Shown: positions 1-64,000 of the stretch, one piece after another
Numbering within the stretch: the first letter of the stretch is position 1
Layout: each line of letters starts with the position of its first letter
Origin: Brachyspira alvinipulli ATCC 51933
GTDB taxonomy: Bacteria; Spirochaetota; Brachyspiria; Brachyspirales; Brachyspiraceae
Length of the DNA stretch: 64,000 nt
Direction: 5' to 3'
Assembly (NCBI RefSeq): GCF_000518245.1
Contig: NZ_KI912406.1
Location: forward strand, 60,681 to 124,680
Made by a program: the position numbers and the translations under genes
Notes under the pieces: model-generated
Told to the model about the DNA's origin: nothing
Seen by the model: only the letters and a program-made list of their open reading frames with translations
The model's database searches: none

Positions 1-960
1 GATGAATTGCTTTCTAAGACAGATAAAAAAGTTGAAGATTTAGTATTAGAGCAGAATTTAAAATTCTTCAAAGAAACAGAAGGTTTAAGAAGAGAACAGG
101 AAAATCTTGCTGAAAATATAAAAAAACTAGATGAAGAAACAAATAAAAAGCTAGACAGCCATATAGAAGAGCAGAAAAACCTTATAAATAAAGAAACAGA
201 GAGTTTAAATTCAAAATATGAAGAACTTTCTAAGAATACAGAAGATTTACTAAAAGAAAGCAATACTAAATATGATGAATTGCTTTCTAAGACAGATAAA
301 AAAGTTGAAGATTTAGTATTAGAACAGAATTTAAAATTCTTCAAAGAAACAGAAGGTTTAAGAAGAGAGCAAGAAAATCTTTCAGAAAATATACAAAGAG
401 TAGATAGCGAAAATATTTCCAAGTATGAAGAGTTAAATAATAAATATAATGAACTTTCTAAGAACACAGAAGAATTAATATTAGATACTAATAAAAAACT
501 AGATATTCAAATAAAAGAACAGAAAAACTTTATAACTAAGGAAACAGAAAGTTTAAATTCAAAATATGAAGAACTTTCTAAAAATACAGAAGATTTACTA
601 AAAGAAAACAATACTAAATACGATGAATTGCTTTCTAAGACAGATAAAAAAGTTGAAGATTTAGTATTAGAACAGAATTTAAAATTCTTCAAAGAAACAG
701 AAGGTTTAAGAAGAGAGCAAGAAAATCTTGCTGAAAATATACAAAGAGTAGACAGCAAAAATATTTCTAAATATGAAGAGTTAAATAATAAATATAATGA
801 ACTTTCTAAAAACACAGAAGAATTACTAAAAGAAAACAATACTAAATACGATGAATTGATTTCTAAGACAGATAAAAAAGTTGAAGATTTAGTATTAGAG
901 CAGAATTTAAAATTCTTCAAAGAAACAGAAGGTTTAAAAAGAGAACAAGAAAATCTTGCT
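1..960 (+). repeat. Four in-frame coding repeats of about 115 bp within the coiled-coil gene
   Basis: Nearly identical copies begin at 1, 274, 622 and 850, with spacings of 273, 348 and 228 bp, all multiples of three. Shorter blocks between them (for example the segment encoding ETESLNSKYEELSKNTEDLL) are also repeated. This pattern fits expansion and contraction by recombination without loss of frame. Confidence 0.85.
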
Positions 961-1797
961 GAAAATAATGCCAAGTATGAAGAGTTAATTGGTAATTTAA
1001 ATAAAAAATTAGATGAGCAAATAGAAAAACAGAAAGATATTTTGAATGAAGAAAAAAAAGTATTGAGTTCAAAATATGATGAACTTAGTAAAAATACGAA
1101 TGAATTAATAAAAGATAATAATGCTAAATATGATAGTTTAATTAATAATTTAAATAAAAAGATAGAAGATAATAATGATATTTTAAATTATACTATTGAT
1201 AGTAAATATGCATCATTTGCAAAGAATATTAATGAATCAATAGAAAAAAATGATGCTAAATATAATCAATTTGCTGATGCAGTAAGTAAAAAAATTGATA
1301 TTCAATCAGAAGAACAAAGAAATAAACTTGAAGCTATAAGCAAAAACAATGAGAATTTTATAAAAACTATAAATGAAATATTAGAAAAAAATAATATTAA
1401 GTATGAACAGTTAGTAGAATCTATAAACGGCAGATTAAAAAATAATAATAATACAGTATCTAATAATCATACTACTTCTTCATACAATAATAATGATGAT
1501 GTATTTAATTATATAGACAGCAGACTTGATGAAGAAAGCCATAAAACTAAAAAGAGAATTAAAAGAATAGAAAATAGATATTCTGAGCTTGTAAAAACTA
1601 CGGATGAAATGTTTGAAAAACAAAATAAAAAGCATGATAAATTAATTGAGTATGTTGACAAGAAAATTGATGAAGAGCAGGTGAGAAATGATAATCAAGT
1701 AAAAGGAATAGATAAAAAGATAAGCAATGTTGCTATAGTATCAATTTCTTTATTTGCAGTTATAATTGTAATATTGCTTGCTTATCAATTGTTATAA
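1..1797 (+). CDS. Repetitive coiled-coil protein with C-terminal membrane anchor (5' end outside window)
   Basis: The reading frame is open from base 1, so the gene starts upstream of the window and the TTG at position 7 is not a credible start. The product is almost wholly charged heptad-rich coiled coil (Lys, Glu, Asn, Asp). A 40-residue module containing KTDKKVEDLVLEQNLKFF occurs four times, its DNA copies starting at 1, 274, 622 and 850, almost identical and all in frame. The last 22 residues are a hydrophobic segment (VAIVSISLFAVIIVILLAYQ) preceded by lysines, which suggests a tail anchor with the coiled coil in the cytoplasm. No enzymatic motif is visible. A structural or scaffold role is inference only. 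Confidence 0.75.
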   Translation, partial: DELLSKTDKKVEDLVLEQNLKFFKETEGLRREQENLAENIKKLDEETNKKLDSHIEEQKNLINKETESLNSKYEELSKNTEDLLKESNTKYDELLSKTDKKVEDLVLEQNLKFFKETEGLRREQENLSENIQRVDSENISKYEELNNKYNELSKNTEELILDTNKKLDIQIKEQKNFITKETESLNSKYEELSKNTEDLLKENNTKYDELLSKTDKKVEDLVLEQNLKFFKETEGLRREQENLAENIQRVDSKNISKYEELNNKYNELSKNTEELLKENNTKYDELISKTDKKVEDLVLEQNLKFFKETEGLKREQENLAENNAKYEELIGNLNKKLDEQIEKQKDILNEEKKVLSSKYDELSKNTNELIKDNNAKYDSLINNLNKKIEDNNDILNYTIDSKYASFAKNINESIEKNDAKYNQFADAVSKKIDIQSEEQRNKLEAISKNNENFIKTINEILEKNNIKYEQLVESINGRLKNNNNTVSNNHTTSSYNNNDDVFNYIDSRLDEESHKTKKRIKRIENRYSELVKTTDEMFEKQNKKHDKLIEYVDKKIDEEQVRNDNQVKGIDKKISNVAIVSISLFAVIIVILLAYQLL

Positions 1798-1842
1798 TTT
1801 TATGTTTATAGGAATTTATTTATAATGGGGGAATCATAGTTT

Positions 1843-2532
1843 ATGGATATTTTTAAAACTAATACCATTATAGATAAATTTGCCTATGAAAAAGAATATT
1901 TATCACTAGGCTATAAAAATATATGCGGTGTAGATGAGGTTGGAAGAGGATGTTTATTCGGACCTGTTACAGTTGCTGCTGTTATAATGCCTTTAGAATT
2001 GGATAATGATTTTATAAAAAGAGATTTAATAGTAAAAGATGTTGATGATTCAAAAAAAATATCACCAAGAAAAAGAGAAGAGCTTTATGATAAAATAATT
2101 GAGAATGCCCTATGCTATTCTATTTATTCTGTTGATTCAAAAACTATAGATGAAATAAATATATATAATGCAACTAAACTTGCTATGATTAAAGCTATAG
2201 AAAATTTAGAATTAAAACCAGATGTGCTTCTTATAGATGCAGTTAAACTTGATATAGATATAAAACAATGTTCCATAACAAAGGGTGATTTTAAATCTTA
2301 CAGTATTGGATGTGCTAGTATAGTTGCAAAAGTATTTAGAGATAGGATGATGAATGAACTTCCTGAAGAATATCAAAAATATAAGATTGCTAAAAATAAA
2401 GGTTATGGTACTAAAGAGCATATTAAAGCTATAGATATGTATGGAGCAAGCGATATGCATAGATATTCATTTGAACCAATAAAGTCTTTGAATAATATTA
2501 AAGAAGATGAAACGGATTCGTTACCTCTATAA
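1843..2532 (+). CDS. rnhB: Ribonuclease HII
   Basis: 229-residue RNase HII, which cuts the RNA strand of RNA-DNA hybrids and removes single ribonucleotides from DNA. The family signature GVDEVGRG (D31, E32) is present, followed by LLIDAVKLD (D132) and SIVAKVFRD (D167), giving the expected four acidic metal ligands. Length is normal for the family. The gene starts with ATG behind GGGG, 46 bases after the coiled-coil gene, and ends at a bidirectional hairpin terminator shared with the convergent ankyrin gene. Confidence 0.95.
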   Translation: MDIFKTNTIIDKFAYEKEYLSLGYKNICGVDEVGRGCLFGPVTVAAVIMPLELDNDFIKRDLIVKDVDDSKKISPRKREELYDKIIENALCYSIYSVDSKTIDEINIYNATKLAMIKAIENLELKPDVLLIDAVKLDIDIKQCSITKGDFKSYSIGCASIVAKVFRDRMMNELPEEYQKYKIAKNKGYGTKEHIKAIDMYGASDMHRYSFEPIKSLNNIKEDETDSLPL

Positions 2533-2550
2533 AGAGTTTTTATTTATAAA

Positions 2551-2587
2551 AAAATAGGGCTTAATATTAATTAAGCCCTATTTTTTT
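2551..2587. terminator. Bidirectional intrinsic terminator between rnhB and the ankyrin gene
   Basis: Inverted repeat around TAGGGCTTAA / TTAAGCCCTA flanked by A-run and T-run on either side, so it can end transcription from both convergent genes. Confidence 0.85.
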
Positions 2588-2598
2588 AGTTTTTTATA

Positions 2599-3288
2599 TT
2601 ATTGACATGAAGCTTTTCCAGTACGTACGTTTATTCCGCCTGCATCTTTTATCATTTTTATAATGTTTTGATTTCTTGATTCGCATGCATAAGTATATGC
2701 ACTTTTATTTAACTGTTTGCTTACTATATTTACATCAACTTTTTTATCCAATAAGAATTTCACAGCATCTTCTCTGTTATTTCCGGCAGCAACCATAAGC
2801 ATAGTTTCACCATCTCTTTTATCCTGTTCATTTAAATTTAATTTTCCTTGATAAAGAGGATATAAATATTCTATAACTTTTATATTTCCCCCAAGTATAG
2901 CTGATTTAAAAGCGCTAGTAACATCTGCAGTATCTCCTGCATATAGATTAGCTCCCTGACCTACTAAATATTGAACTACGTCTAAATATCCTATAAAAGC
3001 AGCCCATCCTAAAGCAGTTTGTTTTAAACTAGCAGTATCCTGAACTTCTATATCCTGACCTGCTTCAACCATTTTTTTAATTTCAGCTAAATTGCCTTCT
3101 TTAACAGCATCAAACCACTTAGCATTAGGGCCTTTGGATCTTTCCTTATAAAATATTCTATGAGATAATCTTCTTGGATTTGCAAGATTTGTTAACTCTT
3201 GCGGGCTTAATCTTGTAAATCTTTCAGTTTGAGAATAAAGCGGTATAGATGAAATTATTAAAGCAAATAGAAGTATTATTTTTTTCAT
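2599..3288 (-). CDS. Secreted ankyrin-repeat protein
   Basis: 229 residues from the start chosen here. An N-terminal signal peptide (MKKIILLFALIISSIPLYS) is followed by about four ankyrin repeats with typical TALGWAAFIGYLDVVQYLVGQG-like spacing. The upstream in-frame ATG at 3300 would add MEKA, but GGAG of that stretch sits at ideal distance from the ATG at 3288, so 3288 is the better start. The signal peptide has no lipobox cysteine, so a periplasmic protein is likely. Ankyrin repeats bind partner proteins, and the partner is unknown. The gene converges on rnhB. Confidence 0.85.
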   Translation of the reverse strand: MKKIILLFALIISSIPLYSQTERFTRLSPQELTNLANPRRLSHRIFYKERSKGPNAKWFDAVKEGNLAEIKKMVEAGQDIEVQDTASLKQTALGWAAFIGYLDVVQYLVGQGANLYAGDTADVTSAFKSAILGGNIKVIEYLYPLYQGKLNLNEQDKRDGETMLMVAAGNNREDAVKFLLDKKVDVNIVSKQLNKSAYTYACESRNQNIIKMIKDAGGINVRTGKASCQ

Positions 3289-3421
3289 AGCTTTCTCCAT
3301 TTTTAATATAGTTTTAACAAATAAAAACTTTCATAAATATGTATTTGTAAAAAATCTTTAATAAGAAAGATTATCATAAAATACCAATAATTTAAAAATA
3401 TGTAATTTTTCCATTTTTTTA

Positions 3422-3450
3422 TTGACATAATTAATTTTTAGTTATATAAT
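3422..3450 (+). promoter_or_regulatory. Consensus promoter for rpmG-secE-nusG-rpl-rpo block
   Basis: TTGACA (3422-3427), 17-base spacer, TATAAT (3445-3450): a perfect sigma-70 type match. It lies about 50 bases before the rpmG start and is the only strong promoter seen before secE. Confidence 0.85.
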
Positions 3451-3502
3451 GGATTACCTTGTAAATTATAGGTTATTGTAAATTTGTTTTAAGGAGCAAA
3501 TA

Positions 3503-3679
3503 ATGGCAGGAGCAAAAGTAAAAACAGAGCAAATACATCTTCAATGTACAGAATGTAAAAGAAAAAATTATATAACAACTAAAAATAAACAAAATGTTCC
3601 AGATAAGCTAGAATTAAAAAAATATTGTCCTCATGATAAAAAACATACAATTCATAAAGAATTGAAAGTATCTAGATAA
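3503..3679 (+). CDS. rpmG: 50S ribosomal protein L33
   Basis: 58 residues beginning [18 protein letters not shown] and ending HKELKVSR. The CTEC motif and the later CPHD give a partial zinc-knuckle typical of L33 variants. An AAGGAG ribosome-binding site lies 6 bases before ATG. Position just upstream of tRNA-Trp and secE is the conserved bacterial arrangement. Confidence 0.95.
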
Positions 3680-3702
3680 TATTTTTTTGTTTTTATAAAT
3701 TT

Positions 3703-3775
3703 GGGTCAGTAGTTCAATTGGTAGAGCACCGGTCTCCAAAACCGGGTGTTGCAGGTTCGACTCCTGTCTGACCTG
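3703..3775 (+). tRNA. tRNA-Trp (CCA anticodon)
   Basis: A full cloverleaf can be folded: acceptor GGGTCAG pairs with CTGACCT (one G-U), anticodon stem CCGGT/ACCGG with CCA at 3736-3738, T-arm GCAGG/CCTGT with TTCGACT, discriminator G. The CCA end is not encoded. It sits between rpmG and secE and is probably co-transcribed and processed. Confidence 0.95.
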
Positions 3776-3816
3776 ATTCTTTTTTAATTTGAATTAATAT
3801 ATTTTAAGGTAACTTT

Positions 3817-4140
3817 ATGGCGGATAATAAAAAGAAAAATAACTTTTTGAACTCTATTGTTGAAATAAAAAAAGAACTTTTTGAAAGAAGTGTATGGCCT
3901 ACACGTCAGGATGTTATCAATCAAACAGTTGTTGTTATAATTCTGCTTGTATTAGCATCTGCATTTTTGGGTGCTGTAGATTATGTTGTTACATTCTTGA
4001 CAAGAGCTTTGTTGGACGGAAGAGTTTTGTTAAGTTTGATGTCTTCTAAAATAACATTAGTTTTAGTATTAGCTGTAGTTGTTTTATTAGTAATATATTT
4101 TGCTATACGTTATTTGAGAAAAAATAGATACAGTAGGTGA
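3817..4140 (+). CDS. secE: Preprotein translocase subunit SecE (with extra C-terminal membrane segment)
   Basis: SecE stabilises SecY in the Sec translocon of the inner membrane. The core signature is present: an amphipathic helix IVEIKKELFERSVWPTRQDV, then a membrane segment at about residues 35-62. At 107 residues it is longer than the usual single-span bacterial SecE of about 60-70. A second hydrophobic stretch at about 79-99 follows and ends in a basic tail. The gene is 7 bases upstream of nusG, the near-universal partner. Confidence 0.9.
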   Translation: MADNKKKNNFLNSIVEIKKELFERSVWPTRQDVINQTVVVIILLVLASAFLGAVDYVVTFLTRALLDGRVLLSLMSSKITLVLVLAVVVLLVIYFAIRYLRKNRYSR

Positions 4141-4147
4141 ATAAAAT

Positions 4148-4735
4148 ATGTCTGAAGAAATATCTGGTGTAAAAGATTATAAATGGTATATAGTTCATAC
4201 TCAGCATGGATATGAAAATAAAGTTCGTGAACGTATAGAAAAAAGAGCTAAAGAAAATGGAATGACAGAACTAATTGTAGATATATATATACCTTCAGAA
4301 ACAGTAACTTCTACAAAAAATGGTAAAAAAGTTTCTAAGGAAGAATTTTTTTATCCTGGCTATGTTTTAGTAAAAATGGTAATGAATGATGCTACACAGT
4401 CTATGGTTAGAAGAACACCTGGAGTTGCAGGATTTATAGGCAGTCACGCTACAACAAAAGAAGAAGGAAATATAATTCCTACTCCTTTAAGCGAAGCAGA
4501 TGTTGCACGTATATTTGAAAATAGAGATTCAAAAGATAAGACAGAGATAAATGAAATTATCGGAATGGAATTCGATATAGGAGAAAAGGTTCAGGTAATA
4601 GACGGACCTTTCAATGGTTTGAATGGAGTTATTGAAAATATTAATTCAGATAAAGGTAAAGTAACAGTAAAAATAGAGATATTTGGAAGAAGTACTCCTA
4701 CAGAATTAGATTTTAATAAAGTTAAAAAACTATAA
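4148..4735 (+). CDS. nusG: Transcription termination/antitermination factor NusG
   Basis: 195 residues. The N-terminal NGN domain starts WYIVHTQHGYENKVRERIEKR and includes the conserved FYPGYVLVKM and TPGVAGFIG blocks. The C-terminal KOW domain is at about residues 140-190 (GEKVQVIDGPFNGLNGVI). NusG binds RNA polymerase and couples it to Rho or the ribosome. AGGTGA overlapping the secE stop codon serves as ribosome-binding site, which suggests coupling to secE. Confidence 0.96.
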   Translation: MSEEISGVKDYKWYIVHTQHGYENKVRERIEKRAKENGMTELIVDIYIPSETVTSTKNGKKVSKEEFFYPGYVLVKMVMNDATQSMVRRTPGVAGFIGSHATTKEEGNIIPTPLSEADVARIFENRDSKDKTEINEIIGMEFDIGEKVQVIDGPFNGLNGVIENINSDKGKVTVKIEIFGRSTPTELDFNKVKKL

Positions 4736-4760
4736 AAAATAAATTTAAGAGGTAGTAAAG

Positions 4761-5183
4761 ATGGCTAAAAGAGTAGTTGGTATTGTAAAGGTTCGCATAC
4801 CAGGCGGAGAGGCAACACCTGCTCCACCATTAGGACCAGCATTGGGTCAGAAGCAGATACAAATAGCAGCTTTCGTTAAAGATTTTAATGCTAAAACATC
4901 TAAAATGAAAGGTCAGCTATTAAATACCTATATAACAGTATATGAAGATAAAACATATACATTTGTTACTAAAGGTACATCTACTTCTACATTAATTAAG
5001 AAAAAATTGGGTATAGAAAAAGGTTCAGGAGAGCCTAATAAAACTAAAGTTGCTACAATCAATCAAAAGCAGCTTGAAGAAATAGCTCAAGAGAAAATGG
5101 CTTATATGTCAGCTAATGATATAGAAGCAGCAAAGAAAATAGTTGCGGGTACAGCTCGTGCTATGGGTATTAAAGTAGAATAA
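4761..5183 (+). CDS. rplK: 50S ribosomal protein L11
   Basis: 140 residues, normal for L11. The N-terminal GGEATPAPPLGPALGQ proline-rich motif and the C-terminal RNA-binding domain with GTARAMGI are evident. L11 forms the GTPase-associated centre with 23S rRNA. Good AGAGGT site before ATG. Confidence 0.97.
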   Translation: MAKRVVGIVKVRIPGGEATPAPPLGPALGQKQIQIAAFVKDFNAKTSKMKGQLLNTYITVYEDKTYTFVTKGTSTSTLIKKKLGIEKGSGEPNKTKVATINQKQLEEIAQEKMAYMSANDIEAAKKIVAGTARAMGIKVE

Positions 5184-5200
5184 TAAATATTAAAGGCATA

Positions 5201-5225
5201 CCATTTATTAAAAGTGAATAAATGG
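5201..5225 (+). promoter_or_regulatory. Stem-loop in the rplK-rplA gap
   Basis: CCATTTATT (5201-5209) pairs with AATAAATGG (5217-5225), a 9-bp stem with a 7-base loop, and no T-run follows. It could be an RNA processing site or part of an L1 feedback target. Position alone supports this and the sequence is not diagnostic. Confidence 0.3.
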
Positions 5226-5258
5226 AAGTAGACGTTTGAAAGAAAGGAAGAAATAATT

Positions 5259-5960
5259 ATGGCTACAAAAGAAAAGAAAATAGGTGGCAAACGTTACGAC
5301 GCTATACGTAAGGGAGTAGAGAAGTTCAAGCTCTATTCAGTAGAAGAGGCTATTGATTTAGCTAAGAAAAACGCTACCTGTAAATTTGATGAAACTATTG
5401 AGGTAACAATAAACCTTAATATCTTACAAAAACATTCAATAAGAGATACATTATCATTCCCAAATGCTTTTGGTAAAGAAAAAAGAGTAGTAGTATTTGC
5501 ACAAGGTGAAAAAGCAGATGAGGCAAAAGCTGCCGGTGCTATGGAAGTTGGTTTTGAAGATTTAATTGATAAAATTAAAGGCGGATATACTGATTTTGAT
5601 GTTGCTATTTCTACCCCAGATTTGATGAAAGAGGTTGGTAAATTAGGTCAGATACTTGGTAGAAAAGGACTTATGCCTAACCCAAAAACAGGAACAGTTA
5701 CTCTTGATATAGCTCAGGCAGTAAAAAGTTTCAAAGCTGGAAGAATGGAATACAGAGCAGATAAACATGGTATAGTAAGAATGGGTATCGGCAAGGCTTC
5801 AATGGATGTTGATAAATTGAATGAAAACTTCAAAACATTCTATGATGAAATCTTAAGAAAAAAACCTACAGACTTAAAAGGTGAATATATTAAAGCAATA
5901 GGCGTTACATCTACAATGGGTGTAGGTATAAAAATAGATCATAAAAAGATAAAAATGTAA
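5259..5960 (+). CDS. rplA: 50S ribosomal protein L1
   Basis: 233 residues with the L1 core blocks KFDETIEVTINLN, GLMPNPKTGTVT and GKASMDVDKLNEN. L1 forms the L1 stalk at the ribosomal E site and in other bacteria represses translation of its own L11-L1 message. The 75-base gap from rplK holds a stem-loop. Confidence 0.97.
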   Translation: MATKEKKIGGKRYDAIRKGVEKFKLYSVEEAIDLAKKNATCKFDETIEVTINLNILQKHSIRDTLSFPNAFGKEKRVVVFAQGEKADEAKAAGAMEVGFEDLIDKIKGGYTDFDVAISTPDLMKEVGKLGQILGRKGLMPNPKTGTVTLDIAQAVKSFKAGRMEYRADKHGIVRMGIGKASMDVDKLNENFKTFYDEILRKKPTDLKGEYIKAIGVTSTMGVGIKIDHKKIKM

Positions 5961-6057
5961 TTAGCAATAAACCTGTTTTGATAAGCGAAGTCATATTTTG
6001 TGATCCCATTATATGAATAGTATTAGCAAAATGGTTTAATATAATAGAGGTGGTAGT
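5961..6057 (+). promoter_or_regulatory. Candidate ribosomal-protein (L10-type) leader
   Basis: The 97-base gap before rplJ contains AAGCGAAGTCAT and GTGATCCCATT, reminiscent of the bulged elements of L10 leader RNAs that bind the L10-L12 complex. The location is right for that autoregulatory element. I could not fold it convincingly by eye, so this is a positional suggestion. Confidence 0.3.
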
Positions 6058-6582
6058 ATGCCTAATAAGAAAAACATTGAAACAGTATCATTTCTTAAAG
6101 AAAGTATGGGAGAATGTGCAGGTTTGGTTTTCTTTGATTACAGAGGAGCAACAGTAGCACAGCTTACAGAATTAAGACGTGAATTAGCAAAAAGTTCTTC
6201 TTCAATGAAGATATGTAAAAACTCTTTAGTTGATATTGCTTTAAAAGAGTTAGGCAGAGAAGTAAAAGATGAAATGTTCGTTAATCCTACAGCAGTAGTA
6301 TTTGCTAAGGAAGATGTTCCATCTGCAGCTAAAATAATAAGTGAAGCTGCAAAAAAGAATGATAAAATTAAAATCAAGGGCGGATATATGGGTGAAGATT
6401 TACTTAACCCAGCTGATGTACAAGTTGTTGCAAATATCCCTCCAAGAGAAGTTTTACTTTCTCATCTTGTTACAGCACTTGAGTCGCCTATATCAAGTTT
6501 GGCAAACAGCTTGCAAAGTATTATATCAGAGCTTGCTTATGTGCTTGATAGCGTTGAAGAAGAAAAGAAAAAATCAGCTTAA
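6058..6582 (+). CDS. rplJ: 50S ribosomal protein L10
   Basis: 174 residues. The N-terminal rRNA-binding domain (VFFDYRGATVAQLTELRRELAKS, KNSLVDIALKEL) is followed by a C-terminal helix that carries the L7/L12 dimers. AGAGGTGGT lies directly before ATG. Pairs with rplL downstream as in almost all bacteria. Confidence 0.96.
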   Translation: MPNKKNIETVSFLKESMGECAGLVFFDYRGATVAQLTELRRELAKSSSSMKICKNSLVDIALKELGREVKDEMFVNPTAVVFAKEDVPSAAKIISEAAKKNDKIKIKGGYMGEDLLNPADVQVVANIPPREVLLSHLVTALESPISSLANSLQSIISELAYVLDSVEEEKKKSA

Positions 6583-6650
6583 TATGCTGACGAATTATTT
6601 AATATTTAATTAAAGAAAATTATTAAACAAAATTTTTAAGGAGATAAACA

Positions 6651-7040
6651 ATGGCTTTAAGTAAAGAAGAAATATTACAAGCAATAGAAGAGATGAAAGT
6701 TATAGAGCTTCACGAGTTAGTAGAAGCTATTAAAGAAAAATTCAATGTAACAGCAGCTATGCCAGTTGCAGCAGTAGCAGCAGCTCCAGCAGCAGGCGGT
6801 GCAGCAGCTCCAGCTGAAGAAGAGAAAAATGAATTCGATATCATTCTTACAGGTTTTGATGTAGCTCAAAAAATCGCTCTTATTAAAGAAGTTAGAGCAG
6901 TTAGCGGCTTAGGATTAAAAGAAGCTAAAGATGCTGTAGAAAAAGGTGGAGAAACTATTAAATCAGGTGTTTCTAAAGAAGAAGCAGCAGCTATCAAAAA
7001 ACAATTAGAAGCAGCTGGTGGTAAAGTTGAAGTTAAATAA
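6651..7040 (+). CDS. rplL: 50S ribosomal protein L7/L12
   Basis: 129 residues: N-terminal dimerisation helices, an Ala/Pro-rich hinge (about residues 37-57), and a C-terminal domain with [18 protein letters not shown] and [12 protein letters not shown], the factor-binding face. An AAGGAG site precedes ATG. Adjacent to rplJ. Confidence 0.97.
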
Positions 7041-7083
7041 TAAGATTTTAGAGAGTATTATCATTAACATTTAATGATTTAAT

Positions 7084-7118
7084 ATAAGAAGGGTATAATA
7101 CGCTTGTACCCTTCTTAT
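7084..7118 (+). promoter_or_regulatory. Stem-loop between rplL and rpoB (attenuator or processing site)
   Basis: ATAAGAAGGGTA (7084-7095) and TACCCTTCTTAT (7107-7118) form a perfect 12-bp stem with an 11-base loop. No T-run follows (TAGTGTATT), so it is not a strong terminator. The rplL-rpoB gap of other bacteria holds a partial attenuator and an RNase III site that set the rpoB level, and the same role is inferred here. Confidence 0.6.
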
Positions 7119-7172
7119 TAGTGTATTTAATCAAATCAAAATAAAAGCGTTAAATTGTGGAGATCTTTTAAT

Positions 7173-10100
7173 ATGGCCAATAACAATCAGATAGATAATA
7201 AAGTATATCCAGAACGAGGGGTAGAGTTCGCAAAAAAGTATAGGATAGAAAATGGACGTGTAAACTTTTCACGTTCTGCTTCCGTAATAGAACCTCCTGA
7301 TCTCCTCGCAATACAGAAAGAGTCATACGAGAGTTTCCTTCAAAAGGATGTACCTGAAAATAAAAGAAAAAATGAAGGTTTGCAGGAAGTATTAACTTCA
7401 ATATTCCCTATAGTAGCTTCTAATGAAAAGATGCAGATAGAATTTATTTCTTACTCTATAGGCGAGCCTAAAATTACAGAAAAAGAGGCTAGAAGAAGAG
7501 ATAAAACTTATGCTTACCCTTTTAAAATAAAAGTACAATTAACCGTAAGAGACCCTGAAAGAATTATAGAGCAAGAAATTTTTGTTGGTGAAATACCAGC
7601 TATGACAGACAGAGGTACATTCATTATTAATGGTGCTGAGCGTGTTGTAGTTTCTCAGATTCATAGATCGCCTGGTGTTGTTTTTAATAGAAGCGACAGA
7701 GATGCAATGTTCGTGGCTAAAATAATCCCGGACAGAGGTACTTGGCTTGAATTTGAGCTTGACACTAAAAAAGACATAATGTATGTTAGAATAGACAGAA
7801 AGAAAAAACTTCCTGTTACTGTATTTTTGAGAGCTATTGGAATAATAACCAATGAAGAAATTTTAAAATTATTTTATGAAGTAGACAATATATCATTAGA
7901 AAAACTTTCAGATGATGAGAAAAAACAAGCATTAATAGGTAAACATTCATATTCTACAGTATTTGATACAGAAAACCCATATGAAATCATATTAAATCCT
8001 GGTGAGCTTATCAATACTAACTTAGCTGAAAGACTTTTAATGAGCGGAATTAAAGAAGTTTCTGTATTAAATATGGATAAGATTAAAGGCAGTTCTACCA
8101 TAATTAATACTTTAGATAAAGATACAACAAAAAATCAAGAAGAAGCATGTACAAAAATTTATAATGTTATAAGACCAGGAGAACCTGCTTTAATAGAAAA
8201 CGTTATAAGAACATGTAATGATTTAGTGTTCGATCCTAAATTATATGCTTTAGGAGATGTAGGACGTTATAAAATTAATAAAAGATTGAACTTCCCTGAA
8301 AGCGAACAGGATAAAGTTTTAAGACATAAAGACATAATAGAAACTATTAGATTTTTAATAAAAGTTTTCATAAACGAAGAACAATTGGATGATATTGACC
8401 ATTTAGGAAATAGACGTGTAAGAAGTGTTGGTGAATTATTAGCTATACAAATAAAACAAGGTTTTGCGAGAATGGAGCGTATAGCTAAAGAAAGAATGCA
8501 AATGCAGGATATGGAGGCAGTAACTCCTCAATCTCTTGTAAGCATAAAACTTATACAGGCAGTAATAAAAGAGTTTTACGGTACAAGCCAATTATCTCAG
8601 TTCATGGATCAGAACAACCCATTATCAGAGATTACACATAAAAGAAGATTGAATGCTTTAGGTCCTGGAGGTCTTACAAGAGACAGAGCAGGTTTTGAAG
8701 TAAGAGACGTACACCATACTCACTATGGTAAAATATGTCCTATTGAAACTCCTGAAGGTCCAAACATCGGACTTATAGTATCTCTTGCAACTTATGCCAA
8801 GATTAATAAGCATGGTTTCTTAGAGACTCCTTATAGAAAAGTTGTTGATGGAAAAGTAACTGATGAAATAGAATACTTAACGGCACATGATGAAGAAAGA
8901 TATCATATTGCTGATGCTAATGCTCCTCTAAATGAAGACGGATCATTTAAAGAAAATCTTATATCCACAAGATATAGAAGTGAATTCCCATATTCTTCAC
9001 CAGATCAGGTGCAGTATATGGACGTTTCTCCTCAGCAGATAGTATCTCTTTCAAGTTCATTAATACCATTCTTAGAGCATGACGACGCTAACAGGGCTTT
9101 GATGGGTTCAAACATGCAACGTCAAAGTGTTCCTTTATTATTCCCAGAAGCTCCTATAGTAGGTACAGGAGTTGAGGCAAAAATATGCCAGCCTGGAACA
9201 GGTATAGCTTTACATGCTAAAAGAGCTGGAAAAGTTATCAAAGTTGTACATGATGAGATAGTAGTTAAGCCTACTAAGCAAAATAGCGATGATGATTTTG
9301 ATGTTTATGAATTAGTAAAATATCAGAGAACTAACCAAGATACTAACTTTCATCAAAGACCAGTTGTTAATGTTGGAGATATGGTTAAAGCAGGCGGATT
9401 ATTAGCTGACGGACCTGCTACAGATCATGGAGAATTGGCATTAGGAAGAAATGTACTTGCTGCTTTCATGATTTTTGAAGGATATAACTTCGAGGACGCT
9501 ATTCTTTTAAGTAAAAGATTAGTACAGGAAGATGTATTTACTTCTATACATATCGAAGAGTTTTCTGTTGAAGCACGTGAAACAAAATTAGATAAAGAAA
9601 ATATTACTAGAGATATACCTAATGTATCAGATGCTGCTTTCAAAAACTTAGATGAAAGAGGCATCGTAAGAATAGGTGCTAAAGTAAAAGCAGGAGATAT
9701 ATTAGTTGGTAAAGTAACTCCTAAGGGAGAAACAGAAATTACACCAGAATACAGACTTCTTCACTCAATATTTGGTGAAAAAGCTAGAGATGTAAAAGAT
9801 ACTTCTTTAAGAGTGCCTCATGGTAAAGATGGTACTGTTATAGATGTAAGAGTATACAGCAGAGAAAACGGCGATGAATTAAAGCCTGGAGTAGAGGAAG
9901 TAGTAAAAGTATTCTTGGCTAAGAAGCGTATAATACAAGAAGGCGATAAAATGGCAGGACGTCACGGTAACAAAGGGGTTGTTGCTAGAATCATGCCTAT
10001 TGAAGATATGCCTTATTTAGAAGACGGTACTCCTATAGATATATGTTTGAATCCTCTTGGTGTACCTTCACGTATGAATATAGGTCAGGTTATTGAGATG

Positions 10101-10694
10101 TTATTAGGATGGTCTGGTCATAAAATGGGACTTAAATATGCTTGTCCTGTATTTGAAGGTCCTAAAGAAGAGGCATTAAGAGAAGCATTTGAATTCAGCG
10201 GTATGAATGTTAATGGAAAGGTAAGACTTTATGACGGAAGAACAGGAGAGCCATTCAAAAATGATGTTGCTGTAGGATACATGTACATGCTTAAACTTAA
10301 TCACTTGGTTGAAGATAAAGTACATGCTAGAAGTACAGGACCTTACTCACTTGTTACTCAGCAGCCTTTGGGAGGTAAATCTCAGTTCGGAGGTCAGAGA
10401 TTAGGAGAGATGGAAGTTTGGGCATTAGAGGCTTATGGAGCTGCTAATATGCTTCAGGAGTTCTTAACTGTTAAATCAGATGATATGACAGGACGTGCTA
10501 GAATATATGAATCTATTGTTAAAGGCGATGTTATATCTTCTCCAGGTATACCGGAAAGCTTTAACGTATTGGTTCAAGAGCTTAGAGGTTTGGGTCTTAA
10601 TATTACTATTCATGATGAAGATGGCAATCAGCTTGCTTCTACTGAAAAAGAACTTAGACAAAAGACTAAAAAACAAACCAAGATTTTTAAATAA
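7173..10694 (+). CDS. rpoB: DNA-directed RNA polymerase subunit beta
   Basis: 1173 residues from ATG at 7173. An in-frame TTG at 7155 is possible, but the GGAG at 7159-7162 fits the ATG and lies inside the longer version. Diagnostic blocks: the rifampicin-region sequence SQLSQFMDQNNPLSEITHKR with LGPGGLTRDRAGFEVRDVH, then GYNFEDAILLS and the C-terminal GGKSQFGGQRLGEMEVWALE. It is the catalytic core subunit that pairs with beta prime encoded 19 bases downstream. Confidence 0.98.
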   Translation: MANNNQIDNKVYPERGVEFAKKYRIENGRVNFSRSASVIEPPDLLAIQKESYESFLQKDVPENKRKNEGLQEVLTSIFPIVASNEKMQIEFISYSIGEPKITEKEARRRDKTYAYPFKIKVQLTVRDPERIIEQEIFVGEIPAMTDRGTFIINGAERVVVSQIHRSPGVVFNRSDRDAMFVAKIIPDRGTWLEFELDTKKDIMYVRIDRKKKLPVTVFLRAIGIITNEEILKLFYEVDNISLEKLSDDEKKQALIGKHSYSTVFDTENPYEIILNPGELINTNLAERLLMSGIKEVSVLNMDKIKGSSTIINTLDKDTTKNQEEACTKIYNVIRPGEPALIENVIRTCNDLVFDPKLYALGDVGRYKINKRLNFPESEQDKVLRHKDIIETIRFLIKVFINEEQLDDIDHLGNRRVRSVGELLAIQIKQGFARMERIAKERMQMQDMEAVTPQSLVSIKLIQAVIKEFYGTSQLSQFMDQNNPLSEITHKRRLNALGPGGLTRDRAGFEVRDVHHTHYGKICPIETPEGPNIGLIVSLATYAKINKHGFLETPYRKVVDGKVTDEIEYLTAHDEERYHIADANAPLNEDGSFKENLISTRYRSEFPYSSPDQVQYMDVSPQQIVSLSSSLIPFLEHDDANRALMGSNMQRQSVPLLFPEAPIVGTGVEAKICQPGTGIALHAKRAGKVIKVVHDEIVVKPTKQNSDDDFDVYELVKYQRTNQDTNFHQRPVVNVGDMVKAGGLLADGPATDHGELALGRNVLAAFMIFEGYNFEDAILLSKRLVQEDVFTSIHIEEFSVEARETKLDKENITRDIPNVSDAAFKNLDERGIVRIGAKVKAGDILVGKVTPKGETEITPEYRLLHSIFGEKARDVKDTSLRVPHGKDGTVIDVRVYSRENGDELKPGVEEVVKVFLAKKRIIQEGDKMAGRHGNKGVVARIMPIEDMPYLEDGTPIDICLNPLGVPSRMNIGQVIEMLLGWSGHKMGLKYACPVFEGPKEEALREAFEFSGMNVNGKVRLYDGRTGEPFKNDVAVGYMYMLKLNHLVEDKVHARSTGPYSLVTQQPLGGKSQFGGQRLGEMEVWALEAYGAANMLQEFLTVKSDDMTGRARIYESIVKGDVISSPGIPESFNVLVQELRGLGLNITIHDEDGNQLASTEKELRQKTKKQTKIFK

Positions 10695-10713
10695 TTAGGA
10701 GAAGTTTAGGTAT

Positions 10714-13700
10714 ATGCAATTTTCAAACTTTGACCAAATAAAAATTAGTATAGCAAGTCCTCAGGTTATGAGAGAATGGAGTTATGGTGAAGTTAAAAAA
10801 CCTGAAACTATCAATTACAGAACTCTAAGACCTGAAAGAGACGGACTTTTTTGTGAAAAGATATTCGGAACTACTAAAGAATATGAATGTTACTGCGGTA
10901 AGTTCAAAAGTATTCGTTATAAAGGTGTAGTTTGCGATAAATGCGGTGTTGAAGTTACTCATTTTAAGGTAAGACGTGAGAGAATGGGGCATATAGAATT
11001 AGCTGCTCCTGTTGCTCATATTTGGTACTATAGAAATACTCCTTCAAGAATAGGACTTCTTCTTAATATGAACATTGCCCATTTAAGAAGCGTGCTTTAT
11101 TTTGAAAGATATGTTGTTATTGATCCAGGTGATAGTGCTTATTCTAAAGGTGATCTTTTAACAGAAGATGAATATAATGAAAGTTTAGATAGATATGGCG
11201 ATAATATAAGGATTGGTATTGGTGCTGAAGGCATTAGAGATATGCTTAAAGACCTTGATATGGATGAGGAAATCAGAAAACTTAGAGAGGAAATGATTAA
11301 AAAAGGTGAAAAGAGTGATAGGCGTTTAAGAAAGCGTCTTGAAATCTTTGAAGACTTTAAATCAAGCGGAAATGATCCTACTTGGATGATACTTGATGTA
11401 GTTCCTGTAATACCTCCTGATTTGAGACCAATGGTTCAGCTTGACGGCGGAAGATTTGCTACTTCAGATTTGAATGATTTATATAGAAGAGTAATAAATA
11501 GAAATATCCGTTTAAGAAGATTATTGGTTTTAAGAGCTCCTGATATTATCATTAGAAATGAAAAGAGGATGTTACAAGAAGCAGTTGATGCTTTATTTGA
11601 TAACAGCAGAAGAAAGAAAGTAGTTAAAGGACCAGGCAACAGACCTTTAAAATCTCTTTCTGATATGCTTAAAGGTAAGCAGGGACGTTTCCGTCAAAAC
11701 CTTTTAGGTAAACGTGTTGACTATTCAGGACGTTCAGTTATTGTTGCAGGTCCTAGATTAAAAATGCATCAATGTGGACTTCCTAAAAAAATGGCTGTAG
11801 AGTTATTCAAGCCGTTCATAATGAAAAAATTAGTTGAAATTAATTCAGCTCATAATATAAAAAGTGCAAAAAGATTTGTTGAAGAGGGAAGAGAAGAAGT
11901 TTGGGGTGTATTGGAAGATATCGCTAAAGAACATCCGGTACTTTTAAACAGAGCCCCTACACTTCACAGACTTGGTATTCAGGCATTTGAACCTGTACTT
12001 GTTGAAGGAAAAGCAATTCAGCTTCACCCATTAGTATGTCACGCTTATAATGCTGACTTTGACGGTGACCAGATGGCTGTTCATACTCCTTTATCAGCAG
12101 AATCTCAAATTGAAGCTTGGACTTTGATGCTTGCTCCTCATAATATATTGAACCCTGCTAACGGAGAACCTATTGTTAACCCTACACAGGATATAGTTCT
12201 TGGTATAAGCTATTTAACTAAATTGAGAACAGGTATTAAAGGTGAAGGAAAGATGTTCTCTTCTCCTAAGGATGCATTGCTTGCTTATGATAATAATTTG
12301 GTTGAGCTTGAATCCAGAATTAAAGTATTAATGAAAAATAAAGATACTGGGGAAGAAAGTTTTGTTGAAACTTCTGTTGGAAGATTAAAATTTAATGAAG
12401 TTATACCAGAAGATTTCAGATATCAAAACAGAGAATTTAACAGTAAAGATTTAGCTAAATTCATTCATGAAGTATATTTAAGACATGGTACAGCAGTAAC
12501 AGTTAATATGCTTGATGATATTAAAGAGCTTGGTTATCAAAGTGCTACAGTATTTGCTTCTACTATTTCTATTGCGGATATACTTATACCTCCAATGAAA
12601 AAACAAGAAATTGAAGAGGCTACTAAACAAGTAGAGTTCATTGAAAACCAATATCAGAACGGTGTTATCACTACAGATGAGAAAAAGCAGAAAGTTATCG
12701 ACCTTTGGACTACTGTTGAAGGTAAAATAACAGAAGCTATGATGGATAATTTAAGACAAGACCAAGACGGATTCAATCCGGTTTATATAATGGCTGATTC
12801 AGGAGCTAGAGGTTCTAAGCAGCAGATAAGACAGCTTGCTAGTATGAGAGGTTTGATGGCTAAGCCTTCTGGAGAGATTATCGAGCTTCCTATTATATCA
12901 AACTTTAAAGAAGGTCTTACAGTGCAGGAATACTTTATTTCTACACACGGTGCTAGAAAAGGACTTGCAGATACAGCATTAAAAACTTCTAATGCTGGTT
13001 ATTTAACTAGAAGATTAGTAGACGTTGCAATAGGGGTTGTAGTTTCTGAGCATGACTGCGGAACTGTTAAAGGTATTAGTATTGAAGCTATAAAAGACGG
13101 TGATGAAATTAAAAAATCTCTTAAAGAACGTGTTGTAGGTTTCTTTACAAGTGAGCATATTTACAATCCTGTTACTAAAGAACTTATATGTTCTGCTAAT
13201 ACTGAAATAACAGAAGAGATAGGTACTATAATAGAAAAAGCTGGTATTGAAAAAATAAATATAAGACATCCTCTTACTTGCGAAAGCAGAATGGGTGTTT
13301 GTCAGAAATGTTACGGCAGAAGCTTATCTACTAATACACTTGCTTCTATTGGTGAGGCTGTTGGTGTTGTTGCCGCTCAAAGTATTGGTCAGCCTGGTAC
13401 ACAGCTTACGATGAGAACTTTCCACATCGGAGGTGTTGCTACTCAGATGGTTGAAGAAAATGAAGTTAAAGTTAACTATCCTATATATATAGAGCAATTC
13501 TCTAACTATGTTGTACAGCCTAATGGTGTAAAAATTACAGCAAGGAAGGGAGACTTAATTATCAGACGTGTATTAGAGAAATGGGAAAAATCTTCTATAA
13601 AAGATGTTTTAGCTGAAAATAATGCTAAAATTCTTATAGGTGATGTTATAGCTAATACTAAAGATGGTTCTGAAATTAAAGCTACTTATAATGGAACATT

Positions 13701-14919
13701 CAAAATGACAGATGATGATAAATATATAATGATCACTGGTTCTAAGCATGAAAAATCTATTAAAGTAGGAAGTGAATATAAAGTTGATGAGCATGTATTT
13801 ATAGAAGCTAATACAGTTATTGCTAGTTTTGATAGTTATAATGAACCTATCATTTCTGAAAAATCAGGTGTTGTTAGATATCAGGATATTGAACTCGGCA
13901 GCACAATGGTAGAGGAAATAGACGAACAGACAGGTAATAAAACATATATAATCAGAGAAGTAAAAAATGAAAACAAACAGCCTAAAATCTTGATTACAGG
14001 AGAAGGCGATCCGTTTGAAACAGATATACCTAATGGTGCTCAGCTTATGGTTGAAAATAATGCCAAAGTTGAAGTAGGAGAGGTTATTGCTAAAACTACT
14101 CGTATACAGCAAAAGAGTAGGGATATTACAGGAGGTCTTCCAAGAGTACAGGAATTGCTTGAAGCTCAGAAACCTAAAGATACTGCTATTATTGCTGGTA
14201 TTGATGGAGAGGTTGAAATAGGCGGTTCTCATAAGGGTAAAAAAGTAGTTAAAATCAGAAATGAATTTGATGAAACTAAACACTTAGTACCTCATGGTAA
14301 AATGCTCTTAGTAAGAAATGGAGACTATGTAAAAACAGGTACTCAGTTATGTGCTGGTAAAATAAACCCTCATGATATATTGGAAACTCAGGGAGATTTA
14401 GCTTTACAAACTTACTTACTTGAAGAAATTCAAGCTGTATATAATCAGCAGGGTGTAGGTATTAATGATAAGCACTTTGCTCTTATTATTAGACAAATGC
14501 TTAGAAGACTTGAGATTACAGATCCTGGCGATACTAAATATATTGTTGGTCAGTATGTTGATAAATATGAGTTTGAAGAAGAGAATAAACGCTATGAAGA
14601 GGCAGGCGGTTCCCCAGCAAGCGGTAAGCCGGTACTTTTAGGCTTGACTAAAGCTGCTCTTAATACAGAAAGCTTTATATCTTCTGCTTCATTCCAAGAA
14701 ACAACTAAAGTATTAACTAATGCTGCTATTAAAGGTAAAGTTGATAAATTGCTTGGATTAAAAGAAAATGTTATTATAGGTCACTTGATACCTGCAGGTA
14801 CCGGAGTTAAACTTTATAACAAACTCCATGTATATAATAAAGAAAGCGGTGATTTGGATAAGAAAGATAATATAGATAGTGCTTCAAAAGAAGAAGAAGT
14901 TATACAAATAACCGTATAA
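10714..14919 (+). CDS. rpoC: DNA-directed RNA polymerase subunit beta prime
   Basis: 1401 residues. The N-terminal zinc-binding region (CYCGKF then CDKCGVEV) is intact. The active-site Mg-binding loop [12 protein letters not shown] lies near residue 446. The bridge/trigger region ([30 protein letters not shown]) and the second zinc cluster ([13 protein letters not shown]) are present. AGGAG lies upstream. It ends before a strong terminator that closes the block. Confidence 0.98.
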
Positions 14920-14936
14920 TAATTAATATAAAAATT

Positions 14937-14973
14937 AAGAGGTTTTCATAATTTTTATGAGAGCCTCTTTTTT
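14937..14973 (+). terminator. Strong intrinsic terminator after rpoC
   Basis: Left arm 14937-14951 and right arm 14955-14969 pair over 15 bp (two G-U) around a TTT loop, followed by six T. Nothing intervenes between it and the rpoC stop. Confidence 0.92.
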
Positions 14974-14992
14974 AAAATAAAGTGAAATAAAA

Positions 14993-15931
14993 ATGATAAA
15001 AAAAATTAATAAAATGCCTTTAGCCCTTACAGGCTTGGCACTTGGTGTAGGCGGTATATTTAATGCTTGGACTATATTTACAGGTATTAAATATTTTGCT
15101 TATATTGGTGCTTTAATCTCATCTATTTTGATATTAACAATTATAACAAAAATATTTTCATCATTCGGAGATTTTCTTAATGATTTGAAGCATCCTGTTG
15201 CAGGAAGTACAATACCTACTCTTGATATGGCTGTTATGGTTATATCTTCTTCTGTTGTACAATTTGTTAAGCCTCTTGGAATAGCTATGTGGTTTATTGC
15301 TATAGCTGTTCATACAATATTTGCATTTACATTTATATCTCATAGAATAAACTTAAAAGATTTGCATCATGTACTGCCTAGCTGGTTTGTTCCTCCAGTA
15401 GGTATAGTTGTTGCTGCTGTTACTGGTTCTAATATGGGATTTCCGCAAGTGTCTCAGGTAATAGTTTACATTGGTACAGCTCTATATATTATTTTATTTC
15501 CATTTATATTTTATAGAATTATTTTCCATGAGCCTTTAGCTGATGATAAGTTTCCAGCTTTTGCTGTAATGGGAGCTCCTGCTAATCTTTGTCTTTGCGG
15601 ATATTTGACAGCTTTTCAAACATACAATACTGCTTTGCTTAATTTTCTTTTGGGGTTAGGATTATTTACGACATTTAAAGTTTATTTATCTCTTATAAGA
15701 GCATTTAGAATAAAGTTTATTCCATTATTTGCAGCATACACTTTCCCATTGGCAGTAGGTGCTCAGGCTTTGCTTAAATATGCAAATTATTCAAAAAGTA
15801 TTAATGGTGAATATTATCTTATATGGCATTATATTGCTTTATTTGAACTCATAGTAGCAAGTTTAATGGTTCTTTGGGTATTTATCAATATGATGTCTTT
15901 TGTACATAAAAATGTTGTAAAATCTAGTTAA
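14993..15931 (+). CDS. TDT-family (TehA/SLAC1-like) membrane transporter
   Basis: 312 residues with about ten hydrophobic helices. The opening MPLALTGLALGVGGIFNAW and the later HPVAGSTIPTLDMAVM are characteristic of the tellurite-resistance/dicarboxylate transporter family, which includes TehA and plant SLAC1 anion channels. Substrate cannot be read from sequence; an anion or C4-dicarboxylate is likely by family. It starts 20 bases after the rpoC terminator, so it needs its own promoter, which I do not see clearly. Confidence 0.82.
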   Translation: MIKKINKMPLALTGLALGVGGIFNAWTIFTGIKYFAYIGALISSILILTIITKIFSSFGDFLNDLKHPVAGSTIPTLDMAVMVISSSVVQFVKPLGIAMWFIAIAVHTIFAFTFISHRINLKDLHHVLPSWFVPPVGIVVAAVTGSNMGFPQVSQVIVYIGTALYIILFPFIFYRIIFHEPLADDKFPAFAVMGAPANLCLCGYLTAFQTYNTALLNFLLGLGLFTTFKVYLSLIRAFRIKFIPLFAAYTFPLAVGAQALLKYANYSKSINGEYYLIWHYIALFELIVASLMVLWVFINMMSFVHKNVVKSS

Positions 15932-15954
15932 TAAGTTATTGGATTGATTTAATT

Positions 15955-16896
15955 ATGGAAATATTAGAAGAATGCAGAAAAATAGTTTCTAATGGAAACA
16001 ATAAAGAATTAGTAGAAAAAACAGAATATTCTGATAATTTTATTAAGGCTATGATAGAAACAGATAACTTTAACATTTTATACAATATGCTTGATGATGA
16101 ATATTCTAAGGATTTATTTAAAAAAATTATAAGATATAGATACATGCTTGCATTTTATCCTGAAGTTCATCAAAACATAAAAAAAGAAATTATGTTTAGT
16201 TTGAAATACGGCACAATATCTACATATAAATGGCTTAGCAAAATAATATCATTGTTAATTTTCAAAAGAATGTCTTTGCCTAAAGAGATAGGAGCTTTTG
16301 CCTTATTTCATATATTTGATATGAAGCAGTATGATGTGAAAGATGTTTTTGAAGTTAATAATGACAGTGTGATATTTGATATTGGAGCTTGGAAGGGTGA
16401 TTCTGCTTATTTCTTTTCAAAGAAGTGTTCTAATGATGCTAAAATTTATGCTTTTGAACCCGATGCCAATGCTTATGAAGCATTGAAATGTGTGAAAGAA
16501 AAATATAAATTAAATAATGTTATATTAGAGAATGTACTTTTTTCAAATAGAGAAGAAACTATTGATTTTGTTTCAATGATTCCTAATACTCCTGTTGTAA
16601 AAATGAATGCTGTTACTGTGGATAAATTTGTAAATGATAATAATATAAATAGAATAGATTATATAAAAATGGATGTAGAATGTGCTGAGCAGCATATATT
16701 AGAAGGTGCTAAAGAGACAATAAAAAAATTTAGACCTTCTCTTGCTATTGCCGTATATCATGGCGGTAAATTATTTATGGAAGATTTCTATAAAGTTCCA
16801 ATATTCGTAAAAGAAATTACCGAAGGATATAAATATTATATACGTACATTTTCTCCTTGGGGAGGGGAGACTATCCTTTTTTGCAAACCTAGATAA
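15955..16896 (+). CDS. FkbM-family SAM-dependent methyltransferase
   Basis: 313 residues. The C-terminal half carries a class I methyltransferase fold: glycine motif FDIGAWKGDSAYF at 141-153, acidic YAFEPDANAYEALK, then IDYIKMDVECAEQHILEGAK and LAIAVYHGG, the FkbM signature order. The N-terminal 130 residues are unassigned helices. FkbM enzymes commonly O-methylate sugars or polyketides; the substrate here is unknown. Ribosome-binding site is weak. Located 23 bases downstream of the transporter. Confidence 0.85.
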   Translation: MEILEECRKIVSNGNNKELVEKTEYSDNFIKAMIETDNFNILYNMLDDEYSKDLFKKIIRYRYMLAFYPEVHQNIKKEIMFSLKYGTISTYKWLSKIISLLIFKRMSLPKEIGAFALFHIFDMKQYDVKDVFEVNNDSVIFDIGAWKGDSAYFFSKKCSNDAKIYAFEPDANAYEALKCVKEKYKLNNVILENVLFSNREETIDFVSMIPNTPVVKMNAVTVDKFVNDNNINRIDYIKMDVECAEQHILEGAKETIKKFRPSLAIAVYHGGKLFMEDFYKVPIFVKEITEGYKYYIRTFSPWGGETILFCKPR

Positions 16897-16924
16897 AACA
16901 TAAGAAATATGTTATAATATGATG

Positions 16925-16952
16925 TTGACTTTTTATAACTATTTTATAAAAT
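16925..16952 (+). promoter_or_regulatory. Probable promoter for bactofilin
   Basis: TTGACT (16925-16930), 16-base spacer, TAAAAT (16947-16952), 28 bases before the bactofilin start. Confidence 0.4.
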
Positions 16953-16980
16953 CGAATATATAATATTGGAGATTTAATTT

Positions 16981-17427
16981 ATGGCAAAAAGAGATATAAT
17001 AAATAGTGTAATAGGGGAAGGCTCTTCTTTTAAAGGTACTTTTGTTGTTCAAGGTTCTTTCCAAATAGATGGAAAATTTGAAGGTGAATTAAAAATTGAC
17101 GGGCATTTAATTATAGGAACTAATGGTAAAGTGAAAACCAGCACCATAATAACAGACAGCATAACTATAGCTGGTACATTAATTGGTAATATTGATGCGA
17201 AAAAAGAGGTTATCTTGATAGAGACAGGAAGAGTATTAGGAAATATTGAAGCTCCTAAAATAGATGTTGGAGAAGGTGCTGTTATTCAAGGAGAAATGAC
17301 CATTACCGGAGGTCAGAAAAAAGATATTACAAAAATTGTTCAGGAGTCTTTTACCGGTGTGTCAAGTTTGGATGATGAAAATAATAATCAGGAAGTACAG
17401 AATAATAATTCATCAGGTAGTTTTTAA
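16981..17427 (+). CDS. Bactofilin (polymer-forming cytoskeletal protein)
   Basis: 148 residues. The centre is a right-handed beta-helix of short hydrophobic repeats (GSFQIDGKFEGELKIDGHLI, then SITIAGTLIGNIDAKKEVIL). It is flanked by a short N-terminus and a polar Asn/Ser-rich tail, as in bactofilins. These polymerise without nucleotide and scaffold cell-wall or shape enzymes; spirochaetes need one for helical or straight cell form. GGAG lies 9 bases before ATG. map follows after 11 bases. Confidence 0.92.
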   Translation: MAKRDIINSVIGEGSSFKGTFVVQGSFQIDGKFEGELKIDGHLIIGTNGKVKTSTIITDSITIAGTLIGNIDAKKEVILIETGRVLGNIEAPKIDVGEGAVIQGEMTITGGQKKDITKIVQESFTGVSSLDDENNNQEVQNNNSSGSF

Positions 17428-17438
17428 AGGTATGAAAA

Positions 17439-18233
17439 ATGGCTATTAAAATTAAGACACAATCAGAAATTAATTTAATGCGTGAAAGCGGACATATATT
17501 AGCTAATGTATTTAAAGAAGTAGAAAAGATAGTTCAGCCTGGTATTTCTACTAAGGAAATAGATAAATTTGTATATGATTATATAAGAAAACATAATGCT
17601 AAACCATCATTTAAAGGTTACGGAAATCCTCCTTTTCCCGGATCAATATGTTCTTCTATTAACAATGAAATAATACATGGAATACCAAGTAAAAAGAAGA
17701 TATTAAAAGAGGGAGATATTATAGGGCTTGATATAGGAGTATATTATAAAGGATATCATTCCGACAGAGCATTTACATTCAAAGTAGGAAATGTGTCTGA
17801 AGAAGCTTCAAGACTTATAGATGTAACTATGGAATCATTTTTTAATGGAATAAAGCAGATTAAAGACGGTGTTCATTTAGGGGATGTATCGTATGCAATA
17901 CAAAAAACTGCTGAAGATGCAGGATATTCTCTTGTAAGAGAGTTTCAAGGTCATGGAGTAGGTGCTAATTTGCATGAAGAGCCTCCGGTACCAAACAGAG
18001 GTAAAGCTGGTACAGGGCCTATATTAAAGACAAATATGGTTATAGCAATAGAGCCTATGGTAAATATGGGGCATCATTCTATTTTGATAGAAGATGATGA
18101 TTGGACTATAATAACTAAAGATGGTTCATTATCTGCCCATTATGAACATACTGTAGCAGTTAAAGAAAATGGAGTAGAGATATTAACCGCTTTGGAAGAT
18201 GATCCTATAGTTAATAAATATATGAACAGTTAA
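17439..18233 (+). CDS. map: Methionine aminopeptidase, type I
   Basis: 264 residues. The five metal ligands are readable: D98 (GLDIGV), D109 (HSDRAF), H172 (GHGVG), E205 (AIEPM) and E236 (YEHTVAV), plus H80 in the substrate pocket. No N-terminal extension, hence type Ia. It removes the initiator Met from nascent proteins. It is immediately downstream of bactofilin and probably co-transcribed. Confidence 0.95.
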   Translation: MAIKIKTQSEINLMRESGHILANVFKEVEKIVQPGISTKEIDKFVYDYIRKHNAKPSFKGYGNPPFPGSICSSINNEIIHGIPSKKKILKEGDIIGLDIGVYYKGYHSDRAFTFKVGNVSEEASRLIDVTMESFFNGIKQIKDGVHLGDVSYAIQKTAEDAGYSLVREFQGHGVGANLHEEPPVPNRGKAGTGPILKTNMVIAIEPMVNMGHHSILIEDDDWTIITKDGSLSAHYEHTVAVKENGVEILTALEDDPIVNKYMNS

Positions 18234-18315
18234 CATATTTATAATAAAATTAATAATGTAAAATGATTTTATACCGATAAACTATAAAAAGATAATTTTA
18301 TTTTTATGAATTTGT

Positions 18316-19149
18316 ATGAATATGAAACAAACATTTTTAATATTGCTGATATCAGTTATAAGTACATTATCTATTAATGCACAATATTCAAATTCTTTGA
18401 ATAATTTAAATACAAATAATGTACCTACTGTTAGGTTAGATACTAATTCTTATAAAACTCTATTTAATGGTAAATTAGAGCCAGCTTGGGTTTATATAGG
18501 AGAGGCTAAGAGAGCTATAAATAATGGTGATACTTCTTATGCTTTATATATCATGAACAAAACAGTAATGTATTATCCGGACAATGCGGATGCTCATTAT
18601 TTTTTAGGTTTGATATATGAAAAAGAAGGCGGCAATCCTGCAGAGCAAGGCGGAGCTGCTTCATACCGTTTAGCTATAGAAGAGTATAAAAAAGCTATTA
18701 ACTTGTCTACAAATCTTACTATACCAGCTTATAAATTAGATGCTTATTTTAGTCTTTTATATATATATGAGAAACTTATAGATGAAAATAATTATGCTAA
18801 TGTAGAAAAAGAAATCATAGTTATGGCAGAAAGTACTTATAAAAATTATGAGAAAGGAAGAATATATTTTAGATTGGCACAGCATTATGGAAATAGAAAT
18901 AGAGGAACTGCTGCTATAGATTATTACAGACAATCATATCTTAATGGATACAGAAAAAAATTATCATTATTTAGAATGTCTTTGATTTATAGAAGAATGA
19001 GAAATTATGTACAGGAAAAAGAGACACTAATACTTGCAAATAAATATGATTTTGATTATGTAGAGCCTACTAATTTTGAAGTTCAAAAGGCTATAGTTCA
19101 AAGACTTGAAGCTCTGAAGAATGTTAGAATACCTAAGAAATTATATTAA
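18316..19149 (+). CDS. Secreted tetratricopeptide-repeat protein
   Basis: 277 residues with an N-terminal signal peptide (MKQTFLILLISVISTLSINA). TPR-like helices follow: WVYIGEAKRAINNGDTSYAL, YPDNADAHYFLGLIYEKEGG, and later YYRQSYLNGY. An ATG six bases further on (18322) is equally possible as start; no clear ribosome-binding site decides. Likely periplasmic scaffold; the partner is unknown. The gene is alone and closed by a terminator. Confidence 0.75.
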   Translation: MNMKQTFLILLISVISTLSINAQYSNSLNNLNTNNVPTVRLDTNSYKTLFNGKLEPAWVYIGEAKRAINNGDTSYALYIMNKTVMYYPDNADAHYFLGLIYEKEGGNPAEQGGAASYRLAIEEYKKAINLSTNLTIPAYKLDAYFSLLYIYEKLIDENNYANVEKEIIVMAESTYKNYEKGRIYFRLAQHYGNRNRGTAAIDYYRQSYLNGYRKKLSLFRMSLIYRRMRNYVQEKETLILANKYDFDYVEPTNFEVQKAIVQRLEALKNVRIPKKLY

Positions 19150-19159
19150 AAATAAAATT

Positions 19160-19194
19160 AATAAGCAGTGATTTTTATCATTGCTTATTTTTTT
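19160..19194 (+). terminator. Intrinsic terminator after the TPR gene
   Basis: AATAAGCAGTGA (19160-19171) pairs with TCATTGCTTATT (19178-19189) with one G-U, then seven T. Confidence 0.85.
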
Positions 19195-19334
19195 ATTATG
19201 AAATATCAATCATTTACATCATTTTATCAAAAAATATTTTAATTTTTTATTTAAAAATAATAAAAATTAAAAAAATCTATATTCATAATTTATTTATTAT
19301 GTTAAATTATATTTAAATAAATGGAGGATATTTT

Positions 19335-20009
19335 ATGGCTACATTATTTGATATAATAGGTCCTGTAATGATAGGTCCTTCAAGTTCACATACAGCCGGA
19401 GCTTGCCGTATAGGAAAACTTGCTAAAAAAATTTTGGGTGAAGATGTAAAGGAAGTGAAGATATATTTGCATGGTTCTTTTGCTTTAACATGGAAAGGTC
19501 ATGGAACAGACAAGGCTATTTTAGCAGGTCTTCTAGGTTTTGAAACTGATGATGCCAGACTTAGGGATAGTTATAGTATTGCCGATAAATCTGGGCTTAA
19601 ATATGAGTTTATTCCAACAACATTAAGAGATGCTTTTCACCCTAATAGTGTTTATATTGAAGCTAAGGGAGAGAAAAATGAAATTAATATTTTGGCTTCT
19701 TCTATAGGAGGAGGATTAATAGTATTAGATAAAGTTAATGGTATTGAAGTTCATTATAAAGGTGATTTTCCTACTATTGCTATAGTTAATAGAGATGTTC
19801 CAGGTATAATAGCAAAGGTTACTTCCATTATATTTGAAAATAATATTAATATTGAAAATATGAATGTAACTCCTCAGTTTGAAGGTCCTAATAAAGGATA
19901 CGCAATTATAGTTATTGGTATGACTGATGTTATATCTAAAGAAATAGAAGATAAAATTAGAAATATAGAAAATATAAGAGATTTTGTATTTTTAGATAAA
20001 TTATATTAA
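19335..20009 (+). CDS. sdaAB: L-serine dehydratase, iron-sulfur dependent, beta subunit
   Basis: 224 residues. The N-terminal domain has the signature IIGPVMIGPSSSHTAGACRIG. The C-terminal part (about 150-224) is an ACT domain (IAIVNRDVPGIIAKVTSIIF). With the alpha subunit encoded 25 bases downstream it deaminates L-serine to pyruvate and ammonia. GGAGG precedes ATG. Confidence 0.94.
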   Translation: MATLFDIIGPVMIGPSSSHTAGACRIGKLAKKILGEDVKEVKIYLHGSFALTWKGHGTDKAILAGLLGFETDDARLRDSYSIADKSGLKYEFIPTTLRDAFHPNSVYIEAKGEKNEINILASSIGGGLIVLDKVNGIEVHYKGDFPTIAIVNRDVPGIIAKVTSIIFENNINIENMNVTPQFEGPNKGYAIIVIGMTDVISKEIEDKIRNIENIRDFVFLDKLY

Positions 20010-20034
20010 AAATTATTATGAGGGATAGAATATT

Positions 20035-20910
20035 ATGGATATAAAATCTATAGAAGCATTGGTAGCTGAGGCTACAGAAAAAAAAGTAAAAATGAGTGAA
20101 ATAATAATAGATATAGAAGCTAAAAGTCAGAAGGTTGATAGACAAGTTGTTATTGATAAAATGTCTAGTTATTATGATATAATGAGAGAATCAATAGAAA
20201 AAGGAAAAAAGGATAAATTTCATTTTGTAACAGGACAGCAAGAAAATTGTGTAGATATAGTTGAAAAATTTTACAAATCAGGTAAAAGTATATTGGGAGG
20301 TACAGTAGGAGAGGTTGTAACTTCTGCTATGGCTGTTAGCGGTTACAATGCCTGCATGGGTAAAATAATAGCGGCTCCTACAGCTGGAAGCTGCGGTATA
20401 ATGCCTGCTGTACTTTCTATATGTGAGAAAAAAGGCTATAAAAAAGATGATATAGTTAGAGGCATGTTTACAGCTGCTGGACTTGCAGATATTATAGCTC
20501 AGGTTGCTACATTTGCAGGTGCTGAGGGAGGATGTCAGGCTGAATGCGGAAGTGCTGCTGCTATGGCGGCTTGTGCTTGTGCTGAAATTATGGGAGGCAC
20601 TCCGGAAGAATGTGCTAATGCTTTTGCTTTAGCTTTATCTACAGTTCTTGGTTTAATATGCGATCCTATAGCTGGGTTTGTTGAAGCTCCTTGTATGAGT
20701 AAGAATGTTATGAGTTCTGTGCATGCTATTATTTCTGCTGAAATGGCTTGTGCTGGTTTTAAAAGCATTATTCCTGCTGATGAAGTTGTACTTGCAATGA
20801 AAGAAGTAGGTGATGCTATGGATGAAAGATTTAGAGAAACTGCTCAGGGAGGGCTTGCTAATACTCCTACCGGACGTGCTATAGCAGATAGGATTTTCGG
20901 AAAAAAATAA
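20035..20910 (+). CDS. sdaAA: L-serine dehydratase, iron-sulfur dependent, alpha subunit
   Basis: 291 residues carrying the catalytic Fe-S domain. GGTVGEVVTSAMAVSGYNA and AAPTAGSCGIMPAV contain the conserved block, and cysteines in GSCGIM, GGCQAECGS and the LGLICDPIAGFVEAPC stretch are available as cluster ligands. It forms the enzyme with SdaAB; the two-subunit form is the one typical of Firmicutes and spirochaetes. Confidence 0.95.
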   Translation: MDIKSIEALVAEATEKKVKMSEIIIDIEAKSQKVDRQVVIDKMSSYYDIMRESIEKGKKDKFHFVTGQQENCVDIVEKFYKSGKSILGGTVGEVVTSAMAVSGYNACMGKIIAAPTAGSCGIMPAVLSICEKKGYKKDDIVRGMFTAAGLADIIAQVATFAGAEGGCQAECGSAAAMAACACAEIMGGTPEECANAFALALSTVLGLICDPIAGFVEAPCMSKNVMSSVHAIISAEMACAGFKSIIPADEVVLAMKEVGDAMDERFRETAQGGLANTPTGRAIADRIFGKK

Positions 20911-20943
20911 ATATTTACTATAATAGATAAGCGGGTATTTTTT

Positions 20944-21522
20944 ATGTTATTGACTAATAGACTTATTATAAGAAAATTCAATATTGATGATGCAGAATCA
21001 TTATTCTGTATTTTATCTGATAAAGATGTTAATAAATATCTTCCTTGGTTTCCTTTTGAAAATTTAGAATATACAAAAAAACATTTAGAAAATTTTTATT
21101 TAAATACAAATAATATTAGTACTTTTTATAGGTATGCTGTTTGTTTAAAAGAAAATAATATACCAATAGGATATATACATTTTGAAAATAATAATGATAA
21201 TAATGATTTCGGATATGCTCTAAAAAAAGAATATTGGAACAGAGGCATTATAACAGAGGCTTCAAAAAGAGTTATAGAAGAATTAAAAAAAGATAATATA
21301 AAATATATAACTGCTACTCATGATATAAATAATATTGCAAGCGGTGAAGTGATGAAAAAAATTGGGATGCATTATAAATATAGTTATGAAGAATTATGGC
21401 AGCCTAAAAATTTTTTAGTGATATTTAGAATGTATCAATTAAATTTAGATGAAAACAATAAAAGAGTTTATAGAAGTTATTGTAGTAAATATAGTAATTG
21501 TTTTATAGAAAATATATTTTAA
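20944..21522 (+). CDS. GNAT-family N-acetyltransferase (RimJ/RimL-like)
   Basis: 192 residues. Opening LLTNRLIIRKFNIDDAESLF and the acetyl-CoA-loop region FGYALKKEYWNRGIITEASK, followed by ITATHDINNIASGEVMKKIGM, are typical of GNAT enzymes of the RimJ/RimL subgroup. Substrate unknown. It lies 33 bases after sdaAA and may be read from the same transcript. Confidence 0.85.
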   Translation: MLLTNRLIIRKFNIDDAESLFCILSDKDVNKYLPWFPFENLEYTKKHLENFYLNTNNISTFYRYAVCLKENNIPIGYIHFENNNDNNDFGYALKKEYWNRGIITEASKRVIEELKKDNIKYITATHDINNIASGEVMKKIGMHYKYSYEELWQPKNFLVIFRMYQLNLDENNKRVYRSYCSKYSNCFIENIF

Positions 21523-21583
21523 TTGATATAATTATTAAGATATGTTAATATATTTAAAAAGAAAATTGTACTTGGGGTTCATT

Positions 21584-22567
21584 ATGAAAGTAATAGTTTA
21601 TATATTGGTTTTTCTTTTATTTGTTATATCATGTTCTCAGAAATCAAATACTGAAGTTTCAAATGATAATATAGAAACAAATGAAAATTTATCATCAAAA
21701 GATAATATGGTTCAAGATATGAGTTTAGAGGATGCTATATTAAAGTATGATGGAAATCCTAGTATGGATATAATAACAAATTTACTAGCTTCTGGAAATG
21801 TAAATAATACTTTGACAGAGACTACAAATATAGTAAATACAGAAGATGTGGAATATGATCTTAGCGTTACTTTTGATGAGGGTACAACTGCTTTGATGAT
21901 AGCTTCTTATTATGGATATGCTGATTTAGTAAATGCACTTATAAAAAATAATGCTGACGTTAATATGAAAAATAAAAGAAATTATACAGCACTTTTATAT
22001 GCTACAGACATATGGGCTAGACAGGGAATTGGAATATATGACAGTAATTATAATGTAGTTGAGCTTTTAGTAATGGCCAAATCAGATGTGAATGCAGCTA
22101 ATAATTATGGCTGGACTCCTTTGTTTTTTGCAGCAGATAATTCTAATTCTGATGTCGTTACATTTTTAGTTGATAATGGAGCTAATATTAATTTAATATC
22201 TGATGAAGGAATTACTCCTCTTTTGATAGCAAATGATGTAGAAACAATAAAAATATTATCAAAAACTACAAATATTAACAAGCCAAATGATTATGGAGTT
22301 ACACCTTTAATTGCATTTTCTGGAAGAGAAATATCTCCTGAAGCTATTAATATTTTATTGGAAAATGGTGCTAATGTAAATATGGTTGATAAAGATGGTG
22401 AAACTGCTCTTTCTCATGCTGTTGAATATGGTAATTTTGAAATTGCTTTAATATTATTAGAAAATAATGCAAATCCTAATTTATCTAATAAAAAAGCTAA
22501 AGAACTTGCTAGTATTGCAAGAGAATTAGGAGATGAGGAGGTTGCATCTGTATTAGAGTCTTATTAA
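21584..22567 (+). CDS. Ankyrin-repeat lipoprotein
   Basis: 327 residues from ATG at 21584. The longer frame from 21542 would bury the lipoprotein signal MKVIVYILVFLLFVISC (lipobox VISC), and GGGG at 21574-21577 fits the later start. After a polar linker there are about six ankyrin repeats (for example GTTALMIASYYGYADLVNAL and GETALSHAVEYGNFEIALIL). Expected to be membrane-anchored in the periplasm or outer membrane. Same broad family as the gene at 2599-3288 but with a lipid anchor. Confidence 0.88.
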   Translation: MKVIVYILVFLLFVISCSQKSNTEVSNDNIETNENLSSKDNMVQDMSLEDAILKYDGNPSMDIITNLLASGNVNNTLTETTNIVNTEDVEYDLSVTFDEGTTALMIASYYGYADLVNALIKNNADVNMKNKRNYTALLYATDIWARQGIGIYDSNYNVVELLVMAKSDVNAANNYGWTPLFFAADNSNSDVVTFLVDNGANINLISDEGITPLLIANDVETIKILSKTTNINKPNDYGVTPLIAFSGREISPEAINILLENGANVNMVDKDGETALSHAVEYGNFEIALILLENNANPNLSNKKAKELASIARELGDEEVASVLESY

Positions 22568-22572
22568 ATATT

Positions 22573-22600
22573 TTGACAAATTATTTTATTTTAATATATT
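22573..22600 (+). promoter_or_regulatory. Probable promoter for the 111-residue gene
   Basis: TTGACA (22573-22578), 16-base spacer, TATATT (22595-22600), 40 bases before the start codon. Confidence 0.5.
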
Positions 22601-22639
22601 TATAAAATAAAGAAAATTATAAAATATAGGGAGTTTTTA

Positions 22640-22975
22640 ATGTTTGACAACAATGTACACTATATAAGGAAGGAGCTTGAGTCTATATATAAAGTTATAG
22701 TAGAAAATTTAGGTAAAGAATTATTGAATACTGAGATTAAGCGTTTAGAGTATGAACCTAAAATGGACAGAATCAATATTAATAATTTTATATTTATAAG
22801 ACTTACTTTTGAAAATGAATATGATCATAAAGAATTATATTATGACATATATATTGAAGATGAAGATGGAAATGATGTTGAGAGAGCTTTAATCAGTGTA
22901 GAAAAACCTTTTTCTAAGGTTGTTGATAAAATAGATTATTTAGTAAAATTAAATTATCAAGCTAATAATGAATAA
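22640..22975 (+). CDS. Small conserved-looking protein of unknown function
   Basis: 111 residues, acidic, alternating helix and beta strands (FIFIRLTFENEYDHKELYYD). No signal peptide or known motif recognised. It has its own promoter-like sequence, a GGGAG site and a terminator directly after it, so it is a real single-gene unit. Function not assigned. Confidence 0.7.
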   Translation: MFDNNVHYIRKELESIYKVIVENLGKELLNTEIKRLEYEPKMDRININNFIFIRLTFENEYDHKELYYDIYIEDEDGNDVERALISVEKPFSKVVDKIDYLVKLNYQANNE

Positions 22976-22988
22976 TTATGCAAAAAAT

Positions 22989-23016
22989 AAGAGAGACTTA
23001 AATTTAAGTCTCTCTT
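22989..23016. terminator. Bidirectional terminator
   Basis: A perfect 28-base palindrome (14-bp stem centred at 23002/23003, around AGAGAGACTTAAA) with T-rich sequence after it on the plus strand and A-run before it. It serves the convergent 111-residue gene and the lipoprotein gene. Confidence 0.85.
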
Positions 23017-23033
23017 TATTTTTTATTTTTATA

Positions 23034-23687
23034 TTAATTTAATGATTTTGTAGATAATACAAATTTATCTTCTCTGTATTTTTGAGTATTTCCATTTATT
23101 ATGTCGCTTAATTTTCTTTGAACTTCATCTTCTCTGTCGCCATCAACTATATATAATGTATTTCTGTCTACTAAATAATATCCTTCGTAATCAGTATCAT
23201 TATCATATTTTTCTATATTCTGAACTATGCATGCATTTCTGTCTCTATTGTTTTGAGCATTAGGAATAGAAATATCTTTAATATATCTTAATGTCGAATA
23301 TTCATCTCTTCCGTCTACTATTCCATTTTCATATTCTCTTTTGCTTATTTCTGATGAACTATTGAAGAATATAAACTCTTCTTCTGTTTCCAATCTTCCG
23401 TCATCATAATCAGATTCAGATTGATACCATACAGTTGAATATAATCTGTCAAGTAATGTGTACTCAGAAGCCTTAGCCGCTTTTGTATTAGCGGATAAGG
23501 TGTTAACTGATATTGTATTTGCATCACTGTCATTCCATTGAGACAAAGGAGTTCCTTCTCTTACTGTTTTGTCATCACTTGGAACATTTGATGTTAATGG
23601 TTTTTCACCTATTGTTGGGGCATTATTACTATTACATGAAATAGCCAATACAGATATAATGCTTAAAATAAAAATTATTCTTTTCAT
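23034..23687 (-). CDS. Lipoprotein of unknown function
   Basis: 217 residues from the ATG at 23687. The signal MKRIIFILSIISVLAISC has a lipobox (AISC). The upstream GTG at 23708 would add seven residues and overlaps the AGAGG that probably serves as ribosome-binding site. The body is polar; a segment (LLDRLYSTVWYQSESDYDDG) may form a small beta-rich domain. No family recognised. Confidence 0.75.
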   Translation of the reverse strand: MKRIIFILSIISVLAISCNSNNAPTIGEKPLTSNVPSDDKTVREGTPLSQWNDSDANTISVNTLSANTKAAKASEYTLLDRLYSTVWYQSESDYDDGRLETEEEFIFFNSSSEISKREYENGIVDGRDEYSTLRYIKDISIPNAQNNRDRNACIVQNIEKYDNDTDYEGYYLVDRNTLYIVDGDREDEVQRKLSDIINGNTQKYREDKFVLSTKSLN

Positions 23688-23977
23688 AAATTTTTTGTAA
23701 CCTCTCACAATCTTTATAGTCTATGCTATAATAATAACATAATTTTAAATAAAGTGTAAAATAAAATTTGTTTTTCATATGTTTTTTTAAATTTTTTTTA
23801 TATAAAATATATGTTTTGTAAAAATATAATTACATATTTATGTTCTATAAATTATCTATATTTGAATATGTAAATACTAAATTTTATATATATTTGCTTT
23901 AAATAATTAAGAAATTAACTATATTTTATGTATTGTAGATATTTTATAATGAAACTATAAATTTATAAAAATATTTT
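23688..23977. other. Gene-free AT-rich intergenic region
   Basis: Divergent promoters of the lipoprotein gene (minus) and trkA (plus) must lie here and in 23978-24041. Apart from long T-runs near 23785-23800 I see no ORF, hairpin or repeat. Confidence 0.5.
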
Positions 23978-24005
23978 TTGACAAAATTTTATATTATTCT
24001 ATAAT
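23978..24005 (+). promoter_or_regulatory. Promoter for trkA
   Basis: TTGACA (23978-23983), 16-base spacer, TATAAT (24000-24005), followed by AGGGG before the start codon at 24042. Confidence 0.75.
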
Positions 24006-24041
24006 AAAACTAATTAAAATATATATTTTAGGGGTATTAGT

Positions 24042-24728
24042 ATGCTTCAGTATGCTGTTATAGGAGTTGGTACTTTAGGTAAGGCATTAATCAATAGGCT
24101 TATGACAAAACCTTCAATAGAAGTATTTGCTATAGATAATGATATTAACGAAATAGAGGCTATAAAAAATAGTGTAACTCAGGCAATGAGATTAGACTCT
24201 ACACAAAAAGAGGCATTAGAAGCTATTGAGATAAATAAATTTGATGCTGTTATACTTACTATTGGTGAAGATATGATGACAAGTATATTGACAGCATTGC
24301 TTTTAAAGGAGCTTAACGTAAAAAATATTATAGCAAGATATTCAAATGAAAAACATAAGGCAATACTTAGTATGATAGGAATAACCCATTTGGTAAGTCC
24401 TGAAGAGTCTATGGGTATACATATAGCAGAGCAGCTTGAGGTAGGGGATACAGTTTTACTTTATGATCTTACAGAATATCATTCTATAGTAGAGTTTCCA
24501 GTTCATGGAGGACTTGCGGGTAAGAATTTTAAAGAACTAGATTTGAGAAAGAAGTACAAAATTAATGTTGTTGCTGTAAAGAAAGAGATAGTCGGTATAT
24601 TGGGTGAAAAAAAGGTTGTAGTTGATTGTACTCCTGATCCTGATGTTCCTATGGTAGAGGGTGATATATTGATTATTGCCGGACATGATAAAGATATAGA
24701 AAAAATGAATAAGAAAATGTCAGAATAA
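24042..24728 (+). CDS. TrkA/KtrA-type potassium-channel regulatory subunit
   Basis: 228 residues. The N-terminal RCK/Rossmann domain shows GVGTLG at 8-13 and an acidic second strand (FAIDND). DAVILTIGED and the downstream HLVSPEESMG follow family order. A TrkA-C domain fills about 140-225. It is a cytoplasmic gating ring that binds nucleotide and controls a Trk/Ktr K+ channel. The membrane subunit is not in this window. A DUF2905 gene follows after two bases. Confidence 0.9.
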   Translation: MLQYAVIGVGTLGKALINRLMTKPSIEVFAIDNDINEIEAIKNSVTQAMRLDSTQKEALEAIEINKFDAVILTIGEDMMTSILTALLLKELNVKNIIARYSNEKHKAILSMIGITHLVSPEESMGIHIAEQLEVGDTVLLYDLTEYHSIVEFPVHGGLAGKNFKELDLRKKYKINVVAVKKEIVGILGEKKVVVDCTPDPDVPMVEGDILIIAGHDKDIEKMNKKMSE

Positions 24729-24730
24729 TA

Positions 24731-24946
24731 ATGAATACTCATTTTGCTAAACTTTTTATAGTTATTGGTGTTATATTTTTAATAATTGGTGTATTATTCT
24801 TATTTAATATAAAAATTCCTTTTGGAAAACTTCCAGGAGATATATTTGTAAAAAAAGAAAATTTTACATTTGCTTTCCCATTGATGAGTTGCATTGTAAT
24901 AAGCATACTTTTATCATTTATAATGTGGCTAATTTCTAAATTTTAG
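24731..24946 (+). CDS. DUF2905-type small membrane protein
   Basis: 71 residues: two hydrophobic helices separated by the conserved loop FGKLPGDIFVKKENFTFAFP, which is the DUF2905 hallmark (GxLPGDI). Function unknown. It begins two bases after trkA and is therefore likely translated by coupling. Confidence 0.85.
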   Translation: MNTHFAKLFIVIGVIFLIIGVLFLFNIKIPFGKLPGDIFVKKENFTFAFPLMSCIVISILLSFIMWLISKF

Positions 24947-24992
24947 ATGCATTCACTCTATATTTAATTTTATAAAAAGTTAATTTTTATAA

Positions 24993-25056
24993 AGCACGGT
25001 CAATCGATTTTAATATAAAAGTGATTTTTGATTATTGATTTGTTTAACGTGCAGGT
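24993..25056. repeat. Divergent copy of the CACGG...CGTGC core repeat
   Basis: AGCACGGT (24993-25000) and AACGTGCAG (25046-25054) bracket an AT-rich stretch, matching the layout of the ACGCACGG...CGTGCG elements at 45639-45720, 46462-46543 and 47424-47502, although this copy is shorter and more diverged. Confidence 0.45.
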
Positions 25057-25164
25057 TCTTATTTTTTACTATATTTGAAAAATAATTGATTATTGAAATA
25101 TAAAAATATATAGAATATTATTTTTTCTTTCTATATGTAGTACTATTATATATTTATAATTATC

Positions 25165-25203
25165 AAAAAAAGATATTGTTGTAACAATAATATCTTTTTT
25201 TCT
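25165..25203 (+). terminator. Terminator in the trkA-fabV gap
   Basis: 17-bp stem (left arm 25165-25181, right arm 25185-25201, one G-U) with a three-base loop and T-run. It probably insulates fabV from the upstream unit. Confidence 0.75.
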
Positions 25204-25268
25204 ATTGAAAAAAAATCTTTTTGATATATTATTGATTTAATTTAAAAAATAAAAAGAGGTAATTTGTT

Positions 25269-26447
25269 ATGGTAGTAAAACCGCAAATAATAAATAATAT
25301 ATGTAAAACTTCGCATCCATTGGGCTGTGCTAGAGAAGTTGAGAATCAAATCAATTATGTAAAATCAAAACCAAAAATAAAATCCAATATAAAAAATGCA
25401 TTAATATTAGGAGCATCTGGCGGATACGGACTTGCAAGCAGAATAGTATTAGCTTATGGTATGGGAGCAAATACTTTGGGTGTGTCTTTTGAAAGAGCTG
25501 CTTCTGAAGATAGAACAGGTACTCCTGGATGGTACAATAATAAGGCATTTAGTGAGTATGCTAAAAGAGACGGACTTAAAGAAAAAACAATTATAGGGGA
25601 TGCTTTTTTAAGAGAGTCTAAAGCTAATATCATAAAAGAAGCTAGAGAATTTTTCTCAGGTAAAATAGATTGTGTAATATATAGTTTAGCTACAGGTATA
25701 AGAAAAGATGAAAAAGAAAATGTAACATACCGTTCTACTTTGAAGCCTATAGGAAAAGATTATGAAGGCTTTGGTACAGACTTTATGACTGAAGAGCTTA
25801 TTGAAGTAAAAATGCCTGCCGCAAGCGATGAAGATATAAAAGCTACTGTAAAAGTTATGGGAGGAGAGGATTGGAAAGATTGGATTGATATGCTTATAAA
25901 AGAAGATATGCTTTCAGAAAATGCTGTTACTTTAGCTTATTCATATATAGGCCCTGAAATGACTAAAGCTATATACAGAGATGGAACTATTGGTAAGGCT
26001 AAAGATAATTTAGAAGAAACTGCTTTGCAAATGGATAAAATGATGCAGGAAAAGATAAAAGGACATGCCTATGTTAGTGTAGCTAAGGCTGTTGTTACAA
26101 GAGCTTCTGCTGTTATTCCTGCTATGCCTTTATATATAAGCATATTATTCAAGGTTATGAAAGAGAAAGGAATACATGAAGGATGTATTGAACAGATGTA
26201 CAGACAGTTTGCTGAAAAAATTTATTCCGGCAAAGGATTTATACTTGATGATGAAAACAGACTAAGATTAGATGATTGGGAAATGAGAGATGATGTACAA
26301 AAAGAAGTTGCAGCTGCTTGGAATAAAGTAAAGGATAATGCTTCATTAAAAGCAAATGCAGATTTAGCACAATTTAGAGATGAGTATTTACATCTTCATG
26401 GATTTGGATTAGACGGCATATACTATGATGCTGATGTTCAAATATGA
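25269..26447 (+). CDS. fabV: Trans-2-enoyl-[ACP/CoA] reductase FabV
   Basis: 392 residues. The N-terminus VVKPQIINNICKTSHPLGC, the nucleotide-binding GASGGYGLASRI, and the catalytic tyrosine-lysine motif Y-x8-K in IYRDGTIGKAK are FabV features. It reduces enoyl thioesters with NADH in the last step of fatty-acid elongation, or of butyrate-type fermentation when CoA-linked. FabV is triclosan-resistant and distinct from FabI. AGAGGT precedes ATG. Confidence 0.95.
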   Translation: MVVKPQIINNICKTSHPLGCAREVENQINYVKSKPKIKSNIKNALILGASGGYGLASRIVLAYGMGANTLGVSFERAASEDRTGTPGWYNNKAFSEYAKRDGLKEKTIIGDAFLRESKANIIKEAREFFSGKIDCVIYSLATGIRKDEKENVTYRSTLKPIGKDYEGFGTDFMTEELIEVKMPAASDEDIKATVKVMGGEDWKDWIDMLIKEDMLSENAVTLAYSYIGPEMTKAIYRDGTIGKAKDNLEETALQMDKMMQEKIKGHAYVSVAKAVVTRASAVIPAMPLYISILFKVMKEKGIHEGCIEQMYRQFAEKIYSGKGFILDDENRLRLDDWEMRDDVQKEVAAAWNKVKDNASLKANADLAQFRDEYLHLHGFGLDGIYYDADVQI

Positions 26448-26475
26448 TAATTAAATAATTTGCTTTATTTATAAT

Positions 26476-26510
26476 AAAAGGCATGTTGATTTATATCAGC
26501 ATGCCTTTTT
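26476..26510. terminator. Bidirectional terminator between fabV and VWA genes
   Basis: Arms 26476-26490 and 26495-26509 (core GGCATG/CATGCC, one G-U) flanked by A-run and T-run. Confidence 0.88.
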
Positions 26511-26520
26511 ATTGTATTAT

Positions 26521-27465
26521 TTATCTTCCTGTTATTCTCAAAGTTTTCTTTTTCTCTTCTATTTTTAATGATTCCTTTTTTATATGTTCTAGTATAGGTA
26601 TTTTAGCAGTTTTATGTGTCTTTTTAATTTCCTCTTCATATTCATCCATTTTACCGGCATCTTTTGCAGCCATAGCCTGTATTATATCAACTATATCTTC
26701 TATTTGTTCAACTCCAATAGCTATGCCTCCAGTAACATTTGCTATCCAAGAAAAAAATTCATCTTCTCTTAATCTTGAAACTCTTTTGCTAAAATCCCCT
26801 ATATCTATTTTATAAGCAGAAGAAACTTTATTATATCCGCCGTATCCAATATTGCAGAAAACAGTATTTACAGTTACTTGTTTTTGATAAAGTTTTTTAG
26901 TTAATTCAAAATAATCGTATCCGTACATGCATCTATTAGGTTCATGAGGACAGGCATCTCCAAATAATACTATTGATTTTGTATTTATTTGACTCCAATT
27001 TATATTATAGGCATCATTTAATGCATCTTCAACAGCTTCATCAGCATCTCCTCCGCATCCATTCGGAACACTGTTTATAAAGTTTATTAAAGAATCAACA
27101 TTAACAGATAATTCATGTACTTTAGTTATATATGGATCTCCGCTTCCATGATCTAAATAAAATATAATACCTATACGCAAATTATCTATAACTTGAAATA
27201 AAGTTTTTGCTAACTCTCTAAACTTGTTTTTTAATTTTTCTCTGTATGCACTCATAGAACCTGTTAAATCTCCAACCAATAATAAATCAAGTCCTTTCTT
27301 TCTTTTTAATTCATCATTCATCTGCTTTTTTATGGAATCTTCTTTTAGTATTTTTGAGATTTTTGATTTTGATGTATCAACTGGCTTTATTTTGTTTAAA
27401 TCATTTTTATTATTGATTGAAACATTGCCTTTTCTTAAGGCTGGTATTTTCTTTTCTTCTGACAT
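26521..27465 (-). CDS. VWA-domain protein, second tandem copy
   Basis: 314 residues. An N-terminal Lys-rich tail (1-58), nearly identical to that of the upstream paralogue, precedes a von Willebrand A domain. Its metal-site motif is DLTGS at 66-70, and the later FGDACPHEPN gives the third MIDAS aspartate. The DxTxS and D-x-x-PH style resembles VWA domains found beside alpha-kinases and metal/stress-response modules. A charged helical tail ends the protein. No signal peptide, so cytoplasmic. AGGAG lies 5 bases before ATG. Last gene of the unit starting at 30078. Confidence 0.85.
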   Translation of the reverse strand: MSEEKKIPALRKGNVSINNKNDLNKIKPVDTSKSKISKILKEDSIKKQMNDELKRKKGLDLLLVGDLTGSMSAYREKLKNKFRELAKTLFQVIDNLRIGIIFYLDHGSGDPYITKVHELSVNVDSLINFINSVPNGCGGDADEAVEDALNDAYNINWSQINTKSIVLFGDACPHEPNRCMYGYDYFELTKKLYQKQVTVNTVFCNIGYGGYNKVSSAYKIDIGDFSKRVSRLREDEFFSWIANVTGGIAIGVEQIEDIVDIIQAMAAKDAGKMDEYEEEIKKTHKTAKIPILEHIKKESLKIEEKKKTLRITGR

Positions 27466-27517
27466 ATTTACTCCTTAAATATTATTTGTTTTCTATGAAT
27501 AAATAATTATTAAAATG

Positions 27518-28489
27518 TTATTTTTGTTCGCCTCCTGTTATTCTTAAAGTTTTCTTTTTCTCTTCTATTTTTAATGATTCCTTTTTTATATGTTCTAGTA
27601 TAGGTATTTTAGCAGCTTTATGTGTCTTTTTTATTTCTTCTTCATATTCATCCATTTTACCGGCATCTTTTGCTGCCATAGCCTGTATTATATCAACTAT
27701 ATCTTCTATTTGTTCTACTCCTATAGCTATGCCTCCAGTAACATTTGCTATCCAAGAAAAAAATTCCATATCTTCAAGTTTTGAAACCCTTTTGCTGAAA
27801 TCTCCTATATTTATTTTATAAGCAGAAGAAACTTTACCATATCCACCGTATCCAGTATTGCAGAAAACAGTATTTATAGTTACTTGTTTTTGATAAAGTT
27901 TTTTAGTCAATTCAAAATAATCATATCCATGTATGCATTCTCTAGGTTCATGAGGCCTAGCATCTCCGAATAATACTATTGATTTTGCATTTATTTGATT
28001 CCAATTCATATTATTATAAGCATCATTTAAAGCATCCTCAACAGCTTCTTCCCAATCTATACCATTACCTATTTTTGTTTCATCTATAAAATTATACAAT
28101 ACCTCTATATCGGTTGTTAGTTTATGATATCTTGTAACATAAGGATTGTAATTAGAATATATGCCGGTGCCATGATCCAAATAAAATATAATACCTATAC
28201 GAAGATTATCTATAACTTTAAATAATGTTTTTGAAAGTTCTTTAAATTTTAATCTCAATTTTTCTCTATATTCACTCATAGAATCTGTAAAATCACCTAT
28301 TAATACTAAATCAAGCCCTTTCTTTCTTTTTAATTCATCATTCATCTGCTTTTTTATGGAATCTTCTTTTAGTATTTTTGAGATTTTTGATTTTGATGTA
28401 TCAACGGGCTTTATTTTATTTAAATCATTTTTATTATTGATTGGAACATTGCCTTTTTTTAATGCAGGTATTTTATTTTCTTCTGACAT
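27518..28489 (-). CDS. VWA-domain protein, first tandem copy
   Basis: 323 residues, closely similar over its length to the product of 26521-27465, so the two arose by tandem duplication. MIDAS residues are DFTDS at 66-70, and FGDARPHEPREC follows. Differences concentrate around 115-150 (YLDHGTGIYSNYNPYVTR against YLDHGSGDPYITK), which may change partner or ligand choice. AGGAG lies 5 bases before ATG. It begins 14 bases after the J-domain gene. Confidence 0.85.
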   Translation of the reverse strand: MSEENKIPALKKGNVPINNKNDLNKIKPVDTSKSKISKILKEDSIKKQMNDELKRKKGLDLVLIGDFTDSMSEYREKLRLKFKELSKTLFKVIDNLRIGIIFYLDHGTGIYSNYNPYVTRYHKLTTDIEVLYNFIDETKIGNGIDWEEAVEDALNDAYNNMNWNQINAKSIVLFGDARPHEPRECIHGYDYFELTKKLYQKQVTINTVFCNTGYGGYGKVSSAYKINIGDFSKRVSKLEDMEFFSWIANVTGGIAIGVEQIEDIVDIIQAMAAKDAGKMDEYEEEIKKTHKAAKIPILEHIKKESLKIEEKKKTLRITGGEQK

Positions 28490-28503
28490 GTTTACTCCTT
28501 ATA

Positions 28504-30078
28504 TTATTTATTTTTTTTAGAGAAATATTCCATATATTCTATGTCATAATTTGATTTTTTATATTCATCTGATAATATTTCTTTTGCCTTGTTAAGCATT
28601 GTAGATTTTTCATGTGCTTCTTCTTTATTTTCTTCTGTTGCTTTATCAGGATGATATTTTTTCATCATTTTTTTGTATTGCTTATTTATATCTTTTTCAG
28701 AATATAAAGTATATTCTTCATATTTTGATTCATCGTACTCTTCTTCCCATAATATTTCATACCAATTCATAAAGTTTCCATCAGAATCTTTATGTTCATC
28801 ATCAGAAGAGCTTTCATCTGAAGCTCCTGAAGAAGTATATTCCCTAAATATTTCAACCATTTTTCTATAGCTTTTGCAGTATGAAAGACCAAATACGCAG
28901 CTTCTGTATGCTTCTGAAAAGAAATGCTTTTTTATATTTGTATCAGTTTCTTCTATGTAGTTTTCTACTTCTTTAATCCATAAATCAAAAATATTTTCGC
29001 TTTCATTGTTATGATTATAAATATTAATAAATTCATTTTTTAATTCTTCAAATGAATCGCTTATTTCTTCTATAGGTGTAGCAAAACCTTTAAATGTTCC
29101 GCTTGAATATTTTTCTTCTAATTCTTTAAACTCATTCATTGATTCTTCAAGCAGTTTTAAAGATCTTCTTATAGCCTCTTTGACAACTATTTTTGCTTTT
29201 CTTCCGTCTTCTGTATCATCAAATTTTATATCCTCAAATACTATAGCAGACTCTTCCATAGCAGCTATTTTCCTGTCAAGTTCTTTTTCTTTTTCTGATA
29301 ATACTTTTTCTATTTCTTCTCTTTTCTCTTCCCATTCTGCCTTTTCTTTTTCAAAACTGTCAAATAATTCTTTTTCTCTTAAATCAAAAGTATCTTCCCT
29401 TCCTCTTAAATCAATATCCCTTGATTCTATATCCTCTTCTCTTTCTCTGCATATCTTTTCTCTTGAATCAAGTTCTTCCATTTTTTCTTCATAATATTCT
29501 TTATCTTTTTTTACTTCTTCATATTTTGCTTCATATTTTTCTATGTTTTTTCTTGCCTTTTTTTCTATTTCTCTTGCTTTTTCTTCTACTTCTCTAGATT
29601 CATTCTCACGTTTTTTTATATTTTCTCTTTCTTCATCTAAATCCCTATCTTTTTTTTCTACTCTTTGTTCTTCTTTATCAACATATTCTTTTTTTATATT
29701 TAAATTTATTTCTTCCTTTCTGATGTTGTTAGCTCTTTCATTTAAATCCTCTTCTCTGGCATTTAAATTATTAGATTTTACTTCTAGTTCTTTTTCCTTT
29801 TCCTGAAGTTTTATAAATAGATTATTATATTCTTCTATTTTGTTGTTTAACTGTTTTCCTAAATCTTTATTTTCATCTATTAAAGATATATTTTTCTCAA
29901 TATAACTTGCATTATTATTCATTAATGCATGAGTTTTATGCTGAAGAGTTGTTGTTTTTTCTATTCTGTTGGATATTACTTTTTCTTTTTTTAATTTTCT
30001 TTTGTTGTTTCTGTTTTGCTTGATTCTCCTATTTCTATTATTTTTGAATGTAATTTTTCTTAAAATTTTTTTAAACAT
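28504..30078 (-). CDS. Long coiled-coil protein with C-terminal J domain
   Basis: 524 residues. A very basic N-terminus (1-35) is followed by a long Glu/Lys coiled coil (about 40-290) and a mixed helical region (290-420). The C-terminal J domain is at about 440-515, with the HPD triad at 476-478 (KKYHPDKAT). J domains stimulate Hsp70 ATPase, so this protein could recruit DnaK to whatever the coiled coil or the VWA partners bind. No gene for an Hsp70 is in the window. First gene of a three-gene unit with the two VWA genes. Confidence 0.85.
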   Translation of the reverse strand: MFKKILRKITFKNNRNRRIKQNRNNKRKLKKEKVISNRIEKTTTLQHKTHALMNNNASYIEKNISLIDENKDLGKQLNNKIEEYNNLFIKLQEKEKELEVKSNNLNAREEDLNERANNIRKEEINLNIKKEYVDKEEQRVEKKDRDLDEERENIKKRENESREVEEKAREIEKKARKNIEKYEAKYEEVKKDKEYYEEKMEELDSREKICREREEDIESRDIDLRGREDTFDLREKELFDSFEKEKAEWEEKREEIEKVLSEKEKELDRKIAAMEESAIVFEDIKFDDTEDGRKAKIVVKEAIRRSLKLLEESMNEFKELEEKYSSGTFKGFATPIEEISDSFEELKNEFINIYNHNNESENIFDLWIKEVENYIEETDTNIKKHFFSEAYRSCVFGLSYCKSYRKMVEIFREYTSSGASDESSSDDEHKDSDGNFMNWYEILWEEEYDESKYEEYTLYSEKDINKQYKKMMKKYHPDKATEENKEEAHEKSTMLNKAKEILSDEYKKSNYDIEYMEYFSKKNK

Positions 30079-30188
30079 TAAAACATCCTTTTGTTTTTAT
30101 ATAAAAAAATATACAATGCTTTGTAATCTTTGTACATGAATGTTTTTGATATATTAGGTATATATCTCTATATATCTATGGGGGAAGG

Positions 30189-31607
30189 TTAAGCCTTTTT
30201 GTTTATTGATACTGCAAATTTAGGCAAAGTGAGCATATATAGAAAAGAAAGCCCTATGCTTATTAAATTAAAAAATGAGTAAGGCATGTACTGTAAAGTA
30301 TGTACTCCAAGTATTGAAGTCATATAAACACCTGTAACAGTCCAAGGAAGCAGAACTTCTGTAAGTGTTCCTCCTTCTTCCATCGTTCTTGATAATACTC
30401 CAAGATTGACATTATATTTTTTGTATACATCTTTAAGAACTGAGCCTAATGTTAAAAATGTAAATTGAAGGCTGCTTAATGCTGAGTTTATAGTGAATGT
30501 TGTAAACCAAGTTATAAATATTAAACTTCTTACACCTTTTACTATTTTTATTAATAATTCTATAAGAGTATCCAAAGTGCCTATTAGCTGAAGCATAGCA
30601 CCGTAAGTGAGAGCAAGTATCAAAAATAATACGCTTGGCATAGTGCTTATCATACCGCCTCTGTTTAATAAAGCATGCAAATTTTGAGGTATGCTTTCCG
30701 GATTAACTGTAGGAGACATTGATATATTAAATCCAGTTACAAATGATTTCATAGAATTTATAATTCCGAAATCCTGAAATACAGCACCTAATATTATAGC
30801 AATTAAACTTCCTATAAACATAGTGATTACAGGGTTTACTCCTTTAACACTTGCTATAAGTACAAAAGCAGGAGGAATTAATAAAAATATATTGAAATTA
30901 AATATTGAATCCAATGATGTTAATATTTCGCTTGCTTCTTTAAGATTTGAAATATCTGTATTTGAAGAAGAAGCATTGAATCCTAATATAGTAAATACTA
31001 TTGCAGCAAGTATTGCAGATGGTATTGTATTTACAAGCATAGTTTTTATATGATTAGAAAGTGTGGTACCTGCTCCCATAGCAGCCAATACAGTAGTGTC
31101 TGATATAGGAGAGTTTTTATCTCCAAGATATGCACCGCTTATAACGGCACCTGCCACTAATGGCAGGGGAGTGTTTGTTGCTTGTGCAATTCCAATGAAT
31201 GCTACTCCTGCAGTAGAAGCAGAACCCCATGAAGTACCTGTAAATATAGAAAGAAATGATGTGACTATAAAAGCCATTACAGGTATAAAAGAAGGATGAA
31301 TTAATTTTATTCCATAATATATAAGCATAGGCACAGTTCCTGCATACATCCATGCTCCTACAACTATACCTATTAATATAAATATCAAAACTCCAAGCCA
31401 AGTATCAACTATCTTTTTTATGAAAGCATCTTCCATATCTTTCCATTTATAACCTGCGAAATGTGCTATTATACAAGATATTAATGTTCCTATAGTAAGT
31501 AAAAATTCTATAGGTACTCCATATTTAATTGTAAATATTAAAACGCTTACAAGTATAAATATTAATGGAAACAGCTTCCAAAATATGCTTATTTGCTTTG
31601 ATTTCAT
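30189..31607 (-). CDS. nhaC: Na+/H+ antiporter, NhaC family
   Basis: 472 residues with about eleven membrane helices. Characteristic blocks are WLGVLIFILIGIVVGAWMYAGTVP, GTSWGSASTAGVAFIGIA, and GAYLGDKNSPISDTTVLAA, the NhaC ion-pathway region. It exchanges Na+ for H+ (some members exchange malate/lactate) across the inner membrane. It has its own promoter (31638-31666). Confidence 0.92.
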   Translation of the reverse strand: MKSKQISIFWKLFPLIFILVSVLIFTIKYGVPIEFLLTIGTLISCIIAHFAGYKWKDMEDAFIKKIVDTWLGVLIFILIGIVVGAWMYAGTVPMLIYYGIKLIHPSFIPVMAFIVTSFLSIFTGTSWGSASTAGVAFIGIAQATNTPLPLVAGAVISGAYLGDKNSPISDTTVLAAMGAGTTLSNHIKTMLVNTIPSAILAAIVFTILGFNASSSNTDISNLKEASEILTSLDSIFNFNIFLLIPPAFVLIASVKGVNPVITMFIGSLIAIILGAVFQDFGIINSMKSFVTGFNISMSPTVNPESIPQNLHALLNRGGMISTMPSVLFLILALTYGAMLQLIGTLDTLIELLIKIVKGVRSLIFITWFTTFTINSALSSLQFTFLTLGSVLKDVYKKYNVNLGVLSRTMEEGGTLTEVLLPWTVTGVYMTSILGVHTLQYMPYSFFNLISIGLSFLYMLTLPKFAVSINKKA

Positions 31608-31637
31608 AAAATTACCTATATAACAAATTCTAATAAA

Positions 31638-31666
31638 TATATAAACTATTTTTATTGTAATGTCAA
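31638..31666 (-). promoter_or_regulatory. Promoter for nhaC
   Basis: On the minus strand TTGACA (31666-31661), 17-base spacer, TATATA (31643-31638), about 30 bases before the start codon. Confidence 0.65.
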
Positions 31667-31695
31667 TAGTTACAGCTAATATTTTGCCTTAATCG

Positions 31696-31724
31696 TTGAC
31701 TTTTAAGTTAAAATAATATAAAAT
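31696..31724 (+). promoter_or_regulatory. Promoter for tRNA-Ala
   Basis: TTGACT (31696-31701), 17-base spacer, TAAAAT (31719-31724), ending 16 bases before the mature tRNA. Confidence 0.65.
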
Positions 31725-31740
31725 ACTGCCAAATATACGA

Positions 31741-31814
31741 GGGGATATAGCTCAGTTTGGGAGAGCATCACAATGGCATTGTGAGGGTCGTGGGTTCGAA
31801 CCCCATTATCTCCA
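31741..31814 (+). tRNA. tRNA-Ala (GGC anticodon)
   Basis: Acceptor GGGGATA pairs with TATCTCC, including the G3-U70 pair that identifies alanine tRNAs. Anticodon stem TCACA/TGTGA holds a seven-base loop with GGC. T-arm GTGGG/CCCCA with TTCGAAC, discriminator A; CCA is not encoded. Confidence 0.95.
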
Positions 31815-31918
31815 TAATATGTTATTTTTTAATTGAAAATCTTTCTATATTGGTATAAAATATAAAAAGATATTTCCGATAATTAAATAACTCTAACACT
31901 CATGGAGGCATTATAAAA

Positions 31919-32431
31919 ATGGCAGAACAGCTAGAGCAACAACCTATAGAAAGTACAGAATCCAGAGCTGAGCTTGAAGATAGTACTAACCTAGTTACTT
32001 TCAGACTAGGAAGCGGGGAATATGCTATAGATATCATGCAGGCTAAGGAGATAATCAAGATGGAAAAGATTACTCTTATACCTAATGCCCCAGATTTTGT
32101 AGAGGGTGTTATCAATTTACGTGGTAATATTATACCTATTATAGATTTGAAAAAAAGATTTAATTTGGAAGAGATTGAAGGAGATAAAAATACAGGTATT
32201 ATCATAGTAAAAATTGAAGATGTAGATATGGGTATAATTATTGACTCTATATCAAAGGTAGTATCTATATCTAATTCTGATATACAGCCTCCTCCTCCAA
32301 TGCTTTCAGGTATAGGTCAGAAATATATAAAAGGTGTTGGTAAATTAGAAGATAAATTATTAGTAGTACTAGATTTAGAGAAGTTGTTTAGTACTGATGA
32401 AGAAGAAGAAACTGACAGCTCTGAAAATTAA
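31919..32431 (+). CDS. cheW: Chemotaxis coupling protein CheW
   Basis: 170 residues with the CheW/SH3-like fold: VTFRLGSGEYAIDIMQAKEI, then IPNAPDFVEGVINLRGNIIPIIDLKKRF, the block that contacts CheA and receptors. The acidic N- and C-terminal tails are extra. It is not next to other chemotaxis genes here. AUG is preceded by GGAGG. Its stop codon directly abuts the stop of the convergent cyclo-ligase gene. Confidence 0.95.
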   Translation: MAEQLEQQPIESTESRAELEDSTNLVTFRLGSGEYAIDIMQAKEIIKMEKITLIPNAPDFVEGVINLRGNIIPIIDLKKRFNLEEIEGDKNTGIIIVKIEDVDMGIIIDSISKVVSISNSDIQPPPPMLSGIGQKYIKGVGKLEDKLLVVLDLEKLFSTDEEEETDSSEN

Positions 32432-33037
32432 TTAAAATATAGCTGTAATTACTTTACTTTCGCTTATAATAATATCTAATATTTCATCGTTATTATCTTT
32501 TGGAATAAAAGGTAATATTTGATAATCGTAAGCTAACCCTATTCTTAAGGCGTTTTTATTTATTTTTAATATATTATCGTAGTATCCGTTTCCAAATCCA
32601 AGCCTATTGCATTTTTCATCGAATGCCAAAGCTGGAATTATAAACATTGATACTTCTTCTATGTTACAGTCTTTACAATAGGCGAAAGGTTCACCATTAC
32701 CGAATTTTGTATTTCGATTTATATCTTTATCATAATCTTCTATATATTTTAATATCATATTATGATTATCTATAAGAAATGGTACAGACACTTTAATATT
32801 ATTATTTAAAGCATTTTTTATTATTTTATATGTAGAAACTTCATTATTAAAATCTATATAGGCACATATAGAAGAAAATTTATTTATATTAACTATATTT
32901 TTAAATTTTTTATATATAATATTACTTTTAGCATCAACAAATGAAGCGTCTAAACTATTTCTAATGAGTTTAAAAGGTTCTCTTATTATTTTTTTTGCTT
33001 CTTTTATATCTAAATTATCATGAAGAGAAGTTCTCAT
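32432..33037 (-). CDS. 5-formyltetrahydrofolate cyclo-ligase
   Basis: 201 residues. The C-terminal ATP/folate-binding signature IIPALAFDEKCNRLGFGNGYYD is clear, and an N-terminal basic KKIIREPFKLIRNSL helix fits the family. It converts 5-formyl-THF to 5,10-methenyl-THF using ATP. The start overlaps the upstream PilZ gene by 20 bases with no good separate ribosome-binding site, so translational coupling is likely. Confidence 0.9.
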   Translation of the reverse strand: MRTSLHDNLDIKEAKKIIREPFKLIRNSLDASFVDAKSNIIYKKFKNIVNINKFSSICAYIDFNNEVSTYKIIKNALNNNIKVSVPFLIDNHNMILKYIEDYDKDINRNTKFGNGEPFAYCKDCNIEEVSMFIIPALAFDEKCNRLGFGNGYYDNILKINKNALRIGLAYDYQILPFIPKDNNDEILDIIISESKVITAIF

Positions 33038-33773
33038 CGTTATATTCTAATAATATTTCTTGTAATAACTTGTCTCTAATAATTTGGTCTATAATTTTTT
33101 GAGAAGCCATACCTATATCGATAAATTGTACAGCAAAACCTTTAGGTAAATCAGGTTTTTGTTTATCATTATTTATCCATACAACTTTAGCTTCTGTAAA
33201 TAGTTTAAAATCTTTAAAAGATATAGTTAAACCAAGCATATCTCCCTTTTCAGGAATATTAGTATCTGAGGAAATGTATGCTCCATTACCGCTTATAGAT
33301 AATATATTTCTATCTATAGTTCCTCTAATTTTATCTTTATATGCTATAATAACATTTAAAGGCCAATTAACTCTTGAATATTGTCTTCTCTTAGAACTGC
33401 CGTCAGCAGCATTAGATATATGCGACTTAATAGCATGAACAATGCTTCCAATATCAGTGTTTTTTACAAATACTAAAGAATAAGGATATTCATCTGCAAT
33501 TGATTCATCGGAAGTATCTGTAAGAACAAATTTTATTTGAGGATTAATCTTATTGATTTTCTCGGAAAAGAATTTTATAGCATCTTTATCCTCTTCTTTA
33601 TATCTAATAATATAGAAATAAATATCTAAATTATTTTCAATAATATAGGCTAGTGATGAATTAGCATCATTAAAAACGCTTATATCAAATTCATCCCCAA
33701 AAGCATTTTTATATTTTGTTAATATTGCTACATCATTTTCTATTATGACGCCTTTTATTTTTTCTTTGTCCAT
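33018..33773 (-). CDS. PilZ-domain protein with degenerate receiver-like N-terminus
   Basis: 251 residues from ATG at 33773, chosen because AGGAG lies 7 bases upstream; the frame extends to 33815 without such support. Residues 1-120 resemble a response-regulator receiver (VIIENDVAILTKYKNAF) but lack the phospho-accepting aspartate where it is expected (DIYFYIIRYKEED). The C-terminal PilZ domain has RRQYSR (RxxxR) and SISGNG in place of D/N-x-S-x-x-G. PilZ domains bind cyclic di-GMP; the changed second motif may weaken binding. Confidence 0.8.
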   Translation of the reverse strand: MDKEKIKGVIIENDVAILTKYKNAFGDEFDISVFNDANSSLAYIIENNLDIYFYIIRYKEEDKDAIKFFSEKINKINPQIKFVLTDTSDESIADEYPYSLVFVKNTDIGSIVHAIKSHISNAADGSSKRRQYSRVNWPLNVIIAYKDKIRGTIDRNILSISGNGAYISSDTNIPEKGDMLGLTISFKDFKLFTEAKVVWINNDKQKPDLPKGFAVQFIDIGMASQKIIDQIIRDKLLQEILLEYNDENFSS

Positions 33774-33915
33774 TGTTTGACTCCTGACAATACTTGTGAC
33801 ACAGAATTGTAACATATTTTTTTTATTCGTACAACTGTTTTTTTACAAAAAATGTACTGTTAATTTTCGTATTTATAATGTAATATTTTAATAAATTATT
33901 TAGAGATTTGAAAAA

Positions 33916-36006
33916 TTGAAAGAAAATAATTATAGTAAAGAAATTTTTATCAAAAGTATAAAATATTTGAAAGGTGTTGGTCCTAAATACGCTGAAATAT
34001 TGGCAAAAAAAAATATAATAACATTATACGATCTTATATCATTTTATCCAAGAACTTATGATGATAGAAGAAAAACCTTAAAAATATATGAAGCATTACA
34101 GAATCAGGAAAAAACAAGCGTTGTTTATGTAGAAGTTATAGATATATCAAGCTTTACTTTTCAATATAGAAATAAACCATTAGTCATAGTTACAGACGGC
34201 GATGTAATATGTGAGGTTCCAATATATGGAGGAAGACTCCCGGCAGGAATTGCAAAGGGATCAAAGCTTTATCTTACTGGAAAATTTTTAAGAAGTGGAC
34301 GCGGTAAGATACAATGCCGAGTTATAGAATTTGAAAAACCATCTTCAAATGCATTATCTTATGGTAAAATAGTTCCTATATATCCATTAACAGAAGGACT
34401 TTCTCAAAAAAAATTAAGAACTTTAATTGTAGATGAACTTGTTAATTTTGAAAAGAATATGAAATACGATATACCTAGCATTATAAAAAAAAAGTACAGA
34501 CTTAAGAGTTTTGTTTCTTCGGTTATGGAAATGCATTTTCCTACTTCTTTTGAGGCTTTAGCCGAAGCTAGAGAAAGTTTAGTTTTTGAAGAGTTTTTAA
34601 CATTTCAGTATATACATTTAAGTGAAAGAAGACCTAATATTTTAATAAAAGAAAAGAGATATAATTCTTCTAATTTGATTGAAAAAGTTAAATCGAGCTT
34701 AACATTTGAATTAACTTCTGATCAATTAAATACAATAGAGGAAATAAAGAATGATTTATTTTCTAATAAACAAATGTTCAGACTTCTTCAAGGGGATGTT
34801 GGAGCAGGTAAAACTATAGTAGCATTTTTAACATCATTGATACCTGCAGAATCAGGATTTCAAACTGCATTTTTAGCACCTACAGAAATATTAGCTTTGC
34901 AGCATTATAAAACTTTTAAGAAAATAATTAAAGCAGCGGGTTTGGAGGAGAAAATAAAAGTTGATATATTAACTTCTTCTGTCAGTCAAAATGAAAGAGG
35001 TTATTTGCTTAAAAGGCTTAGAGAGGGTAAAAGCCATATATTAGTAGGTACGCATTCTATACTTTATGATGAAGTTATATTTAAAAATTTATCTTATGCA
35101 ATAGTTGATGAGCAGCAGAGATTCGGGGTAGCTCAAAGAAACAAACTTCTTTCAAAAGGAGAAAATGTTGATTATCTGCTTATGACAGCAACACCGATTC
35201 CTCAGTCTTTAGCATTAACATTATTTGGAGAGTTAGATTTATCCATTATAAAAAGTATGCCTAGCAGCAGAAAAGGAGTGCTTACAAAGTATAAAGAGCT
35301 TTATGAAAGGGATCATTGTTATAAATTCTTGAAAAACAGAATAGAAAAGGGAGAACAAGGATATGTTGTCTTTCCATTTATAGAGAATACTGATTCAAAT
35401 TTCATTACTCTTTCAAGTGAATTCCAAAGAGCAAAAGAAACTTATTTTTCAAATGTACAAATAGAAATAATACATGGTAAAATGAAAGATGAAGAAAAAG
35501 AATATATAATGAATAAATTTTCAAACGGAGAGATAAAAGTATTATTTTCAACAACCGTAATAGAAGTAGGTATAGATAATCCTAATGCTACTACTATATT
35601 AATAGAGGGAGCAGAGCGTTTTGGTTTATCACAGCTTCATCAGCTTAGAGGCAGGGTAGGCAGAGGAGATAAATTAGGTTATTGTTATTTAATACTTCAT
35701 AGTGAATTAAATGATATTATAAAAGAAAGAATTAACATAATATGTGAAACTACTGACGGATTCAAAATATCAGAAAAGGATTTAGAATTAAGAGGGTCTG
35801 GAGAGTTTTTAGGAGATAAACAAAGCGGAATACCTGATTTTAAAATTGGAAATATCATAAAAGATAGCGAGATTATGCGTAAGGCTAAAGATGAAATGCG
35901 TTCTTTATTAAAAGATGAAAATACTAAAGAAAATTTTCTTAAAGAGAATGAGGCTTTTATATTAAAGGCTAATTATTTAAAAGATAAAATAATAAAAGAT
36001 GAATGA
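33916..36006 (+). CDS. recG: ATP-dependent DNA helicase RecG
   Basis: 696 residues. The wedge domain opens with IKYLKGVGPKYAEILAKKN. Helicase motifs follow: I GDVGAGKT, II VDEQQRFG, III MTATPIPQS, and VI QLRGRVGRG. RecG reverses stalled forks and moves Holliday junctions. Start codon is TTG at 33916, with AGAG upstream; no ATG or GTG exists before the conserved wedge sequence. The C-terminal LRGSGEFLGDKQSG is typical. Confidence 0.95.
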   Translation: MKENNYSKEIFIKSIKYLKGVGPKYAEILAKKNIITLYDLISFYPRTYDDRRKTLKIYEALQNQEKTSVVYVEVIDISSFTFQYRNKPLVIVTDGDVICEVPIYGGRLPAGIAKGSKLYLTGKFLRSGRGKIQCRVIEFEKPSSNALSYGKIVPIYPLTEGLSQKKLRTLIVDELVNFEKNMKYDIPSIIKKKYRLKSFVSSVMEMHFPTSFEALAEARESLVFEEFLTFQYIHLSERRPNILIKEKRYNSSNLIEKVKSSLTFELTSDQLNTIEEIKNDLFSNKQMFRLLQGDVGAGKTIVAFLTSLIPAESGFQTAFLAPTEILALQHYKTFKKIIKAAGLEEKIKVDILTSSVSQNERGYLLKRLREGKSHILVGTHSILYDEVIFKNLSYAIVDEQQRFGVAQRNKLLSKGENVDYLLMTATPIPQSLALTLFGELDLSIIKSMPSSRKGVLTKYKELYERDHCYKFLKNRIEKGEQGYVVFPFIENTDSNFITLSSEFQRAKETYFSNVQIEIIHGKMKDEEKEYIMNKFSNGEIKVLFSTTVIEVGIDNPNATTILIEGAERFGLSQLHQLRGRVGRGDKLGYCYLILHSELNDIIKERINIICETTDGFKISEKDLELRGSGEFLGDKQSGIPDFKIGNIIKDSEIMRKAKDEMRSLLKDENTKENFLKENEAFILKANYLKDKIIKDE

Positions 36007-36022
36007 TTTTTATATACTATTT

Positions 36023-36694
36023 TTAAGTATGAAAAATTTTCTTTATAGATAATAAAAAATCTTGCTTAAATAAAATGAGCATTATTAATATTATTATTAC
36101 ACCGCTTGCAAATGCTGATAAGCTGCTCCAAAATATAAAATTGAATAATGGTATTATAATCATTAGAATTGATATAAATGAAGATGATATTATATAAGAT
36201 ACATATTCATTAAAATATTTATTGTCTATTAAAGATATTATAAGCATTGCAATATTCAAAGCCATAGACAAAAAAGGAATGGCATAATTAAAAGACCATT
36301 TATAAAATCCTGTAAATATATCTATTATAATTATTAATGGGGTGAGTATAAAAAATTCTATTAATAATTTTTGCCTTAAATATAAAGATTTAGCAGTAAA
36401 GCATATATAAGTGAAATATGCAGCCGCTATTGATATTACAGATATTACAGCCCAATTATATTTACTTGATGTAGATATATTAACTACTATTATAGATATT
36501 ATTGCTACTAAAGATGCCAAGAGCACAATTTTTTTTACATTGATTTTATTTTGTTCTTTATAAAAATCTTTATATGAAGGATATTCTTCGTATATTAATT
36601 TATTGTTATCATTATTATTTAATTCTTTTAAACATAACGGACATATATTTTTATTTGTTTTAATTTCTAATTTGCAGTTATTACAATGCGGCAT
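36023..36694 (-). CDS. Zinc-ribbon multi-pass membrane protein (DUF6320-like)
   Basis: 223 residues. The start at 36694 is set by GGAG 6 bases upstream, which lies inside the end of the preceding gene; the frame reaches 36712. N-terminus MPHCNNCKLEIKTNKNICPLC gives a four-cysteine zinc ribbon. A cytoplasmic linker and about six or seven membrane helices follow. In other bacteria a similar protein accompanies alcohol-acetyltransferase-like genes, as here, where only one base separates the two genes. Function unknown. Confidence 0.75.
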   Translation of the reverse strand: MPHCNNCKLEIKTNKNICPLCLKELNNNDNNKLIYEEYPSYKDFYKEQNKINVKKIVLLASLVAIISIIVVNISTSSKYNWAVISVISIAAAYFTYICFTAKSLYLRQKLLIEFFILTPLIIIIDIFTGFYKWSFNYAIPFLSMALNIAMLIISLIDNKYFNEYVSYIISSSFISILMIIIPLFNFIFWSSLSAFASGVIIILIMLILFKQDFLLSIKKIFHT

Positions 36695-36695
36695 T

Positions 36696-37961
36696 TTATA
36701 CTCCGAAATCATTAGAATATATTTCTACTTTTGATATATTTGACATATATTTAAAAAAGTATCTTATAATATCTGTTTCTATTACAGTTCTATTAAATGT
36801 TATTGAAAGTTTATCATAAAAACTGCATACGCCGCAATTTAACGGGCTATTTATTGTTGGGTATACTACGGCTTCAAAATGACTGATATAATCTTTCATC
36901 TCTTCAGGCAATGATATATTAGCAAAATTTGAAATGGTCATTGTTTTTATTTTATCTTCAAACAATTCAAATGCTAAATTAACCACAAAATTTTTTATAA
37001 ATAATGGTATAAATTTAGCAAATATATTATTTTCTAATTTTGTATTTTCGTATATAAAATTTTCTAAATAATCCTTTGATATTTTATTTTTCATTTCGTT
37101 TTTTACAGTTTCAATTATATTTTCAAATTCAAGTTCTTTGTCAGTATTAATTGCTATATTTGTAACTCCGAAGAAATTTTTTAATGATATAGATGGGAAT
37201 ATTTTTCTTAAGTTTACAGGTATGCATATAACTATATTCTTTCCATCATGTCTGTTTTTTATTCTAGTTTCATATATTGAATATGCAAGAACTGATAATA
37301 TATAAGCAGTTATTGTGACATTATATTTTTTGCTCTCTTTTTTAATTTTTTCCAAGCTCAATATTCCATGTATAACGTTATCTCCGTATATTTTTAATGG
37401 TTTTCCTCTAACTAAATAAACATTTTTTATTTTTGCTTCTTTTTTTGATTGTTTTTTTTCCTTTGTATGAATTTCAAAACTGTCATCATAATCTGCTATA
37501 GTATGTATATTATCTTTAAATATGTCTTCATTTATATCATTAATTGTTTTACCTGATAGTGTAAAATAATGATATAATAAAGATTTTAAAAAACTTATTA
37601 AAGATGTGGCATCAGCTAAGGAGTGTGCTATTTCAACAGAGATTCTATATTTATAAAATACAACTCTTATTAAATGTCCGTTATTTAATTTACTATTTAT
37701 ATTATAGCAAGGATAATATTTTTCTTCCTGCACTATTAATTTTCTATTATTTTCTTCAAAGTAGTGCCAAAATAATCCCTTTTTTATTGATAAGGCAAGA
37801 GTTGGAAATCTTTTTATTGTTATGTCTAATGCTTTTTGTAATGTTTCTCTATTTACTTCTTCTATTAATACGGCAGATACTCTAAATATAGGCATATTTT
37901 TTTTATTTTTTATAGATACAAAAAGTTTAGCAGCATTATCAAGTTTATATAATTGTTTCAT
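36696..37961 (-). CDS. Alcohol acetyltransferase-like condensation-fold protein
   Basis: 421 residues. Opening KLDNAAKLFVSIKNKKNMP and KALDITIKRFPTLALSIKKG match the alcohol-acetyltransferase branch of the condensation-domain/CoA-acyltransferase superfamily. The catalytic His motif is EIAHSLADATSL (HxxxD). A likely role is acyl transfer from CoA to an alcohol or lipid head group; the acceptor is unknown. Its end is joined to the zinc-ribbon membrane gene, which suggests the two proteins act together at the membrane. Confidence 0.8.
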   Translation of the reverse strand: MKQLYKLDNAAKLFVSIKNKKNMPIFRVSAVLIEEVNRETLQKALDITIKRFPTLALSIKKGLFWHYFEENNRKLIVQEEKYYPCYNINSKLNNGHLIRVVFYKYRISVEIAHSLADATSLISFLKSLLYHYFTLSGKTINDINEDIFKDNIHTIADYDDSFEIHTKEKKQSKKEAKIKNVYLVRGKPLKIYGDNVIHGILSLEKIKKESKKYNVTITAYILSVLAYSIYETRIKNRHDGKNIVICIPVNLRKIFPSISLKNFFGVTNIAINTDKELEFENIIETVKNEMKNKISKDYLENFIYENTKLENNIFAKFIPLFIKNFVVNLAFELFEDKIKTMTISNFANISLPEEMKDYISHFEAVVYPTINSPLNCGVCSFYDKLSITFNRTVIETDIIRYFFKYMSNISKVEIYSNDFGV

Positions 37962-38044
37962 ATTATTTATTTTAATTAATAAAAATTATTTTGCAATGAT
38001 AAAATCATTAAAATAATATTTATTAATTAAAATTTTCAATCTAA

Positions 38045-38140
38045 TAAACACTTGGGCGGGTGTGCTGTTTCTTTATTAGTCAGTAAAAATAATTTATATT
38101 AGAGTAAAAAATAAAGCAATAAAGAATAAAGGGCGGGGTA
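38045..38140 (-). repeat. Single arm of the intergenic G/C-rich repeat family
   Basis: Read on the minus strand it gives CCCCGCCCTTTATTCTTTAT and then CACCCGCCCAAGTGTTTATT, matching the left arms at 45526-45625 and 46348-46445 with the same spacing. It lies in the 233-base gap between the acyltransferase gene and the broken restriction gene. Confidence 0.75.
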
Positions 38141-38194
38141 TGTAGCAGAATTCAAAATACTCTAATCACTTGAAAAATATGCAAATTTAGCAAT

Positions 38195-38632
38195 TCACAT
38201 TGTATAAATTGAATCTAATGATATTTTTCCTTCTAACTTATTATTTTTATTTACTAATGGCTTAAACAATTCTAATAAATCTAAGTTAATTATAGCAATA
38301 TTCCATAATATATAAGTTTTTGATGAGTCAGATTTTATATCAAAAGCAAATATATAATCAGCTTTTAAATATGTTGAAATATTATTCTGTAATTTACTTT
38401 TTGATCCAAGTCCTAAATAAACATTGTTATTTGTTATATTATTCAAACTAAATTTATTTAATAGAGTATTTATTTCATTAATATTATTTTCTTTTAATTT
38501 TACAAGTTTTATTTCATCTTTTTTTAAATCATTTTTGTTTATTTTATTTTCATGTAGTAAAACTAATATTTTATTAGATTTTTTATATGATATTATATAT
38601 ATATATTCTTTTAGTCTTTCTACCATTACCAA
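38195..38632 (-). pseudogene. Restriction-type gene, 3' piece (frameshifted)
   Basis: Its 145-codon frame overlaps the end of the 38583-39665 piece. The two frames meet in an AT dinucleotide tract (38595-38606, six repeats). With seven repeats they become one frame reading KRIYIYIISYKKSNKIL, a natural continuation. So this is the C-terminal part of the restriction-type protein, not a separate gene; the apparent start at 38632 has no convincing ribosome-binding site. Confidence 0.6.
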
Positions 38633-39665
38633 TTAAAATAGCTTTGTCTCCTTGAGCTCCAGGATAACTAACCGCTAGAATATTACAACCTGCTTTTTTT
38701 AATAATTGTACACTAGCATAAGTTATTATATCTTCTTTAGTATTAATAAACGATATTTTAGATATATTTATAGATTCATTTTGTAATGGATAAAGTTTTT
38801 TTAAATAATTTTTAATAATATTTTTATTCCAAGTTATTTCACATAATATGTTTTGTTCATAATCACATAATTGTAATTTTGTAGAATTTATGAAAATTGA
38901 TTTATAAACAATATTCTTATAATTATCTAAAAAATCAATTAAGTTTTTATCTGTTATTTCATAATTAGATGATGTTATCTTTTCTATTTTTAGGCTTTCA
39001 GTATTGGTAGCAACTTGAAATATTTTTAATGCTAATTCTCCATTAATATCATTTTCTATCATTTTATTTAATTTTTTCACAGTATATTTAGATAATCCGT
39101 CAAATAATGCTTTATAACTTTCTTTTCCATCATAACATTCCCTTTTTATTATTAATTTTGATATTATATTTTTTCCTTCAAATAACATATTCACAAAAAA
39201 TAATACACCTCTATCAGGATCCATAGCATGACCAAATCTATTGATTTTTACAATTAATATAGAATCTGAATTTTGAAACCTAGTAGAATTTACAAAATTC
39301 TTTTTTAATTTTTCTATTTCTATATTATTAAATAATAATTTTTGTTCATTTAAAATTGCTTTATATACTTCGTCAAAAGTATTACTAGAAATTATTTTTT
39401 GTAATATATTATTTAATATTTTTTCTATTTTATCATTATATGGTATACAGGATAATCTTTCTAAGTTAGTTTCTAACATGTAGTTATCTAATTTCCAGTC
39501 TATAAAATAAACTACAGAATTTATTAATAAACTTAGATTTATTTCTTGTAACATAGTAATTTTTGATCCACCACCATGAGAAGTAGACAATTTTTCTAAT
39601 GGTGAAATTTTCATTACAGGAATTTTGAAAATACTTGCCCAAAAATATACATCACTTCTCTGCAT
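38583..39665 (-). pseudogene. Restriction-type gene, central piece (frameshifted)
   Basis: 360 codons from an internal ATG. The frame continues upstream of it to the break in the A7 run at 39759-39765 and includes FDLVITIISEEKEIPILVVE and YSTAVPTDDHKMQRSD, an acidic-rich block that could be a PD-(D/E)xK-like nuclease core. Position after two methyltransferases supports a type II endonuclease. Recognition sequence unknown. The nuclease assignment rests on context and this motif only. Confidence 0.55.
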
Positions 39666-39925
39666 TTTATGATCGTCTGTAGGTACCGCAGTAGAATATT
39701 CAACAACAAGAATTGGAATTTCTTTTTCTTCTGATATTATTGTTATAACTAAATCAAATTTTTTTAAAATCTAATATTTTTTTCCAAGAACTATATTCAT
39801 AACTTTTATTTTTAGAAATATATATTTTTTATGTTAAAATTAGCATTAAAATTCAAAAAATAATCTTTAAAATCTAATCCTTGTTCTAAACATTCAGAAT
39901 ATATTCTAATTTCTTGAATATTCAT
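39666..39925 (-). pseudogene. Restriction-type gene, 5' piece with two frameshifts
   Basis: The gene starts at ATG 39925-39923, which overlaps the stop of the second methyltransferase as ATGA and has GGAG 5 bases upstream. It reads MNIQEIRIYSECLEQGLDFK, then hits a stop after 37 codons. Removing one A from the A6 run (39825-39830) joins it to ISKNKSYEYSSWKKILDFKK, and removing one A from the A7 run (39759-39765) joins that to the central piece. The intact protein would be about 575 residues. Confidence 0.65.
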
Positions 39926-40704
39926 AAAATCTCCTTTTTCAAAATAAAAATATGCTCTTTTTTATTTTTAGTTCTATAACTTTTTACAAAAGATCTACTT
40001 GTTTGATCTAATTCTGTATAATCATAACATATTATTTCCCATTTTAATGCTTGAAATAATTCAACTAACTCTTTTTTAGCATCATAAATTTCTCCATTTA
40101 TTTTACCATCTCCCATTATTATAACTATAAAACCATCATTTTTTAATACTAAATTAAGTTGTTTAAAAATCTCTAATAAATCATTATTAAATTTTTCTTT
40201 TGGGAGTTTTAAACTTGAATATTCTCTTCTAGAACCTATTTCATTTTTCATTGAGAAATTAACATCATAATCCAACCATAGCGTACGATATTTATGATAT
40301 AGATAGTAATCATAAGTATTTGGATATGGAGGAGATGTCAAAATAAGAGATATTGAATTTTTTTTTACTTTATCACTCAAAATTTTAGAATTAGTTAATA
40401 AAATTTTTGATATAGATTTATTTGTAATATTAATATTTTGATATATTTCAATTGCTATTTTTAATTTTTCGTAAAATTTATTAAAAACATATTCTTTATT
40501 TAAATATGGTTTTTCTATACTAGCATATCTTGTATCTGAATCTTGGTTTGAAACAATGTTAATAATTGACGAAAATATAGTATTTAAAAAAACTAAATAT
40601 TTTTCATTATCTTTTGAATATTTAATAATTTGGTATTTAATATTAGATAAAGCTATTATGCAATCTTTTTTAAACCAATGATTTATATTATTATAAGTAT
40701 GCAA
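39922..40704 (-). pseudogene. Second DNA methyltransferase, 3' piece (motif IV half)
   Basis: Contains LILTSPPYPNTYDYYLYHKY, the SPPY catalytic motif of N4-cytosine or related amino-methyltransferases, and GFIVIIMGDGKING. It lacks the SAM-binding FxGxG motif, which lies in the neighbouring piece. Its apparent TTG start at 40704 lies inside the overlap and is not a true start. Deleting one A from the A7 run (plus-strand T7 at 40706-40712) fuses the two as IEIKNLHTYNNINHWF. Confidence 0.75.
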
Positions 40705-41020
40705 ATTTTTTTATTTCAATATTATTATTTAAATCAAAATTATCTAAATACATTAAATCCTTGTTTGTAAGTTCTAAAATTTTAAATTTGGATATTAATA
40801 TTGCCACATGATTTATATCAAAACCTATACTATTTCTATTTAATATTTTTGAAGCTAATAATGTAGTACCACTTCCACAAAAAGGATCTAATATTAGATC
40901 TTTTTCTTTTGAATATTGTTCTATAAATTTTAATGCTATATCAACTGTAAATTTTGCTGGATAAGGATGTATTCTATCTAATTTCCTTATATAATCTAAA
41001 TCAATATCATATTTCATTAA
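40691..41020 (-). pseudogene. Second DNA methyltransferase, 5' piece (SAM-binding half)
   Basis: Starts at ATG 41020 behind GGAAG; an upstream TTG at 41038 is less likely. It carries DPFCGSGTTLLASKILN, the SAM-binding motif, and IGFDINHVAILISK. The frame ends at a TAA just after the A7 run. With A6 it runs on into the SPPY half to give a protein of about 365 residues. Translation is coupled to the first methyltransferase (14-base overlap). Confidence 0.75.
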
Positions 41021-41849
41021 TCTTCCTAAATACAACAATAAAAGAATGATTTTGATTTACATAAAAAACACTAGGATATCTCAACAATACAAGTCTTCTT
41101 CTTTCATTTTGATCCCAAATTATTAAATCATGATATTTAAATCCTGCTTCAATACCGGCATTGGCTATAGAACTATGTAAATCAACATATGGAATTTTAT
41201 TTTTAGTATCTCTATAATCTTTAACAATCCATATATTATAACCATTGATTTTTGTTTTTTTAAATATCTTTTTCATTATTGTTTTGATATATATATCAAA
41301 TTCCATATTTCCAAGGTCTCTATCATCATTTGAATATATTTTTGTTGTAGCATTATTGTCTATTACAAAAGCAGATTTTTTATGTCTGTTTTTTCTATCG
41401 TCAATAACTTTATGAATTAAATTTGCATAAGGTGGAGATGTTAAAGTTAATTGAATAGTATTATCTTCTATATTATCTATTAATTCTGTACAATCTCCAT
41501 TTTTTATATCGCAATATAAATTTTTATTTTTAAACATATTATTATTATATTCTAATATTGATTCCATTGCCATGTTATAAAATTTATTTGATAATTCAAA
41601 TCCTATCATATTTCTATTATGTTCTAATGCTGATATGGCAGTTGTACCAGTTCCTAGAAATGGATCTAAAATAAAATCCGTTTCTTTTGAATAAATGGAG
41701 ATAATGCGATCACTTAATTTTTTAGGAAAAGTTGCACCATGTATTAAGGCTTTTTGTGAGCGTGGAGATGATAAATCATTCCATATACTTCTGCTATTTT
41801 TAGCCCATTCTTTTGTTGTTAATTCATTAAGTATATTTTTATTTTTCAA
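41007..41849 (-). CDS. DNA methyltransferase of a type II restriction-modification system (SPPY type)
   Basis: 280 residues. The N-terminal EWAKNSRSIWNDLSSPRSQK and HGATFPKKLSDRII lead to the SAM-binding motif DPFLGTGTT at 62-70. The catalytic motif TSPPY lies at 137-141. This order (SAM motif before catalytic motif) and the SPPY form suggest N4-cytosine methylation, though N6-adenine cannot be excluded. It is intact and heads the cluster of a second methyltransferase and a restriction-type gene. Confidence 0.88.
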   Translation of the reverse strand: MKNKNILNELTTKEWAKNSRSIWNDLSSPRSQKALIHGATFPKKLSDRIISIYSKETDFILDPFLGTGTTAISALEHNRNMIGFELSNKFYNMAMESILEYNNNMFKNKNLYCDIKNGDCTELIDNIEDNTIQLTLTSPPYANLIHKVIDDRKNRHKKSAFVIDNNATTKIYSNDDRDLGNMEFDIYIKTIMKKIFKKTKINGYNIWIVKDYRDTKNKIPYVDLHSSIANAGIEAGFKYHDLIIWDQNERRRLVLLRYPSVFYVNQNHSFIVVFRKINEI

Positions 41850-42002
41850 TTTTTATCCTTGGATTATAAATTTAAAGATGTTGAAAAATTATAATATAGA
41901 AATGAAAAAAAACAACTATATAATAATTGAAAAATATATTAAACTAGAATATAATATTTTATCTATAATTAGTTTTTAGTATCAAACTACGGAGTGTTAA
42001 TC

Positions 42003-44564
42003 ATGGAATATAATTTTACTACCATTGAAAAGAAATGGCAGAAATTCTGGAAAGATAATCAGTCTTTCAAAACAGTATCTAAACCTACAGACAAAAAATA
42101 CTATGTACTAGAAATGTTTCCATATCCATCTGGAAAAATGCATATGGGGCACGTTTCTAATTATACTATAGCTGACTCTATAGCTAGATACTATAAACTG
42201 TTAGGATATGATATTTTACACCCAATGGGCTGGGACGCTTTCGGTATGCCTGCAGAAAATGCTGCTATAGAACATAAAACTCACCCTGCTGAATGGACTT
42301 TGAAAAATATTGCTAATATGAAAGAGCAGTTAAACTTGCTTGGATATTCCTATAATTGGGATAGAGAAGTTACTACTTGTTTGCCTGATTATTATAAATG
42401 GGGACAATGGTTCATATTAAAAATGTATGAGAAAGGTCTTTTATATAGAAAAGGCGGAGATGTTAACTGGTGCGATCATTGTAATACAGTACTTGCAAAT
42501 GAACAGGTTACTCCTGAAGGTACTTGCTGGAGATGCGACGGAGAAGTTACTAAAAAGAAACTTGAGCAATGGTATATAAAAGTTACTGATTATGCAGAAC
42601 AATTAGATGCAGATTTGAAATTATTAGAAGGTTATTGGCCTGATAATGTTATAGCTATGCAGAAAAACTGGATTGGTAAAAGTGTAGGTGCTTATATCAA
42701 TTTCAATTTAGATGACGGTAAAGAGTTCCCTATATTTACAACTCGTCCAGACACTATTTACGGTGTTACTTATATGGCTATAGCTTGGAATTATGACGGA
42801 CTTTTAGATATGTGTACTCCTGAACAAAGAAGTGCTGTAGAGGAGTTCATTAAAAAGTCTGCTAAGATTGACCAAAAAACATATTATGAGAAAGAAGGTG
42901 TATTTACTGGAAGATATGTAGTTAATCCATTTAATGGAGAGAAAGCTCCTTTATATGCTGCTAATTTCGTTTTAGCTGAGTATGGTAGCGGTGCTGTAAT
43001 GGCTGTTCCTGCTTATGACCAAAGAGACTTTGAATTTGCTAAAAAATACAATATTCCTGTAAAAGTTGTTATACAAAATGCTGATAATTCTTTAAAAGCT
43101 GAAAATATGACTGAGGCTTATACTGAAGACGGAACAGTTGTTAATTCAGATATTTTAAATGGACTTTCTTCAAGAGATGCTATAAAAAGAGCTATAGAGT
43201 ATGCTACAGAAAAAGGTTTTGGTAAGCAGCAGATACAGTATAAATTAAGAGACTGGCTTATATCAAGACAAAGATATTGGGGCAATCCTTTACCATTTGT
43301 ACATTGTGAGAAATGCGGTGTTGTTCCTGTACCTGAAAGTGAATTACCTATAACACTTCCTATGGATATAGAATTTACTGTAGGAGATAACCCTCTTAAA
43401 AAATCAGAATCATTCGTTAATACTACTTGTCCTAAATGCGGTGGTAAGGCTAGAAGAGAAACTGACACTATGGATACATTTACATGCAGTTCTTGGTATT
43501 ATGCTAGATATACAGATGCTCATAACACTCAAATGCCTTTCGATTCTGATATTGCAAATGCTTGGCTTGGAGTTGATCAGTATATAGGCGGTATTGAACA
43601 TGCTTGTATGCACCTTTTATATTCAAGATTCTGGTACAAGTTTATGAGAGATATAGGACTTGTTAAAGGAGATGAGCCTTTCAACAAACTTTTAACTCAA
43701 GGTATGGTTTTAGCAAATAGCTATGAATCAAGAGAGTTAAAGAAATTCTATACTCAAGAACAAATGAATAATAAAGAGTATGAGAAAGACGGTATTAAAA
43801 AAGAAGATATAATAGTAAAAATGGAAAAGATGTCTAAATCAAAAGCCAATGGTGTTGATCCTGCTGAGATTATAGAACTTTTCGGTGCTGATGCTGTTAG
43901 AATATTCGTTATGTTCGTTGCTCCTCCTGAAAAAGATAAAGAATGGTCTGATGAAGGTGTTAAAGGTTCTGCAAGATTCTTAAACAGAATTTGGAACTTA
44001 TTCCTTAAATACAAAGATGAAGAAGCATTCAAAAACGGAAAATCATTTGACTATAATAATCTTTCAAAAGAAGGACAAAAATTATTCAGAAAATACAATA
44101 AAACTATTAAGAAAGTTACAATAGACATTAAAGACAGATTCCACTTTAATACTGCAATTGCTGCTTTAATGGAGCTTTTGAATGATATGTCTAGTATAAA
44201 ATTAGCTAACAATGATGATTATGCCATGTTCAAAGAAGTTATAAGAGGATATTTAATACTTCTTAATCCTATAGCTCCTCATATTACAGAAGAACTTTAT
44301 CAGATATTGAACTTTGGTAAGATGATACTTGAAGAAAGCTGGGTTGAACATGATGAGCAGTATTGTAAAGATGATACATTCGAGCTTGTATTCCAAGTTA
44401 ATGGTAAGATAAGAGATAGGGTAGAAGCTGATGTTAATATAAGTGAAGATGATGCAAAAACTCAGGCATTATCAAATGATAAAGTAAAACAGTTTACAGA
44501 TGGAAAAAATATTGTTAAAGTAGTTTATGTTAAAGGTAAACTTGTAAACATAGTTGTAAAATAA
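42003..44564 (+). CDS. leuS: Leucyl-tRNA synthetase
   Basis: 853 residues from ATG at 42003; GGAG at 41991-41994 lies 8 bases upstream, which rules out the GTG at 41994. The class I signatures are HMGH (47-50) and KMSKSKANG (near residue 610), with an editing domain (TTRPDTIYGVTYMA) between them and LKLRDWLISRQRYWGNP-type block after it (here YKLRDWLISRQRYWG). It charges tRNA-Leu. Confidence 0.97.
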   Translation: MEYNFTTIEKKWQKFWKDNQSFKTVSKPTDKKYYVLEMFPYPSGKMHMGHVSNYTIADSIARYYKLLGYDILHPMGWDAFGMPAENAAIEHKTHPAEWTLKNIANMKEQLNLLGYSYNWDREVTTCLPDYYKWGQWFILKMYEKGLLYRKGGDVNWCDHCNTVLANEQVTPEGTCWRCDGEVTKKKLEQWYIKVTDYAEQLDADLKLLEGYWPDNVIAMQKNWIGKSVGAYINFNLDDGKEFPIFTTRPDTIYGVTYMAIAWNYDGLLDMCTPEQRSAVEEFIKKSAKIDQKTYYEKEGVFTGRYVVNPFNGEKAPLYAANFVLAEYGSGAVMAVPAYDQRDFEFAKKYNIPVKVVIQNADNSLKAENMTEAYTEDGTVVNSDILNGLSSRDAIKRAIEYATEKGFGKQQIQYKLRDWLISRQRYWGNPLPFVHCEKCGVVPVPESELPITLPMDIEFTVGDNPLKKSESFVNTTCPKCGGKARRETDTMDTFTCSSWYYARYTDAHNTQMPFDSDIANAWLGVDQYIGGIEHACMHLLYSRFWYKFMRDIGLVKGDEPFNKLLTQGMVLANSYESRELKKFYTQEQMNNKEYEKDGIKKEDIIVKMEKMSKSKANGVDPAEIIELFGADAVRIFVMFVAPPEKDKEWSDEGVKGSARFLNRIWNLFLKYKDEEAFKNGKSFDYNNLSKEGQKLFRKYNKTIKKVTIDIKDRFHFNTAIAALMELLNDMSSIKLANNDDYAMFKEVIRGYLILLNPIAPHITEELYQILNFGKMILEESWVEHDEQYCKDDTFELVFQVNGKIRDRVEADVNISEDDAKTQALSNDKVKQFTDGKNIVKVVYVKGKLVNIVVK

Positions 44565-44586
44565 AATTTAATTAATTTAAAATAAT

Positions 44587-44625
44587 AAAAAGAGTATAGA
44601 TTAAAAAAATCTGTACTCTTTTTTT
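44587..44625. terminator. Terminator between leuS and the SGNH hydrolase gene
   Basis: AAAAAGAGTATAGATT pairs with AATCTGTACTCTTTTT (one G-U) and ends in a T-run. It can serve both convergent genes. Confidence 0.88.
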
Positions 44626-44653
44626 ATTACAATTTTTTATAAATCAAATATTA

Positions 44654-45295
44654 TTATTTATTAAAAATATTTTTTATTTCTCTAGCTAAATTTTCAGCTA
44701 TTATTTTATGTGATTCTTTATCAAGATGTATTTGATCCTTTTCACTAGCTTTTACTATACTTCCTAAATCAAAAAAATGAACTTTTTCTTGTTCTGCAAG
44801 CAATTTATATTTGGAAGCTAATTCTTTAGATATTTGTACAGAATTTTGAGTAAACCCTGAAAAATCATTAACAATATCAACTTTCTCTCCCACTGGAGGA
44901 GGTGCAAGCAATAAAATTTCAGGTTTTTTATATCCCATTGGATCCTCGCTATTTCTAATTTTGAATATAAGTCTTTTCATTCCTTTAGCAATTAAATTAG
45001 AAGTAGCAGAAAAATGTGCTTTTACATCATTCGTACCTAAAGATAGTATAACTAAATCTAATGGTTTATGTGTTTCTAATGCTATTTCTATATATGCAAT
45101 TCCATTTCTTCCAGGCTCAAATGTATCATCAAATACAGTAGTTCTGCCTCCCAAACCTTCCTCAATAATCCTATAATCATTACCTAAAATATTCTGTAAT
45201 ATTCCTGTCCATCTTTCATCTATGGAATATCTTTTATTTGCCATTGGTATAGAACCAAATGTGTTGCTGTCACCATAACATAATATATTTATCAT
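44654..45295 (-). CDS. SGNH/GDSL-type hydrolase (esterase-like)
   Basis: 213 residues. Block I is YGDSNTFG with the nucleophile S10, block II the glycine in EEGLGGRTTV, block III SLGTNDVK, and the catalytic Asp/His lie in the KDQIHLDKESHK stretch near the C-terminus. The long DERWTGILQNIL segment and RTTVFDDTFEPGRNG resemble arylesterase/acetyl-ester hydrolases of this family. No signal peptide, so cytoplasmic. The leader upstream holds the structured element at 45325-45410. Confidence 0.9.
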   Translation of the reverse strand: MINILCYGDSNTFGSIPMANKRYSIDERWTGILQNILGNDYRIIEEGLGGRTTVFDDTFEPGRNGIAYIEIALETHKPLDLVILSLGTNDVKAHFSATSNLIAKGMKRLIFKIRNSEDPMGYKKPEILLLAPPPVGEKVDIVNDFSGFTQNSVQISKELASKYKLLAEQEKVHFFDLGSIVKASEKDQIHLDKESHKIIAENLAREIKNIFNK

Positions 45296-45324
45296 AGTTT
45301 TAATGTCCTATTATTGATTGTTAT

Positions 45325-45410
45325 GCTTGTCGACGAAGTCCACCTACGTGTAGGTGTTGACTACAATAAGCTAGTGAGTAATCTCACTAGATGGCTACGA
45401 CTCGCTTTTT
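45325..45410. ncRNA. Candidate structured RNA or folded repeat (three-way junction-like)
   Basis: Outer pairing GTCG (45329-45332) with CGAC (45398-45401), extended by GC/GC. Arm 1: AGTCCACCTA (45337-45346) with TAGGTG..GACT (45351-45362), two-base bulge. Arm 2: CTAGTGAG (45371-45378) with CTCACTAG (45383-45390), TAAT loop. On the plus strand five T follow directly. It is far more G/C-rich than its surroundings. It could be a small RNA, a leader element of the SGNH gene (minus strand), or a repeat. I know no family that matches. Confidence 0.5.
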
Positions 45411-45525
45411 ATTATTCTTAATAATATTAATAAAAATATATTTGTCAATATTAATTATTAATAAAGATATTTTTATATACTTCTATATTAAAAATTATTT
45501 TCTATTTAGCTTTAATTACATACCT

Positions 45526-45833
45526 CGCCCTTTATTCTTTATTGTTTTATTTTGAAATTATAATTTTTATTATATTTATAACTTGATTAGAAATTAAAGC
45601 ACCCACCCAAGTTTTTATTAGATTTAGAATTTTATTCAACGCACGGTGAGCTGAATTTGATATATAATAAAAATTGGAATTTATAATTAATTTATATTGA
45701 TAATATTATTCTTCGTGCGGAGTTTTAATTTAAAATTTAAATAAAATTGGGGTGGGCTTTATAATTACAGTAAAGGCTTAAAAGAAAAATAGTAAAAATG
45801 ACAAATTGAAGTTATAAATTAAAAAGGGTGGGC
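45526..45833. repeat. Symmetric inverted intergenic element, about 308 bp
   Basis: From the left: CGCCC (45526), CACCCACCC (45600-45608), ACGCACGG (45639-45646). From the right, inverted: GGGTGGGC (45826-45833), GGGGTGGGC (45749-45757), CGTGCGG (45714-45720). The distances from each end to the inner marks agree within about two bases (74/76 and 113/113). Between marks the sequence is AT-rich. No ORF is inside. It fills most of the 570-base gap between the SGNH and TPR genes. Confidence 0.75.
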
Positions 45834-45865
45834 AATTATAATAAAATTTGTAAGTTAATTAATTT

Positions 45866-46267
45866 TCATTGCAAACCGTATTTGTTTTCGATGTTTTTTA
45901 TATTTTCTATGATAGTATTATTAGTAGTATCTAACTCTAAGGCCTTTTTATAATCTTTTAATGCTTCTTTATATAATCCCAAACTATATTTAGCATTTGC
46001 TCTATTACAGTAAGCTTCAAAATAATTATTATCAAGTTCTATTGCTCTGTCATAATCTTTTATAGCATCTTCAAAAAGTCCCATATTATACTTAATTATT
46101 CCTCTATTATTATATGATTTAATATGATACGGATCTATTTTTAAATCTTTATTATTTTTTAAGGTTTCTTCATAAAAGTTTATAGCTTTATCATAATCTT
46201 TTAATCGAGATTTTTCTAATTTAGATTTGTCTATAGGCTTTTTAAATAAATAGCCAAATATTGACAT
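45866..46267 (-). CDS. Small tetratricopeptide-repeat protein
   Basis: 133 residues. After a short basic start (MSIFGYLFKKPIDKSKLEK) there are three TPR units (DYDKAINFYEETL, YNMGLFEDAIKDYDRAIELD, YSLGLYKEALKDYKKALELD). No signal peptide. GGAG precedes ATG. Brachyspira-like genomes carry many such TPR genes; this one is notable because members of the intergenic repeat family lie on both sides (45526-45833 and 46348-46543). Confidence 0.85.
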   Translation of the reverse strand: MSIFGYLFKKPIDKSKLEKSRLKDYDKAINFYEETLKNNKDLKIDPYHIKSYNNRGIIKYNMGLFEDAIKDYDRAIELDNNYFEAYCNRANAKYSLGLYKEALKDYKKALELDTTNNTIIENIKNIENKYGLQ

Positions 46268-46347
46268 TGGTCGCTCCTATATAACAAATATTAATATATA
46301 TCATTATAACATAAATAATTTTTTATATTTTAAAATTTTATTTATAA

Positions 46348-46543
46348 CCCGCCCTTTATTCTTTATTGTTTAATTTAGGATTTTTGATTTTTATTCTCTT
46401 TATAACTTTATCAGAAATTATAGCCCCGCCCAAGTTTTTATTAGATTTATAATTTTATTCAACGCACGGTAAACTAAATTTTATATATAATAAAAATTAA
46501 CATTCAAAATCAGTATATATTTATAACACAGTTTTGCGTGCGT
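46348..46543. repeat. Half element: left arm plus core of the intergenic repeat family
   Basis: CCCGCCCTTTATTCTTTATT (from 46348), CCCCGCCC (46424-46431) followed by AAGTTTTTATTAGATTTA, then ATTCAACGCACGG (to 46469) and GCGTGCGT (46536-46543). The first 120 bases align with 45526-45646 nearly base by base. The right arm is missing; hisA regulatory sequence follows instead. Confidence 0.75.
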
Positions 46544-46646
46544 TTTGTACGTTAAAAAACTTAGAAATTTAAATTATGATAATTTTTTATTTTAAATAAT
46601 ATGTTATAATTATTTAACTTATTAATATAAAATTAGAGGATTAAAA

Positions 46647-47360
46647 ATGTATATACTTCCAGCAATAGATTTAAAAAATGGAGAAGTTGTAAGACTTGTT
46701 GAAGGAGACTATGATAATAAGACTACTTATTTTAGAGACCCTATTGAAGCATTAGATTTTTTTATTGAAAGCGGAAGTAAATATCTGCATGTTGTTGATT
46801 TGGATGGGGCAAGCGACGGAGAAACTATTAATTTTAAGACAATAGAGAAAATCATAAAAAAATCTGATTTATTTGTTGAAGTAGGCGGCGGTATAAGAAA
46901 TGAAGAGACTATAAATAGGTATTTGGATATAGGTGTAAAAAGAACAATACTTGGAACAGCTGCTGTTGAAAATATTGATTTTACTGAGAATATGATTAAT
47001 AAATATAAGGATCATATAGCTGTATCCATTGATTCAAGATATAGAATGATAGCAGTTAAAGGCTGGAAAGAGATTAATAAACAAGACTCAGTTGAATTTT
47101 GCATTAAACTTGATGAAATGGGTATCGATACAATTATATATACTGATATATCAAAAGATGGAAAATTATCCGGTACTAATTTAGAAATATATAAAGAATT
47201 AAGAGAAAAAGTTTCATGCAATATTATAGCTTCAGGCGGTGTTACTTTTGAAGATGAAATTATAAAATTGAGAGATATGAATATTAACGGAACTATAGTA
47301 GGAAAAGCTATATATGAAAACAAACTAGATTTAAAAAAGATTATTAAACTTGTTTCGTAA
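46647..47360 (+). CDS. hisA: 1-(5-phosphoribosyl)-5-[(5-phosphoribosylamino)methylideneamino]imidazole-4-carboxamide isomerase
   Basis: 237-residue TIM barrel. The catalytic aspartates are in PAIDLKNGEVVRL (D8) and IIYTDISKDGKLSG, and the phosphate loops VGGGIRNE and IIASGGVTF are present. It catalyses the fourth step of histidine synthesis. No other his gene lies next to it in this window. AGAGG precedes ATG. Confidence 0.92.
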   Translation: MYILPAIDLKNGEVVRLVEGDYDNKTTYFRDPIEALDFFIESGSKYLHVVDLDGASDGETINFKTIEKIIKKSDLFVEVGGGIRNEETINRYLDIGVKRTILGTAAVENIDFTENMINKYKDHIAVSIDSRYRMIAVKGWKEINKQDSVEFCIKLDEMGIDTIIYTDISKDGKLSGTNLEIYKELREKVSCNIIASGGVTFEDEIIKLRDMNINGTIVGKAIYENKLDLKKIIKLVS

Positions 47361-47423
47361 TATTATATATATTTTTTATTTTGTTAATATAAGTAAATAC
47401 TGGTACATATAAAAAATTAGTTA

Positions 47424-47502
47424 ACGCACGGTTAGATTAATTTGATATCTATTGAAATTAAAATTAACAATCAAATTATTTTTTGCTTTGTTCTGCGTGC
47501 GT
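47424..47502. repeat. Core copy of the ACGCACGG...GCGTGCGT repeat
   Basis: ACGCACGG (47424-47431) and GCGTGCGT (47495-47502) form inverted ends around about 63 AT-rich bases that resemble the interiors at 45647-45713 and 46470-46535. The outer G/C-rich arms are absent. Confidence 0.65.
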
Positions 47503-47555
47503 TTGGTAAATTCAAAATTCAAATAAATATAGAGTGTTGAATTAGAATAAATACA

Positions 47556-47600
47556 AAAATATAAAAGTCCCATTAAAAAATAATGAAGCTTTTATATTTT
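47556..47600 (-). terminator. Hairpin downstream of the decayed lipoprotein gene
   Basis: AAAATATAAAAG (47556-47567) pairs with CTTTTATATTTT (47589-47600), with an inner CATT/AATG pair. Position suits the minus-strand gene remnant at 47638-47994. Confidence 0.5.
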
Positions 47601-47637
47601 ATAAAGTAAATAATTATTATATTTCTTATAATATTTA

Positions 47638-47994
47638 TCAGAAGCCATTAAAAAAATCAGAAATTTTTCCATAAACTAATACAATAATAAATAATAAAAT
47701 CGGATAGTAATAGTAAAAAGAATTCCGCTGCCGCTTTTTACTGGGGATACAAACATACCAATAAGCATTATAAACGGTAAAAATAAAATTCCTAATATTA
47801 TTATAGTTAATAATAAAGAAGTTTTATCATTTTAGTTTTTGCAAAATTATTTGTGTATATAGTATTTCTGTAGTAGTAATTTTTCCAACAGATATATCTG
47901 TACTTGTTTTTTCATTGTTGACACTTATATAATTACCTGAACAACTTATTATAAACATCAGTAAAAAAGATAATATTATAATAATTTTTCTCAT
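47638..47994 (-). pseudogene. Decayed small lipoprotein/membrane protein gene
   Basis: It starts with a good lipoprotein signal, MRKIIIILSFLLMFIISC, and runs 55 codons to a stop at 47827. Further coding-like sequence continues in other frames: ILGILFLPFIMLIGMFVSP, then FYYYYPILLFIIVLVYGK and a final DFFNGF with stop at 47638. At least two frame changes are needed, so the gene appears broken. No family recognised. Confidence 0.5.
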
Positions 47995-48061
47995 ATAGTA
48001 TCCTTAATATTATTATCTAATTATATATATTATACTTTTTTACTATGACAAAACTGTTGTA

Positions 48062-48095
48062 TAAAAAAAGCCCCATTATAAAAACAGGACTTCTT
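48062..48095 (-). terminator. Terminator after the phosphoglucomutase gene
   Basis: On the minus strand AAGTCC pairs with GGGGCTT (one G-U) and seven T follow, 46 bases past the stop codon. Confidence 0.65.
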
Positions 48096-48140
48096 TTATT
48101 TTTTATTAATAATAAGTTTATCGCTAGCAACAATAATAAA

Positions 48141-49832
48141 TTATTCTTTAATAAACTTTTTGAAATTAGCTACTTTTTCTTTAGCTATAGTCAGTCTCTT
48201 ATCTTTGCTTTCTCTTACGCAAACTTCAAAATAGAATTTGATTTTTGGTTCAGTACCAGAAGGTCTGATAGTAATCTTAGTTTTATCTTCAAGTATGTAC
48301 TGAAGAACATTAGATTTAGGTAAAGTAATATCTTTTATTTTTTTACCAGTATTATCATAAACTTCTTTTTTCTCATAGTCGCTTATGCTTTCAACTTTTA
48401 CACCAGAAATTTCTTTAGGTAAATTGTTTCTGTAATAAGTCATCAAATCAGCTATAGCTTTAGCTCCGTCAGCACCTTTTTTAGTTATAGAGATAGTTTC
48501 TTCATAGAAGTAGCCATATTTTTCATAAATGCTTTCTAAGTAATCAGCTAATGTCATGTTATTGTCTTTACAATAAGCAAGTACTTCAGCAAGCATTAAA
48601 CAAGAACTAACGCCGTCTTTATCGCGTACATTAGAGTTAATACAATATCCGAAACTCTCTTCAAATCCGAATAAATATGTTCCTTCTTTATCTCTTTCTA
48701 TAACATCAGCAATCCATTTGAATCCTGTAAGAACATTATAAAGCTTAACATTGTTAGCATCAGCAATAGCTCTAGCAAGTTCAGTAGTAACTATAGTTTT
48801 TACTATAAATGGATTTTTAACATTCTTTTTATTTGTGATGAGATAATAAGCCATAATAGAACCGATTTGGTTTCCAGTAAGATACATATAAGAACCATCT
48901 TTAGTAAGCAAAGCACAGCCCATTCTATCGCAGTCAGGGTCAGTACCCATAACAAGTTCAGCACCTATTTCTTTAGCTTTATCAACAGCAATTTTCAATG
49001 CTTCAGGGTTTTCTGGGTTAGGTGATTCTACAGTAGGGAAGTTTCCGTTAGGAGGCTGAGCACCTTCTAAAGTAGTTAAATTTGTAAATCCTGCCTTTCT
49101 TAAAGCCATAGGAACCATTTTGTATCCGGAACCATGAATAGGAGTATAAACTATTTTTATATCATGATGTTTTTTGATTATATCAGGATTAACTAAATAT
49201 CCCATTAAATCATTCATATATTTATCTTCAATATCTTTTCCTATAATAGTAACTTTTGAAGAATCTCCCATTTTTACTTCTTCAGGCTTAACTTTCAATA
49301 CTTCTTCTATTATGTTTTTATCATGAGGAGGAATAACCTGAGCACCATCAGTCCAATAAACTTTATAACCATTATATTCTTTAGGGTTATGGCTAGCAGT
49401 AACAACTATTCCTGCAATACAGCCTAAACTTCTAACAGCATAAGAAAGAAGTGAAATAGGGTGAATATCATCGTATAAATAAACACTTATACCATTTGAA
49501 GAAAGTATTTCAGCAGCAGCTTTTGAAAATACATCAGAGTTATTTCTTGAGTCATATCCTATAGCAACTTTATAATTACTTCCGCCTTGTTTTAATATAT
49601 AATTAGCGAGTCCTTGAGTAGCAACGCCAACAGTATATTTATTCATTCTGTTGGTACCAACTCCCATTATTCCTCTAAGTCCGCCGGTACCAAATTCTAA
49701 ATCTCTATAAAATGCATCTATTAACTCTTTTTCATTGCCGGCATCTAATAATGCTTTAATTTCTTTTTTTGTCTCTTCATCATAAGAGCCGCTAAGCCAT
49801 GAGTCTATTCTTGCTTTTACTTCTTGTTCCAT
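48141..49832 (-). CDS. Alpha-D-phosphohexomutase (phosphoglucomutase/phosphomannomutase)
   Basis: 563 residues. The phosphoserine loop is VVTASHNPKEYNGYKVYW, the Mg-binding loop is VMGTDPDCDRMG, the sugar-binding loop is LFGFEESFGYC, and the phosphate-binding loop is RPSGTEPKIKFY. Length and GGLRGIMGVGTNRMN put it in the PgcA/PGM2 branch. It interconverts glucose 1- and 6-phosphate for glycogen and surface-sugar synthesis. It may supply the GH57 branching enzyme pathway encoded at 59336-60922. Confidence 0.93.
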   Translation of the reverse strand: MEQEVKARIDSWLSGSYDEETKKEIKALLDAGNEKELIDAFYRDLEFGTGGLRGIMGVGTNRMNKYTVGVATQGLANYILKQGGSNYKVAIGYDSRNNSDVFSKAAAEILSSNGISVYLYDDIHPISLLSYAVRSLGCIAGIVVTASHNPKEYNGYKVYWTDGAQVIPPHDKNIIEEVLKVKPEEVKMGDSSKVTIIGKDIEDKYMNDLMGYLVNPDIIKKHHDIKIVYTPIHGSGYKMVPMALRKAGFTNLTTLEGAQPPNGNFPTVESPNPENPEALKIAVDKAKEIGAELVMGTDPDCDRMGCALLTKDGSYMYLTGNQIGSIMAYYLITNKKNVKNPFIVKTIVTTELARAIADANNVKLYNVLTGFKWIADVIERDKEGTYLFGFEESFGYCINSNVRDKDGVSSCLMLAEVLAYCKDNNMTLADYLESIYEKYGYFYEETISITKKGADGAKAIADLMTYYRNNLPKEISGVKVESISDYEKKEVYDNTGKKIKDITLPKSNVLQYILEDKTKITIRPSGTEPKIKFYFEVCVRESKDKRLTIAKEKVANFKKFIKE

Positions 49833-49931
49833 ATATACACCTCTCTCTATATTTATTTTAAATAAATTCTAACAAAAAATTAATAATTTTTCTATATAAA
49901 TTATAGTATACAAAAGGTATATAATCAAGTA

Positions 49932-50216
49932 TTATTTAGGCATAGAAGCACCATAATGTATATTAACCCACTTAACACCTAAAAAATTATCCCAGCTATT
50001 ATTGTTAGGATTTGAAGGAACATTAGGAAGATATAAATCTGTAGGAGTAGTTCCAGATAAAGTTGTTGTTTTTATTATGTTTGGAGAAGTTTCTAAATAT
50101 TCTATGTTTTTTAATGAACTGCATCCGTCAAAACATGTTCCTTGAACAGTCATTAAAGAATTAGGCATACGTATGTTAACCAATGATGTGCATCCTTTAA
50201 AAAAGTTATCAGCCAT
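49932..50216 (-). pseudogene. BspA-like leucine-rich lipoprotein, 3' piece (frameshifted)
   Basis: 94 codons with BspA-type repeats (FFKGCTSLVNIRMPNSLMTV, FDGCSSLKNIEYL) and a C-terminus LYLPNVPSNPNNNSWDNFLG similar to the end of the neighbour at 50613-51719 (LYLPKAASIDTGWDNFLGYN). There is no ribosome-binding site at 50216. The frame extends upstream as YFIASTIKMADNFFKGC and should join the 5' piece near 50240. Confidence 0.7.
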
Positions 50217-50595
50217 TTTTATAGTAGAAGCAATAAAGTACAGTTCTTAGAAATAAAGCATTTTCTGATGTAAAATTATAATTACTATCAAGAATAGCAT
50301 TAGATAAATCTAATTCTACATTACTTTCATTTTTAAGAGCAGTTTTCATATTATCGAATATAGCAGATGATGAAATATGTCCTACAACCACTATAATATT
50401 TTTTCCTGTTATTTTTTTATTATTTTCTAAAGCATTTGTTATTTCATCTACTGAAGCATTAGCATCTATTATTGAAAGAGTTTTATTTTCATTACCGCCT
50501 AATGATATATCATATTCTGAATAAGGAGAAGTTATTTTATATTTACATGAGGTCATTGTTAAAATAAAAATAAATAATATTAATACTTTTTTCAC
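50209..50595 (-). pseudogene. BspA-like leucine-rich lipoprotein, 5' piece (frameshifted)
   Basis: Starts at GTG 50595 with AGGAG 7 bases upstream. The lipoprotein signal is MKKVLILFIFILTMTSC. The following region (IIDANASVDEITNALENNKK and VELDLSNAIL) matches the N-terminal domain of the intact neighbour. The frame then ends in RTVLYCFYYKNG, unlike the family, because of a frameshift near 50235-50250. Expressed, it would be a short lipoprotein without repeats. Confidence 0.7.
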
Positions 50596-50612
50596 TTATA
50601 GTCTCCTATTAA

Positions 50613-51719
50613 TTAAGGCATGGCTTGCTTATAAATATTTCTTCCCGTATCTTTCCAATTGTATCCCAAAAAATTATCCCATCCTGTATCTATAGATGCT
50701 GCTTTAGGGAGATACAAATTAATAGGAGTAGATGCTGGTACTGAAATACTTCCGCCATTATATTCTTCAAATACTTTTCCTGTTGCAACAACACTATTAT
50801 TTTCGCCTAGATATTCTATGCTTTTTAATGATGTGCATCCTGACAAAATATAATCACCTTCCATTTTTGTTAAATATTTTGGCAGACTAATTTTTTCTAA
50901 CGAAACACAATTAAAAAAAGCAAAACCAGAAATAGTTGTTAATTTATTATTTAATTCTATACTTTTTAATGATTTACAGTCAGAAAAAGCACTTTGTTCT
51001 ATTATTGTTACATTTTGCGGTAAAGTTATATGTGTTAATGAAAGACAATAATTAAATGAAGTAGCACCTATATCTGTTAGTGAATTAGGTAATAAAACTG
51101 TTTTTAAACTTGCACAATCATAAAATGTTTGCTGATTTATTTTTGTAATTTTTGTATTCTGTAAATCCACATGACTAAGTATATAACATCCATGAAATGC
51201 TCCTTCTCCAATTTCAGTTATTGAAGAAGGAAAATTAATATTTCTTAAACTTACACATGATTTGAAAGCACTTTCTCCTATAGTCGTTATTGTATTGGGC
51301 AATTTAATATTGGCTAAATTATTATTATTTTCAAACGCATTAGCTTTTATTTCTGTCATATCTGTTCTGCTTAAATCAAGTGCAACACCTTGAAGATATT
51401 CATTTTTCTTTATGATACCATTTATTATTGCTATAGTACCATTTTTGTTTATATTCTCTTTAGTATCGCTTAAAAATATTATATAGGATCCGTATTCACT
51501 AAAATACTGATTCATAATATTTTCTATATCTGCTTCTTTTGTATCTGCCTTGATTAAATATTTTGGATCAACATTGTCTGGAATCGAATAAATATCATAT
51601 CCGTATCCTGATGATGCAAGAGGATCTGTTGCTATATAATTACTGCATGAAATAAAAAATATTGAAATGAATAATAATAAATTGATTTTTATAAATATCT
51701 TATATTTATCTTTTTTCAT
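50613..51719 (-). CDS. BspA-like leucine-rich-repeat lipoprotein
   Basis: 368 residues from ATG at 51719, where GGGA lies upstream and the signal (MKKDKYKIFIKINLLLFISI, lipobox FISC) starts properly; the frame extends to 51749. After a domain with EADIENIMNQYFSEYGSYII come about six BspA/LRR_5 repeats (FKSCVSLRNINFPSSITEIG, FNYCLSLTHITLPQNVTIIE). Such proteins are surface-exposed and often bind host matrix. 17 bases separate it from the frameshifted relative, so the two are a tandem duplication. Confidence 0.88.
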   Translation of the reverse strand: MKKDKYKIFIKINLLLFISIFFISCSNYIATDPLASSGYGYDIYSIPDNVDPKYLIKADTKEADIENIMNQYFSEYGSYIIFLSDTKENINKNGTIAIINGIIKKNEYLQGVALDLSRTDMTEIKANAFENNNNLANIKLPNTITTIGESAFKSCVSLRNINFPSSITEIGEGAFHGCYILSHVDLQNTKITKINQQTFYDCASLKTVLLPNSLTDIGATSFNYCLSLTHITLPQNVTIIEQSAFSDCKSLKSIELNNKLTTISGFAFFNCVSLEKISLPKYLTKMEGDYILSGCTSLKSIEYLGENNSVVATGKVFEEYNGGSISVPASTPINLYLPKAASIDTGWDNFLGYNWKDTGRNIYKQAMP

Positions 51720-51796
51720 AATTTGTTCCCATAATAAAAATATTAACAAAAAACCAAAAATAAAGTAAAATTATTTTATTTTTACTTAAAAAATAT

Positions 51797-52438
51797 TTAT
51801 AGTTTAGGCACTTTAAACCTTAATCCTAATAATACATCATGGTATCCATCTGCTTTTGTATCTAATAAATATCTGTATCCTAAATCAATAGCCATATAAG
51901 GCAGTACATTAAAAGACATTCCTCCGCTGAATCCAAAAACTAATGTACTTACAGATGTTCTATATTCCGTTTCATTATATGTTGTAAAAAAACTATCTTT
52001 TAATTTTGCCCCCATAGAAAAACCTAAATAAATTGTAAATGGAGGATATTTAGTTAATAATGTTTGTTTATATGTTTCATCTGTTAATACTTCATCTATA
52101 ACAAAAAAGTTAATATCAAAATATACAGAACCTAATAAAGTATGCATTTTTATATCATTTGTCATTCCTACTATATTTCTGCCGATATATTCAAATTCAA
52201 ATCTTACAGGAGATGATTTATTTATTGTTGGTATACTATATCCAATAGAAAAACCGCCTCCTAAATAATTAAAATATCCTTTGCTTCCATCATCTTTAAT
52301 GTAAGCATAACTTCCATCATGTGAAAACATAAATTTAGGAGTTATATATAAGCCTTCGGGAATATATGAAAATAGTTTCTGTGTGCTATTGAATAATATT
52401 ATGAACATAAATATGAGTATATAGTATCTTTTCTTCAT
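51797..52438 (-). CDS. Predicted outer-membrane beta-barrel protein
   Basis: 213 residues with a signal peptide (MKKRYYILIFMFIILFNSTQKLFS). The body alternates aromatic/hydrophobic and polar residues (GGGFSIGYSIPT, FGFSGGMSFNVLPYMAIDLG) and ends YRYLLDTKADGYHDVLLGLRF, a typical barrel C-terminus, though two to three extra residues follow. It is related in layout to the next gene upstream (52450-53109). Function unknown. Last gene of the run from 55433. Confidence 0.78.
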   Translation of the reverse strand: MKKRYYILIFMFIILFNSTQKLFSYIPEGLYITPKFMFSHDGSYAYIKDDGSKGYFNYLGGGFSIGYSIPTINKSSPVRFEFEYIGRNIVGMTNDIKMHTLLGSVYFDINFFVIDEVLTDETYKQTLLTKYPPFTIYLGFSMGAKLKDSFFTTYNETEYRTSVSTLVFGFSGGMSFNVLPYMAIDLGYRYLLDTKADGYHDVLLGLRFKVPKL

Positions 52439-52449
52439 CTACTGTACCC

Positions 52450-53109
52450 CTAAAAATTAAACCTTAAAGAAGCTATTATATCATGATTGGATTGTGTTTC
52501 TTCTGTAAGCAGTAATCTATATCCTAAATCCAAACTTAATAATGGGGTTATATGAAATCCTAATCCAGCCCCAAAACCATAAAGAAATTGTCCTTTATTA
52601 TAATAAGTGCTTGTTTTAAAAATACCGCCGTATTCATGAGATGTATTTGCTATATATGTATTTAATGCTCCTCCTATAAAAAATCCTGCATAAATTGACA
52701 TTAAAGGTCTTTTTCCATTGTTAATTTTACTTCTGGCGGAATTAGGATTATCATAATCTGTATACCAAAAATAATAATCATAGTATGCACCCAATAAAAA
52801 GCTATGAGAATGCATAGTTTTTACTCCAGTTATATATACATTTTCAGGCATAGGATTTCTATATAAATATTCAAATTCAAGTCTTACTGTACTGTATTTA
52901 TGGAATATGTCAAAATTATAACCAACGGCAATACCGCCTCCAACATATAAGTCTTGAATGTTTTTTTTATCGCTGTTTGGTTTTCTTATTCCAGAATCTT
53001 CTATTTCAAATAATAATTTAGGTGATAAATATGCTCCTATATCTATAGCCATAAGCATGTTAGTTAAAGAAACTATCAAGAAAAAACTAAACAAAAACTT
53101 TTTTATCAT
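52450..53109 (-). CDS. Predicted outer-membrane beta-barrel protein
   Basis: 219 residues. Signal peptide MIKKFLFSFFLIVSLTNMLMA, then strands such as YVGGGIAVGYNFDIFHKYST and VRLEFEYLYRNP, paralleling VRFEFEYIGRNI in the downstream gene. It ends DIIASLRFNF, a classical C-terminal aromatic barrel signal. It lies 11 bases from the downstream paralogue and 24 from the upstream gene, so one operon is likely. Confidence 0.8.
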   Translation of the reverse strand: MIKKFLFSFFLIVSLTNMLMAIDIGAYLSPKLLFEIEDSGIRKPNSDKKNIQDLYVGGGIAVGYNFDIFHKYSTVRLEFEYLYRNPMPENVYITGVKTMHSHSFLLGAYYDYYFWYTDYDNPNSARSKINNGKRPLMSIYAGFFIGGALNTYIANTSHEYGGIFKTSTYYNKGQFLYGFGAGLGFHITPLLSLDLGYRLLLTEETQSNHDIIASLRFNF

Positions 53110-53133
53110 AAAATAATTTCCTTAAAAATAAAA

Positions 53134-53826
53134 TCAAAACAATATACCAATAGCAAATCTAGGCAGCAGTACAAACCTAAATATATGATTATAAGAATAT
53201 CCGATATCAATTATGGATATATCAAAGAAAGGACGTACTCCGCTGTTAATTCCTAATCCCCTTGAAACATCTATTCTAAATCCAAACTCTCCTGATGCAT
53301 AAAAATCCCATATATACGAATCTTTTTTTACAGTAGAATTTGAAGTTTTATTATAATTATTTCCATAAGTTATAAATAATGTAGTTCCAACTTTAGGCAT
53401 TATAAAAAATCCAGATGCTCTGTCTTTTTTATTGAAATAAAATCTTCCTCCAATAGATAATCCAAGACTGTAAACACTGCCGTTATATCTCGTACTTGAA
53501 TTATCATAGTATGTTTTCATAGTATATAGCCCAGCATCAACATTTAAATCAATTTTTTCAGAAGCTCTGTATGTATAAGTTAAATCTAAGCCAAAAGTAC
53601 CTTGTAATTTAGGATTATTAGGATCATTGCTAGGCAAAAGAAGATTAACAAGTGCTGGAGCTTCTAACATATAAAATATAGCAGGCCCGAAATTAACACC
53701 TATTGAATGTCTATGAGAAGAAATCCCATTTTCTGTTGTTAATGTGTTATTTGTAGCAGGTTCCTGAGCAAAAGATATGCTGGTAATTATAAATAAAAAT
53801 AAAATTATTAATTTATTTTTTCTCAT
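53134..53826 (-). CDS. Predicted outer-membrane beta-barrel protein
   Basis: 230 residues. Signal peptide MRKNKLIILFLFIITSISFA, then HSIGVNFGPAIFYML and many short amphipathic strands (YSLGLSIGGRFYFN, GEFGFRIDVSRGLGINSG), with the terminal FRFVLLPRFAIGILF. The end resembles that of the upstream gene (ALFPRIGFSLRF), so these two form a second paralogous pair. No specific function recognised. Confidence 0.78.
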   Translation of the reverse strand: MRKNKLIILFLFIITSISFAQEPATNNTLTTENGISSHRHSIGVNFGPAIFYMLEAPALVNLLLPSNDPNNPKLQGTFGLDLTYTYRASEKIDLNVDAGLYTMKTYYDNSSTRYNGSVYSLGLSIGGRFYFNKKDRASGFFIMPKVGTTLFITYGNNYNKTSNSTVKKDSYIWDFYASGEFGFRIDVSRGLGINSGVRPFFDISIIDIGYSYNHIFRFVLLPRFAIGILF

Positions 53827-53838
53827 ATATACCTCGCA

Positions 53839-54771
53839 TTAAAACCTTAAACTAAAGCCTATTCTAGGGAATAAGGCAAATCTAATAGATGCTACATAAT
53901 TAGCCCATGAAGGAAAAGAATTCCAAGAAGGTATTATTTTATTCATATTTATTAAACCGCTTCCAAAGAAACCAATACCTTCTCTAATATCTTCATACAT
54001 ACCTGGAATTCCAGAACGTACATAATATCCTATTTCAAATAAAGAAATATCGATATAAGGTTTTACAGGCCATTCTCTTGTAGGGAATAATTCTATAGTC
54101 CAGCCTAGTTCATAAGATACATACATTGTAGTATCAACTGTATGACGCTTGGTTTTTACTCCAGTAATTCCATGCTCCGTTTCTACATCAGATATTAAGG
54201 TTTCTAAACCGAATCTAAATGTATTTACTACCTGTCTGTTTTTTCCGCCTAAAAATTTTACTCCTATTGTTGCTGGCAAATATATAAAAGATGCTTTAAA
54301 AGTGGTATCAGTTGATACTGCACTTCCTATATTTCCCAAATTTCCCCCAGAAATTGCAGAATCAATTAAATCCCCAGCCTTATCTTTTGGTATGTTAAGC
54401 GAAAATGACATAGATTGTACGCCGAAACCAACCTCTATTCCAATACGCGGATGAACTAATAGGGTATATGATATACTTGGAACATACCAAAAACTTCCTT
54501 TAGCTTCTATAGCATTTAGATATTTTTCTATAGAACTTAAATTAACTCCAACTAAGCCTGCAAGTGTATCGGCATTGTTGAAAGCTGTATTGATAATACT
54601 AGGAAATAAACATGAATATCCAGGAGCCAAATTTATGCTTACTACTTGTCTGCCTTTGATCCAACTATATGTATTGGTATCAGATTGTGTAGACATTGGT
54701 ATTCCATTAGCCATACATAATTTGGATATACCAAAAACTATAATAAATATTAGTAATAACTTACTTTTCAT
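53839..54771 (-). CDS. Predicted outer-membrane beta-barrel protein
   Basis: 310 residues. Signal MKSKLLLIFIIVFGISKLCMA, then VVSINLAPGYSCLFPSIINT, VHPRIGIEVGFGVQSMSFSL and a C-terminus FALFPRIGFSLRF ending in Phe, a good barrel signal. Longer loops than its neighbours. It is the largest of four barrel-type genes in a row and lies 12 bases upstream of the next one. Confidence 0.78.
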   Translation of the reverse strand: MKSKLLLIFIIVFGISKLCMANGIPMSTQSDTNTYSWIKGRQVVSINLAPGYSCLFPSIINTAFNNADTLAGLVGVNLSSIEKYLNAIEAKGSFWYVPSISYTLLVHPRIGIEVGFGVQSMSFSLNIPKDKAGDLIDSAISGGNLGNIGSAVSTDTTFKASFIYLPATIGVKFLGGKNRQVVNTFRFGLETLISDVETEHGITGVKTKRHTVDTTMYVSYELGWTIELFPTREWPVKPYIDISLFEIGYYVRSGIPGMYEDIREGIGFFGSGLINMNKIIPSWNSFPSWANYVASIRFALFPRIGFSLRF

Positions 54772-54860
54772 TATCCGCCTTAATATATATTTATTATACC
54801 TTATTTCTAATTTATATGCTTAACATAAAAAATTTACTAAGCATTAAAAATACATTCAAT

Positions 54861-55433
54861 TTAAGGTGAAGGATTTTTATTAGTACCTATAGTATCAGGG
54901 TCTCCAAAACTTCCTTTAGGCAGACCATTTACTATTGATTCTATTTGACTTACTTGTTCTTGAGTAATACCGCTGTTTCCTACTAATTTATCAACATCTA
55001 TATTTCCATTACTGTCTATTCCGCCATTGCTTGCTATATTAACCATTATACCTAAGGCCTTGTCTTCACCAACTATAGTTAATATATCATTTATAGCTTT
55101 TTTACCATCTTCTGTCATATCTACAGTATATAATGTATCACCCGCAGGTACTGTTACTATATATCCTTTATCATCTCCTGAAGGCTTATCGTCTTTGTAT
55201 ATTCCGCCTACACCTAAGATATTGTCTTCAAATGTATAATTTTTATCTCCGCTCCCAGTGCTAATAGTAATTTTATTGCCATTATCATTTACTGTAACAC
55301 CTTGCCATTTATTATTTTCCATTTTATTTAAAAATAACTCAGGACCTGGTCCTGTAATTGTAAGGCTTGTTTTTTTACATGAAAAAAACGTTATTATAAT
55401 AAATAATACAGCAATATACTTGACTGCTTTCAC
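54861..55433 (-). CDS. Lipoprotein of unknown function
   Basis: 190 residues starting at GTG 55433, with GGAG 7 bases upstream. Signal MKAVKYIAVLFIIITFFSC (lipobox FFSC). The mature part is Gly/Asp/Lys-rich with a beta-strand look (GNKITISTGSGDKNYTFEDN) and a C-terminal EQVSQIESIVNGLPKGSFG segment. No known domain. First gene of the envelope run; an 89-base gap separates it from the barrel genes. Confidence 0.75.
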   Translation of the reverse strand: MKAVKYIAVLFIIITFFSCKKTSLTITGPGPELFLNKMENNKWQGVTVNDNGNKITISTGSGDKNYTFEDNILGVGGIYKDDKPSGDDKGYIVTVPAGDTLYTVDMTEDGKKAINDILTIVGEDKALGIMVNIASNGGIDSNGNIDVDKLVGNSGITQEQVSQIESIVNGLPKGSFGDPDTIGTNKNPSP

Positions 55434-55567
55434 TTCTTATCTCCATAAATAATACTTATACTTTTATTATATATTTTTTTTCTATAAAAACAACATAAAA
55501 TTATACTGTTATATAAAGTCGACTATATTAACTTTAAAAATTAGTTTATATAATATTTTTTATATGC

Positions 55568-55596
55568 TTGACAGAAAATTTGAATTAAAGTAAAAT
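55568..55596 (+). promoter_or_regulatory. Promoter for the HIRAN gene and holA
   Basis: TTGACA (55568-55573), 17-base spacer, TAAAAT (55591-55596), 40 bases before the start codon. Confidence 0.65.
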
Positions 55597-55636
55597 TTAT
55601 AGATGTTCAATATTAAAAAGGTAATACTTTCCGTTT

Positions 55637-56071
55637 ATGAATAATATTAATGATAATACAAAACATATTACATATATAACTAATCATGAAAAAAATAGTT
55701 TCAGAAGAATTATTATAAATAGAAATTATAAAACTAAGAGATATTATATAGATTTTTTTGTTGCAGGATATAAATATAATGACGGAAAGGAGATAATAGA
55801 ATTTTTATGCAAAAATGAATCTGTAACTCTTGTTCATGAAATATTTAACCCTTATGACAGATTTGCTATAGCTATATATGACAGCAGAAATTATTTCCGT
55901 TTAGGTTATATTCCTAGTGTTATTTCACCTTTAATATCATATAAACTTGAAGATAAAAAAAATAAAGTGCATGCTGTAATAAAAAGTATTAAACTTGAAG
56001 AAGATGATGAGTGCAAAATAGAGATAAGAGTATTTATAGATATAGTAAAGAAGTCTAAGAAGAACAGTTAA
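55637..56071 (+). CDS. Stand-alone HIRAN-domain protein
   Basis: 144 residues. The HIRAN pattern is clear: FFVAGYKYNDG, VTLVHEIFNPYDRFAIAIYD, then FRLGYIPSVISPLISYKLED. HIRAN domains bind 3' DNA ends and are usually fused to helicases or nucleases; here the domain stands alone with a short N-terminal extension. It is 69 bases upstream of holA and may be read with it, which would fit a DNA-related role. Confidence 0.82.
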   Translation: MNNINDNTKHITYITNHEKNSFRRIIINRNYKTKRYYIDFFVAGYKYNDGKEIIEFLCKNESVTLVHEIFNPYDRFAIAIYDSRNYFRLGYIPSVISPLISYKLEDKKNKVHAVIKSIKLEEDDECKIEIRVFIDIVKKSKKNS

Positions 56072-56140
56072 AAATATAGCTATTGCATCTTAATATACAT
56101 TATGATATTATTAATCGTAAATTTATTATAAAAGTTATAT

Positions 56141-57157
56141 ATGAAAAAAATTTCAGTAAAAACAGAATTAGCTTTTCAAAAAGTTAAAGATGAATATATT
56201 AAAGAGCCTTTTAACTATGGTATTTATATATTAACAGGAAAAGAAAGACTTTTTAAAAAGGCTTTTATTGCTTCTATGCATTCTTATATGTTTCCAGATG
56301 AAGGAGACAGTGAAATGAATTATAGTGTGTTCTATGATAAAAATGACGCTGTAGGATTTGCTCCATTAGAAGTAGCAGATACTCCTCCTTTTGGATCCAA
56401 ACTTAGACTTATTGTTATTTATAAATATAATAATTTTCAGGAAGATTTTTTAGAATATTGTTCTAATCCGTCTAAAACAGCTATTGTTATATTAGAAACC
56501 GAAAGTTTATTAGAAGAAGACCCTATATATAAATATTTTTCTAAAAAACAAAATTCAGATAATATATATTTTATAGATTTTCCTTTACCTGATGAAAATG
56601 ATTTTAGAGGATTAATTAATGCCTATGTTAATAAACAAGGGAAAAAAATATCTACAGATGCTGTTGAGTATTTAATTAATAATATAAATTTGGATTATGA
56701 TTCACTTTATTCCGAGCTTGCAAAAATATGCAATTATAATGATAAAGATTATTTGCATATTGAAGATATTATGGATTTTACTTATGTATCTAAAAATAGA
56801 AACATATTTGACTTTTTAGATGCTGTTTTTGAGAGAGATAGAAAAAAATGCTTTAGTATTATGCATAGGCTTGATCAAGATGCCTCAAGTTCTCTTACAT
56901 TGATGATGAATAATTTTATGGCAATATACTATATGAAAATATTTAGTCCTCAAACAACTTTAAATGAAATAAGTAAATTAACTAAAATACCAGAGTTTAT
57001 CTTAAAAAAGAAAAAAAACTCATTAAAACTTTTCTCTTTAGAAGAAGTTGTAAATATAATATCAAAAATATCATATTTAAATACTTTAAGTGTTACAACA
57101 CCTGTAAATATTTTTAAAGCACATTTTGAATTATTTTTGTTTACAATAACTAAATAA
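56141..57157 (+). CDS. holA: DNA polymerase III subunit delta
   Basis: 338 residues. Clamp-loader delta layout: an AAA-like N-terminal part (YGIYILTGKERLFKKAFIAS, VADTPPFGSKLRLIVI), a central LPDENDFRGLINAYVNKQGK lid, and a C-terminal helical collar (NIFDFLDAVFERDRKKCFSI). As in other delta subunits, no Walker A motif. It opens the beta clamp. Overall sequence divergence lowers certainty slightly. Confidence 0.85.
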   Translation: MKKISVKTELAFQKVKDEYIKEPFNYGIYILTGKERLFKKAFIASMHSYMFPDEGDSEMNYSVFYDKNDAVGFAPLEVADTPPFGSKLRLIVIYKYNNFQEDFLEYCSNPSKTAIVILETESLLEEDPIYKYFSKKQNSDNIYFIDFPLPDENDFRGLINAYVNKQGKKISTDAVEYLINNINLDYDSLYSELAKICNYNDKDYLHIEDIMDFTYVSKNRNIFDFLDAVFERDRKKCFSIMHRLDQDASSSLTLMMNNFMAIYYMKIFSPQTTLNEISKLTKIPEFILKKKKNSLKLFSLEEVVNIISKISYLNTLSVTTPVNIFKAHFELFLFTITK

Positions 57158-57411
57158 ATATAAACATTTTATAGTATTTAATTATGAAATTATCAGTATA
57201 TTTACAAAAATTATTTTTATTTCTTTGCATCTAGTTATTTAGATATATGAAGTTTACAATGTTTATCAACATAACTATATTTTAGATTTATCCATATTCA
57301 AACAAAAATATATTTTATATTTCATTTAGGATAATTTTTTATATTTTTATATTATAAAACTTATTTTAATATAAAATGAAATAAATAAACTAAGTTTTAC
57401 AGCAATTTTCT
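57158..57411. other. Gene-free AT-rich intergenic region
   Basis: No ORF with a ribosome-binding site, hairpin with T-run, or copy of the intergenic repeat was seen. The promoter for the next gene lies just after it. Confidence 0.45.
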
Positions 57412-57440
57412 TTGACAAATAACCATTTATTTTGTATAAT
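57412..57440 (+). promoter_or_regulatory. Consensus promoter for the ComFB-like gene
   Basis: TTGACA (57412-57417), 17-base spacer, TATAAT (57435-57440): perfect match, 27 bases before the start codon. Confidence 0.85.
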
Positions 57441-57467
57441 ATCTCATAAATTTATAGGATGGTGCTT

Positions 57468-58133
57468 ATGTATTTAGTTAACCTTATGGAACAAAAAGTT
57501 TCAAAATTAGCAGATTCTTATTTAAAAGAAAAAAATATACCAGTTAATACAAATATGCGTATGGATATCATAGCATATACTTTAAATAGAGTTCAATCTC
57601 AGTATGTTACAAGTGCCAGAGGTGTTTTACATAGTTATAATAGAGATCTTATACAAAGCAACACTGAAATTTTAAGTATTATAGCAGATGCATGCGAAAT
57701 AGTTACTAGAAGAAAAGAAAATACTTTATTAGAATCTGTTCCATCTATAAATGAGAATGGATACTATATAACATATCCAAGCATAATGGGTAATATAACC
57801 TCTTCTAATAATTTTGAAAAAATAGATAATGCCTTGGTTTATATTTTCTATGAGAATAAAATATTACAGGGTTATGGAGTTAATTTTCCAAATCCAGCTA
57901 TAGTGTCAAGTAATGTACCTGGAAAGTTTATGTTTTGTTTTATGCCTAAAAAGGTTGATAGTAATACAGAGATAGATGTTAATTTAGATATAGTTGTAGA
58001 ATCAGAAAAATATATGCAGTATAAAAGTGTATTATCATTTAAATTAAAGCCAACATACTATAATGTTGGAGATATGCCGCTTTTCTCAATAGAAGAAGTT
58101 AATGATATATTATTAATAGAGAATCAAATATAA
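57468..58133 (+). CDS. ComFB-like protein
   Basis: 221 residues from ATG at 57468; AGGA (57456-57459) fits this start and the ATG at 57459 overlaps it. Residues 1-90 match late-competence ComFB layout: VNLMEQKVSKLADSYLKEKN, MRMDIIAYTLNRVQSQYVTS, and a final helix IIADACEIVTRRK. The usual metal-binding cysteines are absent. The C-terminal 120 residues are beta-rich and unassigned. ComFB-type domains in other bacteria bind cyclic dinucleotides, but no such binding can be read here. Confidence 0.65.
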   Translation: MYLVNLMEQKVSKLADSYLKEKNIPVNTNMRMDIIAYTLNRVQSQYVTSARGVLHSYNRDLIQSNTEILSIIADACEIVTRRKENTLLESVPSINENGYYITYPSIMGNITSSNNFEKIDNALVYIFYENKILQGYGVNFPNPAIVSSNVPGKFMFCFMPKKVDSNTEIDVNLDIVVESEKYMQYKSVLSFKLKPTYYNVGDMPLFSIEEVNDILLIENQI

Positions 58134-58194
58134 AATATAATAAAGTAAAGCATTTGTTGATATTTGTGCATCATTGTATTTTAAAGAGAATTAG

Positions 58195-58731
58195 ATGAGA
58201 GTAATTAAATTTATTGTATTTGCATGCTTTTTTATTATTTTTATTGTTATAGCAAATTTAATTCATAAAAACCTTACCTCTTATGAAGTTACAGGAATAA
58301 GCAGTTCTTTTAATTATTATAATATATTATCATACAGTAATAATGATATAAAATCTTTGGTATCATTATCTTTTAAAACATCATTTGATAGCTTAGCATC
58401 CATTTTTGATATGGATAAATCTCTTTTAAAAAATACTATTATAAAAAAGAGCATTAATATAAGAGAAGAAGAGGCAGATCTTATAATATTTACAGGTAGT
58501 GATAGTATAGAGCAAATAACAATTAATACATCAAATAATGCGGATGCTTTTTTAGACAATTTATTAAATGATTTAAATTCAAATAATATACAATTAGAAA
58601 AAGAAATTCTTGATGATGAAAACGGAAATATTTTGGCTGAAATTTATTTTTATAAGACTGTAAACTATAAATTTGTTATTACTAAAAGCAATAATGATTT
58701 AGCAATAGATTATATAAATTTAAAGGTATAG
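58195..58731 (+). CDS. Membrane-anchored protein of unknown function
   Basis: 178 residues. A single N-terminal hydrophobic helix (IKFIVFACFFIIFIVIANLI) without lipobox, followed by a Ser/Asn-rich exported domain of mixed strands and helices. No family recognised. It lies 61 bases after the ComFB-like gene and may share its transcript. Confidence 0.65.
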   Translation: MRVIKFIVFACFFIIFIVIANLIHKNLTSYEVTGISSSFNYYNILSYSNNDIKSLVSLSFKTSFDSLASIFDMDKSLLKNTIIKKSINIREEEADLIIFTGSDSIEQITINTSNNADAFLDNLLNDLNSNNIQLEKEILDDENGNILAEIYFYKTVNYKFVITKSNNDLAIDYINLKV

Positions 58732-58759
58732 TATACTATATAAATTTTTTGATTTTTTC

Positions 58760-58793
58760 TTGACAAATAATTTACTTAGTAGTATCTTACTAA
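58760..58793 (+). promoter_or_regulatory. Promoter and overlapping inverted-repeat operator of the Fur-family gene
   Basis: TTGACA (58760-58765), 17-base spacer, TATCTT (58783-58788). An inverted repeat TTAGTA (58776-58781) - six bases - TACTAA (58788-58793) covers the -10 region. Its size suits a dimeric winged-helix repressor, so autoregulation by the encoded Fur/PerR protein is inferred. Confidence 0.6.
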
Positions 58794-58838
58794 ATAAGAT
58801 TAATTATCAATTACAATTATTAATGGGGTTATTATTCT

Positions 58839-59222
58839 ATGAATACAAGAAATACTATACAAAAACAAGTCATTTTAAATGCCGTTAGAGAGTTAAAGAA
58901 CCATCCAACTTCTGAGGAAGTATATAACTATATTAAACCTAATTTTCCTTCTATAAGTTTAGGGACTGTATATAGGAATTTAAATCTATTATCAGATACT
59001 AAAGAAATACAAAAACTTTCTATTATAGATGATGCTGTACGTTTTGACCATATAACAAATGAACATTATCATTTTCAATGTAGTAAATGTAAACAATTGA
59101 TTGATATACCTATGGAATATCAAGACAAATTAGATGATTTAGTTTCTAAAGAATATGGTGTAGATATACTAAAACATGATATCGTTTTCACAGGTATTTG
59201 TAAAAACTGTAAACATTCTTAA
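58839..59222 (+). CDS. Fur-family transcriptional regulator (PerR-like)
   Basis: 127 residues. N-terminal winged helix (QKQVILNAVRELKNHPTSEEVYNYI region, then SISLGTVYRNLNLLSD). The regulatory-metal region is RFDHITNEHYHFQCSKC. Structural zinc cysteines are CSKC and CKNC. The short N-terminus and lack of a His-rich tail favour PerR over Fur or Zur, but the metal cannot be settled by eye. Confidence 0.88.
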   Translation: MNTRNTIQKQVILNAVRELKNHPTSEEVYNYIKPNFPSISLGTVYRNLNLLSDTKEIQKLSIIDDAVRFDHITNEHYHFQCSKCKQLIDIPMEYQDKLDDLVSKEYGVDILKHDIVFTGICKNCKHS

Positions 59223-59335
59223 AATATTGTTATGCTTATTATTTTTTATTAATAACGATATTTACAGTCTTGATTTTAATATTTATATTTTATATACTAT
59301 TTAATATATAACATTTTAAATTTAAGGAATAATAT

Positions 59336-60922
59336 ATGTCAAAAGGCTATTTAGCTTTAGTGCTGCATGCTCATCTCCCTTATGTGAGACATCCTGAACA
59401 TGAGAACTTTTTAGAGGAAGAATGGTTATATGAAGCTATTACCGAAACTTATATACCATTGCTGGATGCTTATGATAGGATGGTTAATGACGGTATTAAT
59501 TTTAAAATAACTATGAGTGTCACTCCTCCGCTTATGAATATGCTGGCTAATGAGCTGCTTCAAAATAGATATGTTAATTATATAGAAAAATTGATTAAAT
59601 TGTCAGAATTGGAATGCGAAAGAACATCATTAGATCCGAATTTTCATCATACTGCAGAATTTTACAGAGATAAATTTAGAAAGATAAGAGATATTTTTGT
59701 TTATAAATATAATAAAAATATATTGAATGGATTTAGATACTTTTTAGAAAGAGGAAATTTAGAAATTATAACATGCGGAGCCACTCACGGATTCTTTCCT
59801 TTTATGCAGGAATATCCTAATGCTATAGAAGCTCAGCTTAGAATGGCTGTAAAAACTCATGAAAGGCATTTAGGAAGGAAGCCAACGGGAATATGGCTTG
59901 GTGAATGCGGTTTTTTTCCGGGATTAGAAAAGCATTTGGCAAATAACGGCATAAAATATTTCTTTGTAGATACTCATGGTATAATGTATGCAGATAAAGT
60001 TCCAAAATACGGTGTTTATGCTCCTTTATATTGTTCAAGAGAAAGCAGAGTTGCTGCTTTTGGAAGAGATATTGAAAGTTCAAGAAGCGTATGGAGTGCT
60101 GAGGTCGGATATCCCGGAGATTTTAGATATAGAGAGTTTTATAGAGATATAGGCTATGATTTGCCTTTTGATTATATTAAAGATTTTATACAAAGTAATG
60201 GTCTTAGAAAAAATACTGGAATAAAATACTATAGAATTACAGGAAAAGACTGTGCTAAAGAGCCTTATAATCCAGAATGGGCTATGGAAGCTGCAGGAGA
60301 TCATGCAGGAAATTTTATGTTTAATAGAGAAAAACAGATAGAATATTTGTCTTCTGTAATGGACAGACCTCCTATAGTAGTTTCTCCTTATGATGCTGAA
60401 CTTTTCGGACATTGGTGGTATGAAGGACCTATGTTTATAGAATTTTTAATGAGAAAGATTCATTATGATCAAAATACTATAGAAACAATAACTCCGAAAG
60501 AATATTTGGAAAGACACCCAGTGAATCAAATATCAATGCCTTCTATGTCAAGCTGGGGAGCTAATGGATACGGAGAAGTTTGGCTAAATGGTACAAACGG
60601 ATGGATTTACAGACATTTGCATAAAGCGGCAGAACGTATGGCAGAATTGGCGCATGATTATTATAATGAAACTGGTCTTTATGAAAGAGCTTTAAATCAG
60701 GCAGCACGTGAATTATTGCTTGCTCAAAGCAGCGACTGGGCTTTCATTATGCATACCGGCACTATGGTTGATTATGCTGTTAATACTACTAAATTATATA
60801 TAAAAAGATTTACTGATCTTTATTATGCTATAAAAAATAGGGATCTAAATGAAGAATGGCTAAGCAAATTAGAGTGGAGAGATGATATATTCCCAGAAAT
60901 GGATTTTAGAATATACAATTAA
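59336..60922 (+). CDS. Glycoside hydrolase family 57 1,4-alpha-glucan branching enzyme
   Basis: 528 residues. Family signature LALVLHAHLPYVRHPEHENF at the N-terminus, catalytic glutamate E190 in GIWLGECGFFPGLE and catalytic aspartate D353 in PYDAELFGHWWYEG, then a C-terminal helical domain (ARELLLAQSSDWAFIMHTGT). It makes alpha-1,6 branches in glycogen-like glucan and is an alternative to GlgB. Monocistronic with its own terminator. Confidence 0.93.
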   Translation: MSKGYLALVLHAHLPYVRHPEHENFLEEEWLYEAITETYIPLLDAYDRMVNDGINFKITMSVTPPLMNMLANELLQNRYVNYIEKLIKLSELECERTSLDPNFHHTAEFYRDKFRKIRDIFVYKYNKNILNGFRYFLERGNLEIITCGATHGFFPFMQEYPNAIEAQLRMAVKTHERHLGRKPTGIWLGECGFFPGLEKHLANNGIKYFFVDTHGIMYADKVPKYGVYAPLYCSRESRVAAFGRDIESSRSVWSAEVGYPGDFRYREFYRDIGYDLPFDYIKDFIQSNGLRKNTGIKYYRITGKDCAKEPYNPEWAMEAAGDHAGNFMFNREKQIEYLSSVMDRPPIVVSPYDAELFGHWWYEGPMFIEFLMRKIHYDQNTIETITPKEYLERHPVNQISMPSMSSWGANGYGEVWLNGTNGWIYRHLHKAAERMAELAHDYYNETGLYERALNQAARELLLAQSSDWAFIMHTGTMVDYAVNTTKLYIKRFTDLYYAIKNRDLNEEWLSKLEWRDDIFPEMDFRIYN

Positions 60923-60936
60923 TTTTTAAATATATT

Positions 60937-60974
60937 AGAGTATGTGTATTAAAAAATATACATACTCTTTTTTT
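60937..60974 (+). terminator. Terminator after the GH57 gene
   Basis: AGAGTATGTGTATT (60937-60950) pairs with AATATACATACTCT (60955-60968), one G-U, AAAA loop, then seven T. Confidence 0.88.
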
Positions 60975-61112
60975 ATCTGTGTAAAATTATTTTTGTATGT
61001 AAAAATTCAGTTCTTCGTATTTTTTGCTGTCATAAAAGAATTAGGATGCAAGGTAAAACTTCATTATACTTATAAATATTTATTTGAATAGTTTTATATA
61101 TAGGATCTATTT

Positions 61113-62096
61113 ATGAAAGAGATAAACATAACAGATATAGAAAATATAAAAATAGGCAATGCGCAAAATAAAGAAGCTGCCACAGGATGTACGGTTATAA
61201 TATGTGAAAGAGGCGCCGCTGTTGGTTTGGATGTTAGGGGAGGAGGGCCTGCATCAAGGGAGAGCGAACTTACTAAACCATTTGCAACTACTGAAATTAT
61301 ACATGCTGTACTTTTAAGCGGAGGAAGTGCTTTTGCTTTAGATGCTTCCGGCGGAGTTATGAAATATTTAGAGGAAAGAAATATTGGTTTTGATGTAGGT
61401 GTTACAAAGGTTCCTTTAGTTTGTCAGTCTTGTATATTTGATTTAAGAATTGGCGATTATAAAGTTCGTCCTGATATTAATATGGCTTATGATGCTTGTA
61501 TAGATTCTGAAAATAATAATCCTAAAATGGGAAATTACGGAGCAGGTACTGGAGCAACTGTAGGAAAAATTTTAGGCAGTGATTATGCTATGAAATCTGG
61601 ACTTGGTTTTTATGCTGTTCAAATTGATTATGTAAAGATTGGTGCTGTAGTGTCTGTTAATGCTTTTGGGGATATATATGATTATGATAATGGAGAAATG
61701 ATAGCAGGTCTTCTTAATGAAAATAAAAATGGATTAAGAAGTTCTGAAAAAGAGCTTATAAAAATTACACAAAATAAAAATTTATCATTTACTTCTGCAG
61801 CTAAAGACATAGTTACAAATACTACAATAGGGGCAGTTATAACCAATGCTAAGTTTACGAAATCGCAAATGGGAAAGATTGCTTCTATGGCGCATAATGG
61901 ATTTGCAAGAACAATAAAGCCTGTTCATACAACATTAGACGGCGACAGTATTTATGCTATGAGTGTGGGAGATATTAATGCTAATTTGGATGCAGTAGGT
62001 ACTATTGCGGCAATTGTTATGGGGCGTGCTATTAATAATGCTGTAAAAGCTGCTGAGTCTTTACATGGTTTTAAATCTTATAGTGATATAAAATAA
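61113..62096 (+). CDS. P1-family (DmpA-type) self-processing peptidase
   Basis: 327 residues. Typical blocks: GCTVIICERGAAVGLDVRGG, PASRESELTKP, HAVLLSGGSAFALDASGGV and GAGTGATVGKILG. The self-cleavage site that frees the N-terminal nucleophile of the small subunit is expected at NTTIGAVITNA (residues 236-246). Relatives are D-aminopeptidase/L-aminopeptidase-esterases and nylon-oligomer hydrolases; the natural substrate is unknown. No signal peptide. Confidence 0.9.
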   Translation: MKEINITDIENIKIGNAQNKEAATGCTVIICERGAAVGLDVRGGGPASRESELTKPFATTEIIHAVLLSGGSAFALDASGGVMKYLEERNIGFDVGVTKVPLVCQSCIFDLRIGDYKVRPDINMAYDACIDSENNNPKMGNYGAGTGATVGKILGSDYAMKSGLGFYAVQIDYVKIGAVVSVNAFGDIYDYDNGEMIAGLLNENKNGLRSSEKELIKITQNKNLSFTSAAKDIVTNTTIGAVITNAKFTKSQMGKIASMAHNGFARTIKPVHTTLDGDSIYAMSVGDINANLDAVGTIAAIVMGRAINNAVKAAESLHGFKSYSDIK

Positions 62097-62152
62097 TAAT
62101 AGTTAAATAAAATAGCATTTTTATATTTTTATGATTGAATTATTTAATAATG

Positions 62153-63085
62153 TTACAAATCTAATTCTAGCTGATAACATTCATCTAATAATCTTTTATT
62201 GGCTATATTTACATTATTCTCATCAATATCTATACCTATATAATATCTGTTTATATTTTTAGCGGCTACGCAAGTTGTACCTGAACCAACAAATGGATCT
62301 AAAATAACAGCATTTTCTTTTGTTACCAATGATATTAATAATTCCATTAATTTTATAGGTTTTTGATTAACATGCATACCAGAATCATATTTTGTTACAT
62401 CTACTTTTATTATATTATCATAAAAATTATTATCTTTATGATTTATACAATACTTTTTTATTGCTTCTTCATTCCAAGCACCAACGTCATTATTTATTAC
62501 ATTATCCGCTATTGTAGAGCCTATTTTATATGGTTTTTGAAACCATAATATAGGTTCAAATATAGGTCTTAAATTAGCAACTCTCCAGCCTTTCCATTTT
62601 TCATAATTTTTAATATCATTTCTTCTTTCATATATAGATGATAGTCTTTGAGCTTTAGCAGCAGCAGCATTTTTTTCCCAAGCAAGCATATCTTTAAATG
62701 TAAAACCTGCATCTTCAAGTGCCACTATACATCTATGAGCATATCTTCTGCCGGCAAAAACGAAACAGCTTGCTCCAGGTTTTAAAACTCTAAGCCAATC
62801 TGAAGCCCAAGAAGAACACCATTCTTGGTATTCTAAAGGTATTTTTTTATCTGCTTCGCTCCAGCCATTTAAAGGTTTTCCTCTTCTTTTAAATAAACTT
62901 CCTATTTCTAATTGGGCATTTGAAGCTCCTCCTAAAGCTGAGTTTGAATTATTATGTAATACATCCCAATCTTCGTAAGATATTCCATAAGGTATATCTG
63001 ATATAATAGCATGTATAGTTTCGCTATCAATAGTTTTCATTATATCTATTGAATCACCGCATATTATTTTATCTATAATATTCAT
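62153..63085 (-). CDS. Adenine-specific DNA methyltransferase of a HindIII-type system
   Basis: 310 residues. The catalytic motif DIPYG lies at 30-34, before the SAM motif DPFVGSGTT near residue 265, which is the beta-class order. A central variable segment (about 45-200) is the target-recognition part. By pairing with a HindIII-like endonuclease it should methylate the first adenine type target in AAGCTT; this is inference from the partner. Start ATG overlaps the endonuclease stop by four bases (ATGA). Confidence 0.88.
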   Translation of the reverse strand: MNIIDKIICGDSIDIMKTIDSETIHAIISDIPYGISYEDWDVLHNNSNSALGGASNAQLEIGSLFKRRGKPLNGWSEADKKIPLEYQEWCSSWASDWLRVLKPGASCFVFAGRRYAHRCIVALEDAGFTFKDMLAWEKNAAAAKAQRLSSIYERRNDIKNYEKWKGWRVANLRPIFEPILWFQKPYKIGSTIADNVINNDVGAWNEEAIKKYCINHKDNNFYDNIIKVDVTKYDSGMHVNQKPIKLMELLISLVTKENAVILDPFVGSGTTCVAAKNINRYYIGIDIDENNVNIANKRLLDECYQLELDL

Positions 63086-63948
63086 AATTGAACCTTTTTT
63101 ATAAAATCATCTATATGTTTAATTCTATCTTCTAATTTTTGCGATTTGAGCAATTCAGATATTGCTTGTTCTTTAGTATAACTTTTTATTATGTTTATTT
63201 CATTTTTTAAATATATTTTTTCTTTTATTGATCTGTTTTTTATTATATCAATTTGATTAATCAATGTATCATTGAATTTGTTATTATTAATATTTATAGT
63301 GTGGCAAAATGCTTCATTAAAATTATAGAAAAAATTATTTTCACTGTCTTTCAATGAAATTTTTTCAGAATATAAAGTTCCAAAATTCCACACATTTTCA
63401 AAATTTATATATTTATTTTCTTTAATATTGTTTTCTATCAAAAATATTAAATGTTCCCAACTTAGTAAACATACATTTTTTTCTAATGATTGTTTATAAA
63501 TTTGGCTTTTTTTTCTAGGATATTGGAAATATGGATAACATAAAATAGAATAATCTTCATCTTTTTTCCATTTTGAAAGAGCATCAATTTTAAAATCTTT
63601 TTGATTTTTAGCAGTCCTGCTCATTCTAAAAGATTTAGCATCAGCTACTAAGGAATATTTATGTATTTTAGATTCCGCATATACATCTGCAGAATTCCCT
63701 CTTGTTTTTAAAACATCTGAATCAAGCCCTATTTCTCTAAAAGCTCTAGCTAAAATTATATCAGATAATTTTGAAAAAGCTTTTTCTTCTGTAGTATCAT
63801 GCCCTATTGATTCAGGTATTATTCCCACATTGTATATTATATCTAAAAAATTATTTGTATTTGCAACTATTTTTTCTAATTTTTCTGATATTTCATCAAA
63901 TGTTAATTTTTTAGATTTATGTATTTCCTCAACTAATTTATTAAACAT
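63082..63948 (-). CDS. HindIII-family type II restriction endonuclease
   Basis: 288 residues. The PD-(D/E)xK core reads GNSADVYAESKIHKYSLVAD then AKSFRMSRTAKNQKDFK, giving D88, D103 and K105. This and the following YFQYPRKKSQIYKQSLEKNV and LLSWEHLIFLIE blocks correspond closely to my recollection of R.HindIII, including order and spacing. The expected target is AAGCTT. GAGGA precedes ATG. The gene is intact and translationally coupled to the methyltransferase. Confidence 0.9.
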   Translation of the reverse strand: MFNKLVEEIHKSKKLTFDEISEKLEKIVANTNNFLDIIYNVGIIPESIGHDTTEEKAFSKLSDIILARAFREIGLDSDVLKTRGNSADVYAESKIHKYSLVADAKSFRMSRTAKNQKDFKIDALSKWKKDEDYSILCYPYFQYPRKKSQIYKQSLEKNVCLLSWEHLIFLIENNIKENKYINFENVWNFGTLYSEKISLKDSENNFFYNFNEAFCHTININNNKFNDTLINQIDIIKNRSIKEKIYLKNEINIIKSYTKEQAISELLKSQKLEDRIKHIDDFIKKVQL

Positions 63949-64000
63949 TTATTCCTCATTATATTATTTTTATAATATATATTTATTAGTATTTTTGTCA

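Follow-up and report, generated by a model that had tools for sequence, protein, structure and literature searches.

Most Brachyspira genomes carry a dispersed intergenic repeat family of about 50 to 150 copies per genome, in which short G/C-rich marks stand at nearly invariant distances in several combinations of two modules. Selection acts on the marks and their spacing, and far less on the sequence of the spacers. The repeat works most like the BIMEs (REP mosaics) of enterobacteria and is a new form within the known class of bacterial interspersed mosaic repeats. The reading that we prefer, with about even confidence, is that of a BIME-like array of duplex sites for a putative DNA-binding complex, which would have its role in the terminus half of the chromosome.

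Architecture of the repeat

In the window, by which we mean the whole 64-kb stretch of Brachyspira alvinipulli DNA that was analysed, the motif CCCRCCC occurs seven times against 0.70 expected, a number reached in 0 of 100 shuffles, and CGCACGG occurs three times against 0.10 expected; this excess excludes chance for the marks in the window. All ten matches fall inside copies of one element (Table 1), which the original prediction had described as a symmetric 308-bp unit with G/C-rich marks in mirror-image order. The marks sit where they had been placed and the element is real, but 308 bp is just one of several module combinations. The order of the marks is indeed mirrored, although not as an exact mirror image, module B being asymmetric (ACGCACGGT on the left and CTGCGTGCGGT on the right in the consensus). 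Beyond the CGCACG/CGTGCG core, M3 and M3' do not mirror each other, so that the element has a direction.

Table 1 Copies of the repeat in the window and the marks that they contain
Feature	Position	Strand	Remarks
Full ABA' copy, all six marks	45523..45833	+	Top family match, 232.5 bits, model 2-324
Outer mark M1, CCTCGCCC	45523..45530	+	Family consensus CCCCGCCC
Mark M2, CCCACCC	45602..45608	+	78 bp from M1, centre to centre
Mark M3, ACGCACGG	45639..45646	+	Left end of module B
Mark M3', CGTGCGG	45714..45720	+	Right end of module B; 74 bp from M3
Mark M2', GGGTGGG	45750..45756	+	36 bp from M3'
Outer mark M1', GGGTGGG	45826..45832	+	76 bp from M2'
Second copy, A-B form	46348..46629	+	Right arm degenerate; between TPR gene and hisA
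Marks of the second copy	M1 46348..46354; M2 46425..46431; M3 46463..46468; M3' 46537..46542	+	
Third copy, degenerate	47344..47584	+	Around module B mark CGCACGG (47425..47431); downstream of hisA
Fourth copy	37822..38144	-	Module A clear, remainder degenerate
Module A of the fourth copy, CCCGCCC twice	38131..38137; 38054..38060	-	77 bp apart

Module A consists of two like-oriented C-rich marks 77 bp apart (CCCCGCCC-77-CCCGCCC), and module B is ACGCACG-74-CGTGCG; the two combine as ABA', AB, BA' or BA'|AB, where A' is inverted A. In the aligned copies, the consensus left marks are CCCCGCCC (M1), CCCGCCC (M2) and ACGCACGGT (M3), and the consensus right marks are CTGCGTGCGGT (M3'), GGGCGGG or GGGTGGG (M2') and GGGCGGGG (M1'). 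By class, 62 ABA', 62 A-B, 60 B-A' and 27 A-alone copies were counted, together with a few others. Two forms are symmetric, ABA' and BA'|AB, the latter centred on a palindromic linker, and halves of each occur. Neighbouring copies often abut at 30-37 bp, with 38 such pairs, mostly BA'|AB, in genome G013. The distances between mark centres are 77, 37, 74, 36 and 78 bp (A joining B at 37/36 bp) and 42-43 bp across the linker, where A' joins A. For each of these six intervals, 88-100% of the distances lie at most 2 bp from the median, and the spacing is thus near-invariant, even though the median identity between paralogues is 0.60. Outside the outer marks, weak conservation continues for about 20 bases. 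The modular structure and the second symmetric form, like the terminus gradient described below, had been missed in the original prediction, whose observation was right but understated.

In L068, the copy at about 10083-10336, on the downstream side of the hisA-side gene, has lost the interior of module B. Slippage could account for this, as GGTGA stands as a short direct repeat next to M3 and next to M3'.

Distribution of the family

With a 336-base query, 60 matches were obtained in the genome from which the window comes, and nearly all genomes of the genus had matches as well. The sequence-only profile R1 gave 135 matches at about 78 distinct places in the window's own genome, the matches outnumbering the places because the element is nearly symmetric and is matched on both strands, and at least 150 matches in G013; a refined profile run on the extracted stretches yielded 78 and 150 distinct copies, respectively. 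The original prediction was to be given up if no further copies turned up in this or related genomes, and many intergenic ones are present in both. Altogether, 22 of 25 Brachyspira genomes carry the repeat. Profile R1 found no copy in the genomes G006, G010 and G021, and the family is therefore not essential.

An exact 19-base motif, sought across GTDB in 84,980 species, each represented by one genome, was detected in 62 stretches, all of them from Brachyspira, and a search of plasmid and phage collections returned no copy of the repeat. As far as tested, the family is specific to the genus, and it is best explained as a vertically inherited, genus-wide intergenic mosaic. Our literature search, which covered open-access papers, found none on this repeat, and four Brachyspira genome papers make no mention of it (PMC2650404, PMC2897892, PMC3163572, PMC3532143); apparently, it has been undescribed until now.

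Conservation of the marks and avoidance of pairing

The claim that the marks rather than the spacers are selected is borne out at two orthologous positions in the leuS region. There, the G/C-majority columns of the marks show mean pairwise identities of 0.967 and 0.936, against 0.671 and 0.532 for G/C columns of the spacers and 0.731 and 0.579 for G/C columns of the flanks. Intergenic DNA of the genus is strongly AT-biased, with 20.4% G+C in B. intermedia (PMC3163572), and the G/C columns of the marks are kept despite this bias, which indicates that the marks are held at individual loci.

A further question is whether the two arms of a copy are kept complementary to each other, compensatory changes having been proposed as a check for an RNA. 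The variable middle base is A or G in M1/M2 and C or T in M2'/M1', and no covariation was found between opposed marks (M1 with M1', p = 1.0, 62 copies; M2 with M2', p = 0.08, 99 copies). A-C mismatches between opposed marks occur at chance frequency, and marks on the same arm do correlate. Moreover, in G013 and G000 and in both symmetric forms, the left arm fits its own right arm worse than the right arms of other copies. With M2 included in the ABA' arms, the own-arm alignment score had a z value of -2.9 in G013 and -2.4 in G000; across the BA'|AB linker, the values were -2.7 and -2.4, respectively. In most comparisons, z lay at about -2 to -3, and duplex energies were concordant. Thus, the copies are symmetric in their marks yet avoid true palindromes.

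Placement in gaps and along the chromosome

All 163 copy clusters lie clear of ORFs of at least 120 aa. Convergent gaps hold 53 of 161 clusters and make up 26 of the 260 gaps without a copy (p = 1.4e-8). A regulatory role had been linked to copies found solely in convergent or divergent gaps; convergent gaps are over-represented, but copies occur outside them as well.

In three of four complete genomes, the copies concentrate opposite dnaA, the terminus being defined here as the antipode of dnaA rather than by dif or skew. Counted by fifths from origin to terminus, there are 10/6/20/45/69 copies in G013, 1/0/7/12/33 in G016 and 2/8/12/40/36 in G019, with Kolmogorov-Smirnov p values, for sites collapsed to a spacing of >10 kb, of 5e-6, 2e-7 and 7e-6, respectively. 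In the fourth complete genome, G007, the 18 best copies showed no gradient towards the terminus. Intergenic DNA makes up 12.9% of the origin half and 17.0% of the terminus half of G013, a background value obtained from twenty 20-kb stretches picked between known copies, and this difference is too small to explain the gradient. No polarity with respect to the replication strand was found in G013, the GGG strand being leading in 53 cases and lagging in 47.

Of the two core XerC/D-like tyrosine recombinase genes of G013, the one at C2:2974320 is placed very close to the antipode of dnaA, where the chromosome is richest in copies.

A candidate binding array

Conserved sites on a strict ruler, indifferent spacers and the avoidance of pairing together favour a DNA-binding complex, and of the three functions that had been offered, that of a protein-binding site fits best. 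The marks are candidate duplex DNA sites, and we infer that a protein or complex would contact several of them simultaneously along B-DNA of a set length, which would suit a wrapping or bridging protein. In helical turns, the 74 bp from M3 to M3' correspond to about 7, the 37 bp from M2 to M3 to about 3.5 and the 147 bp from M2 to M2' to about 14, although such phasing is arithmetic and not evidence of binding. The extragenic placement, the convergent bias and the terminus gradient favour a role in the architecture or topology of the terminus half of the chromosome rather than in the control of single genes; candidate versions would be the loading of a nucleoid protein or of a topoisomerase-type enzyme, as BIMEs do for gyrase. 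Several points count against this reading: G007 lacks the gradient and the terminus was set as the antipode of dnaA; any tolerated insertion would also show terminus clustering and promoter avoidance; three Brachyspira genomes are without the family; and the strong folding described below is a point for RNA.

A more specific proposal is a dedicated terminus-organising system of Brachyspira, in which a lineage-specific complex would read three kinds of G/C-rich marks on a 36/74/77-bp ruler, wrap or bridge the 300-bp arrays and structure the terminus half, having evolved separately from MatP/matS and gyrase-binding BIMEs. In this full form, we regard the proposal as speculative and rather improbable. 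Little is known about the organisation of spirochaete chromosomes, and a G/C-rich, ruler-spaced, terminus-clustered array offers a handle on it in an anciently AT-rich genus, as well as a DNA bait for pulling out the candidate binding protein.

Comparison with known repeat systems

BIMEs are intergenic mosaics of hundreds of base pairs, composed of short G/C-rich units in alternating orientation with two linker types; they are strictly extragenic and favour 3' ends and convergent gaps. The Brachyspira repeat is likewise an extragenic mosaic of alternating orientation (ABA', BA'|AB). It differs in that its marks are 6-8 bp long and stand on a 36-78 bp ruler, whereas REP units measure 35-40 bp and form hairpins, in that its arms avoid pairing with their partners, in the lack of a Y1/RAYT gene and in its strong terminus gradient. 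With REPIN-RAYT systems it shares long-lived intragenomic populations of paired, inverted, short intergenic repeats, but no RAYT was found in eight Brachyspira genomes, there are three mark types, and copies are held at orthologous sites with mark-specific conservation. Since both a RAYT and hairpin units kept by compensatory change are lacking, we do not place the repeat in the REP/REPIN family.

The BOX elements of Streptococcus pneumoniae are similarly modular and intergenic with variably combined modules, whereas the combinations in Brachyspira are symmetric (ABA' or BA'|AB) and keep a strict ruler, with no conserved RNA fold supported. Repeated short DNA sites enriched at the terminus are also known from matS/MatP and KOPS, a likeness that holds for three of the four complete Brachyspira genomes and not for G007; the Brachyspira sites are grouped in 300-bp arrays instead of standing as single motifs, and unlike the FtsK-orienting KOPS, they have no replication strand polarity. 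Terminal inverted repeats are shared with MITEs, but target-site duplications are not.

Mobility

Could the family be, as had been considered, a non-autonomous mobile element? Flanking target duplications, named beforehand as a check for mobility, were not detectable: in 35 isolated ABA' copies, no offset or length gave a convincing excess of matching flanks. Y1/RAYT (PF01797) was found in none of eight Brachyspira genomes, with control matches in E. coli and others. There were no near-identical dispersed paralogues in G013 and G000, the median identity to the best paralogue being 0.72 and 0.68, respectively, and the closest pairs were local. These results speak against an element that is mobile at present; old target duplications may have decayed since, and an old mobile origin of the repeat is possible. 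In the leuS region, the presence or absence of copies is coupled to cassettes and does not take the form of clean insertions.

The main rival to the binding-site array is an ancient REPIN- or MITE-like non-autonomous family that spread before most Brachyspira species radiated and is immobile now, the marks being former transposase-binding sites and the different forms products of insertion and deletion. Taken as a whole, we consider this reading possible, if on the unlikely side. It accords with the dispersed, strictly intergenic occurrence of the copies and with their inverted-repeat design, in which the inverted terminal marks, together with about 20 bases of weak conservation outside M1, correspond to what is expected of MITE terminal inverted repeats; tandem joining, the absence of the family from three congeners and its accumulation in the plastic terminus half can be added. 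It is opposed by the lack of target duplications, near-identical paralogues, Y1/RAYT and plasmid or phage copies, and by the fact that orthologous marks are kept while G/C elsewhere in the copy decays, where a dead insertion predicts otherwise.

Gene cassettes and recombination in the leuS region

The leuS region provides a case for a recombination or cassette-exchange site, at which a recombinase would read the marks and genes would be inserted, excised or inverted between copies. Among the loci of 14 species, 0 of 34 gaps holding a copy are conserved adjacencies, compared with 46 of 60 gaps of >100 bp without a copy (p = 1e-14), a test in which related species are counted as independent and the adjacency threshold is five, with g7-EL-leuS (four species) just below it. 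In L061 (6022-6692), L064 and L069, two copies of the same orientation upstream of leuS enclose a toxin-antitoxin pair that was identified by eye as hicBA-like; where hicBA is absent, a single copy stands. Moreover, L070 has the leuS-EL-TPR segment in the opposite orientation to L071, flanked by outer copies that are inverted. However, a wider comparison of G013 with G000 showed no such effect (conserved gaps, 7/47 with a copy and 13/65 without, p = 0.62), and the leuS result is thus either local or something that goes with plastic regions in general. Among the tyrosine recombinases, none follows the distribution of the family, as the two core ones occur in genomes without it as well, and the events seen at leuS are also explained by ordinary homologous recombination of the repeats. 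Dedicated exchange therefore appears unlikely to us. The copies do border cassettes that are gained, lost or inverted (hicBA, the SGNH hydrolase gene and the TPR gene at leuS), which explains part of the gene-order plasticity of Brachyspira; acting as such borders is probably a side effect.

An orthologous copy was also seen in several species (L074, L075 and L076), where it follows a gene that lies downstream of two large ones; at 1173 and 1400 aa, these have sizes that would fit rpoB and rpoC.

Transcription control and RNA

Control of the flanking genes, with the repeat as operator, antiterminator or bidirectional terminator, would suit the strictly intergenic position and the enrichment in convergent gaps. 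We nevertheless consider it very unlikely, given that the flanking genes are functionally unrelated, that both 5' and 3' ends face copies, that the leuS copy lies beyond a terminator-like sequence of hairpin and T-run, and that such control would not predict terminus clustering.

The least probable reading, to which we give hardly any credence, is the long folded RNA (about 310 nt) that had been suggested, with the G/C marks as helix clamps. On either strand, the minimum folding energy is indeed below that of shuffles, the mean z being -5.1 for the forward and -4.1 for the reverse strand, but the G/C marks alone can account for such low energies. The forward strand folds more stably in 28 of 36 copies. 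Despite such stable single-sequence folds, an RNA was dropped as the main reading on the lack of covariation, the chance-level mismatches in opposed marks and the avoidance of own-arm pairing; the RNAalifold covariation term is about zero (+0.17), Rfam gave nothing at the gathering score and nothing convincing below it, and half copies (A-B, A alone) occur as often as full copies and would be unable to form the helices.

Other repeats near the copies

Further repeats were observed in the same regions. At 45310-45415 of the window, just upstream of the SGNH hydrolase gene, lies another repeat of about 105 bp (GCTTGTCGACGAAGTCC...CTAGTGAGTAATCTCACTAG...CGACTCGC), with related copies in at least nine other Brachyspira stretches examined. 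More G/C-rich repeats are found at L071:9862-10011 and L014:1761-1930, each with several related copies across the stretches examined, and the one in L071 belongs to an insertion by which a copy downstream of leuS has been split.
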